Assembly: GCA_902765595.1 (NCBI GenBank)
Contig: CACXAQ010000039.1
Location: 1-36,220, forward strand
Direction: 5' to 3'
Source of the DNA: Oscillospiraceae bacterium
Lineage (GTDB): Bacteria; Bacillota; Clostridia; Oscillospirales; Oscillospiraceae
Length of the DNA: 36,220 nt
In this document: in pieces, positions 1 through 36,220 of the stretch
How the letters are laid out: each line of letters opens with the position of its first letter
Position numbering within the stretch: the first letter of the stretch is position 1
Notes under the pieces: generated by a model
The model's database searches: none
The model's input: the letters and a program-made list of their open reading frames with translations, nothing else
What the model was told of the DNA's origin: nothing
Translations under genes and position numbers: made by a program

Positions 1-15
1 AGGCATGTACAACAT
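1..15 (-). CDS. Hsp20 small heat-shock protein, 5' end only (partial)
   Basis: Only the first five codons (MLYMP) are inside the window, read from an ATG at 15 leftwards. A strong ribosome site (AGGAGG, 23-28 on the minus strand) sits 7 bases upstream. The leader carries a CIRCE operator and a sigma-A promoter exactly as the complete hsp20 at 802-1248 does, and the start resembles the usual MLMPSIFG-like start of clostridial Hsp20. The identity is therefore inferred from context and tandem duplication, not from protein sequence. Confidence 0.6.
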
Positions 16-140
16 AAGTCAAACCTCCTTTTATTTTCGGTCCTGGATGCTGTTCAGGGCTGTTGCTGTGGTATATGCCGCAAGGGGAGTTGAGGAAACC
101 CAGAACCAAAGCTCCGGATCTCTTTCTCGCTTGCGAGTAT

Positions 141-169
141 GTTATAGCACTTTTGTTAGCACTCGTCAA
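141..169 (-). promoter_or_regulatory. sigma-A promoter of the first hsp20 copy
   Basis: On the minus strand, TTGACG (164-169) and TATAAC (141-146) are separated by 17 bases. The -35 box lies inside the CIRCE element, so HrcA bound there would block RNA polymerase. Confidence 0.8.
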
Positions 170-182
170 GAGCGAGTGCTAA
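156..182 (-). promoter_or_regulatory. CIRCE operator (HrcA binding site), perfect
   Basis: TTAGCACTC (156-164), a 9-base spacer, then GAGTGCTAA (174-182): an exact match to the CIRCE consensus. It is the operator of the heat-shock repressor HrcA and overlaps the -35 box of the hsp20 copy that runs off the left edge. Confidence 0.95.
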
Positions 183-268
183 TATTTCTATGAAGAATTT
201 GTGAACTTTCTTATATATAATCCGCTGCGATTTTTCACCGGATGATTGGATTCACGAATTAGCCTTTG

Positions 269-706
269 TTACAGCTTGGGAAACAGTGCACGTCGCTTCA
301 GTAATACAGCCTTTTTCGACTCAACTTCTCGCTTTAATTTCTGAGTCTCCGGGCTGGCATCTTCTTCCCGATAGAGCAGGCCGATCAGGGCGTCCTGCTT
401 CTCAATGATCGTGTTCTTTACGCTTCTTGTGGGCTCCAGGTTCTCCGCGACCTCCTGCCGCATCTGAACAACACGCTCTTCCGCTTCCTGCCGCAATCTT
501 TCCATCTCAACCTGTATTTCCTCCATGCGTTTGGCAATGCGCTCCGTTTTATAAATGACCTCGGGATACGCATCCGCAAAGCGGCGGTAGAAAACGGAGC
601 GGTTGCTGAGCAGCAGCCGAACCTCTTTGCTGATAGCTTCTGTTTCGTCTGCATCACTGCTTTCGACTCCCGACTTGACCAGTTTCAGTACGAAGTGAGA
701 CATCAC
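269..706 (-). pseudogene. Truncated CmpB-like membrane protein gene (C-terminal fragment of a duplicate)
   Basis: This 145-residue frame is closely similar, at protein and DNA level, to the C-terminal half of the complete protein encoded at 1443-2372 (shared stretches such as MSHFVLKLVK and KNTIIEKQDALIGLLYREED). Similarity stops just before YVMSHF, where a TAA codon precedes the frame, and all N-terminal membrane helices that define the family are gone. What remains is mostly a charged coiled-coil-like segment. No convincing ribosome site precedes the GTG/ATG at 706/703. It is best read as the remnant of one copy of a tandem duplication, though expression of the cytosolic coiled coil as a small protein cannot be excluded. 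Confidence 0.8.
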
Positions 707-763
707 ATATAATTAACCAGAATCAAATTCTCTTTCATCTCAAACAACTCATTTAAATTGAAA

Positions 764-788
764 AGCGCCCCGCGTTTGGCGGGGCGCT
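764..788 (-). terminator. Intrinsic terminator of hsp20
   Basis: A 10-bp GC-rich stem (AGCGCCCCGC / GCGGGGCGCT) with a 5-base loop lies 14 bases after the hsp20 stop and is followed on the minus strand by TTTTC. Confidence 0.85.
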
Positions 789-801
789 GGAGTATTTATG
801 G

Positions 802-1248
802 TCAGCCTTGGATCTGAATGGTCTTGCGTTCCGGAAGCGCCACCGGCTTCTCCTTCGGGAAGTCCAGCGTCAGGACGCCGTCTTCAAACTTGGCCTGGAC
901 GTCTTCTTCCCTGACGTTCTCGCCAATGTAGAAGCTTCTGGTCATGGAGCCCTCGTAGCGCTCCTGATGAACGATCTTGCCCTTCTTGTCCTTGCCCTCT
1001 TCTTCCAGGTTCTTGGAAGCGGTGATCGTCAGGTAGCCATTTTGCAGCTGCAGATCGATCTGATCTTTCTTGAAGCCCGGCAGGTCCACTTTCAGCTCGT
1101 AGCCATCCTCGTGCTCCTTCAGATCCGTCTTCATCACATGGGCCGCATGTCTGCCGTACAGCTTGCGATCCACATCGGATTCAAAGCCCCTGAACGGGAA
1201 GCCCATCCAGTCATCAAACAAACTCTCTCCAAAAATACTCGGTAACAT
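802..1248 (-). CDS. Hsp20/alpha-crystallin small heat-shock protein
   Basis: This 148-residue ATP-independent holdase binds unfolding proteins in the cytosol during heat stress. Residues from about 40 to 145 form the alpha-crystallin domain: the KVDLPGFKK strand region, the EERxEG-like stretch (HQERYEGSMTRSF) and the closing G-V-L-T-L-D-F-P-K motif are all visible, followed by a short tail with an I-x-I/V-type anchor (IQIQG). The ATG at 1248 has an AGGAGG site upstream. The gene is monocistronic: CIRCE promoter upstream (1348-1389), terminator downstream (764-788). A second copy begins at the left window edge, so the organism carries at least two adjacent HrcA-controlled hsp20 genes. Length and motifs are normal for the family. 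Confidence 0.95.
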   Translation of the reverse strand: MLPSIFGESLFDDWMGFPFRGFESDVDRKLYGRHAAHVMKTDLKEHEDGYELKVDLPGFKKDQIDLQLQNGYLTITASKNLEEEGKDKKGKIVHQERYEGSMTRSFYIGENVREEDVQAKFEDGVLTLDFPKEKPVALPERKTIQIQG

Positions 1249-1347
1249 AAGTCATGCCTCCTTTGATACTGCAATCATTTTTACCTGTTACCTGAGCAAG
1301 GGGGATGGAGGTCATCCATTCGATCTTCGTTCCTCTGTTCGATTGTG

Positions 1348-1375
1348 ATTATAGCACCGTTTTTAGCACTGTCAA
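1348..1375 (-). promoter_or_regulatory. sigma-A promoter of hsp20 (802-1248)
   Basis: Minus strand: TTGACA (1370-1375), 16-base spacer, TATAAT (1348-1353). The -35 box overlaps the CIRCE element. Confidence 0.85.
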
Positions 1376-1389
1376 GCCGAGAGTGCTAA
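1363..1389 (-). promoter_or_regulatory. CIRCE operator (HrcA binding site), one mismatch
   Basis: TTAGCACTG (1363-1371), 9-base spacer, GAGTGCTAA (1381-1389). A single base departs from the perfect inverted repeat (G for C at 1371). It overlaps the -35 box of the promoter above. Confidence 0.93.
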
Positions 1390-1442
1390 AACTATGTGAA
1401 CAATCCTTGCATATTTTGTGAACAATGTCTTTTCTATCCTGC

Positions 1443-2372
1443 TCACAGCCCGGGAAAGCGCGCACGCCGCTTCTGCAGCAGGGCTTTTTTCGATTCCACT
1501 TCCCGCTTCAGCTCCTGCATTTCGGGACTGGCGTCCTCTTCCCGATAGAGCAGGCCGATCAGGGCGTCCTGCTTCTCGATGATCGTGTTCTTTACGCTGC
1601 CCGTGGGCTCCAGGTTCTCCGCAACCTCCTGCCGCATCTGGGCGACACGTTCTTCCGCTTCCTGCCGCAGTCTCTCCGTCTCCGCACGGATCTCCTCCAT
1701 TCGCCTGGCGATGCGCTCCGTTTTATAAATGACCTCCGGATAGGCCTCCGCGAAGCGGCGGTGGAAAACAGAGCGGTCGCGGAGCAGCAGACGCACCTCT
1801 TTGCCGATCGCTTCCGTGTCGTCCGCCTCGCTGCTTTCGATGCCGGTCTTGACCAGCTTCAACACAAAGTGGGACATCACATAGTCCGCGATAAAGACCG
1901 CCGACAGGGAAAGGGACAAAACCTCCCGCAAGACCGGGCTCATCTGCGAGAAAAGGCGAAGCAGCAAGGGGTTGATCAGATCCACGATCAGCACGCCGCC
2001 CAGCCCGAAAAGAAGCAGGTTTCCGATCCAGACCCTGCCGTGCAGGTTCATGGGCTTCCGGCTGTAATCCCACCAGCGGGCGTGAAAGCGCTTCTCCAGA
2101 ACATAGCTCGTCATATACTCCAGAAAGCCGCACAGGAGGAACGACACCGCAAAGGTCGTACCGACTGAAAACTCCAGCGGGGACAGGCCCTTGATCACAA
2201 CGGTGATCAGCACCGCGCCGGAGCCGTAGATCGGGAGCCACGGCCCGGTGAGGAATCCGCGATTGATGAAGCGGTGAAACTGAAAAGCCTTCAGCGTGAC
2301 CTCAATACACCAGCCCATAAAGGCATAGCTGAAAAACAGCAGGATCAGATCGATCAGACTCTCTGCACGCAT
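1443..2372 (-). CDS. CmpB-like putative ABC-transporter type IV membrane protein
   Basis: The 309-residue protein has several N-terminal membrane segments: residues about 7-27, the GFLTGPWLPIYGSGA signature region at 40-55 followed by a hydrophobic stretch, and further helices near 75-95, 125-150 and 150-175. It ends in a charged, probably coiled-coil cytosolic tail of about 130 residues. The N-terminal half matches the family annotated as putative ABC-transporter type IV / CmpB (PF06541), whose true role is not well established. The ATG at 2372 is chosen because an AGAGGAG site lies 10 bases upstream. The gene sits directly behind (54 bases from) the CIRCE element of the next gene. A truncated duplicate lies at 269-706. 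No terminator hairpin was seen after the stop. Confidence 0.8.
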   Translation of the reverse strand: MRAESLIDLILLFFSYAFMGWCIEVTLKAFQFHRFINRGFLTGPWLPIYGSGAVLITVVIKGLSPLEFSVGTTFAVSFLLCGFLEYMTSYVLEKRFHARWWDYSRKPMNLHGRVWIGNLLLFGLGGVLIVDLINPLLLRLFSQMSPVLREVLSLSLSAVFIADYVMSHFVLKLVKTGIESSEADDTEAIGKEVRLLLRDRSVFHRRFAEAYPEVIYKTERIARRMEEIRAETERLRQEAEERVAQMRQEVAENLEPTGSVKNTIIEKQDALIGLLYREEDASPEMQELKREVESKKALLQKRRARFPGL

Positions 2373-2593
2373 GGTTCATAAACTCCTCTGATTGATTTCG
2401 GGACGCTTCGCTTCAGACACCGCACCGCCGCACGGATTCCGCAGCCGATGGCAGCATCCGGCGTGTTCAGGACCGGATCCTCCACAGCGGAAGGGCTGAG
2501 GCGGAAAGGAAGCTGGACGAAAGCGAGCCCCCGCTTCACGATCTCCCTATGCGGGGCGAAGCAGGGGCGCAAAGGTTCAAACGCGGGATGATC
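2373..2593. other. Intergenic region, no gene recognised
   Basis: About 220 bases between two minus-strand genes. An open frame of 72 codons exists on the minus strand (2354-2572), but it overlaps the CmpB-like start, has no ribosome site and shows no recognisable protein. No clear promoter or hairpin was found. Confidence 0.5.
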
Positions 2594-3571
2594 TCAATCC
2601 CTTCTGGGGCGGACGCGGACCTCGCCGGACTGCACCCGGCGCAGGGAGCCGTCTGCCAGCTCCACCCGGAGGGCGTAGTCCCGCTCCAGATCCAGCACCC
2701 GGGCGGGCACCGGCTCCTTCCCCGGCGACAGCAGGTCTACGTTCTGACCCAGCACCAGGGAGCGGGCGCGGTACTGCTCATAGGGATCCCGCTCCGGCAG
2801 CGCCTTGCAGAAGGCCCACAGCCGGTCCAGGATACCGGCGGCCAGCCGGCAGCGCAGCTCCGGCAGCGTCCGTTCCGGGAAAACGGCCCCGGCGATGTCC
2901 CGCAGCTCCTCCGGGAAGCCCCCAACAGGGGCCAGGGCGTTCACGCCGATGCCCACGATCACATGGTTCATCAGCCCGCTCTCGCAGTCCAGGGAGGCCT
3001 CGGTGAGGATGCCGCAGACCTTTTTTCCGTCCAGCAGCACGTCGTTGACCCACTTGATCTGCGCTCTCCTGCCCGTCATCTCCTCGACGGTCTCCGCCAC
3101 GGCCACCGCCGCGCAGGCGGTGATGCGGGTGGCCTCGGCCGGGGGAAGCGTGGGCCGCAGCAGCAGGCTCATATAGATCCCGGTGCCCTCGGGGGAGTAG
3201 AAGCTCCGCCCCATGCGGCCCCGGCCCCGAGTCTGCCGCCCGGCTGCCAGGACCAGACCCTCCGGCGCGCCCTGGGCCGCCAGGGTCTTCAGCGCCGTGT
3301 TGGTGGAGTCGATGCTGTCAAAGCAGCGCAGGCTCAGCTCCCGGCTTTTCAGATGCTTTCGAATCCCCGCCTCGCTGAGCACGTCGCTCCCGGAGAGCAG
3401 ACGGTAGCCCTTGTTGGTGGCGGAATCGATGAGATAGCCCTCGGCCCGCAGCTGCTCCACGGCCTTCCAGACCGCCGTGCGGCTTACAGACAGCAGCTCC
3501 GCCAGCTCCGCGCCGGAGAAATAGCGGTCCGCGCGGCTCCAGAGAGCCTCCAGCACCGCGTCCTTTGTCAT
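2594..3571 (-). CDS. birA: Bifunctional biotin operon repressor / biotin-protein ligase BirA
   Basis: BirA activates biotin with ATP to biotinyl-AMP, transfers it to the biotin carboxyl carrier protein, and represses biotin genes when holo-BirA dimerises on DNA. The 325-residue protein has an N-terminal winged helix (about 1-65, with the helix-turn-helix around LAELLSVSRTAVWKAVEQL), then the ligase core with the biotinyl-AMP loop GRGRMGRSFYS near residue 115 and the KWVNDVLLDGKKVCGILTE segment near 165-185, and a C-terminal SH3-like domain. It starts with ATG overlapping the bioY stop (ATGA, 3568-3571), so both are translated from one mRNA. Because a BirA-type operator covers the shared promoter (4185-4219), the system is autoregulated. 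Confidence 0.96.
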   Translation of the reverse strand: MTKDAVLEALWSRADRYFSGAELAELLSVSRTAVWKAVEQLRAEGYLIDSATNKGYRLLSGSDVLSEAGIRKHLKSRELSLRCFDSIDSTNTALKTLAAQGAPEGLVLAAGRQTRGRGRMGRSFYSPEGTGIYMSLLLRPTLPPAEATRITACAAVAVAETVEEMTGRRAQIKWVNDVLLDGKKVCGILTEASLDCESGLMNHVIVGIGVNALAPVGGFPEELRDIAGAVFPERTLPELRCRLAAGILDRLWAFCKALPERDPYEQYRARSLVLGQNVDLLSPGKEPVPARVLDLERDYALRVELADGSLRRVQSGEVRVRPRRD

Positions 3572-4134
3572 GCGGATCTTCCTTTCCAGACGATGGGATA
3601 CAGCCGCCGCGTCAACAGGGCGGCCAGAATGATTTTGACGCCGTCAGGCAGCAGATAAGGGAGCACGCACCAGGCCAAGGCCGTCCCGACGCCGATGGGG
3701 CCGCTGGCGCGGGTGTAGACCTGCACGAACCAGACGGTGCCGAAGGCGTAGCACAGCGCAAGGCCCAGGACCATGGCCCCCAGCAGCACCGGCAGCTTCC
3801 GCCCCAGCGTCTTGACGGCAAGGCCCACGATGAGCGCCGTGAAGAGAAAGCCCACCAGATAGCCGCCGGTGGTCCCCAGCAGGGCCGCGATCCCGCCCTT
3901 GAAGCCGGCGAAGACCGGCACGCCCGCCGCGCCCAGCAGCAGGTAGGCCCCCACGGTCCAGAGTCCCAGCCGCAGCCCGAAGAGGGCTGTCAGCAGGCAG
4001 ACGGCAAAGGTCTGCAGGGTAAAGGGGACCATCGTCGGCAGCAGCGCCGGCACCGAAAGCCAGGAACACACGGCGATCAGCGCCACGCCCATGGCCACCA
4101 GGGCAAGCTCTCTGACGGAAAATTTCTCTTTCAC
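3568..4134 (-). CDS. bioY: Biotin ECF transporter S component BioY
   Basis: BioY is the membrane biotin-binding subunit of an energy-coupling-factor importer. The 188-residue product has six hydrophobic segments and the BioY-typical stretches around VPFTLQTFAVCLLTALFG and the GTTGGYLVGF motif near residue 100. The GTG at 4134 is taken as start because AAGAGG lies 9 bases upstream; an in-frame TTG two codons earlier would be too close to that site. It has no ATPase of its own next to it; the EcfA1-EcfA2-EcfT module encoded at 25887-28390 is the likely partner. Promoter and BirA operator are directly upstream. Confidence 0.94.
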   Translation of the reverse strand: MKEKFSVRELALVAMGVALIAVCSWLSVPALLPTMVPFTLQTFAVCLLTALFGLRLGLWTVGAYLLLGAAGVPVFAGFKGGIAALLGTTGGYLVGFLFTALIVGLAVKTLGRKLPVLLGAMVLGLALCYAFGTVWFVQVYTRASGPIGVGTALAWCVLPYLLPDGVKIILAALLTRRLYPIVWKGRSA

Positions 4135-4163
4135 GGGCAAACACCTCTTTTTCAGATGCGCCC

Positions 4164-4192
4164 ATTATACAAAGTCAAGGTTTGATTGTCAA
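4164..4192 (-). promoter_or_regulatory. sigma-A promoter of bioY-birA
   Basis: Minus strand: consensus TTGACA (4187-4192), 17 bases, consensus TATAAT (4164-4169). The -35 box is inside the BirA operator. Confidence 0.9.
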
Positions 4193-4219
4193 CCAATTGA
4201 GAATATACAAGTTAACAAT
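4185..4219 (-). promoter_or_regulatory. BirA operator (biotin repressor site)
   Basis: ATTGTCAAC (4185-4193) and GTTAACAAT (4211-4219) form an inverted repeat with one mismatch. Taking 10-base arms the spacer is 15 bases, the spacing known for BirA sites in Firmicutes. It covers the -35 box and ends 6 bases before the stop of the upstream Nudix gene. Confidence 0.88.
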
Positions 4220-4224
4220 CGGCT

Positions 4225-4716
4225 TCACTCCCACGCGGGGGCATAGTCGCCCAGCAGGGTCTCGGCAAGACCGCCTGGGGAGACCCGGCCCTTCGCCTCC
4301 GGTACCGGGACCCATTCCCAGGCGTCTACCTCGGCGTTGGGGCGGGCCTCCGCCTCGGTGGTGCGGGCCAGGAAATTCAGCATCAGCGTTTCGGAGGGGG
4401 CGTACCAGTGGCTGCCCAGGAAACCCAGGACCTCCGCCTGCATCCCCAGCTCCTCCCGGACCTCGCGCACAACCGCGTCCTCGGCCCGTTCGCCCTTGTC
4501 CACATATCCCGCCACCAGCACCGGGGCCTCTTCCCCGTACTGTCGGATCAGCAGCATGTTCCGCCCGCTTTCATCCAGCAGGACCACGCTGATCGCCGTG
4601 CTGTAGAGAGGGAAGCGGTATTCCCCGCAGCCCTCGCACCAGAGGGTGGGCGGCTCGGTGGGGTGGGGCTGCAGCGTTAGCGACGCCCCGCACACGGGGC
4701 AGAAGTTCAGCGTCAT
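4225..4716 (-). CDS. Nudix hydrolase with N-terminal zinc ribbon (NudC-like)
   Basis: The 163-residue protein starts with a zinc ribbon (CPVCG near residue 6 and CEGCG near 27) followed by a Nudix fold. The Nudix box reads GYVDKGE, seven residues, then REVREELG, which keeps all metal-binding glutamates. The region after it (GSHWYAPSETLMLNF) resembles the NudC signature that selects NAD(H)-type dinucleotides, so an NADH/NAD-capped RNA pyrophosphatase role is plausible but inferred. The start at 4716 overlaps the ogt stop (ATGA), so the two are co-translated; a longer frame upstream overlaps ogt and is not real. It is the last gene of the run that begins with the oligoendopeptidase gene. Confidence 0.88.
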   Translation of the reverse strand: MTLNFCPVCGASLTLQPHPTEPPTLWCEGCGEYRFPLYSTAISVVLLDESGRNMLLIRQYGEEAPVLVAGYVDKGERAEDAVVREVREELGMQAEVLGFLGSHWYAPSETLMLNFLARTTEAEARPNAEVDAWEWVPVPEAKGRVSPGGLAETLLGDYAPAWE

Positions 4717-5192
4717 GGCTCGATTCCCTCCAGGGCCAGCAGCCATTGCTTCCGGGAAAGCCCTCCGGCATAGCCGGTCAGCCGCCCGCCAGCGCCCAGC
4801 ACCCGGTGGCAGGGGATCAGGAGCGAGATGGGGTTGCGCCCCACGGCGCAGCCCACCGCCCGGGCGGAGGCGCAGTTCAGAGCCCGGGCCAGCTCTCCGT
4901 AGGTGCTGGTTTTTCCATAGGGGATCGCCCCCAGCTTTTCCCATACCGCCTGCTGGAAGGCCGTGCCCCGGGGAGCCAGCTTTGGCGTGAAGCTCGGGAC
5001 CTGACCGGCAAAATACAGCTCCAGCCAGCGCCGGGCCTCCTCAAACACGGGGAGGGACTTTTCTTCGAACGCCGGGGAGAGCCTGTGGGCAAAGTGCTTT
5101 TGCCCGTCGAACCACAGGCCGATCAGCGCCTCGCCGTCGCCGGCCAGGGTGATGGGCCCCAGGGGAGAGTCATAGGAGCAGGTATAGTCCAT
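4713..5192 (-). CDS. ogt: Methylated-DNA--protein-cysteine S-methyltransferase
   Basis: A suicide repair enzyme that moves the alkyl group from O6-alkylguanine in DNA to its own cysteine. The 159-residue protein has the helix-turn-helix segment around YGKTSTYGELARAL and the active-site motif PCHRV near residue 128, preceded by GCAVGRNP. Length is normal for the Ogt type without an Ada domain. It lies 6 bases downstream of the esterase gene and overlaps the Nudix gene by four bases, so all are probably one transcript. Confidence 0.95.
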   Translation of the reverse strand: MDYTCSYDSPLGPITLAGDGEALIGLWFDGQKHFAHRLSPAFEEKSLPVFEEARRWLELYFAGQVPSFTPKLAPRGTAFQQAVWEKLGAIPYGKTSTYGELARALNCASARAVGCAVGRNPISLLIPCHRVLGAGGRLTGYAGGLSRKQWLLALEGIEP

Positions 5193-5198
5193 GGCGCT

Positions 5199-5987
5199 TC
5201 AAAAGGCCTCCTTCTGTGTCAGGAACAGGTGCAGGAAGTCCCGGAAAACCGGCTCCCAGGCCACCTCGTGATGGGGCTGCTCCGGGTGGACGACTTCCTT
5301 GAGCAGCCGCTTTGGGCAGCAGTCATTCAAGATCTCAAAGGTCCATCGCTCGCTTTGGAAGATGTCTTTTTCCAGCTCGTCTCCCGCCCCGGTGTACAGA
5401 TAGAGGAAGGGCTTTGTCGGCCCCAGCACGCTGTGGATCCAGCGGGCCATATCGTCCCGGCTGAAGAGCAGGAACGCGGGGGAGAGGACGCCTCCGGCGC
5501 AGAACAGCTCCGGGCGGCTGAGGACCGCGAAAAAGGCCATCATCCCGCCGCAGGAGCTGCCGCAGAAGGCGGTGCTGCGCCGGCCGGTGCGGACGGGAAA
5601 GCGCTCGTTCACCGCGGGCATGACCGTGTTCACCACAAAGTCCAGAAAGGTCTCGCCCGCGGGCTTGAAGTCGGCCTTGAGCTCCCCCGGAACCTGGACC
5701 TCGCCGATGCACCCGGGCGTCAGCTCGCACTCCCGCAGGGGGTTGTCGTTGTGGATGCCCACGAGAATGGCCGCCTGTCCGCTTGCCGCCCGCTCGGCCT
5801 CCATGGCCTCCCGGGTGTACCAGCAGCCGAAGCCGGAGCTCTCCTTGTCAAACAGGTTCTGCCCGTCGGTCATGTAGATCACGGGGAAGGTCTCGCCCTC
5901 CTCATGGGCGGGGACGTATACGCGCACCAGCCTGTCCTCCCGGCCCGGATAGGGCAGGAGCAGACGCTCTGTTTTTGCCTGGATCAT
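5199..5987 (-). CDS. Putative esterase, alpha/beta hydrolase (Esterase D/enterochelin esterase-like)
   Basis: The 262-residue cytosolic protein has the alpha/beta-hydrolase layout of the PF00756 family: a strand followed by VIYMTDGQNLF near residue 40, the nucleophile elbow G-S-S-C-G-G near residue 147, an acidic residue after LYTGAGDE near 205, and a late histidine (PHHEVAW near 240). The substrate cannot be read from sequence; relatives hydrolyse carbohydrate acetyl or S-formylglutathione-type esters. GGGAGGG lies 6 bases before the ATG. It sits between the oligoendopeptidase gene (28-base gap) and ogt (6-base gap), all on the minus strand. Confidence 0.85.
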   Translation of the reverse strand: MIQAKTERLLLPYPGREDRLVRVYVPAHEEGETFPVIYMTDGQNLFDKESSGFGCWYTREAMEAERAASGQAAILVGIHNDNPLRECELTPGCIGEVQVPGELKADFKPAGETFLDFVVNTVMPAVNERFPVRTGRRSTAFCGSSCGGMMAFFAVLSRPELFCAGGVLSPAFLLFSRDDMARWIHSVLGPTKPFLYLYTGAGDELEKDIFQSERWTFEILNDCCPKRLLKEVVHPEQPHHEVAWEPVFRDFLHLFLTQKEAF

Positions 5988-6015
5988 CCGGATCCCTCCC
6001 GTATGCTTTGCATGC

Positions 6016-7713
6016 TCAGCCCAGCTTGGCTTTCAGGACCTCCGCCTGCCGTTCGGCAAAGGCGGCGGTGACTTTCACCGTCTCCGGGTCCAGGGGATTG
6101 GGGATGCCGGCCCGCTCCAGGGTCTCAAAATAGCCGTACATGCCGCCCATGGCGCACAGCTTCAGATAGCTGCCCCAGGCATCGTCCCCCTCCACGGCCT
6201 TGCGGTAGAGGGAGAAGGCGCCCATCTGGGCCAGGGCGTAGTCGATGTAGTAGAAGGGGTAGAGGAAGATGTGCTGCTTCTGCATCCAGAAGCCGCCGCC
6301 CTCCAGGAAGGCGTTGCCGTCATAGCTGCGCCAGGGCATGTACTTCTCCTCGATCTCCTTCCAGTACCGCCGCCAGTCGGCGCTGCGGGAGTCGGGATTC
6401 TCAAACACCCGGTGCTGGAACTCGTCCACACACACCAGATAGGGGATGGTCTTCAGCGCGTCGCAGAAGTGGGCGTAGCGGTACTTGTCCGCCTTGTCGC
6501 CGAAGAAGCTCTCCATGTAGGGGTAGGCGAAGTGCTCCATGGACATGGAGTGGATCTCGTTGATCTCGCTGGTGGAGAAGGTCATGCCGGAGTGGGGCAG
6601 GCGGCGGGAGGCGTAATAGGCCTCAAAGGCGTGGCCCGCCTCATGGGTCAGCACGTCCACGTCCGCGGAGGTGCCGTTGAAGTTGGAGAAGATGAAGGGA
6701 GCCTTGTACTTGGGCAGGAAGGTGCAGTAGCCGCCCAGGTGCTTGTTCTCCCGGGTGACGAAGTCGAACATCTCGTGCTCCACCATGAAGTTGAAGTACT
6801 CGCCGGTCTCGGGGGAGAGGGCCTCGTACATCTGCCGGGCCTTCTCGGTCAGCTCCTCGGGGGTGCCGATGGGAACGGCGTTGCCGTCGGGAAAGACCAG
6901 ATCCTCGTCGTACCAGCTGAGCTTCTCCAGGCCCAGCCGAGCGGCCTGCTCCTTGTACATCTTGTCGCACAGGGGCGTGATGTAGAGCCGCACCGCCTCG
7001 CGGAACCGGGCGGCCTTCTCGGCGTCGTAGTCGTAGCGGCCTCTGGCCAGATAGATGTAGTCGATGTAGCTGTCAAAGCCCAGCTTTTTGGCGATGGAGC
7101 AGCGGGTCTTGACCAGCTTCCCGTACAGCTCGTCCAGCTTGGGCGCGATGCCCTCGTAGAGCTTTGCCCATTCCCGGAACGCGGCGCGGCGCTCCTCCCG
7201 GTCGGTGGACTGCATGTGCCGCAGCAGCCCGTAGAAATTGCACTTTTCGCCCATGAACTCCACCGAGCAGGTGGCCGCGGCCTTGGAATACTCGGTGGCC
7301 AGCTTGTTCTCCCGGATGGAGGGCTGGACGATGGCGGCGCTGATGAGCTTTTCCTGGGTCTCCTCGTCCTTGAACATCAGCGTGCCGTATTTTTCCTCCA
7401 GCTGGGGCCGGAAGGGACTCTCCAGCAGCGCGGCGGTGCCCTTCTTGAAGACCATCATCAGCTTCGGGATCTCGGTGTTGAAGAACTGCATCTCCCCGTC
7501 GTAGAATTCGTCCTTCATGTTCATGGTGTTGCGCACATGGGCAATGGTCCGCTGGGTCATGGCCTCGTCCAGCACCTGCTGCCATTCCCGGAAGGCCGCG
7601 TCGGCCTCCTCAAAGCTGGCCGCCTTCTTGAACTTCTTGACGCAGGCCAGATAGTCCTTCTTGACCTGGGCCACGTCCGGCCGGACATAGGGGAGATCTC
7701 TGAATTTTTCCAT
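6016..7713 (-). CDS. M3 family oligoendopeptidase (PepF/thimet type), copy 1
   Basis: A zinc metallopeptidase that cuts short peptides in the cytosol. The 565-residue protein ends its catalytic core with the zinc motif HEAGH (in LTHEAGHAFEAY) and the downstream EIHSMSMEH helix supplying the third zinc ligand. The start MEKFRDLPY at 7713 has AAGGAG 8 bases upstream; the frame is open further upstream through a palindromic repeat element but that extension has no family similarity. It is the first gene of the run with the esterase, ogt and Nudix genes. A paralogue is encoded at 19344-21029. The 5' untranslated region would run through the repeat element at 7755-7925. Confidence 0.95.
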   Translation of the reverse strand: MEKFRDLPYVRPDVAQVKKDYLACVKKFKKAASFEEADAAFREWQQVLDEAMTQRTIAHVRNTMNMKDEFYDGEMQFFNTEIPKLMMVFKKGTAALLESPFRPQLEEKYGTLMFKDEETQEKLISAAIVQPSIRENKLATEYSKAAATCSVEFMGEKCNFYGLLRHMQSTDREERRAAFREWAKLYEGIAPKLDELYGKLVKTRCSIAKKLGFDSYIDYIYLARGRYDYDAEKAARFREAVRLYITPLCDKMYKEQAARLGLEKLSWYDEDLVFPDGNAVPIGTPEELTEKARQMYEALSPETGEYFNFMVEHEMFDFVTRENKHLGGYCTFLPKYKAPFIFSNFNGTSADVDVLTHEAGHAFEAYYASRRLPHSGMTFSTSEINEIHSMSMEHFAYPYMESFFGDKADKYRYAHFCDALKTIPYLVCVDEFQHRVFENPDSRSADWRRYWKEIEEKYMPWRSYDGNAFLEGGGFWMQKQHIFLYPFYYIDYALAQMGAFSLYRKAVEGDDAWGSYLKLCAMGGMYGYFETLERAGIPNPLDPETVKVTAAFAERQAEVLKAKLG

Positions 7714-7754
7714 GATAGGAACTCCTTCCGTTGTTTTTTTCTGTTCTGAGAGCA

Positions 7755-7925
7755 GTATAATGCTTATATGATGGCGAAAAGCGAAAAAGCTTTTCGCCGC
7801 GCAGCGTTGCTGCGCAGCAAAACAGCATGGCTGTTTTGCCATATATTCATTGCAATGAGCATTGTCGTTTGGCAGCGAAATCAATCGAATTGTCGATTGA
7901 TTTCGCCATCCGATGATCATTATAA
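7755..7925. repeat. Palindromic dispersed element, copy A (MITE-like)
   Basis: The core is bounded by exact inverted 10-mers GATGGCGAAA (7770-7779) and TTTCGCCATC (7901-7910), with imperfect outward extension to include TATAATG-like bases on both sides. Inside are stacked hairpins: GCGAAAAGC...GCTTTTCGC, GCGCAGC...GCTGCGC, AAAACAGC...GCTGTTTT and TCAATCGA...TCGATTGA. A second copy is at 29213-29420. Copy A lacks about 40 bases present in copy B. No transposase is encoded. Confidence 0.85.
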
Positions 7926-7980
7926 CATGGTTTTGTGATGAAATCCACCGGGAATCGCCTGCTTCGCAGGGCCCGGGCAT

Positions 7981-8011
7981 AAAAAAACAGCCGCCCCTTC
8001 AGACAGCTGCT
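7981..8011 (-). terminator. Intrinsic terminator, minus strand
   Basis: On the minus strand a 10-bp stem with G-U pairs (AGCAGCTGTC / GGCGGCTGTT) is followed by seven T. It would end the transcript that starts at 8639-8667 and covers 8034-8612. Its descending arm and T-run are the same as in the tRNA-Gln terminator at 8784-8820. Confidence 0.7.
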
Positions 8012-8033
8012 TTTCCGTCATGTTCGGAGCGGG

Positions 8034-8288
8034 TCAATAGGTCGAAGCGCGGGGGCCGGAAAGCTTCCAGATCCCCTGGTCCCTGCGCGGGGTGAAGTCT
8101 CCCTGCAGCCGCCAGACGCGCTTCCTGCCGCCGTATACGGCCGCCTTTACCCGGCTGCGGCCCGTCATGGCTGCGGTGTCGCCGTGGATCTCAACGTCGA
8201 TCCCATCGTGCAGGGCGGAGAGAATGGCCGAGTGATTCAGGAACACGTCCTTGGCGAGCTTGATCCGATTGCCGAGGTCGCAGATATT
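8034..8288 (-). pseudogene. Unrecognised gene remnant lacking a start
   Basis: The frame is open directly after the stop of the gene at 8289-8612 and in the same phase, running for 84 codons to a stop at 8034. It reads like a real protein tail (hydrophilic, with GIDVEIHGD and RVWRLQGDF stretches), but it has no ATG, and the only internal GTG (8246) has no properly spaced ribosome site. Its GC content is high, unlike the gene before it. I do not recognise the family. It may be the 3' end of a gene whose 5' part was replaced by the small gene at 8289-8612, or a read-through extension of that gene. Confidence 0.5.
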
Positions 8289-8612
8289 TTACGCTTTTCC
8301 GAAGGGAGACAGTTGATAGTCGGATTTGCCTTCCATGAATTCTGAAATGTCCTCTACTGCACGCTCAACATCGCCGGGGTGCCAGTGGGTCCCGTTTGCA
8401 TGTTTTGAATCCATCACATCCATAATAAACTCTCCGCCGTATTCGTACAATTCGAAGATCTGTCCATGAGATTTACCGACAATGACAGGACAATCCGCAG
8501 AAAACCCATCATCCAGCTCGGAAGCAGAGGTCAAGACCAACTCGTACCTGTCTTTCAACTGTTCGTACACCTTAACGGTATCATCAGCAGTAATGTCAAA
8601 CATGTGGAACAC
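8289..8612 (-). CDS. Small acidic protein of unknown function
   Basis: The 107-residue protein is acidic and has no signal peptide or membrane segment. Sequence features include an aromatic/acidic middle (FELYEYGGEFIMDVMD) and a conserved-looking HWHPGD stretch. I do not recognise the family; size and composition resemble orphan immunity proteins, but this is only an impression. The base composition is clearly lower in GC than all neighbours, suggesting acquisition. It has its own good promoter (8639-8667), AAGGGG 9-10 bases before the ATG, and a terminator at 7981-8011 shared with the downstream remnant. Confidence 0.7.
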   Translation of the reverse strand: MFHMFDITADDTVKVYEQLKDRYELVLTSASELDDGFSADCPVIVGKSHGQIFELYEYGGEFIMDVMDSKHANGTHWHPGDVERAVEDISEFMEGKSDYQLSPFGKA

Positions 8613-8638
8613 ACCCCTTGAAAAGAATTGTTGAACGA

Positions 8639-8667
8639 ATTATACCAAGAATCTCGTTGCTGTTCAA
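8639..8667 (-). promoter_or_regulatory. sigma-A promoter of the 8289-8612 gene
   Basis: Minus strand: TTGAAC (8662-8667), 17 bases, TATAAT (8639-8644). Confidence 0.8.
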
Positions 8668-8783
8668 TGATATATTGCTTTTGATACAGGTATGCGTCGT
8701 TGCCGAATGGAGTCACAGGATGTGCGCACTGGCTCGCGCAGATCGCACCGGGCCTGCAGACAGGATTGAATCCTTCTCCACGT

Positions 8784-8820
8784 AAAAAAACAGCCGCCCC
8801 ATCGGGGCGACTGTTTTTTT
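8784..8820 (-). terminator. Terminator of tRNA-Gln (symmetrical)
   Basis: CGCCCC / GGGGCG stem with a 3-base loop, flanked by CAG/CTG and by A-run and T-run, so it can act on both strands. It directly abuts the 3' CCA end of the tRNA. Confidence 0.9.
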
Positions 8821-8893
8821 GGCAGCGGAGGAAGGATTCGAACCCTCACAAACGGAGTCAGAGTCCGGTGTGCTACCTTTACACAACTCCGCT
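8820..8893 (-). tRNA. tRNA-Gln (anticodon CTG)
   Basis: The minus-strand RNA folds into a complete cloverleaf: acceptor AGCGGAG/CTCCGCT, D-arm GTGT/GCAC with loop AAAGGTA, anticodon arm CGGA-CTCTGAC-TCCG giving anticodon CTG (reads CAG), T-arm GAGGG/CCTTC with loop TTCGAAT, discriminator G and an encoded CCA (8820-8822). The anticodon arm is that of bacterial tRNA-Gln. It is a lone tRNA gene with its own promoter and terminator. Confidence 0.95.
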
Positions 8894-8906
8894 AAATGCA
8901 AAAGCT

Positions 8907-8934
8907 ATTATACATGCTTTTGCGGGATTGTCAA
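8907..8934 (-). promoter_or_regulatory. Promoter of tRNA-Gln
   Basis: Minus strand: TTGACA (8929-8934), 16 bases, TATAAT (8907-8912), 13 bases before the mature 5' end. Confidence 0.85.
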
Positions 8935-8966
8935 GCAAAACTTTTCAAATAAGCAGAAAAATATGG

Positions 8967-9554
8967 TTATCTGCTTTCTTCTCGCAGAAGAGCCAATAAT
9001 TTTCGTAAGGCCTGGGCCCGGTGGCTGATGGCGTTTTTCTCCGCCGGGGAGAGCTGGGCGCTGGTGCAGCCCCGCTCGGGCAGATAGAACAGGGGATCAT
9101 AGCCGAAGCCGTTCTCGCCCGCCTCCTCAAAGGCGATCTGCCCGTAGAAATAGCCCTCGGCCCGCACGGCGCTGCCGTCCGGCCGCACCAGGACCATGGC
9201 GCAGGTGAAGTGGGCGCTGCGGTCCTCCACGCCCTGCATTTTCTGAAGCAGCACCCGGTTATTGGCCTTGTCGTCTCCGTGGACGCCGGAGAAGCGGGCG
9301 GAATAGATGCCCGGGGCGCCGTCCAGCGCGTCCACGCACAGGCCGCTGTCGTCGGCCAGGGCGCAGCAGCCGGAGATCTCCATGATCTCCCGGGCCTTTT
9401 TCTCGGCGTTTTCCAGGAAGGTCTGCCCGTCCTCCACGGTCTCGTGGTCGATCCCGGCCTCGCGCAGGGAGAGGATCTCCTCAAAGGAATCGCCCAGGAT
9501 GGCGCGGATCTCCTCCAGCTTGTGGGCGTTATTGGATGCGATGATCAGTTTCAT
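8967..9554 (-). CDS. rdgB: XTP/dITP diphosphatase (RdgB/HAM1)
   Basis: Hydrolyses non-canonical purine triphosphates (XTP, dITP/ITP) to monophosphates, keeping them out of DNA. The 195-residue protein starts with the family signature IIASNNAHKLEEI (SxNxxK-type, residues 4-16), carries LADDSGLCVDALDGAPGIYSAR in pieces near 67-88, and the FGYDPLFY motif near 150 followed by the late SHRAQAL helix. All are as expected. It lies 9 bases behind the small membrane protein gene (9564-9941), so both are probably co-transcribed. Confidence 0.96.
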   Translation of the reverse strand: MKLIIASNNAHKLEEIRAILGDSFEEILSLREAGIDHETVEDGQTFLENAEKKAREIMEISGCCALADDSGLCVDALDGAPGIYSARFSGVHGDDKANNRVLLQKMQGVEDRSAHFTCAMVLVRPDGSAVRAEGYFYGQIAFEEAGENGFGYDPLFYLPERGCTSAQLSPAEKNAISHRAQALRKLLALLREESR

Positions 9555-9563
9555 GCCGCTTCC

Positions 9564-9941
9564 TCACTTTTTCTTCTTTTTGTTCTTTTTGGGACGGTTG
9601 CCGGCGGCGGCTTTTTTCGCGGCCAGCTGCTGCGGGTGGGGCTTGGACTGGACCTTCTTCGGCGCGGGGACAGGGGAATTCCCGCCCGCTTCCACAGCAT
9701 GGACCGGGACGGCCTTTCCCTCCGCCTTTTTGGTCAGCTTGCGTGCGGCCCCGGCCTTTTCCCGCATGCTCCTGACTGTGGAATAGATCAGGATCGGGAG
9801 CGAGACCAGGTTGATGATCCCGATGGTCCGCAGCGCCCAGACCGGCAGGGCAATGCCGATCAGACCGGTCACAGCGGTGATCAGGCTGGTCAGGCTGATG
9901 ACGGCGAGGCTGACGCCAAAGAGCTTTTCTATGGCTTTCAT
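9564..9941 (-). CDS. Small membrane protein with lysine-rich tail, unknown function
   Basis: The 125-residue protein has two hydrophobic segments (about 8-32 and 36-55), then a basic, alanine/proline-rich cytosolic tail ending in KKNKKKKK. No domain was recognised. The start at 9941 (MKAIEKLFG) has GAAGG 7 bases upstream; a longer in-frame extension reaches into the divergent promoter region and is unlikely. It precedes rdgB on the same strand. A possible promoter is TTGACA (minus strand of 10022-10027) with a weak GATAAG about 16 bases on. Confidence 0.7.
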   Translation of the reverse strand: MKAIEKLFGVSLAVISLTSLITAVTGLIGIALPVWALRTIGIINLVSLPILIYSTVRSMREKAGAARKLTKKAEGKAVPVHAVEAGGNSPVPAPKKVQSKPHPQQLAAKKAAAGNRPKKNKKKKK

Positions 9942-10036
9942 ATCGCGGCCTTCTTTCTGTTTCAGGCTCCGGCGAGCCCACGGCCCGCCTGGGTCCAACC
10001 TTATCACGCGGCTGTCGGAATTGTCAAGGGGAGCGG

Positions 10037-10065
10037 TTGACATTGCCCTCGGCGCTCATTATAAT
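10037..10065 (+). promoter_or_regulatory. sigma-A promoter of the cyclodeaminase-family gene
   Basis: TTGACA (10037-10042), 17 bases, TATAAT (10060-10065): full consensus. It sits back to back with a possible minus-strand TTGACA at 10022-10027. Confidence 0.9.
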
Positions 10066-10095
10066 AGCGGCGGGTAGAAAAAGGAGGGAATCCCT

Positions 10096-10719
10096 ATGGC
10101 TGATCTGGCTTCAAAAAGCTGCGTTGACTTTGCCTCACTTCTGGCCTCCGATGCGCCGGTACCCGGCGGCGGCGGGGCTGCGGCTCTGGCGGGGGCGCTG
10201 GCCGTTTCCCTGGGAGCCATGGCCGGCCGGCTCAGCGCCGGGCGGAAAAAGACGGAGGAGGAACGCCGGGCCCTGGAGGAGCGGATCGAGATCGCGGACG
10301 CCCTGCGCCAGCGGCTCCTCGCTCTGATCGACTGGGACGCGGCGGGCTTTGAGCCGCTTTCCAGGGCCTACGCCCTGCCCAAGGACGACCCGGACCGGAA
10401 GACGAAGCTGCGGGATGCCTCTCTGCGGGCCTGTGAGGCGCCGATGGAGATGCTCCGCTGCTGCGGCGAGACGGCCCAAGTCCTGCAGGAGCTGTGGGAG
10501 CGGGTCAGCCCTCTGCTCCTCAGCGACGTGGGCTGCGCGGCTGCCCTCTGCCGGGGCGCGCTGGAGGCCGCGGCCATGAACGTCTGGGTCAATACCCGCA
10601 GCCTCCCCGAGGACCCTGCGGCCCGCGCCCTGAACGAGGAAGTGCGCCGGATCCTGGACGCCGCCCTCCCGGCAGCGGAGGAAGTGACCGCCGCCGTGCG
10701 GGAGAAGCTGCAGAACTGA
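10096..10719 (+). CDS. fchA: Cyclodeaminase/cyclohydrolase family protein (FchA-like)
   Basis: Members of this family (the C-terminal domain of formiminotransferase-cyclodeaminase, and FchA) convert 5,10-methenyl-THF and 10-formyl-THF into each other or deaminate 5-formimino-THF. The 207-residue all-helical protein has the family glycine-rich N-terminal motif (PVPGGGGAAALAGAL, residues about 16-30) and the later DVGCAAALCRGALEAAAMNVWVN region in parts near 137-160. The start at 10096 has AAGGAGGG 6-7 bases upstream. It is followed by a THF riboswitch and a folate transporter/5-formyl-THF cyclo-ligase gene, which supports one-carbon folate metabolism. Which of the two reactions it performs is not decided by the sequence. 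Confidence 0.9.
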   Translation: MADLASKSCVDFASLLASDAPVPGGGGAAALAGALAVSLGAMAGRLSAGRKKTEEERRALEERIEIADALRQRLLALIDWDAAGFEPLSRAYALPKDDPDRKTKLRDASLRACEAPMEMLRCCGETAQVLQELWERVSPLLLSDVGCAAALCRGALEAAAMNVWVNTRSLPEDPAARALNEEVRRILDAALPAAEEVTAAVREKLQN

Positions 10720-10744
10720 GATCTCCCTGAAAACACAACAAAGT

Positions 10745-10850
10745 GCCAGAGTAGGAACAGCGCGTTGGCTGAATAGCCTGAAGTGCCGCGGGATGGGAAG
10801 TTGTCCGCGGACGAAGTCGGTGCTGTCTCCGCTTCCGCTGCCACCAGAGA
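10745..10850 (+). ncRNA. Tetrahydrofolate (THF) riboswitch
   Basis: The 5' leader of the FolT fusion gene matches the THF-I riboswitch as I remember it: an opening CAGAGTAGG strand, helix P2 ACAGC (10757-10761) with GCTGT (10822-10826), the conserved GCGTT next to it, and helix P3 CCGCGG (10786-10791) with CCGCGG (10805-10810) enclosing the near-invariant GATGGGAAGTTGT loop, then CGAA and the closing CTCCGCTTCCGCT strand. A small extra hairpin GGCT/AGCC (10767-10778) is inserted in the junction. THF-class aptamers sit upstream of folate transport and synthesis genes, exactly as here. Confidence 0.9.
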
Positions 10851-10853
10851 GGA

Positions 10854-10892
10854 AACTCCCTTCGTGGCAAACTGTCACGAAAGGAGTTTTTT
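10854..10892 (+). terminator. Riboswitch expression platform: terminator hairpin containing the ribosome site
   Basis: AACTCCCTTCGTG (10854-10866) pairs with CACGAAAGGAGTT (10876-10888) around a 9-base loop, with one mismatch, and is followed by six T (10887-10892) and immediately by the ATG at 10893. The descending arm contains the only ribosome site, AAAGGAG. The hairpin can therefore both terminate transcription and hide the ribosome site. Confidence 0.85.
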
Positions 10893-11978
10893 ATGATGAA
10901 GAAACGTTCGTTTACCACCAAGCAGATGGCGCTGGACTCGGTGCTGGCGGCGGTCTGCGCGGTGCTGGGCTACTTCGGGCCGGACTTCGGCAACCTGAAA
11001 ATCACCTTTGAAGGGCTGCCGGTCATCATCGCGGGTTTGTTTTTCGGCCCGCTGGACGGCGCTGCCGTGGGCGGGATCGGCACCCTGCTCTACCAGCTCC
11101 TGCGCTACGGCGTTACGGCCACCACGCCCCTGTGGATCCTGCCCTATGTGCTCTGCGGTCTGCTTGTGGGCTGGATGGGGCCCCGCGTCGGCGCGGGGAA
11201 GAGCCGCCCGCGCCTGGGCCTGGTGATCCTGGCCGGCGAGGGCTTGATCTTCCTGCTGAACACCCTGGTCATCTACGCCGACAGCAAGATCTACGGCTAC
11301 TATTCCTACGCCTATGTGTTCGGAAGCTTCGTCCTGCGGGCGGGGATCTGCGCGGCCAAGGCGGTGCTGTATACGGCGGTGCTGCCCACGCTGCTCTCCG
11401 CCCTGCGGCGCAGCGGTGTTCCCGACCGAAAGGCCGCCCAGCGCAGGCACGCCGCCGCGGCCCGCAAGGCGCTGACGCCGGAGCAGCGGCAGGAGTACAG
11501 CCAGGCCATCAGCCGGCGGCTTTTGGAGATGCCCCGGGTGCAGCGGGCGAAGACGGTGCTGAGCTACCGCGCGCTGCCCGAGGAGGTGGATCTGAGCCTG
11601 GTCCACCAGGCCTTGCGGGAGCGGGGCGTGCGGCTTTGCTTCCCGGTGAGCCTGCCGGGGGGCGTGATGGAGGCCTGGGAGCCGGAGGGCTGGAAGCAGG
11701 GCCGCTACGGTATCTGGGAGCCGGACCGGGAAAACTCCCGCAAGGTGGAGCCGAAAGAGATCGACCTGATCCTGGCCCCCTGCGTGGCCTTCGACCGGCA
11801 CCTGGACCGGCTGGGCCACGGGGCCGGGTACTACGACCGCTACCTGCCTGCGTGCAGCGCGGCCGTCATCGCCGTGGCCTTTGAGGCCCAGCGCCTGTCC
11901 CGACTGGAGACCGACGCCTACGACCGCCCCATGGACGCGGTGGTCACGGAACAGAACGTATATACCAGGAAAACCTGA
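10893..11978 (+). CDS. Fusion: folate ECF transporter S component (FolT) + 5-formyltetrahydrofolate cyclo-ligase
   Basis: Residues about 1-170 are a polytopic membrane domain of the FolT type (KQMALDSVLAAVCAVLGYF, then PVIIAGLFFGPLDGAAVGGIG and LRYGVTATTPLW), the folate-binding subunit of an ECF importer. A basic linker (about 172-190) leads to a complete cyclo-ligase domain (MTHFS, YgfA family; about 190-361), with the RKALTPEQR start, LSYRALPEEVDL, and the ATP/substrate loop GHGAGYYDRYL near 308-318. The latter converts 5-formyl-THF to 5,10-methenyl-THF with ATP. The frame is continuous with no stop between the parts. Expression is under the THF riboswitch upstream. The partner ATPases and EcfT are probably those at 25887-28390. 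A sequencing fusion is unlikely because both parts are complete and in one frame. Confidence 0.9.
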   Translation: MMKKRSFTTKQMALDSVLAAVCAVLGYFGPDFGNLKITFEGLPVIIAGLFFGPLDGAAVGGIGTLLYQLLRYGVTATTPLWILPYVLCGLLVGWMGPRVGAGKSRPRLGLVILAGEGLIFLLNTLVIYADSKIYGYYSYAYVFGSFVLRAGICAAKAVLYTAVLPTLLSALRRSGVPDRKAAQRRHAAAARKALTPEQRQEYSQAISRRLLEMPRVQRAKTVLSYRALPEEVDLSLVHQALRERGVRLCFPVSLPGGVMEAWEPEGWKQGRYGIWEPDRENSRKVEPKEIDLILAPCVAFDRHLDRLGHGAGYYDRYLPACSAAVIAVAFEAQRLSRLETDAYDRPMDAVVTEQNVYTRKT

Positions 11979-11985
11979 CCGATTT

Positions 11986-12240
11986 GTCAGGCTCTGTTGT
12001 GCAGGCAAATCGAAGAGAAGAAATAGCCTCGCAGCGTTTTCGCCTCGGAAGGCGAATCATCGATTTGAATCCGTTTTTTCCGAGGACATGTGCCTCGGAA
12101 AAAACACTTCTCAGCCCGCAAACGTGCAAATCGGCCTTTCAAACGGCCAATATGTGCGCTGCAGCGGGCTGTGATCTTTTGCAGACAAAGGCTGTTGCCC
12201 TTTGTCTGCAGCCTGAAAGCCTGACGCCAAGCGTCAGGCT
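11986..12240. repeat. Intergenic hairpin array, element C
   Basis: Consecutive inverted repeats fill the whole gap: an outer GTCAGGCT (11986-11993) against AGCCTGA copies near 12210-12224; CAAATCGA...TCGATTTG enclosing TCGCCT/AGGCGA; GTTTTTTCCGAGG/CCTCGGAAAAAAC (13 bp, 7-base loop); CAGCCCGC/GCGGGCTG enclosing GGCC/GGCC; GCAGACAAAGG/CCTTTGTCTGC; and AGCCTGACG/CGTCAGGCT (12218-12240), which includes the stop codon of the next gene and may terminate it. No protein is encoded. Confidence 0.75.
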
Positions 12241-12611
12241 TTCTTCGTCCTGTCGGGGATGATCTCGATCCAGTAGCCGTCCGGGTCCTCCAGAAAATAG
12301 ATGCCCATGGCCGGGTTTTCAAAGCAGATGCAGCCCATGGCCCGGTGCTTTTCGTGGGCGGCGTCGAAATCCTCCGCTTGAAAGGCCAGGTGATACTCCT
12401 GCTCGCCCAGGTCATAGGGCGTCTCCCGGTCCCGCAGCCAGGTCAGCTCCAGCTGAAAGTCGGTTTTCCCGTCCCCCAGGAAGACGATGCGGAAGCTGCC
12501 GTCGGCGGCGTCCCGGACCCGCACGGGCTTGAGCCCCAGGGCCTCGTCATAAAATTTGAGACTGCGCTCCAGATCGAAGACGTTGAAATTGAAGTGGTTA
12601 AAGCGAAACAT
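12234..12611 (-). CDS. VOC family protein (glyoxalase I-like)
   Basis: The 125-residue protein has the two beta-alpha-beta-beta-beta modules of the vicinal oxygen chelate fold. Candidate metal ligands are His6 (in FNHFNFNV), the glutamate in QLELTW near 55, the histidine in EYHLAF near 74 and the glutamate in YWIEIIP near 118, which fits a lactoylglutathione lyase (GloA) pattern; the substrate stays open. The stop lies inside a terminal hairpin. AGGAGG precedes the ATG and a good promoter lies at 12632-12660. It is divergent from feoAB. Confidence 0.88.
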   Translation of the reverse strand: MFRFNHFNFNVFDLERSLKFYDEALGLKPVRVRDAADGSFRIVFLGDGKTDFQLELTWLRDRETPYDLGEQEYHLAFQAEDFDAAHEKHRAMGCICFENPAMGIYFLEDPDGYWIEIIPDRTKKA

Positions 12612-12631
12612 GGCGCACCTCCTTTGGGTTC

Positions 12632-12660
12632 AGTATACCTGCTGAAACGCACCCGGTCAA
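12632..12660 (-). promoter_or_regulatory. sigma-A promoter of the VOC gene
   Basis: Minus strand: TTGACC (12655-12660), 17 bases, TATACT (12632-12637). Confidence 0.8.
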
Positions 12661-12693
12661 CCGAAACCGCATAGGATAGCCCGGTGAGTTTTC

Positions 12694-12915
12694 ATGACCT
12701 TGAACCAACTGCGCCCCGGACAGCGTGCCGTGGTGCGCGTGATGCACAGCAGCGGACCCATCCGCCGCCGTCTGCGGGACCTGGGCCTGATCGAGGGCAC
12801 GGCGGTGACCTGCCTGGGCCGGAGCCCTTTGGGAGATCCGGCGGCCTACGGTGTGCGGGGGGCGGCCATTGCCCTGCGCCGTGCGGACAGCCGGACCATT
12901 GAAGTGGAGGCGTGA
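12694..12915 (+). CDS. feoA: Ferrous iron transport protein A (FeoA)
   Basis: The 73-residue SH3-like cytosolic protein assists the FeoB ferrous-iron channel. It has the typical start TLNQLRPGQ, the RRRLRDLGLIEGT core near residues 25-37 and a C-terminal strand ending in EVEA. The ATG at 12694 has GGTGAG 5-6 bases upstream. It ends 4 bases before the feoB ATG. No Fur-type box or clear promoter was identified in the 80-base divergent gap to the VOC gene. Confidence 0.93.
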   Translation: MTLNQLRPGQRAVVRVMHSSGPIRRRLRDLGLIEGTAVTCLGRSPLGDPAAYGVRGAAIALRRADSRTIEVEA

Positions 12916-12919
12916 GGAG

Positions 12920-14914
12920 ATGGAGCGGATCGTTGCCCTGGCAGGGAACCCCAACGTGGGGAAAAGCACCCTGTTCAATCAATTGACCGGACTGCGGCAG
13001 CATACCGGGAACTGGACGGGGAAAACCGTGAGCACCGCCCGGGGCCGCTGCGGGGACTATACGCTGGTGGATCTGCCCGGGACCTACTCCCTGCAGCCCC
13101 ATTCCGCCGAGGAGACCGTGGCCAGGGACTTTTTGCTTCACGGAGGGGCGGAGGCGGTTGTCGTGGTGTGCGACGCGGGCTGCCTGGAGCGGAACCTGAA
13201 TCTGGCGCTCCAGTGCCGGGAGCTCTGCAAAAGAGTGCTGGTCTGCGTCAATCTTCTGGACGAGGCGCAGCGGCGGGGCATCCTGGTGGACTGCGGCGCC
13301 CTGTCCCGGGAACTGGGCGTCCCGGTGATTGGCATCGTTGCCCGGGAGCGGGGCTGCCGGGACCGGGTCCTGGCGGCCTTGGACGCGCTGATGGCAGCCC
13401 CGGAACAGCCGCCGCCGGCGCTGCCTTATCCCCCTGAAATCCGGGCGGCGATGGAGCGGCTGCTGCCCATTGCGGCGGGAGAGCGTTTCCCTGCCCCTTG
13501 GCTCTGCATCCAATTGCTGGCGGGGGAGACGCTGCCCGTCTCACAGGAGCTTCAGGAGGCCGCCGGAGAGGAACGGGCTGCCCTGGGCCTTGACCGGGAC
13601 GCGCTGGAGGATCGGATCACCGACACCCTGGTGCGGGAAGGGGAGCGGCTCTGCCGCGGCGCCGTCAGCGGCAGGCGGGAGGGCTACAGCGCCAAAGACG
13701 CCCGCCTGGACCGGGTGCTGACCGGGCGTTGGCTGGCCTTTCCGGTGCTGCTGCTGCTCCTGCTGGCCGTGTTTTACATCACGATCCGTGGGGCCAACGT
13801 CCCCTCGGAATGGCTGGGCGCGCGCCTCTCGGAGCTGGGAGAGCTGCTGCGCCGGGGGCTGGAGGCGCTGGACGCGCCGCCCTGGCTGACGGGACTGCTG
13901 CTGGATGGGGCCTACCGGAGCCTGAGCCTGGTGGTGTCGGTGATGCTGCCGCCTATGGCCATCTTTTTCCCGCTCTTCACCCTGCTGGAGGACGCGGGCT
14001 ATCTTCCCCGGGTGGCCTACAATCTGGACCGGCCCTTCCAGTGCTGCCGCGCCTGCGGCAAGCAGAGCCTGTGTATGATGATGGGCCTGGGCTGCAACGC
14101 CGTGGGGGTCACCGGCTGCCGGATCATCGACTCTCCCCGGGAGCGGCTGCTGGCCGTGCTGACCAACGGCATCATGCCCTGCAACGGACGCTTCCCGCTG
14201 CTCATTGCCCTGCTGACGCTGTTTTTCACCCCGGCGGGAGGCTCGCCCCTGGGCCCCGCCCTGGGACTCACCCTGGTGATCGCCGGGAGCGTGGCCGCCA
14301 CCTTCGCTGTAACGGCGCTCCTGTCCCGTACCCTGCTGCGGGGCCAGCCCTCGGCCTTCGTGCTGGAGCTGCCGCCCTACCGGCGGCCGCAGATCGGGAA
14401 GGTGCTGCTCCGCTCCGTGCTGGATCGGACCCTCTTCGTCCTGGGACGGGCGGCGGCGGTGGCGGCGCCGGCGGGGGCGCTGCTGTGGCTGCTGGGCCAT
14501 GTACAGCTTGGCGGGGAGAGCCTTCTCCTCCGCTGTGCCGGGGCGCTGGACCCGGCGGGACGTTTCTTTGGCCTGGACGGGGCCATTCTGCTGGCTTTTC
14601 TGCTGGGTCTGCCCGCCAACGAGACGGTGCTTCCCATCCTGCTGATGATCTATGGCGCCGGCGGGACGCTGGGCGAGGTGGGCGCCCTGTCGGAGGTCCA
14701 CGCACTGCTGCTGCAAAACGGCTGGACGGCGCTGACGGCGCTGTGCGCGGTGATCTTCACGGTGCTCCACTGGCCCTGCTCCACCACGCTCCTGACGGTG
14801 AAAAAGGAGACGGGAAGCTGGAAATGGATGGCGCTGGCGGCGGCGGTGCCCACGGCGCTGGGCCTTTTGCTCTGCGCGCTGGCGGGGGTCGTCGGAAGAA
14901 TACTGACCATATAA
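12920..14914 (+). CDS. feoB: Ferrous iron transport protein B (FeoB)
   Basis: FeoB is a GTPase-coupled Fe(II) importer in the cytoplasmic membrane. The 664-residue protein has an N-terminal G domain: G1 GNPNVGKST (residues 9-17), G2 around TGNWTGKT, G3 DLPG near 55, G4 NLLD near 113. The membrane part carries the Gate motifs, including CGKQSLCMMMGLGCN near 385 and the GLPANETVLPILL segment near 560, with about 8-10 hydrophobic helices. The start ATG at 12920 follows GAGG closely (TGAGGAG overlaps the feoA stop), indicating translational coupling with feoA. The length is at the short end of the family. High-GC gate cysteines are preserved. Confidence 0.95.
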   Translation: MERIVALAGNPNVGKSTLFNQLTGLRQHTGNWTGKTVSTARGRCGDYTLVDLPGTYSLQPHSAEETVARDFLLHGGAEAVVVVCDAGCLERNLNLALQCRELCKRVLVCVNLLDEAQRRGILVDCGALSRELGVPVIGIVARERGCRDRVLAALDALMAAPEQPPPALPYPPEIRAAMERLLPIAAGERFPAPWLCIQLLAGETLPVSQELQEAAGEERAALGLDRDALEDRITDTLVREGERLCRGAVSGRREGYSAKDARLDRVLTGRWLAFPVLLLLLLAVFYITIRGANVPSEWLGARLSELGELLRRGLEALDAPPWLTGLLLDGAYRSLSLVVSVMLPPMAIFFPLFTLLEDAGYLPRVAYNLDRPFQCCRACGKQSLCMMMGLGCNAVGVTGCRIIDSPRERLLAVLTNGIMPCNGRFPLLIALLTLFFTPAGGSPLGPALGLTLVIAGSVAATFAVTALLSRTLLRGQPSAFVLELPPYRRPQIGKVLLRSVLDRTLFVLGRAAAVAAPAGALLWLLGHVQLGGESLLLRCAGALDPAGRFFGLDGAILLAFLLGLPANETVLPILLMIYGAGGTLGEVGALSEVHALLLQNGWTALTALCAVIFTVLHWPCSTTLLTVKKETGSWKWMALAAAVPTALGLLLCALAGVVGRILTI

Positions 14915-14915
14915 A

Positions 14916-14942
14916 AACTGGCGGGCTATATGCCCGCCAGTT
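14916..14942 (-). terminator. Terminator between feoB and the convergent gene
   Basis: Perfect 11-bp stem AACTGGCGGGC/GCCCGCCAGTT with a 5-base loop. The T-run is on the minus strand (TTTTTAT after the stem), so it best serves the 14950-15318 gene, but it may also stop feoB read-through. Confidence 0.8.
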
Positions 14943-14949
14943 CAAGCTG

Positions 14950-15318
14950 TTATTCCTTTTCGCCTACGCCCACGGGCAGCTCCGGAGCCGCCTCGTGGAT
15001 GGCGGCCAGGGCCGCGTCCATGGCCTTCTCATCCTCGGAGATGAAGTTCGCGATCTCCTTTCCGCCCACCACAAAGACCATTCGGAAATAGGCGAAGAAG
15101 GCCTGGCCGCAGCACATCCGACCCCGGACCTCCTGGACCCGGATAAAGGCCCGCTCCATCCGGGCGTAGGGGATGGCCTTGACGCGAAAGCCGTCCCGAT
15201 AGTATACGGCGAGTTTTCCCACCCGCAGCTTGTCATAGGCTGCGGCAATCTCATAATCGGCGGCCAGAGCCGCACCGTCCAGACCCTCCACCGGCCCGGC
15301 GAAGCGTTTTTCTGCCAT
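14950..15318 (-). CDS. Conserved-looking hypothetical protein
   Basis: The 122-residue protein has no signal peptide or membrane helix. Sequence features include a run of beta-strand-like segments (KLAVYYRDGFRVKAIPY, then AFIRVQEVRGRMCCGQAFF and YFRMVFVVGGKEIANF) and a C-terminal helix with acidic end, reminiscent of a PH-like fold; this is an impression only. I do not recognise the family. The ATG at 15318 is chosen because GGGAGGG lies 6 bases upstream; an in-frame extension overlaps the flavodiiron promoter region. It is convergent with feoB and divergent from the flavodiiron gene. Confidence 0.75.
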   Translation of the reverse strand: MAEKRFAGPVEGLDGAALAADYEIAAAYDKLRVGKLAVYYRDGFRVKAIPYARMERAFIRVQEVRGRMCCGQAFFAYFRMVFVVGGKEIANFISEDEKAMDAALAAIHEAAPELPVGVGEKE

Positions 15319-15363
15319 GATGTTCCCTCCCGGATGCTTTTTCCATATCATATCAGATTCCTG

Positions 15364-15392
15364 TTGCAAGTTCCACTGAAAATTTATATAAT
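15364..15392 (+). promoter_or_regulatory. Promoter of the flavodiiron gene
   Basis: TTGCAA (15364-15369), 17 bases, TATAAT (15387-15392). Confidence 0.75.
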
Positions 15393-15443
15393 GGACACGT
15401 TAAGCCCAAATTTTTCTTTGCCGAAAGGCGGAAGGGAGCGACT

Positions 15444-17459
15444 ATGTACTGCACGAGAAAAGTGACCGATGATCTGATCTGGGTCGGCGCGGACGACCGG
15501 AGGCTTGCCTGCTTTGAAGGCGTTTACGGTGTTCCCGACGGCGTTTCCTATAACTCCTACCTGCTGCTGGACGAGAAGACCGTCCTGTTCGACACGGTGG
15601 ACAAGGCGGTGTACAGCGTCTTTCTGGAGAACGTGGCCCACGCGCTGGGCGGGCGGAAGCTGGACTACCTGGTGGTGCACCACATGGAGCCGGACCACGC
15701 CGCCACCCAGGAGCTGCTGCTCCGGCGCTATCCCGAGGCCAAGATCGTCTGCAACGCCAAGATCCAGACCATGATGAAGCAATTCCTTGGCGTGGACCTT
15801 TCGGAGCGCACCGTCCTGGTGAAGGAGGGCGACACCCTCTCCACCGGCAAGCACAACTTTACCTTTGTCATGGCTCCCATGGTCCACTGGCCCGAGGTCA
15901 TGCTGAGCTACGACCTGACGGACAAGATCCTCTTTTCCGCCGACGCCTTCGGCACCTTCGGCGCGCTGAACGGCCGCCTCTTCAACGATGAGACGGACTT
16001 CTTCGCGGAGGATCTGGACGAGGCCCGCCGCTACTACACCAACATCGTGGGCAAGTACGGCGCCCAGGTCCAGGCGGTGCTGAAAAAGGCCGCAAAGCTG
16101 GACATCGCCCTGGTCTGCCCCCTCCACGGCTACGTCTGGCGCAGCCACTTCGGCGACTTTTTGGAGAAGTACCTGCTCTGGTCCAGCTACACCCCGGAGG
16201 AGAAGAGCGTGCTGCTGGCCTACGCCTCCGTCTACGGCCACACCGAGAACGCCGCCAACATCCTGGCCTGCAAGCTGGCGGAGCGGGGCGTGAAGGTCCG
16301 GATGTACGACACCTCCATGACTCCCGCCAGCTACATCGTCTCCGACGCCTTCCGCTGCAGCCACCTGGTCTTCGCCGCCACCACCTATAACGCCGGCGTC
16401 TTCGTCACCATGGAGAACCTCCTGCACGACATCGCCGCCCACAACCTGCAGAACCGCAAGGTGGCCGTCATCGAGAACGGCTCCTGGGCGCCCACCAGCG
16501 GCAAGATCATGCGGGAGCTGCTCGCGCCCCTGAAGGGCACCGAGTTCATCGGGGAGAACGTGACCCTCAAGTCCGCCCTGGCGGAGGACCAACTCCCGCA
16601 GCTGGACGCCCTGGCCGACCTGATCGCCGAGGACATCAATCCGAAGCCCGCGGCCGCTCCGGTCCCCGCTGCGGCGGCGGAGCCCGTGGCCCTGGGGCCC
16701 GACGCGGTGGACAAGAAGGCCTTCAACAAGCTCACCTACGGCGTCCAGGTCCTGACCACCCGGGTGGACGGCAGGGACTACGGCTGCATCATCAACTCCG
16801 CCGTCCAGGTGGCCTCCGGCGAGCCCAAGAAGCTGGCCATCTCCGTCATCGCCAAAAACTACAGCGCCGAGATGGTGGCCAAGGCCGGCGTCTTCAACGT
16901 CTCCATCCTCACCGAGGACGCGCCCTACAGCCTGTTCCAGCGCTTCGGCTTCCAGAGCGGGCGGGACGTGGACAAGTTCGAGGGCCTGCCCTATGACGAG
17001 CGCACGGAAAACGGCCTGCGCTACATCCCCGAGTATACCAACGCCGTCATCTCCTGCCGGGTCACCGAGGTGCGGGATCTGGGCGCGTCCATCCTCTTCA
17101 TTGCGGACGTGGAGGAGGCGAAAGTCCTCTCCAAGGCGCCCAGCTGCAGCTACAGCTACTACCACGCCCACATCAAGCCCAAGAAAAACCCGGCTCCCGA
17201 GCAGAAGGAGTGCTGGGTCTGCAAGGTCTGCGGCTATGTCTATGAGGGCGCGGAGCTGCCTGACGACTTTGTCTGCCCCCTCTGCAAGCACGGCAAGGAC
17301 GACTTCGAGCACGTGGTGCCCGACCGGAAGCCCAAGGTGAAGGGCTATGTCTGCAAGATCTGCGGCCACTTCGAGCCCTGCGAGGGCGAGCTGCCCGCCG
17401 ATTACACCTGCCCCCTCTGCAAGCACCCGCGGGAGGATTTCGAGCCTGCGGAGCAGTAA
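15444..17459 (+). CDS. Flavodiiron protein with fused flavin reductase and two rubredoxin domains
   Basis: Flavodiiron proteins reduce O2 to water and/or NO to N2O in anaerobes. Domain order in the 671 residues: metallo-beta-lactamase-like diiron domain (about 1-250) with iron ligands H80-x-E82-x-D84-H85, the histidine in MVHWPE near 148, the aspartate in FSADAFG near 167 and the histidine in PLHGYVW near 229; flavodoxin domain (about 255-395, FMN loop after LLAYASVYGHTENAA); an Ala/Pro linker near 405-420; a flavin-reductase-like FMN-binding barrel (about 425-575); and two short rubredoxin domains (CKVCGY...CPLC and CKICGH...CPLC, about 590-671). The protein thus carries a self-contained electron chain from NAD(P)H or rubredoxin reductase to the diiron site. 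GAAGGGAG precedes the ATG at 15444. It is monocistronic with a strong terminator behind it. Confidence 0.93.
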   Translation: MYCTRKVTDDLIWVGADDRRLACFEGVYGVPDGVSYNSYLLLDEKTVLFDTVDKAVYSVFLENVAHALGGRKLDYLVVHHMEPDHAATQELLLRRYPEAKIVCNAKIQTMMKQFLGVDLSERTVLVKEGDTLSTGKHNFTFVMAPMVHWPEVMLSYDLTDKILFSADAFGTFGALNGRLFNDETDFFAEDLDEARRYYTNIVGKYGAQVQAVLKKAAKLDIALVCPLHGYVWRSHFGDFLEKYLLWSSYTPEEKSVLLAYASVYGHTENAANILACKLAERGVKVRMYDTSMTPASYIVSDAFRCSHLVFAATTYNAGVFVTMENLLHDIAAHNLQNRKVAVIENGSWAPTSGKIMRELLAPLKGTEFIGENVTLKSALAEDQLPQLDALADLIAEDINPKPAAAPVPAAAAEPVALGPDAVDKKAFNKLTYGVQVLTTRVDGRDYGCIINSAVQVASGEPKKLAISVIAKNYSAEMVAKAGVFNVSILTEDAPYSLFQRFGFQSGRDVDKFEGLPYDERTENGLRYIPEYTNAVISCRVTEVRDLGASILFIADVEEAKVLSKAPSCSYSYYHAHIKPKKNPAPEQKECWVCKVCGYVYEGAELPDDFVCPLCKHGKDDFEHVVPDRKPKVKGYVCKICGHFEPCEGELPADYTCPLCKHPREDFEPAEQ

Positions 17460-17488
17460 GCTGAGGGCAAGACGCCCCAAAACGCAAG

Positions 17489-17522
17489 CCATGCCCCGGT
17501 CGGTGCTCCGACCGGGGCATGG
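17489..17522 (+). terminator. Strong intrinsic terminator after the flavodiiron gene
   Basis: A perfect 15-bp stem (CCATGCCCCGGTCGG / CCGACCGGGGCATGG) with a 4-base loop, followed by TTCGTTTC. It is itself enclosed by ACGCCCCAA (17472-17480) and TTGGGGCGT (17550-17558). Confidence 0.85.
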
Positions 17523-17558
17523 TTCGTTTCGCCGGAGATAAAACAGATCTTGGGGCGT

Positions 17559-17768
17559 GCAGCTTAGGGAGTCGATAGGTTTTGCGAGGCCCTTATCCGC
17601 TCATACTGCACAGAAAACTCCGGAAATACATCAAGTATTCCCGGAGTTTTCTATATTGTCTGAACGAATAATGGCTCTCGCAAAACTGCATTGCACCGCA
17701 AAAAGAGCATTTTCAACGAAGTCCGCCGCAAAAGGATCCTTTTTGCGGCTGTCGCATCCCTAAGCTGC
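17559..17768. repeat. Nested multi-branched palindromic element, element D
   Basis: GCAGCTTAGGGA (17559-17570) pairs perfectly with TCCCTAAGCTGC (17757-17768). Inside are a long imperfect stem starting GTTTTGCGAG (17579-17588) against CTCGCAAAAC (17677-17686), which itself encloses a hairpin AGAAAACTCCGG...CCGGAGTTTTCT (17612-17652), and a separate hairpin GCCGCAAAAGG...CCTTTTTGCGGC (17725-17749). About 210 bases form one closed multi-branch structure without a gene. Confidence 0.75.
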
Positions 17769-17834
17769 GCGCCCCTTGGCAGGCAGGGCTTTTTCTTAAG
17801 AGTCTTAAGCTTTCTTAATTCGAGTCCGCGCCCC

Positions 17835-17863
17835 TTGATTTTGGGTGGGGGAGAGGCTATAAT
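17835..17863 (+). promoter_or_regulatory. sigma-A promoter of the surface protein gene
   Basis: TTGATT (17835-17840), 17 bases, TATAAT (17858-17863). Just upstream is a repeated CTTAAG (17804-17819 region, CTTAAGAGTCTTAAG) that might be a regulatory site; no factor is assigned. Confidence 0.75.
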
Positions 17864-17946
17864 CCAAAATGTGATACAGAATATGGCAATCACGGTTTTC
17901 CCTTTGACCGCAGAACGGCAGGGGAGATCAAGAGGAGGTTTTTGAA

Positions 17947-19257
17947 ATGAAGTTTGCAAAGAAATTGCTGGCTCTGCTGATGGCGCTGGCCCTGATGGCC
18001 ACCATGAGCGTCTGTGCCCTGGCGGAAGGCGAAGGGGATCCCGAGGCTCCCGAGACGCCCGCCAAGATGACCGTCAAGTGCGTGGATACAGAAGGCGCCA
18101 CCATCCGGGATCAGGAGGGCGATTACCTGGACCTGAGCAAGGACGTGACCGTGGACGATAACTACGCCCGCCCCAAGATCGAGGGCTACATGTACCAGAA
18201 GACCACCCTGGACGGGGAAGAGCTGAAGGTGCTGACCGTCAGCCACGACGAGGAGAACAACCCTGTCATCAGCGCTGTGGTCGGTGAGGACACCGAAAAG
18301 ACCCTGACCGGCGAGGAGACGATCCTGTTCGTGTACGAGAAGCATGAACACAGCTACGACGAGGGCAAGGTGACCAAGGAGCCCACCTGCACCGAGCCGG
18401 GCGAGAAGACCTACACCTGCGAATGCGGCGCCACCAAGACCGAGGAGATCCCGGCCCTGGGCCACGACTACGACGAGGGCAAGGTCACCAAGGAGCCCAC
18501 CTGCACCGAGGCGGGTGTCAAGACCTACACCTGCAAGCGCGACAGCTCCCACACCAAGACCGAGGAGATCCCGGCTCTGGGCCATGACTACGACGAGGGC
18601 AAGGTCACCAAGGAGGCCACCTGCACCGAGGCGGGCGTCAAGACCTACACCTGCAAGAACGACAGCAGCCACACCAAGACCGAGGAGATCCCGGCTCTGG
18701 GCCATGACTACGACGAGGGCAAGGTGACCAAGGAGCCCACCTGCAAAGAGGCCGGCGTGAAGACCTATACCTGCAAGCGCGACAGCTCTCACACCAAGAC
18801 CGAGGAAATCAAGAAGGTCGACCATCAGTATGAGCACGGCCGCTGCAAGTTCTGCAACGCCATCAACCCCAAGTTCACCCCTGTTTTCTCCGACGCCACC
18901 AACGGCCACGCCAACTGGGGCAGCAACTACTACTGCCGCTCCAACGCTGCCCGCAAGGACTTCCAGAAGGTCCTGGTGGACGGCAAGGAGATCTCCGCAG
19001 AGAACTACAACCTCTGGGAGGATAAGGGCGACACCGGCATCACCCTCAAGGGCGATTACATCAAGACCCTCAGCGCCGGCAGCCACGAGGTCTCCATCGT
19101 CTCCGTGACCGGCACCGCCACCAGAACCATCAGCGTCAGCGACAAGCCCAAGACCGGCGATGAAGGCGCGGGCATCTGGGCGGGCCTGCTGGTCCTGTCC
19201 ACCCTGGGCTTCGGCGCGGTGCTGCTGACCGCCAAGAAGAGATTCGGCACCCGGTAA
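17947..19257 (+). CDS. Exported cell-surface protein with four cysteine-pair repeats and sortase-type tail
   Basis: The 436-residue protein has a signal peptide (about 1-27, MKFAKKLLALLMALALMA.. ending at ALA), a MucBP-like or similar beta domain (about 35-130), four tandem units of 38-40 residues (about 133-290; core HDYDEGKVTKEPTCTEAG, then TYTCK and TEEIPALG), a globular region (about 290-395) and a C-terminal sorting signal: PKTGD, a hydrophobic helix and KKRFGTR. Sortase anchoring to the wall is inferred from this tail. Each repeat holds two cysteines (one in unit 1 forms a CEC pair), suggesting disulfide or metal-stabilised small beta modules that are common in clostridial surface proteins. 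Ligand unknown. AGGAGG precedes the ATG. Confidence 0.88.
   Translation: MKFAKKLLALLMALALMATMSVCALAEGEGDPEAPETPAKMTVKCVDTEGATIRDQEGDYLDLSKDVTVDDNYARPKIEGYMYQKTTLDGEELKVLTVSHDEENNPVISAVVGEDTEKTLTGEETILFVYEKHEHSYDEGKVTKEPTCTEPGEKTYTCECGATKTEEIPALGHDYDEGKVTKEPTCTEAGVKTYTCKRDSSHTKTEEIPALGHDYDEGKVTKEATCTEAGVKTYTCKNDSSHTKTEEIPALGHDYDEGKVTKEPTCKEAGVKTYTCKRDSSHTKTEEIKKVDHQYEHGRCKFCNAINPKFTPVFSDATNGHANWGSNYYCRSNAARKDFQKVLVDGKEISAENYNLWEDKGDTGITLKGDYIKTLSAGSHEVSIVSVTGTATRTISVSDKPKTGDEGAGIWAGLLVLSTLGFGAVLLTAKKRFGTR
18343..18820 (+). repeat. Four tandem coding repeats (114-120 bp period)
   Basis: Units begin near 18349, 18463, 18583 and 18703 and are nearly identical in DNA, with units 2-4 of 120 bp. 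The high DNA identity suggests recent duplication or homogenisation and a potentially variable repeat number. Confidence 0.85.
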
Positions 19258-19275
19258 TCCTTATACGCACATAAC

Positions 19276-19305
19276 AATATCCCCGGTCGGATGACCGGGG
19301 ATATT
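19276..19305. terminator. Bidirectional terminator
   Basis: Perfect 13-bp stem AATATCCCCGGTC/GACCGGGGATATT with a 4-base loop, between the surface protein gene (+) and the convergent oligoendopeptidase gene (-). Confidence 0.85.
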
Positions 19306-19343
19306 TCCATATCATGCTGTTTTGCGCGGAGACGATACAGAGC

Positions 19344-21029
19344 TCAGGCCCGGATGCTCTCCAAAAGAGCCTCCACATTTCTGGCCAGATCCGCCAGAGC
19401 GCCGGGCTGGAAGGGAGAGGGGAAGCCCGCCTCCTCCAGCAGGTCCGTCCAGACCTTCTCGCCGCCCTGCCTGCTCAGCCGCAGATAGCGGGCAAAGGCG
19501 TCGTCATAATCCTTGCGGGAGGCCAGCAGGAACTGGAAGGCCGCCGTCTGGGCCAGGCAGTAGTCGATGTAATAGAAGGGGCTTTCGTAAATGTGCATCT
19601 GATACTGCCAGCGGGTGCCCTTTTCCAGATAGGGCATGCCCTCAAAGGAAATGTGGGGGCGGAACTGCTCTTCCAGCTTGAGCCACTCCGCGTCACGCTG
19701 GTCCGGCGTCAGATCCGGATTGGCGTAGACGATGTGCTGGAAGGCGTCCACCATGGTGCCGTAGGGGATGAAGGAGAAGCTCTCCAGAGCGTGCATGAAT
19801 TTGTAGCGCTCCGCGTCCTTGCCGAAGAATTTCTCCATGTAGGGCCAGGCGAAGAACTCCATGGACATGGAGTGGGTCTCGGCGGTCTCCATGCCGCCGC
19901 AGCCCAGCTCCAGGGCAAAGCGGTTGTCGGCGATCAGGTAGGCGTTCAGGGCGTGGCCGGCCTCGTGGGTCACCACGTCCACGTCGCCGGTGGTGCCGTT
20001 AAAGTTGGCAAGGATGAAGGGCTGCTTATACTTGGCAAACTCCGTGCAGTAGCCGCCGCCCCACTTGTTCTTGCGGGAATCCACGTCGAAGGCGTCGTTT
20101 TCCAGCATCAGATCGATGAAGTCGCCGGTCTCCCTGCCCATGGCGTGATACATCTCTTTGGCCGCGGCAAAGATCTCCTCCTTGCTGCAGGGGACGGGGT
20201 CGCCGCCGGGCATGATGACGCCGTCGTCGTAGAACTTGTAGTCCTCGATGCCCAGGCGTTTGGCGTTCTCGGTGCGGAGCCTTGCCACCACGGGGACGAT
20301 GTCCTTCAGCACGTTCCTGCGGAAGTTTGCCACCTTCTCCTGGTCGTAGCACAGGCGGCCCATCCGGTAGTAGCCCAGCTCCACGAAGTCCTTGTAGCCC
20401 ATCTTCTTGGCCATCCGGTCCCGGATATGGACCAGACGGTCAAAGATGTCGTCAAGCTCTTTCTTGTGCTCTTCCAGCCCCCGGCCCAGCACCTCGAAGC
20501 ATTCTTTGCGGGTCTGGCGGTCGGCGTCCTTGGCGTACTTCATCAGCATGGCCCGGGGCAGCTTCTCGCCCTTCCACTCAAACTCCATGGCGGCCATCAG
20601 GTCGGAGTATTCGCGCACGACCTTGTTCTCCTCCACCATGTCCTCGATGATCTCATTGGACATGGACTTGCGCTGCACCTCCATGGACTGGAACAGCACC
20701 GGGGAGAGGGCCTCTTCCAGCTCTTTGCGGAAGGGAGAGTCCAGCAGGGCGGAGGCGTAGGCCACGTCGTAGTTGCCCACCACGGGGCCGATCTCGTCGT
20801 AGTACTCGTTTTCGGCCACGTAGAAGGGATCCACGGTGTTGATGGTGTAGCGCATGCTGGCAAGGCTCGCGTTGGTGGAAAACTCCAGGGTGATCTTCAG
20901 GTAATCCTCGCGGGCGGCCAGGATCTCTTCCACGCTTTTGGCGTTTTTGACCCGGGGGATCACGTCCTCCATTACGGCCTTGATCTCCTCCAGTGTTACG
21001 CGGCGATAGGGCAGCTCGGAAACTTTCAT
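19344..21029 (-). CDS. M3 family oligoendopeptidase, copy 2
   Basis: The 561-residue zinc metallopeptidase is paralogous to the one at 6016-7713: zinc motif HEAGH (VTHEAGHALNAYL) and ETHSMSMEFFAWPYMEKFF in pieces, matching EIHSMSMEHFAYPYME of copy 1. Both belong to the PepF/M3 group that degrades short peptides in the cytosol. The start at 21029 (MKVSELPYRR) is favoured over an upstream ATG because the latter lies before the predicted transcription region; AAAGGA is 12 bases upstream, so the ribosome site is only moderate. It is monocistronic with a promoter at 21082-21110 and a terminator at 19276-19305. Confidence 0.94.
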   Translation of the reverse strand: MKVSELPYRRVTLEEIKAVMEDVIPRVKNAKSVEEILAAREDYLKITLEFSTNASLASMRYTINTVDPFYVAENEYYDEIGPVVGNYDVAYASALLDSPFRKELEEALSPVLFQSMEVQRKSMSNEIIEDMVEENKVVREYSDLMAAMEFEWKGEKLPRAMLMKYAKDADRQTRKECFEVLGRGLEEHKKELDDIFDRLVHIRDRMAKKMGYKDFVELGYYRMGRLCYDQEKVANFRRNVLKDIVPVVARLRTENAKRLGIEDYKFYDDGVIMPGGDPVPCSKEEIFAAAKEMYHAMGRETGDFIDLMLENDAFDVDSRKNKWGGGYCTEFAKYKQPFILANFNGTTGDVDVVTHEAGHALNAYLIADNRFALELGCGGMETAETHSMSMEFFAWPYMEKFFGKDAERYKFMHALESFSFIPYGTMVDAFQHIVYANPDLTPDQRDAEWLKLEEQFRPHISFEGMPYLEKGTRWQYQMHIYESPFYYIDYCLAQTAAFQFLLASRKDYDDAFARYLRLSRQGGEKVWTDLLEEAGFPSPFQPGALADLARNVEALLESIRA

Positions 21030-21081
21030 GGGGATACACGTCCTTTCTTTCAAAGCTTCAGCGATGATTTTGCTCGCTTCC

Positions 21082-21110
21082 ACTATACACCGGACGATCC
21101 TTCTTTGCAA
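21082..21110 (-). promoter_or_regulatory. Promoter of oligoendopeptidase copy 2
   Basis: Minus strand: TTGCAA (21105-21110), 17 bases, TATAGT (21082-21087). Confidence 0.7.
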
Positions 21111-21232
21111 TCCCGGATCGCCGCGTCCCGGGGCGGAGAGAAGAAAAAGAAAAAATATGAAATTTTTGAATCTGCCTGTTCACCGGGCGAAATGTGTGTT
21201 ATACTGTAAAAAAAGTTTCGGGGAGGATGGAA

Positions 21233-22531
21233 ATGGAACAGACTCTCAATGAAAAACTGCTGGCCTTCCTGGCCGCCAGCCCCACCGCCTTTCACGCCTG
21301 CCGCAACCTGGCCGGGCGCCTGGAGGGGGAGGGCTACCGGGAGCTTTTGGAGCAGGAGGAATGGCAGCTGCAGCCCGGCGGGAAGTACTTCGTCCGCCGC
21401 AATGGCTCCGCGCTCATCGCCTTCCGCATCCCCACCGGCGGCGTCCGCGGCTTTCTGATGATGGCCGCCCATTCCGATTCCCCCAGCTTCAAGATCAAGG
21501 AACACGGGGCGGTGCCCACGGCGGGGATGTACACCCGCCTGAACGTGGAGAAATACGGCGGCATGCTCTGCTCCTCCTGGATGGATCGGCCCCTGTCCGT
21601 GGCGGGCCGGGTCGCGGTCCGGGAAGGGGAGCGGATCGTCCTGCGTCTGGTGAACGTGGACCGGGACCTGCTGCTGATCCCCAACGTGGCCATCCACATG
21701 GACCGCAGCGCCAACGACGGCAAGAAGTTCGATCCCAACGTGGACATGCTGCCTCTCTTCGGGGACGCCTCCGCCGAGGACAAGTTCGACGCCCTCATCG
21801 CGGAAGAAGTGGGCGCTCGCCCGGAGGACGTGCTGGCGAAGGACCTCTTCCTCTATCCCCGCACCCCCGGCACCGTCTGGGGCGCGAACGAAGAGTACCT
21901 GTCCTCGCCCCGGCTGGACGACCTGCAGTGCGTCTTCGGCTGCACGGAGGGCTTCCTCCGGGCGGGGGAGACGGAGGAGACCCCGGTGCTCTGCGTCTTC
22001 GACAACGAAGAGGTGGGCAGCGGCACCAAGCAGGGGGCGGACTCCAGCTTCCTGGAGGACGTGCTGGCCCGGATCACGGAGGGGACCGGCGGCAATCTCC
22101 GCCGCTGCCTCGCCAGGAGCTTCCTGGTCTCGGCGGACAACGCCCACGCCGTGCACCCCAATCACCCCGAGTATGCCGACCGGAACGACCGGCCCGAGAT
22201 GAACAAGGGTATTGTCGTAAAATACAACGCCAATCAGCGCTACACCACCGACGCGGTCTCTGCCGCCGCCTTTACGGAACTCTGCCGGGCGGCGGGGGTC
22301 CCCACCCAGCGCTTCACCAACCGGGCGGACCTGCCCGGCGGCTCCACGCTGGGGAACATCAGCACCGCCCATGTGTCCGTGGACTCGGTGGACATCGGTC
22401 TTGCCCAGCTGGCCATGCACTCGGCCTACGAGACGGCGGGCACAAAGGACACGGAGTATCTCGTCCGCGCGGCGGAGGCCTTTTTCCGCTGCCGCTTCAG
22501 CCGGGATGAGGACGGCATAAGCCTGCGATAA
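21233..22531 (+). CDS. apeB: M18 family aminopeptidase (aspartyl aminopeptidase type)
   Basis: Removes N-terminal (acidic or other) residues from peptides in the cytosol with two metal ions. The 432-residue protein shows the M18 set: AAHSDSPSFKIK near residue 80, SPRLDDLQCVF near 225, CVFDNEEVGSGTKQGA near 255, DNAHAVHPNHPEY near 305 and GSTLGNIS near 370. The ATG at 21233 is chosen because GGGGAGG (21220-21226) lies 6 bases upstream; two earlier in-frame ATGs overlap or precede that site. A plausible -10 (TATACT near 21200) exists with a weak -35. It runs 41 bases upstream of the beta-lactamase-like gene. Confidence 0.93.
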   Translation: MEQTLNEKLLAFLAASPTAFHACRNLAGRLEGEGYRELLEQEEWQLQPGGKYFVRRNGSALIAFRIPTGGVRGFLMMAAHSDSPSFKIKEHGAVPTAGMYTRLNVEKYGGMLCSSWMDRPLSVAGRVAVREGERIVLRLVNVDRDLLLIPNVAIHMDRSANDGKKFDPNVDMLPLFGDASAEDKFDALIAEEVGARPEDVLAKDLFLYPRTPGTVWGANEEYLSSPRLDDLQCVFGCTEGFLRAGETEETPVLCVFDNEEVGSGTKQGADSSFLEDVLARITEGTGGNLRRCLARSFLVSADNAHAVHPNHPEYADRNDRPEMNKGIVVKYNANQRYTTDAVSAAAFTELCRAAGVPTQRFTNRADLPGGSTLGNISTAHVSVDSVDIGLAQLAMHSAYETAGTKDTEYLVRAAEAFFRCRFSRDEDGISLR

Positions 22532-22572
22532 ACGAAAGAAAGAACAGACAATATAAGGGTGGAGGGATAAAG

Positions 22573-23757
22573 ATGAAAACGAGAAGATTCCTTTTACAGC
22601 TCCTTGCGCTGATGCTCTGCGCCGTGATGCTCCTGCCCCTGACTGCATGGGCGGACGGCGAGGAAGAGGACGTGATCGAAGAGGACCAGACGGGCTTTGC
22701 GCTCATTGACGCGTCCGCACTGCAGAAGATGGTGGAGGATTATCTGGAGTCCAAGGCATACCGGAAGGACCACGTCAGCATCGGCTACTGCTATCTGGAT
22801 ACCGGAGACACCTGGTACTATAACGGAGACACCTGGCGCTACAGTGCGGCCATGTACCGTCTGCCGCTGACGATGATCTATGCGGAGAAGGAGTATAACG
22901 GCGAGCTGACCCCGGATTCTGACTTGAAGGGCGTGAAGCTCCAGCAGGCGGAGGAGAACATCCTGGTCTACGGCAGCAACGACAACACCCACAAGCTGAT
23001 GGATCTCCTCGGCAATGAGAAGGACGTGCGCAAGCTGTACCAGGCCTATTCCGACCTGCCGGAGGAATACTACGATCCGGATTTCTATGATTACAGCTAC
23101 TTCACCGCCAACTTCACCACCGACGTGACCAAGACCCTCTATCGGGAGAGCGAGCGCTTCCCCGGCATCATCGAGCTGCTGAAGCGCTCCGACGACGGAA
23201 AGTACTTCGACCGGGCCCTGGGCGGAGAATATGAAGTCGCCCAGAAGACCGGCGTGTTCACCGACCGCCGCGGCGTGCAGTACAACAACGACACCGGCAT
23301 CATCTACACTGAGCACCCCTTCGTGCTGACGATCATGCTCCAGGACCTGGGCACGGACGACACCATCTGCCGGGAGCTGGCGGTCCTGTTCAAGGACTAC
23401 ACCCTGTCTCTGGACGAGGCCTATGCCGCCCTGCAGGAGAAGATCCAGCAGGCCCAGACGCCTGAGACGGAAGAACCCGAGACCGAGACGCCCGAGACGG
23501 AAGCGCCCGAGACGGAGGCGCCCGCGACCACCGAGCCCACGGCCACGGAGGCGCCCGCCGAGACGGAGCCCGAGGAACCCCAGGCCACGCAGGAGCCCGC
23601 AAAGGAGCAGAACACCGCCAAGAAGGGCACCGCGGCCCCCTATCTGCGCCTGGGCGTGATCCTGATCGCGGCGGCCCTGTTCGTCATCCTGCTGCTGGGC
23701 CAGATCGTCCAGCTGATCCTGCGCGGGAAAGCGCGGCGCGAGGACGATCAGGATTGA
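22573..23757 (+). CDS. Membrane-anchored beta-lactamase-like protein, catalytically degenerate
   Basis: The 394-residue protein has a signal peptide (1-27), a serine-hydrolase/class A beta-lactamase-like domain (about 45-285), a Glu/Thr/Pro repeat stalk (about 295-350, repeated PETE/APETE) and one C-terminal membrane helix (about 358-382) with a basic end, so the domain would stand outside the membrane. The position of the catalytic SxxK motif reads A93-M-Y-R96 (in SAAMYRLPL): both the nucleophilic serine and the lysine are replaced. The SDN-like element (GSNDNTHKL near 136) and the KTG triad (QKTGVF near 225) remain. A binding or sensing rather than hydrolytic role is inferred. GGAGGG precedes the ATG. 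It is probably co-transcribed with the M18 gene and the lipoprotein gene that follows. Confidence 0.82.
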   Translation: MKTRRFLLQLLALMLCAVMLLPLTAWADGEEEDVIEEDQTGFALIDASALQKMVEDYLESKAYRKDHVSIGYCYLDTGDTWYYNGDTWRYSAAMYRLPLTMIYAEKEYNGELTPDSDLKGVKLQQAEENILVYGSNDNTHKLMDLLGNEKDVRKLYQAYSDLPEEYYDPDFYDYSYFTANFTTDVTKTLYRESERFPGIIELLKRSDDGKYFDRALGGEYEVAQKTGVFTDRRGVQYNNDTGIIYTEHPFVLTIMLQDLGTDDTICRELAVLFKDYTLSLDEAYAALQEKIQQAQTPETEEPETETPETEAPETEAPATTEPTATEAPAETEPEEPQATQEPAKEQNTAKKGTAAPYLRLGVILIAAALFVILLLGQIVQLILRGKARREDDQD

Positions 23758-23782
23758 TCAAACAGCAAAAGGTCGAGATCGC

Positions 23783-24583
23783 ATGAAAAGAATCCTCTGT
23801 ATCCTTCTGGCCTTGGCGCTGTGCCTGTGCCTGTGCGGCTGCGGCGGCAGCTCCCGGGAAGTCCGGACGGTGACGGTCCTGGTGGAACAGGACTATTCCC
23901 TGGCCTTCCGCACCGGAGACCCCACCGCCTACTACGTGGTCGCCGCCATTGAGGCGCTGAACGCGGAGGGCAAGGTGGATGAGCTTTCCGTCAAGTGGTT
24001 CGGGACGCGGCTCGTCTCCTTCGGGGACGACGGCGAAGCCCTGGGCAAGCTGGATCCCGCCGAGCCGCGCAGCTTCATCATCGGCGTGGACACCAACTCC
24101 TTCCCCATGGCCTATCTCACCAACGGCCAGTGCTGGGGCTTCGATATCGAGCTGGCTACCGCTGTGTGCGAGCTGCTGGGCTGGGAACTGAAGATCCAGT
24201 CCATCGAAAAGGAAGACGTCTACATCGAGCTCTCCTCCGGCAATATCGACTGCGCCTGGGGCGGCATCGCCCTGGATCCGCAGGAGGTGGCCGACGGAAA
24301 GATCGCCCAGTACGGGCCCTATGTCCACAATGACATCGTGATCGCCAAGCGCGGCGACGCCTTTATCGAGAACAAGTACATGCTGGCCAACAAGGCCCTG
24401 GCCATGTGCTCCACCCAGGAGGCCATGGACGCGCTGCAGACGGACCCCGGAATCGTGGACCGGCTGGGGCAGATCTCCCGGCTGGCCGGCGGCACCACCG
24501 AGTGCTTCCAGTATCTCTACCAGGGCAGGAGCGATGTGATCCTGACAGACACCACCGCCATCTACTACTTCAACTGCCACTGA
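23783..24583 (+). CDS. Solute-binding lipoprotein (family 3), apparently circularly permuted
   Basis: The 266-residue protein has a signal peptide with lipobox L17-C-G-C20, so it would be lipid-anchored. Residues about 30-80 (DYSLAFRTGDP, AIEALNAEGKVDELSVKWFG) look like the extreme C-terminal segment of amino-acid binding proteins (GlnH type: YGIAF.KG....ALK.L..NG....I..KWFG). Residues 98-266 then give the normal N-terminal and middle part (IIGVDTNSFPMAY, GFDIELATAVCELLGW, IDCAWGGIALDP, YGPYVHNDIVI, DVILTDTTAIYYF) and the protein stops where the usual C-terminal segment would begin. All parts of the fold are present in rotated order. No permease or ATPase gene is adjacent. AGGTCGAGA precedes the ATG; a strong terminator follows. 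Confidence 0.85.
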   Translation: MKRILCILLALALCLCLCGCGGSSREVRTVTVLVEQDYSLAFRTGDPTAYYVVAAIEALNAEGKVDELSVKWFGTRLVSFGDDGEALGKLDPAEPRSFIIGVDTNSFPMAYLTNGQCWGFDIELATAVCELLGWELKIQSIEKEDVYIELSSGNIDCAWGGIALDPQEVADGKIAQYGPYVHNDIVIAKRGDAFIENKYMLANKALAMCSTQEAMDALQTDPGIVDRLGQISRLAGGTTECFQYLYQGRSDVILTDTTAIYYFNCH

Positions 24584-24601
24584 GCTGAATCGCCAATCCA
24601 A

Positions 24602-24639
24602 AAGCTTCCCCCCGAAAGCATTCGGGGGGAAGCTTTTTT
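24602..24639 (+). terminator. Intrinsic terminator after the lipoprotein gene
   Basis: Perfect 15-bp stem AAGCTTCCCCCCGAA/TTCGGGGGGAAGCTT with a 4-base loop followed by a T-run to 24639. Confidence 0.92.
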
Positions 24640-24661
24640 CGGAAAGGCAGGGGCAAAGCGG

Positions 24662-24690
24662 TTGACCTGGGGCGCTTTTGATGGTAGAAT
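24662..24690 (+). promoter_or_regulatory. Promoter of the methyltransferase pseudogene
   Basis: TTGACC (24662-24667), 17 bases, TAGAAT (24685-24690). Confidence 0.7.
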
Positions 24691-24726
24691 ACCATGAATT
24701 ATCATGCGGGTATTATGGAGTTTGCT

Positions 24727-25529
24727 ATGTGGATTTCCGATCAGTGGCAGGATTTTGAACTGCTGGATTGTTCAAAAGGAGAAAAACTGGAGCGCTGGGG
24801 AGACTATTATCTGGTCCGCCCGGACCCCCAGGCCATTTGGGATACGCCCCGGCGCAACCCCCATTGGAGCGATCGGGACGCCCGCTATCGCCGCAGCGAG
24901 AGCGGCGGCGGCAGCTGGGATAAGGGCAGCCTCCCCGCCGAGTGGATCATCCGGTATAAGGAGCTGCGCTTCCACGTCAAGCCCATGAACTTCAAGCACA
25001 CGGGCCTCTTTCCCGAGCAGGCCGCCAACTGGGACTGGGCCATGGCGAAGATCCGGGGGGCCGGCCGGCCCATCCGGGTGCTGAACCTGTTTGCCTACAC
25101 CGGCGCCGCCACCGTGGCCTGCGCCAAGGCCGGGGCGGAGGTCTGCCATGTGGACGCGGCCAAGGGCATGGTGGCCTGGGGCAAGGAAAACGCCGCCGCC
25201 TCCGGCTTGTCGGACGCCCCCATCCGCTGGATCGTGGACGACTGCGCCAAGTTCGTGGAGCGGGAGATCCGCCGGGGCAAGCGCTACGACGCCATCATCA
25301 TGGACCCGCCCTCCTACGGGCGCGGCCCCGGGGGCGAGGTGTGGAAGCTGGAGTCGTGATCATCAACTCCTACACCACGGGGCTGGCCCCCTCGGTGCTG
25401 AGCTATGTGACCGAGAGCATCTTTACCAAAAAATTCGGCGGCCGCTCCGACAGCCAGGAGCTGGGCCTGCCGGTGACGGATACGGGCCTGGTGCTCCCCT
25501 GCGGAGCAACCTGCCGTTGGGAAAGCTGA
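24727..25529 (+). pseudogene. Class I SAM-dependent methyltransferase (RlmI/RlmK-like), broken by an internal deletion
   Basis: From ATG 24727 (GGAG 6 bases upstream) the frame encodes a PF10672-type rRNA methyltransferase: N-terminal part, SAM site VLNLFAYTGAATVACAKAGA, and the catalytic DPPSYGRG motif. Shortly after, at GEVWKLE (about 25350), it hits TGA at 25357. The family's C-terminal part (VIINSYTTGLAPSVLSY ... LPCGATCRWES) continues in another frame from about 25353 to a stop at 25527-25529. The usual 20 or so residues between these two parts are missing, so an internal deletion of some tens of bases that changed the frame is the best reading. The catalytic core is intact but the C-terminal strands are lost. 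A sequencing or assembly error is the alternative. Confidence 0.85.
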
Positions 25530-25863
25530 CTTCCGCTGCCGGTGGCAGAGGAAGGAAGGCAGCTTTCTCCGCAGCGGTCGAAAAACACGAGGAATTGTGG
25601 CCTTGCGCTGCCTGCGGCAGAAGAAGCAAGGACACAATTTCCGCAGCCGCGCCGTTGGCGGGCCGTGGCGAAGCAGGCCCGGGAACGGCAAATGCGGCAA
25701 GGTGAAAAAGCGTAAGCCCGAAGTGGTTTTCGGGCACCGCAAGGCGGCAAAAGCTGACTTCCCCCTGCTTCCCCCTGGGGGGAAGGGGCGCGAAGCGCCG
25801 ATAGGGGAGATCATCACAGGCCCTCTCAGTCTGCTTTGCAGACAGCTTCCCCCGAAGGGGGAG
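25522..25863. repeat. Intergenic hairpin array, element E
   Basis: At least six inverted repeats in series: AAAGCTG...CAGCTTT (25522-25566); GGAATTGTG-GCCTTGC...GCAAGG-CACAATTTCC (25591-25642); GCCGTTGGCGGGCC...GGCCCGGGAACGGC (25651-25689); CCCGAA...TTCGGG (25717-25734); CTTCCCCC/GGGGGAAG (about 25768-25785) with GGCGC/GCGCC next to it; GTCTGC/GCAGAC (25829-25843) and CTTCCCCC/GGGGGAG (25846-25863). The phrase AAAGCTGACTTCC occurs at both ends. The last part, CTCTCAGTCTGC...GCAGACAGC followed by a C/G stem, resembles a repeat I associate with gut clostridial genomes. No gene is present; the broken methyltransferase stop lies in the first hairpin. Confidence 0.75.
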
Positions 25864-25886
25864 CCATGAACGAAGGAACAGAAGCT

Positions 25887-26744
25887 ATGGAACCGATCAT
25901 TCGATTTGAAAACGTACATTTTACCTACCCCGAGGAGGAGCAGGAGAGCCTGCGCGGCATCGATCTCAGCATCACCGAGGGGAGCTTTGTAGCGGTCCTT
26001 GGGCATAACGGCTCGGGGAAATCCACCCTGGCCAAGCACATGAACGCCATCCTTGTCCCCACGGAGGGGAGAGTGCTGGTGCGGGGCATGGACAGCTCCG
26101 ACGAGGAGCATCTCCTGGACATCCGGCGCACGGTGGGCATGGTTTTCCAGAACCCGGACAACCAGATCGTGGCCAATGTGGTGGAGGACGACGTGGCCTT
26201 CGCCCCGGAAAACCTGGGCATCCCCTCCCGGCAGATCCGGGAGCGGGTGGACGCGGCGCTGCGGCAGGTGGGCATGTTTGAGCTGCGCATGCACGCGCCC
26301 CATCTGCTCTCCGGCGGCCAGAAGCAGCGGGTGGCCATTGCCGGCATCCTCGCCATGGAGCCCAAGGTGCTGGTGCTGGATGAGCCCACCGCCATGCTGG
26401 ACCCCCATGGGCGGGAGGAGGTCATCCAGACCGTCACGCGCCTGTGCCGGGAGAAGGGGATGACCGTGGTGCTCATCACCCACCACATGGAGGAGTGCAT
26501 CGGCGCAGACCGGCTCATTGTCATGTCAAACGGCTCCATCGTGGCCGACGGCAGCCCCGCCCAGGTCTTTTCCCAGGTGGAGCTGATGGAGCGGGAGGGC
26601 CTGGACGTGCCCGAGACCACCCGGGTGCTCCATGAACTGGGCCTGCCCACCGATGTGATGGACCCGGAGACCTGCGCCGAAAGAATCGCGGCCAAGCTGC
26701 GCGGATCCAGCGCAGCCAGCGAATATCCGATGAATGGGAGATAG
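25887..26744 (+). CDS. ecfA1: ECF transporter ATPase EcfA1
   Basis: One of the two ATPases of the shared energy-coupling module that drives vitamin uptake through exchangeable S components such as BioY and FolT. The 285-residue protein has Walker A GHNGSGKST (39-47), the Q-loop MVFQNPDNQ, signature LSGGQKQR, Walker B VLVLDEP and the H-loop THHMEE, and a C-terminal ECF extension. The ATG at 25887 (MEPIIRFENV) fits the family and has AAGGAA upstream; an ATG at 25866 right behind GGGGGAG, which is part of the repeat element, is the alternative. It is followed after 3 bases by ecfA2. No clear promoter was found; transcription may start in the hairpin array upstream. Confidence 0.93.
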   Translation: MEPIIRFENVHFTYPEEEQESLRGIDLSITEGSFVAVLGHNGSGKSTLAKHMNAILVPTEGRVLVRGMDSSDEEHLLDIRRTVGMVFQNPDNQIVANVVEDDVAFAPENLGIPSRQIRERVDAALRQVGMFELRMHAPHLLSGGQKQRVAIAGILAMEPKVLVLDEPTAMLDPHGREEVIQTVTRLCREKGMTVVLITHHMEECIGADRLIVMSNGSIVADGSPAQVFSQVELMEREGLDVPETTRVLHELGLPTDVMDPETCAERIAAKLRGSSAASEYPMNGR

Positions 26745-26747
26745 ACT

Positions 26748-27599
26748 ATGCCCGAACTTCGCGTGGAGGCTCTGACGCACGTTTACAGCGCAGGGACCCC
26801 CTTTGAGAAAACCGCCATTGAGAATATCAGCCTCACCGTCCCCCAGGGGCAGTTCGTGGGGCTGTTGGGCCATACCGGCTCCGGCAAATCCACCTTCATC
26901 CAGCACCTCAACGCCCTGCTGAAGCCTACCAGCGGCGCGGTTCTGGTGGATGGGGAGGACATCAATCGGGATAAAAAGACCCGCCGGGCCGTGAAAAACA
27001 AGGTAGGCCTGGTGTTTCAGTATCCGGAATACCAGCTTTTTGAAGAGACGGTCTACGCCGACATCGCCTTCGGCCCCAAAAACATGGGGCTGGATAAGGA
27101 GGAGATCGACCGGCGGGTGCGGGAGGCGGCCGGCTTTGTCGGCGTGGAGGAGGCGCTGCTGGAGCGCTCCCCCCTGGAGCTCTCCGGCGGCCAGAAGCGC
27201 CGTGTGGCCATCGCGGGCGTCATCGCCATGCGCCCGGGCATCCTGATCCTGGACGAGCCCACCGCGGGCCTGGACCCGGCGGGCTGCCGCCAGATCATGG
27301 CGAACATCCTCCGCTATCGGCAGGAGACCGGCGCCACCGTCATGATCGTCAGCCATAATATGGACGACGCCGCCCGCCTGACGGAGCGGCTCATCGTCTT
27401 TGACCATGGGCATGTGGCCATGGACGGCAGCCCGGAGGAGGTCTTCTCCCAGCCCGAGCGGCTGATGGAGATCGGCCTCTCCGTACCCCAGTCCACCCGC
27501 CTGGCCATGGCCCTGCGGGCCGCGGGGGTCCCCCTGGAGGGTCCCGTCTACACCCACCGGCAGCTGATGGCTGCGCTGAAGGAGGTGGGCGTATGCTGA
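26748..27599 (+). CDS. ecfA2: ECF transporter ATPase EcfA2
   Basis: The second ATPase of the ECF module, forming a heterodimer with EcfA1. The 283-residue protein carries Walker A GHTGSGKST, Q-loop VFQYPEYQLFEETV (the FQYPEYQLF form is typical of EcfA2), signature LSGGQKRR, Walker B ILILDEPTAGLDP and H-loop VSHNMDD. It starts 3 bases after ecfA1 and its last codons overlap the ecfT start (27593-27599), so translation is coupled. Confidence 0.95.
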   Translation: MPELRVEALTHVYSAGTPFEKTAIENISLTVPQGQFVGLLGHTGSGKSTFIQHLNALLKPTSGAVLVDGEDINRDKKTRRAVKNKVGLVFQYPEYQLFEETVYADIAFGPKNMGLDKEEIDRRVREAAGFVGVEEALLERSPLELSGGQKRRVAIAGVIAMRPGILILDEPTAGLDPAGCRQIMANILRYRQETGATVMIVSHNMDDAARLTERLIVFDHGHVAMDGSPEEVFSQPERLMEIGLSVPQSTRLAMALRAAGVPLEGPVYTHRQLMAALKEVGVC

Positions 27600-28390
27600 A
27601 GGACATCACCCTGGGCCAGTATTTCCCCGGCGATACCATCGTCCACCGGCTGGACCCCAGGACCAAGATCCTGGTGCTGATCCTCTACATCGTGGCCCTC
27701 TTCCTGGCCTCCGGCTGGGTGGGCTACGGTGTGATGATCGCGGTGACGGCGGTATGCATGCTGCTGTCCCACATCAAGCCAGCCAACATCTTCAAGGGCC
27801 TCAAGCCCATGCTCCTGATCATCGCCTTTACCGCGGCGCTGAATCTGTTTTATACCAAGGGCACGCCCGTGCTGCCCGGCTGGATCATCACCTGGGAGGG
27901 GATCGCCCAGGCGGTGAAGATGATCCTGCGCATCACGCTGCTCATCGCCGGCACCTTTCTTTTGACCTACACCACCAGCCCCATGGAGTTGACCGACGGC
28001 ATGGAGCGGCTGCTCAGCCCCCTCAAAAAGATCGGCCTGCCCATCCATGAGCTGACCATGATGATGTCCATGGCGCTGCGCTTCATCCCCACCCTCATCG
28101 AAGAGACGGACAAGATCATGTCCGCCCAGAAGGCCCGGGGCGCGGATTTCGAAAACGGTACGCTGGTCCAGCGGGCCAAGGCCCTGCTGCCCATCCTGGT
28201 GCCGCTGTTCGTGTCCTCCTTCCGGCGGGCGGACGAGCTGGCCGTGGCGATGGAGTGCCGCTGCTATCACGGCGGCAGCGGCCGCACCCGCATGAAGCAG
28301 CTGCACATGACCTGGCAGGACGGGGCGGCCATCCTGCTCTTTGCGCTGCTGCTGGCAGGCATGATCCTGCTGAAGCGCTTCGGCCTGTAA
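27593..28390 (+). CDS. ecfT: ECF transporter transmembrane protein EcfT
   Basis: The membrane scaffold linking the EcfA1-A2 ATPases to S components. The 265-residue protein has about five to six hydrophobic segments and the two coupling-helix motifs near SAQKARGADF (about 180) and ELAVAMECRCY (about 220), the latter a variant of the usual A-R-G triad (here E-C-R-C). The start overlaps ecfA2. truA follows after 12 bases. Confidence 0.94.
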   Translation: MLKDITLGQYFPGDTIVHRLDPRTKILVLILYIVALFLASGWVGYGVMIAVTAVCMLLSHIKPANIFKGLKPMLLIIAFTAALNLFYTKGTPVLPGWIITWEGIAQAVKMILRITLLIAGTFLLTYTTSPMELTDGMERLLSPLKKIGLPIHELTMMMSMALRFIPTLIEETDKIMSAQKARGADFENGTLVQRAKALLPILVPLFVSSFRRADELAVAMECRCYHGGSGRTRMKQLHMTWQDGAAILLFALLLAGMILLKRFGL

Positions 28391-28402
28391 ACAGAGGGAA
28401 AC

Positions 28403-29167
28403 ATGAGAAACATCGCCTTACGCCTGAGCTATGACGGCAGCGCCTATCATGGCTGGCAGGTGCAGAAAAACGAGATCACCGTGGCGGAGACCCTGGAGAC
28501 GGCTCTGAGCAAGATCTGCGGCCACCCGGTCAAGACCGTGGGCTGCGGGAGGACCGACGCCGGGGTCCACGCCCGGCGCTACTGCGCCAATTTTCGGACC
28601 GACTGCCGCATCCCCATCGACCGCTTCCCCCTGGCGGTGAATTCCCGCCTCCCGGGCGATATTTCCGTATCGGACGCGGTGGAGGCCGGGGAGGACTTCA
28701 ACGCCATCGGCTCCTGCATCAAAAAAGAATACGTCTATCAGATCTGGAACAGCCCGATCCCGGATCCCTTTCTGGAAAAACGGGCATGCTTTTATCCCCA
28801 GCATCTGGATCTGGAGCTGATGCAGGCGGCGGCCCGGGCCTTTGAGGGCACCCACGATTTCCGCGCGGTGCGCAGCCTTGGGACCGAGACCAAAACCACC
28901 GTCCGCACGGTCCACTGGTGCCGGGCGGAAAAGACGGGGGATCTGATCACCGTCGCCATCTGCGCCGACGGCTTTCTGTACAACATGTGCCGGGCCATGG
29001 TGGGCACCATGGTCTACGCCTCCTACGGAAAGTTCCTGCCGGAGGAGATCCCGTCGCTGCTGGAGAAAGGGGACCGGCGTCTCACCGGGCCCACCATGCC
29101 GCCCCAGGGCCTGTACCTCAACCGGATCTGGTATGAGGGGCCCGTGGGGGACATGATGGCAAAATGA
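28403..29167 (+). CDS. truA: tRNA pseudouridine(38-40) synthase TruA
   Basis: Converts U38-U40 of the tRNA anticodon arm to pseudouridine. The 254-residue protein starts LRLSYDGSAYHGWQ and has the catalytic aspartate in GRTDAGVHA (near residue 52) and the late FLYNMCRAMVGT motif. It is the fourth gene of the ecfA1-ecfA2-ecfT-truA operon, a widespread order in Firmicutes, where rplM-rpsI often follows; here the palindromic element B follows instead. AGAGGGAA precedes the ATG. Confidence 0.96.
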   Translation: MRNIALRLSYDGSAYHGWQVQKNEITVAETLETALSKICGHPVKTVGCGRTDAGVHARRYCANFRTDCRIPIDRFPLAVNSRLPGDISVSDAVEAGEDFNAIGSCIKKEYVYQIWNSPIPDPFLEKRACFYPQHLDLELMQAAARAFEGTHDFRAVRSLGTETKTTVRTVHWCRAEKTGDLITVAICADGFLYNMCRAMVGTMVYASYGKFLPEEIPSLLEKGDRRLTGPTMPPQGLYLNRIWYEGPVGDMMAK

Positions 29168-29212
29168 GGGCCTGACTTCACAATTCTTAGGTTTATTTGT
29201 TCACAATTGGGT

Positions 29213-29420
29213 GCTATAATGATTATATGATGGCGAAAAGCGAAAAAGCTTTTCGCCGCGCAGCTTTGCTGCGCAGCAAAACAGCATGGCTGTTTGCCAT
29301 ATACTCATTGCAATAAGCATCGGGCGAATGATTTTGACAATCATTTGCTGCCAAACCTGTCGTTTGGCAGCGAAATCAATCGAATTCTCGATTGATTTCG
29401 CCATCCGATGATCATGATAC
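29213..29420. repeat. Palindromic dispersed element, copy B (MITE-like)
   Basis: The core is bounded by GATGGCGAAA (29229-29238) and TTTCGCCATC (29396-29405), with imperfect extensions outward. It has the same internal hairpins as copy A (7755-7925) plus about 40 bases absent there: GAATGATT...AATCATTT and the left half of GCTGCCAAAC...GTTTGGCAGC. Copy B thus shows a more complete structure. Small overlapping frames inside it (for example 29201-29404, minus) are not convincing genes. Confidence 0.85.
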
Positions 29421-29452
29421 TCGGTTTAGGACATAGAAAAGGAAGAAAAACT

Positions 29453-30172
29453 ATGATTCGACTGATTCTGGATATTGTTCTTCTGGCCATCGTGGCGCTG
29501 AGCACCTGGACCGGCTACCGCAGGGGTCTGATCGGCGGCATCGCCGGGATCCTGGCGGTGATCATCGCCCTCTTCGGCGGGAGCCTGCTGTCCTCCGCCT
29601 ATTCCCACGAGGTGGTCCCCGTGATGCAGCCCTTTGCCGACGGGTATATCGACTCCCAGAACATCCGGGACGAAGTGCTGAATACCCTGGGCTACGGCTA
29701 TTCGGACCTGTCCCTGGAGGATATCCTGGAGAGAGACCCGTCTCTGCGCACCGGCTACGCGGAAGAGTGCATGAAGATCATGGGCATGTATCCCGACCGG
29801 GCGGAGGAGATGGCCCAAAAGTCCGTGGAATATGCCGGGCGCAACAACGTAAGTATGACCGAGGCGGTGGTGACCGTGCTGTGCGATACGGTCTCCTTCG
29901 TGGGCGGCCTGACCCTGGCCTTCCTGCTGATCCTGATCCTGCTGGTGGCCATCGGCAACATCGGCAATCTGTCCTTCCGGCTGCCGAATCTGGAGCTGGT
30001 GGATGAGATCGGCGGCGCGGTGCTGGGCTTTATCAAGGGCTTCCTGTACTGCGTGCTGTTATGCTGGGTGCTGAGCTTCCTGGGACTCGTGATCGGGAAG
30101 GACACCCTGGAGAGCACCACCCTGGCCCGCTTCTTCCTGCAAATCAAATTCCTGACCAGCGGTCTGCTGTAA
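29453..30172 (+). CDS. CvpA family membrane protein
   Basis: The 239-residue protein has two N-terminal hydrophobic segments (about 3-25 and 25-48, with the family's WTGYRRGLIGGI motif between them), an extracytosolic middle part of about 90 residues, and two further helices (about 150-180 and 195-225). CvpA proteins are linked to colicin V production and purine-related or envelope functions, with no settled biochemical role. ATG 29453 is preferred since GGAAG lies about 8 bases upstream. The gene begins right after repeat element B, which would form its leader. Confidence 0.85.
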   Translation: MIRLILDIVLLAIVALSTWTGYRRGLIGGIAGILAVIIALFGGSLLSSAYSHEVVPVMQPFADGYIDSQNIRDEVLNTLGYGYSDLSLEDILERDPSLRTGYAEECMKIMGMYPDRAEEMAQKSVEYAGRNNVSMTEAVVTVLCDTVSFVGGLTLAFLLILILLVAIGNIGNLSFRLPNLELVDEIGGAVLGFIKGFLYCVLLCWVLSFLGLVIGKDTLESTTLARFFLQIKFLTSGLL

Positions 30173-30187
30173 TCGAACAGAAAACAG

Positions 30188-30209
30188 ATGGCCGGCTTTC
30201 GCCGGCCAT
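30188..30209 (+). terminator. Intrinsic terminator after cvpA
   Basis: Perfect 9-bp stem ATGGCCGGC/GCCGGCCAT with loop TTTC, followed by TCCTTTCC. Confidence 0.75.
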
Positions 30210-30262
30210 TCCTTTCCCAAAGCATTCGCAAGGCATATCCTATTCCCCAAGGAGGCGAACCC

Positions 30263-32572
30263 ATGCAGCCAACACTCTGCTCCCGCTGCGGCAAGAACGT
30301 GGCGGTGATCTTCATTACCAAAATCGAGGGCAATCAGACCAAGAACGAGGGCCTGTGCCTCAAGTGCGCCCGCGAGCTGCACATCAAGCCCGTGGACGAC
30401 GTGATCAACAAGCTGGGGATCCCGGACGAGGAGCTGGAGAACCTGGCCGGCGATATGACCAACGCCCTGAACGGGGCGGAAGAGCTGCTGAACCTGGAAA
30501 ACGAGGGCGGCGAGGGGGATGACGACGGCAAGACCGCCACCTTTCCCTTCCTGAACCGGCTGTTCGGCGGCCCCGCCGCCCAGAACGGCCCCGGCGGCGC
30601 CCCCCAGGGGAATGAGCGTCCGGCCCAGGGCCCCCAGGGCCAGGCGCCCCGCCCGGCCAAGCGCAAATTCCTGGATAACTACTGCATCGATCTGACCGCC
30701 CGGGCGAAGGAAGGCAAGCTGGATTCCATGGTGGGCCGGGAAGAGGAGCTGGAGCGGGTGATCCAGATCCTGAACCGCCGCCAGAAGAACAACCCCTGCC
30801 TCATCGGCGGCCTGGCCCAGCGCATCGCCATGGGCAGCGTCCCCTATAAGCTCCAGGACAAGAAGGTCTTCCTGCTGGATCTGACGGCTCTGGTGGCCGG
30901 GACCCAGTTCCGCGGCCAGTTCGAGAGCCGCATGAAGGGACTCATCGAGGAGATCCGCAAGGAGGGCAACATCATCCTGGTCATCGACGAGGTGCATAAC
31001 ATCGTCGGCGCCGGGGACGCCGAGGGCAGCATGAACGCCGCCAACATCCTCAAGCCCGCTCTGAGCCGGGGCGAGATCCAGGTCATCGGCGCCACCACCT
31101 TCACCGAGTACCGCAAGCACATCGAGAAGGACTCCGCCCTGGAGCGGCGCTTCCAGCCGGTGACGGTGAACGAACCCTCCATCGAGGACAGCATCCAGAT
31201 CCTCAAGGGCATCGCCCACTATTACGAGGAGTACCACGGCGTCGCCATCTCCGAGGAGATGTGCCGCCAGGCGGTGCTGCTCTCCGAGCGCTATATCACC
31301 GACCGCTTCCTGCCCGACAAGGCCATCGACCTGATCGACGAGGCCTGCTCGGACGTGAATCTGAAGGACGAGAACATCAAGCGCCGGATGCTGGATGAGC
31401 GGGAGCTGGAGAACGTGCGCTTCGAGCGCAACGCCCTCATGAGCGACAACAGCACCGATGACCCGGAGAAGCTGGATCAGCGCTACGCCCGCATCGCCAA
31501 GCTCCGCAGCCGGGAGATGCAGCTGGAGCAGGAGCTGAAGGAGCTGGACGCCCTGGGGCGGCCAGCCCTGACGGTGGAGAACCTGGCCCGGATCATCGAG
31601 CTCTGGACCAAGATCCCCGCCTCCAGCATCAAGGAGGATGAGCTGGAGCGCCTGGCGAACCTGGACGTGCGGCTCAAGGAGCACATCATCGGCCAGGACG
31701 AGGCGGTGGACGCGGTCTGCGCCGCCATCCGCCGCAGCCGGGTGGGGCTGAAGGTCAAGCGCAAGCCGGTGAGCTTCATTTTTGTGGGCGGCACGGGGGT
31801 TGGCAAGACGGAGCTGGTCAAGCGCCTGGCGGCCGATATGTTCTCCAGCCCCGAGAGCCTGATCCGCCTGGATATGTCGGAGTTCATGGAGAAGTTCTCC
31901 GTCTCCCGCATCATCGGCTCACCCCCGGGCTACGTGGGCTATGACGAGGCCGGACAGCTTACCGAGAAGATCCGCCGCAAGCCCTATTCGGTGGTCCTCT
32001 TCGATGAGATCGAGAAGGCCCATCCGGATGTGATGAACATCCTCCTGCAGATCCTGGACGACGGCCGCATCACCGACGCCCAGGGCCGCACCGTGAACTT
32101 TGAGAACACCATCATCATCATGACCACCAATGCAGGGTCCGGCAACAAGACCGGCAGCGTTGGTTTCGGCGGCAGTCTCTCGGACATGAGCCGGGAGCGG
32201 GCGCTGAAGGCGCTCAACGAATTCCTGCGGCCGGAGTTTCTGAACCGCGTGGATGAGGTGATCTGCTTCAACCAGCTCACCGAAGAAAACTTCCGCGGCA
32301 TCGCGGCGCTCATGCTCTCCGAGGTGGCGGAGGTGCTGCAGAACAAGAACCTGCGCCTCACCTGGGACGAGAGCCTGCTGGACTACCTGGTGAAGAAGGG
32401 CTACTCCGTCACCTACGGCGCGCGGAACCTGCGGCGCCTCATCCAGAAGGAAATCGAAGACCGCATCGCAGCCCAGCTCATCGAAAAGCGCGCCCAGAGC
32501 GTAAAGCACATCGCCCTCTCCGCAAAGGACGACGCGGTGCACATCAGCCTGGACGACAGCCCGGAAGACTGA
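30263..32572 (+). CDS. ClpE-like AAA+ unfoldase subunit with D1 Walker A deleted
   Basis: The 769-residue Clp/Hsp100 protein has an N-terminal zinc finger (C6, C9, C32, C35) as in ClpE, a flexible Gly/Pro/Gln linker (about 85-135), D1 (about 140-330), a middle coiled coil (about 385-435) and D2 (about 465-760). D2 is intact: [10 protein letters not shown]-loop (about 508-516), [12 protein letters not shown], and [14 protein letters not shown]1 keeps the [11 protein letters not shown] Walker B, pore and sensor regions ([12 protein letters not shown]), but where the family has LIG-EPGVGKTA(I/V)VE-GLAQRI this one reads LIGGLAQRI near residue 181: 11 residues (33 bases, at about 30806) are missing in frame. 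D1 should not bind ATP normally. It would work with ClpP, encoded elsewhere. AAGGAGG lies 7 bases before ATG 30263. No CIRCE or CtsR box was seen. A macro-domain gene follows after 16 bases. Confidence 0.9.
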
Positions 32573-32588
32573 ATTCGGAGGTGCTATC

Positions 32589-33101
32589 ATGGCAAGATTG
32601 GAGATCATCCTGGGCGACATCACCCGCCAGGACGTGGACGCCATCGTGAACGCCGCCAACTGCTCCCTGCTGGGGGGCGGCGGTGTGGACGGCGCCATCC
32701 ACCGGGCCGCGGGGCCGGAGCTGCTGGCCGAGTGCCGCAGGCTCCACGGCTGCGAGACCGGCAAGGCCAAGATCACCGGCGGCTATCGGCTGCCGGCCCG
32801 ACACGTCATCCACACCCCCGGCCCCGTCTGGCACGGCGGCGGCTATGGGGAAGAAGAGCTGCTGCGCTCCTGCTACCGCTCCTGTCTGGAGCTGGCGTCG
32901 GAAAACGGCTGCGAGACCGTGGACTTCCCCTCCATCAGCACGGGGGTCTACCGCTTCCCCCTGGACAAAGCCTCCCGGATCGCCGTGGGGACCATCCTGG
33001 ACTATCTGGAGGAACACCCGGAGATCCGCCGGGTCCGCATGGTCTGCTTTGACGAGCGCACCAAGGCCTGGTACGACCGGGCGCTGGAGGAGCTGACATG
33101 A
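32589..33101 (+). CDS. Macro domain protein (O-acetyl-ADP-ribose deacetylase-like)
   Basis: The 170-residue protein is a single macro domain that binds ADP-ribose and in YmdB/MacroD relatives hydrolyses O-acetyl-ADP-ribose or mono-ADP-ribosyl bonds. Key elements: GDITRQDVDAIVNAAN (8-23), GGGGVDGAIHRAAG (28-42) and the loop SISTGVYRFP near 115-124. TCGGAGG lies just upstream of the ATG. It is co-transcribed with the ClpE-like gene and overlaps the DUF523 gene by ATGA (33098-33101). Confidence 0.94.
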   Translation: MARLEIILGDITRQDVDAIVNAANCSLLGGGGVDGAIHRAAGPELLAECRRLHGCETGKAKITGGYRLPARHVIHTPGPVWHGGGYGEEELLRSCYRSCLELASENGCETVDFPSISTGVYRFPLDKASRIAVGTILDYLEEHPEIRRVRMVCFDERTKAWYDRALEELT

Positions 33102-33541
33102 AGGAGCCGCTGCTGGTCAGCGCCTGTCTTCTGGGGGTCAACTGCAAGTATAACGGCGGCAATAACAGCCTGCCGTCCCAGACCCTGGCGGCTCTGAAGG
33201 AGCGTTACCGGCTGGTGCCCGTCTGTCCCGAGCGGGACGGGGGCCTGCCCACGCCCCGCGTGCCCAGCGAGCGGCGGGGGAGCGGGGTCTTCAACCGGGA
33301 GGGCGAGGACGTGACCGCCCCGTTCCGCCGCGGCGCAGAGCTTGCTCTGGAGACGGCGAAAGCCCGGGGCTGCAGGGTGGCGTTGCTGAAGGAACGCAGC
33401 CCCTCCTGCGGCGCGGGAGCCATCTATGACGGCAGCTTCACGGGCGAAGTGATCCCCGGCGACGGGATCACGGCGGAACTGCTGCGAAAAAACGGCCTCA
33501 CCCTCCTGGGCGAGACCGAAGTGGAAAAGCTGCTGGACTGA
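33098..33541 (+). CDS. DUF523 family protein (TudS-like, probable iron-sulfur enzyme)
   Basis: The 147-residue protein has the conserved cysteine motifs of DUF523: SACLLGVNCKYNG (8-20), CPERDGGLPTPR (near 44-55) and SPSCG (near 102-106). Members characterised as TudS use three cysteines to hold a [4Fe-4S] cluster and desulfurate thiouracil; whether this one does so is inference. Start codon overlaps the macro-domain stop, so the two are translationally coupled. It is the last gene of the three-gene operon; a convergent terminator follows. Confidence 0.9.
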   Translation: MKEPLLVSACLLGVNCKYNGGNNSLPSQTLAALKERYRLVPVCPERDGGLPTPRVPSERRGSGVFNREGEDVTAPFRRGAELALETAKARGCRVALLKERSPSCGAGAIYDGSFTGEVIPGDGITAELLRKNGLTLLGETEVEKLLD

Positions 33542-33558
33542 GCGGCACGGCGATCATA

Positions 33559-33602
33559 AAACGGACGAAGATCCGGTCCTTTGACCGGAACTCCGTCCGT
33601 TT
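33559..33602. terminator. Terminator between convergent genes
   Basis: AAACGGACG (33559-33567) pairs with CGTCCGTTT (33594-33602), with an inner CCGGTC/GACCGG hairpin. It lies between the DUF523 gene (+) and the 33605-34147 gene (-). Confidence 0.75.
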
Positions 33603-33604
33603 CC

Positions 33605-34147
33605 TTATGCCAGTTTTCCCTCCGCGTCCACATAGACCACGGGGGCCATCCCCGTGACCAGCAGCACCATGTCCCGATAAGGCGTGTCGCAGCCTTCCCG
33701 GGTATAGACCCGCTGCAGCTCCAGCTTTCCGCCGATGTTGCCGCTGACAGCTGCCATGGGCATCTGGTTTTCGATAAAGTTCCGCAGCGCCGCGCAGAGA
33801 TAGTCGCCGTCCTCCACAGTGCCGATCCGGGTCCCGTTGACGATCACCGCGTCTGAAACCGTCACGCCCCGGGTGGCGCGCAGCAGCGCGTCGGTCAGCA
33901 GTACCGGGTCCCCGTCGGCGGCACGCAGACTCAGCCGGAAGCTGCGGCGCAGAGCGGGAGGGGGAGCGCTGTTGTCCAAAATCTCCTCGGCGGCGGCCTG
34001 GGCGGCCTCCGTGCAATCCAGGACCTCCCGGAGCGTGTACAGCCCCGGCAGCCGCTCGCCGCCCACGCTCACCCGATAGGCCGGACGGAGATTCGCCCCC
34101 AGCAGCATCAGCAGCCCAAGGCCCAGCAGCAGCCATCGTTTCCTCAA
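33605..34147 (-). CDS. Exported or membrane-anchored protein of unknown function
   Basis: The 180-residue protein begins with a basic/hydrophobic export signal (about 1-20, no clear cleavage site), so it is secreted or anchored. The rest has repeated short strand motifs (YRVSVGGERLPGLY, VIVNGTRIGTVEDGD) like those in the N-terminal part of clostridial M23/G5-type wall peptidases, but the catalytic domain is missing. I do not recognise a family with confidence. The start codon is TTG (34147): GGAGGT lies 8 bases upstream and no in-frame ATG fits. A promoter is at 34168-34196. It may be a stand-alone relative or truncated derivative of such a peptidase. Confidence 0.7.
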   Translation of the reverse strand: MRKRWLLLGLGLLMLLGANLRPAYRVSVGGERLPGLYTLREVLDCTEAAQAAAEEILDNSAPPPALRRSFRLSLRAADGDPVLLTDALLRATRGVTVSDAVIVNGTRIGTVEDGDYLCAALRNFIENQMPMAAVSGNIGGKLELQRVYTREGCDTPYRDMVLLVTGMAPVVYVDAEGKLA

Positions 34148-34167
34148 AAGACACCACCTCCGCGGTT

Positions 34168-34196
34168 AACATAACGCGAATGCGGGCCTGCGTCAA
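34168..34196 (-). promoter_or_regulatory. Promoter of the exported protein gene
   Basis: Minus strand: TTGACG (34191-34196), 17 bases, TATGTT (34168-34173). Confidence 0.65.
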
Positions 34197-34247
34197 GGGC
34201 TTCGACAAAAGTAGTGGGGAAGCGCCCGAAAGCCCCTTTCCGGGAGC

Positions 34248-34856
34248 CTACGGCAGCGGCTCCAGCTCCGCCGCCGAGACCTCAAAGGCGGTCCGGTGCA
34301 GGGGCCCCTCCTCGGTGAGCTTCACGTAATCCCGGCTCTGGATCCGCCCCTCCAGGCGGAGCCTGGTCCCCACGGTGAGCAGTGCCGCCTGCCGCGCCGC
34401 GGCGCCCCAGCAGATGCAGGGGAGGTAGTCCGAGCGGCCATAGTGCCGGTTCACCGCCAGCATCATGTCGCAGATCTCCCGCCCCAGGGGGGTGCTGCGC
34501 AAGGTGGGGGGCCGACACAGGGTCCCCGCCAGACGGACCAGATTGCTGTCCTCCTCCTTGCAGAAGCAGAGCTCCCTGGCATAGACGCTGATGACCAGCT
34601 TCGCGCCCTCTCCCTTCCGGTTGTTGAAGCTGCGGAGCTGACCGGTGACGCAGAGCCTGGCCGCGTCCTCCAGCTCCGCCGCCTCCAGCAGCTCCCGCCC
34701 CAGCACCACGTTCAGGCGGTCGGCGTTTCCCGACAGGCGCAGGACCGTCAGCGGGAAGGTGTAAAAATCCCGGCCCCGGCTGCTGTGGGAGTAGACCGGT
34801 CTGCCGGAGAGCGTTCCGCAAAGCCTTGCAAAATTGGTTTCGGTAAATGCATCCAT
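34248..34856 (-). CDS. Single-stranded DNA-binding (SSB/OB-fold) protein, two OB domains
   Basis: The 202-residue protein has two OB-fold-like halves: about 5-95 (RLCGTLSGRPVYSH, FPLTVLRLSG, ADRLNVVL, VTGQLRSFN) and about 105-200 (VRLAGTLCRPPTLRSTPLG, CDMMLAVNR, LPCICWGAAARQAALL, LRLEGRIQSRDY). The second half matches the SSB/PriB signature more closely. Such double-OB proteins are common in Clostridia next to, or apart from, classical ssb. The acidic SSB tail is missing, so it is probably not the housekeeping SSB. The ATG at 34856 has AAAGGGA 9-10 bases upstream. It is divergent from deoC. Confidence 0.8.
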   Translation of the reverse strand: MDAFTETNFARLCGTLSGRPVYSHSSRGRDFYTFPLTVLRLSGNADRLNVVLGRELLEAAELEDAARLCVTGQLRSFNNRKGEGAKLVISVYARELCFCKEEDSNLVRLAGTLCRPPTLRSTPLGREICDMMLAVNRHYGRSDYLPCICWGAAARQAALLTVGTRLRLEGRIQSRDYVKLTEEGPLHRTAFEVSAAELEPLP

Positions 34857-34913
34857 GGGCGTTTGTCCCTTTCCTTTTTGCGTTCGATACCTCACTCTAT
34901 GTGGATCCGGGGC

Positions 34914-34942
34914 TTGAATATGCGGAAAGAATCAGGTATAAT
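34914..34942 (+). promoter_or_regulatory. sigma-A promoter of deoC
   Basis: TTGAAT (34914-34919), 17 bases, TATAAT (34937-34942). Confidence 0.85.
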
Positions 34943-34972
34943 ATCCGGGTAATTGCAGAAAGGAGAATCCCT

Positions 34973-35656
34973 ATGGAAATTCAAGATATTCTGGAAAAAT
35001 GCGACCATACCCTGCTGCGCGTGGACTGCACCTCGGAAGAGATCCGCAAGCTCTGCGACCAGGCCATCCGCTATCACTGCGCCAGCGTCTGCATCCCGCC
35101 CTGCCACATCGCCGGGGCCAGGCGCTACGTGGGCGATCAGCTCACCCTCTGCACGGTCATCGGCTTCCCCAACGGCTACATGACCACCGCCGCCAAGGCC
35201 TTTGAGGCCGCCGACGCCATCAAGAACGGCGCGGACGAGATCGACATGGTCATCAACATCTCCATGGTCAAGGACGGCTGCTGGGACGGCGTGCAGAAGG
35301 ACATCGCCGCCGTGCGCGAGGCTACCCGCGGCAAGCTCCTGAAGGTCATCATCGAGTGCTGCCTGCTGACCGAGGAGGAGAAGATCCGCCTGTGCAAGAT
35401 CGTGTCCGACTGCGGCTGCGAGTACATCAAGACCTCCACCGGCTTCTCCAAGGGCGGAGCCACCCGGGAGGACGTGGCGCTCATGCGTGCAAACGTGGCG
35501 CCTGAGGTCAAGGTCAAGGCCGCCGGCGGCATCAGCTCTCTGCAGGACGCGGAAGACTTCATCAACCTGGGGGCCGAGCGTCTGGGCACCAGCCGGATCG
35601 TGAAGCTGGCCATGGAGCTGGAGAAGGCCGAGGGCGCGCCCAACGAGAATTACTGA
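34973..35656 (+). CDS. deoC: Deoxyribose-phosphate aldolase
   Basis: Cleaves 2-deoxyribose-5-phosphate to glyceraldehyde-3-phosphate and acetaldehyde in deoxynucleoside breakdown. The 227-residue TIM barrel has CDHTLLRVD (10-18), VIGFPNGYMTTAAK near 61-74, EIDMVINI near 91, KVIIECCLL near 122 and the Schiff-base lysine region VKVKAAGGI near 180. AAAGGAG precedes ATG 34973. It stands alone with its own promoter; no other deo gene is in the window. Confidence 0.95.
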   Translation: MEIQDILEKCDHTLLRVDCTSEEIRKLCDQAIRYHCASVCIPPCHIAGARRYVGDQLTLCTVIGFPNGYMTTAAKAFEAADAIKNGADEIDMVINISMVKDGCWDGVQKDIAAVREATRGKLLKVIIECCLLTEEEKIRLCKIVSDCGCEYIKTSTGFSKGGATREDVALMRANVAPEVKVKAAGGISSLQDAEDFINLGAERLGTSRIVKLAMELEKAEGAPNENY

Positions 35657-35712
35657 GCCGGAGAAGCGGCGCATAAGGCTGAAATTTTCCGCATAAAATG
35701 CAGAGAAAACCC

Positions 35713-35741
35713 TTGACAAAGGGCAGATCTGCTGGTATATT
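35713..35741 (+). promoter_or_regulatory. Promoter of infC
   Basis: TTGACA (35713-35718), 17 bases, TATATT (35736-35741). Confidence 0.8.
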
Positions 35742-35747
35742 ATCTAA

Positions 35748-35899
35748 GCTAAAACAAAGCAGGTACGGCATCCCCGTCCTCACCCGACGGCCTTTGAGCC
35801 AGCCGTGGTCAATAAAAGCAACGTCCCCCAAGGGGGAGCTACGCTGTTTTTATACGCGGGTGCTGTGCATCCGCGTTTACTTTTTCGGAGGTGTTTCCC
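35748..35899 (+). promoter_or_regulatory. Structured infC leader with terminator-like hairpin
   Basis: About 150 bases of leader. It holds a CGACGGC...GCCGTGG hairpin (about 35788-35814), a CCCCC/GGGGG stem (35825-35837) and a terminator-like hairpin ACGCGGGTGC/GCATCCGCGT (35854-35876) followed by TTTACTTTTT, all before GGAGG (35887-35891). Translation-factor/ribosomal-protein operons starting with infC are known to be attenuated by an L20-binding leader in Bacillus; whether this is the same kind of element is inference. Confidence 0.6.
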
Positions 35900-36220
35900 A
35901 TCGCAAACGCTGTTCATCAAATCAACGAAGAGATCAATGACAAGGAAGTCCGCCTGATCGGGGATCAGGGCGAGCAGCTTGGCATCATGTCTGCTGCAGA
36001 GGCGCTCAGGATCGCGGAAGAGAAGGAACTGGATCTGGTCAAGATCGCTCCGGGCTCCAATCCTCCCGTCTGCAAGATCATGGACTACGGCAAGTACCGC
36101 TTCGAGCAGACCAAGAAGGAGAAAGAGGCCAAGAAGAATCAGCGCATCGTAGAAGTCAAGGAGATCCGCATGTCCCCGGGCATCGACACCAACGACTTCA
36201 ACACCAAGCTGAAAAACGCC
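35900..36220 (+). CDS. infC: Translation initiation factor IF-3, 5' part, ATC start codon
   Basis: IF-3 binds the 30S subunit and checks initiator tRNA and start codon. The 107 codons present cover the N-terminal domain ([40 protein letters not shown] in parts), the basic linker ([19 protein letters not shown]) and the start of the C-terminal domain; the rest is beyond the window. No ATG, GTG or TTG fits: ATC at 35900 stands 8 bases after GGAGG, while the in-frame GTG at 35891 overlaps that site. ATC/ATT starts are known for infC, where IF-3 represses its own translation by rejecting the rare start. rpmI and rplT are expected downstream. Confidence 0.92.

Follow-up and report, generated by a model that had tools for sequence, protein, structure and literature searches.

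The gene at positions 23,783–24,583 of the window, by which we mean the whole stretch of 36,220 nucleotides analyzed here, encodes a solute-binding lipoprotein whose parts appear to stand in an unusual order. Is it a genuine circular permutant of the family 3 binding proteins, and if so, how did the rotation arise and what does the protein do? A preliminary description had proposed such a permutation; its coordinates and quoted peptides are correct. The source is a 2.14-Mb genome in 61 contigs with 84% completeness.

The window protein scored 63.2 bits against the Pfam profile SBP_bac_3 (PF00497; cut-off 26.4), which places it in the family, and the best stretch, residues 99–194, corresponds to positions 2–96 of the 132 positions of the profile. 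The NCBIfam profile NF008426 matched residues 33–75 with its positions 219–262 of 266; that is, the end of the family stands at the start of the protein. This split match, with the C-terminal part first, was expected by the preliminary description. The same split was seen in phmmer alignments with the PDB entries 3hv1, 4ohn, and 4zv1, in which the second stretch was nonsignificant in each single pair (i-Evalues of 900, 12, and 80, respectively). Better segment HMMs were built from 75 normal-order relatives: segment A takes in the first hinge strand and the N-terminal portion of lobe 1, segment B is lobe 2, and segment C takes in the second hinge strand and the C-terminal portion of lobe 1. With these HMMs, the window protein was read as C (residues 38–73, E = 3e-4), A (98–189, E = 1.7e-21), and B (195–258, weak at E = 0.035). 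All parts of the domain are thus present, as was claimed when the order was described as rotated with nothing lost, and the order is C–A–B, not the normal A–B–C.

Alternatively, the N-terminal segment might be an appendage foreign to the family or resemble its end by chance, or an assembly error might have produced the order. Besides the weak single-pair matches, a first small segment C HMM built from eight sequences gave the window protein an E-value of only 2.0, and segment C was not detected one by one in nine relatives, even with the 75-relative HMMs; these include L034, which is 84% identical to the window protein. However, when the N-terminal segments of 40 related rows were compared as a profile using hhalign, they aligned with columns 171–225 of the 226 columns of the normal-order profile at a probability of 98.9% (E = 2e-17), and 20 column-shuffled controls reached at most 1.0%. 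The likeness of segment C is therefore far beyond chance, and the alignment with the C-terminal end of the family speaks against an appendage. As to an assembly error, the identical order was found in dozens of assemblies, and for rotations in general, one copy with a different rotation (P2, see below) lies on a contig of 2,553,728 bases. These alternatives are hardly credible, and the window protein is almost certainly a circular permutant of family 3, cut at the second hinge crossover.

The AlphaFold2 model of the window protein has a confident fold (pLDDT 92.1), in which segment C forms a strand (residues 27–43) and two helices (48–61 and 64–73). The 50 Foldseek matches listed are family 3-like, including cyclohexadienyl dehydratase, GluR0, and BvgS domains, with modest query-normalized TM-scores of 0.33–0.48. 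Some of the sequential structure alignments begin at model residues 44–47, inside the moved segment. Sequential structure comparison aligns mainly the A–B part and hence cannot show the permutation directly. The preliminary reading of a circularly permuted family 3 binding lipoprotein is thus borne out by the profiles, the conserved relatives, and the model. Table 1 lists the features of the gene and its surroundings.

Table 1. Features of the permuted gene, its product, and the likely operon (window coordinates; the gene includes the stop codon)
Feature	Position	Strand	Evidence
Permuted family 3 solute-binding lipoprotein, 266 aa	23783..24583	+	ORF from ATG to TGA
Lipoprotein signal peptide, lipobox LCGC, Cys20	23783..23842	+	Sequence; Cys20 invariant in 30 rows
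Segment C, residues 27–78: C-terminal helices of lobe 1 with the second hinge strand; closes the chain in normal-order proteins	23861..24016	+	NF008426, segment HMM, hhalign, model
Linker, residues 79–96, old C terminus to old N terminus	24017..24070	+	Gap between segments C and A
Segment A, residues 97–189: first hinge strand and the portion of lobe 1 that is N-terminal in the normal order	24071..24349	+	HMM A 98–189; Pfam 99–194
Segment B, residues 190–266: lobe 2, end of the protein	24350..24580	+	HMM B 195–258 (weak alone); NF007029 match 93–263; model
β-Lactamase-fold protein, apparent C-terminal membrane segment	22573..23757	+	PF13354, 42.2 bits; membrane segment read from sequence
M18 aminopeptidase, first gene of a likely operon	21194..22531	+	PF02127, 396.6 bits; operon suggested by gene spacing and shared strand
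Likely terminator: strong hairpin with a T run behind it	24597..24643	+	Fold of −32.8 kcal/mol, z −5.81

The protein has the signal peptide with a lipobox Cys of Gram-positive binding lipoproteins, and by the lipobox rule we take Cys20 to be its lipid anchor. The rearrangement from A–B–C to C–A–B would amount to moving the C-terminal piece of lobe 1 to the front. The new termini coincide with the second hinge crossover. The chain therefore completes lobe 1 before it enters lobe 2, neither lobe being interrupted, and the lipid anchor lies beside the hinge. The placement of the anchor follows from the segment order and the general architecture of the fold.

Matches to the window protein at E 1e-10 were found in 132 of the 300 family genomes. 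Many of them span the query from its first residues to past residue 250, and others cover only residues ~90–260, as expected of the normal order. Within the genus, the protein is near full length in 56 of 61 genomes (rows down to E 2.3e-90 and covering at least residues 8–263), and 29 relatives align with it at 59–84% identity. The 30 named loci carry labels such as uncultured Clostridiales, Clostridia, Eubacteriales, Oscillospiraceae, or Ruminococcaceae bacterium, and one is labeled simply "uncultured bacterium"; judging by these labels, they come from metagenome assemblies or from isolates designated "uncultured." From the labels, the order and class codes of the relatives probably stand for an Oscillospirales-like group and Clostridia, respectively. 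In 16 comparisons, dN/dS was 0.15–0.55 for the whole gene, 0.10–0.45 for residues 25–80, and 0.11–0.53 for residues 96–266. The permuted gene is under purifying selection, in the moved segment and the core alike.

In family 3 proteins, the Arg of the motif WNGxTxxxR (TxxR) clamps the α-carboxylate of amino acids. In the window protein, the site reads WGGIALDPQE, with DPQEV at the place of TxxR and no Arg. The Arg is absent from the aligned column in 35 of the 37 rows of the window clade, with L032 and L054 as the two exceptions, and is present in 26 of the 31 normal-order rows, where five also lack it, in 16 of the 21 other rows of the same rotation, and in four of the six rows of the P2 and P3 rotations described below. 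From this loss, the ligand of the window clade is unlikely to be an α-amino acid clamped in the usual way.

Other rotations were found among the relatives. In a topology scan of 2925 nonredundant ORFs from all loci (ORFs sharing the last 150 residues were counted once), we distinguished the order of the window protein (P1, C–A–B) from P2 (B–C–A, cut after the first hinge strand) and P3 (B–C–A–B, cut inside lobe 2). The scan gave 101 normal (ABC), 131 P1 (116 CAB and 15 CA, the window clade included), nine P2, and two P3 proteins, together with eight head-to-tail tandems (seven ABCABC and one ABCABCABC) in four family codes. These counts are not frequencies, since the searches used permuted queries; the 131 P1 proteins include many near relatives of the window protein, and as the relatives were drawn from E-value-limited matches listed, the counts are at least these. 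Nine further proteins with only A or A–B detected, several of them close to the window protein (L034, L040, and L047), were placed in no topology class. P1 occurs in the family codes f1, f3, f10, f15, f16, f17, f20, f21, and f23 of the order and f177, f188, f205, and f217 of the class; P2 in f1, f16, f23, f186, f199, f211, and f82 (the last outside the class); and P3 in f20. A phylum search (398 genomes, E 1e-45) had suggested by match span that the rotations are confined to the taxonomic order of the window, as no single-domain P1 protein from outside was listed. This was overturned by a class search (381 genomes, matches listed), which added four family codes for P1 and three for P2. One row of the phylum search, with two stops inside the match span, is P2. 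Conversely, L266 and L270 from the class genomes were P1 by match span but of normal order by the topology scan.

P1 would arrange the chain as lobe 1 followed by lobe 2 and P2 as lobe 2 followed by lobe 1, and both would place the lipid anchor at a hinge crossover; P3 would place it on lobe 2. The junction between the old end and the old start, in a smaller earlier set, measured 20–32 residues in P1 (112 proteins), 27–32 in P2, 32 in P3, and 11–27 in the eight tandems. Several of the rotated genes stand next to importer genes. Among those with enough flanking DNA, all five P2 genes and both P3 genes directly precede permease and ATPase genes, and for 22 of 52 P1 genes (window clade included), a permease and an ATPase are encoded on the same strand no more than 3.5 kb away. 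The permease follows within 300 bp in 12 of these 22 and lies upstream in 10; the latter is the arrangement of the window clade. This proximity argues that rotated proteins serve as importer subunits. At L199, two adjacent amino-acid ABC operons are headed by a normal and a P1 gene, respectively (7573–8364 and 9990–10778, both on the minus strand).

How many events do these rotations represent? For the trees, redundancy was removed within a topology at 70% (first trees) or 68% (wider tree), L122 (201 aa) was omitted from the first trees as too short, and the window clade was reduced to five representatives in the careful and wider trees. In the first, quick tree (103 rows), the window clade comprised 37 rows, all P1, with a support of 100. 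P1 required 11 changes in this tree (at least nine forced by starred branches), 11 in the careful tree of 68 rows (at least nine forced; two for P2 and one for P3), and 14 in the quick wider tree of 84 rows (at least nine forced; three for P2 and one for P3), counts that do not tell gain from loss and could include reversions. Neighbors of unlike order are found in the careful tree: P1 L146 with normal L020 (100/100), P1 L118 with normal L161 (100/98), and P2 L204 and L205 inside a group with three normal rows (100/99). AU tests, whose groups were named after the first tree was seen, rejected a single clade for all P1 (p = 3.4e-9) and for all P2 (p = 0.003). In 17 tests with hand-picked proteins, the nearest normal-order neighbor of segment A ranked within the top 8 of 76 by segment C in 13; the ranks in the remaining four were 11, 13, 16, and 55. 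The solved family 3 proteins at the top of the PDB sequence and structure matches have the normal order.

It could be argued that only a few permutations occurred and that the scatter in the trees comes from recombination between permuted and normal paralogs or from reversion. Such exchange is possible, as permuted and normal paralogs share an operon in several genomes, and both the blindness of parsimony to direction and the four segment tests in poor agreement would fit it. However, the three different cuts of P1, P2, and P3 require no fewer than three events, the moved segment in most tests follows the normal-order neighbor of the core, and the one-clade trees were rejected for both P1 and P2. 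We consider the few-event explanation improbable and conclude that circular permutation of family 3 proteins in Clostridia is very probably recurrent. In the careful tree, the window clade groups with P1 L033 and L134 and normal L126 and L123 (97/92 and 97/83), a grouping that the wider tree does not resolve; the window clade may thus share its rotation with L033 and L134. L033 is probably importer-linked by analogy with L116, which its short flank resembles and which is followed by a permease at 7 bp.

The most likely route to the repeated rotations in Clostridia would be a tandem duplication in frame, after which the outer portions on both sides were lost. The preliminary description had proposed duplication and trimming, and the eight head-to-tail tandem proteins in related genomes lend this indirect support. 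Permutation by duplication is a general model that predicts functional tandem intermediates and trimming at both ends; binding proteins do not feature in the sections considered here, and the word "periplasmic" is absent from its main text (PMC3320104). Tandem forms and trimmed ends as described in that text are both seen in the window family. The head-to-tail family 3 domains of GlnPQ-type importers (PMC8025302; 6h30, which is among the PDB sequence and structure matches of the window protein) represent a form through which such a permutation would pass, but they are fused to a permease and are not permuted; L209–L211 likewise have a permease match within the same ORF as their tandem family 3 domains. 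These three and L208, L212, and L135 are proteins of 741–993 aa in which additional sequence follows two or three consecutive family 3 domains. At L228, two normal-order binding protein genes (4880–5689 and 5702–6499, plus strand) lie 12 bp apart before one permease; such a pair is a likely starting point for fusion.

At the window locus, no permease gene adjoins the permuted gene, as the preliminary description had stated. The upstream β-lactamase-fold gene ends 26 bp before it and is the same-strand upstream neighbor in 32 of 38 loci, the window included, a count in which at least one locus was probably entered twice (L061 and L065). The SxxK site of this neighbor, which we take to be the catalytic motif, reads AMYR in the window and SMYK in relatives such as L041, so that both the Ser and the Lys are replaced in the window copy. 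A simple terminator scan of the downstream hairpin flagged only a minus-strand site within the same hairpin. Two ATPase genes farther downstream presumably encode EcfA proteins with their own EcfT. In distant family relatives, the operon order is binding protein, BPD_transp_1 permease, ABC_tran ATPase, in some an epimerase-like gene, and the permuted gene last. Since the copy of these relatives is the last gene of an amino-acid ABC operon, the isolation at the window locus looks secondary. Accompanying epimerase/racemase-like genes were noted near the ATPase and permuted genes at L071 (9915–10739, minus strand), L068 (9292–10053, plus), L102 (8827–9642, plus), and eight more loci. The L071 copy had no Pfam match; the epimerase-like gene carries GGEFCGNA and SCASGTAA motifs, which presumably indicate a likeness to DapF or PhzF. 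At L067 and L068 within the genus, a permease, an ATPase, and the epimerase-like gene precede the permuted gene, and no other binding protein stands in the row shown.

The window genome has a single SBP_bac_3 match and 22 BPD_transp_1 matches. The polar amino-acid permease of the relatives gave one match of 75 residues (E = 3.5e-4) in this genome, so that apart from this short, weak match no cognate permease was found at 84% completeness. Across the genus, this permease was not found at E 1e-10 in nine of 61 genomes, most of which are incomplete, although two reach a completeness of at least 92%. The permuted gene is present in each of the nine, none of which has a second match to it at E 1e-5; the protein is thus retained where the polar amino-acid importer was not found.

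Here, we propose that the window protein is a membrane-anchored C–A–B Venus-flytrap lipoprotein, an importer-derived orphan and one product of recurrent rotation, which may work as a receptor or scavenger; we give this overall reading a probability of about 75%. The window clade would have originated in a polar amino-acid ABC operon, as an additional binding protein, and would have turned into an orphan later, in the lineage of the window. The predicted fold would close on a ligand, probably a small wall- or peptide-derived compound, and would not feed the polar amino-acid importer. As for the specific function, a lipid-anchored receptor or scavenger acting with the adjacent β-lactamase-fold protein seems the best single candidate, at somewhat less than even odds; the partnership is suggested by the gene order.

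The protein may still be the binding subunit of an importer whose permease is encoded elsewhere, as the earlier suggestion of a distant transporter has it. This suggestion keeps some ground because the clade arose within ABC operons and the incomplete genome holds 22 BPD_transp_1 matches, but it is weakened by the short permease match, the nine genus genomes that keep the gene without the permease, and the loss of the clamp Arg. We rank it next and consider it unlikely. A decaying leftover of a lost transporter without a present function would be consistent with the altered binding motif and the disappearance of the ABC genes from the locus. However, dN/dS values well under 1 for the moved segment and for the core, the near full length of the protein in most genus genomes, and the conservation of Cys20 and several of the last residues in 30 aligned rows make decay very unlikely.

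To our knowledge, protein families with a natural circular permutation usually owe it to one ancient event. In the family described here, related bacteria show three cut points, close pairs of unlike order, and tandem forms. It therefore offers a natural laboratory for protein rearrangement, in which one could test directly how permutants originate, whether the intermediates are functional, and whether a relocated lipid anchor alters receptor or transporter behavior. Because profile searches report rotated proteins as fragments, such proteins are easily misread in annotation. It is a tentative and rather doubtful proposal that anchoring at the hinge or lobe 2, together with continuous lobes, drives the repeated rotation, for the most part with cuts close to the hinge crossovers, by changing the stance on the membrane and the contact with the permease. 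On this view, evolution could use rotation again and again as a switch for lipid-anchored receptors, and one outcome, the window clade, would have left amino-acid transport altogether.

One natural class of permuted binding proteins was known before, and recurrence within family 3 was not met in the open-licence literature: in open-licence PubMed Central, which mostly excludes subscription journals, no report of a permuted family 3 protein was found besides the Tp0684 class. Tp0684 (TpMglB-2) of Treponema pallidum and its Gram-positive relatives were proposed as "Type Ic/Cluster Bc"; according to the sections of that report considered here, Tp0684 is a sugar-binding Type I protein that, despite its permutation, binds glucose and undergoes a change of shape, further members occur in spirochetes and gut Gram-positives, and anchoring was raised as a possible reason (PMC4990184). 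Tp0684 as described there and the window protein are alike in being natural circular permutants of a bilobed, lipid-anchored ABC binding protein. In Tp0684, which has a Type I/Cluster B fold, the strands of the N terminus have been transferred to the end of the chain and the hinge has gained a fourth crossover, whereas in the window family, which belongs to the amino-acid family 3, the opposite piece moved and the P1 and P2 cuts lie at existing hinge crossovers. The Tp0684 proteins in those sections form one topological class, in contrast to the several rotations of the window family. Normal-order family 3 proteins (4ohn, 3hv1, HisJ 1hsl, LAO 1lst, and GlnH 1wdn) share the sequence family and fold with the window protein, but not its segment order or the loss of the clamp Arg.

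Two minor features of the window were noted by eye from the translations. The minus-strand ORF at 269–706 resembles a divergent, incomplete duplicate of the C-terminal half of the longer ORF at 1443–2372, also on the minus strand. Two similar-looking minus-strand ORFs with an HEAGHA motif, at 6016–7980 and 19344–21110, are presumably M3-type oligopeptidase-like.
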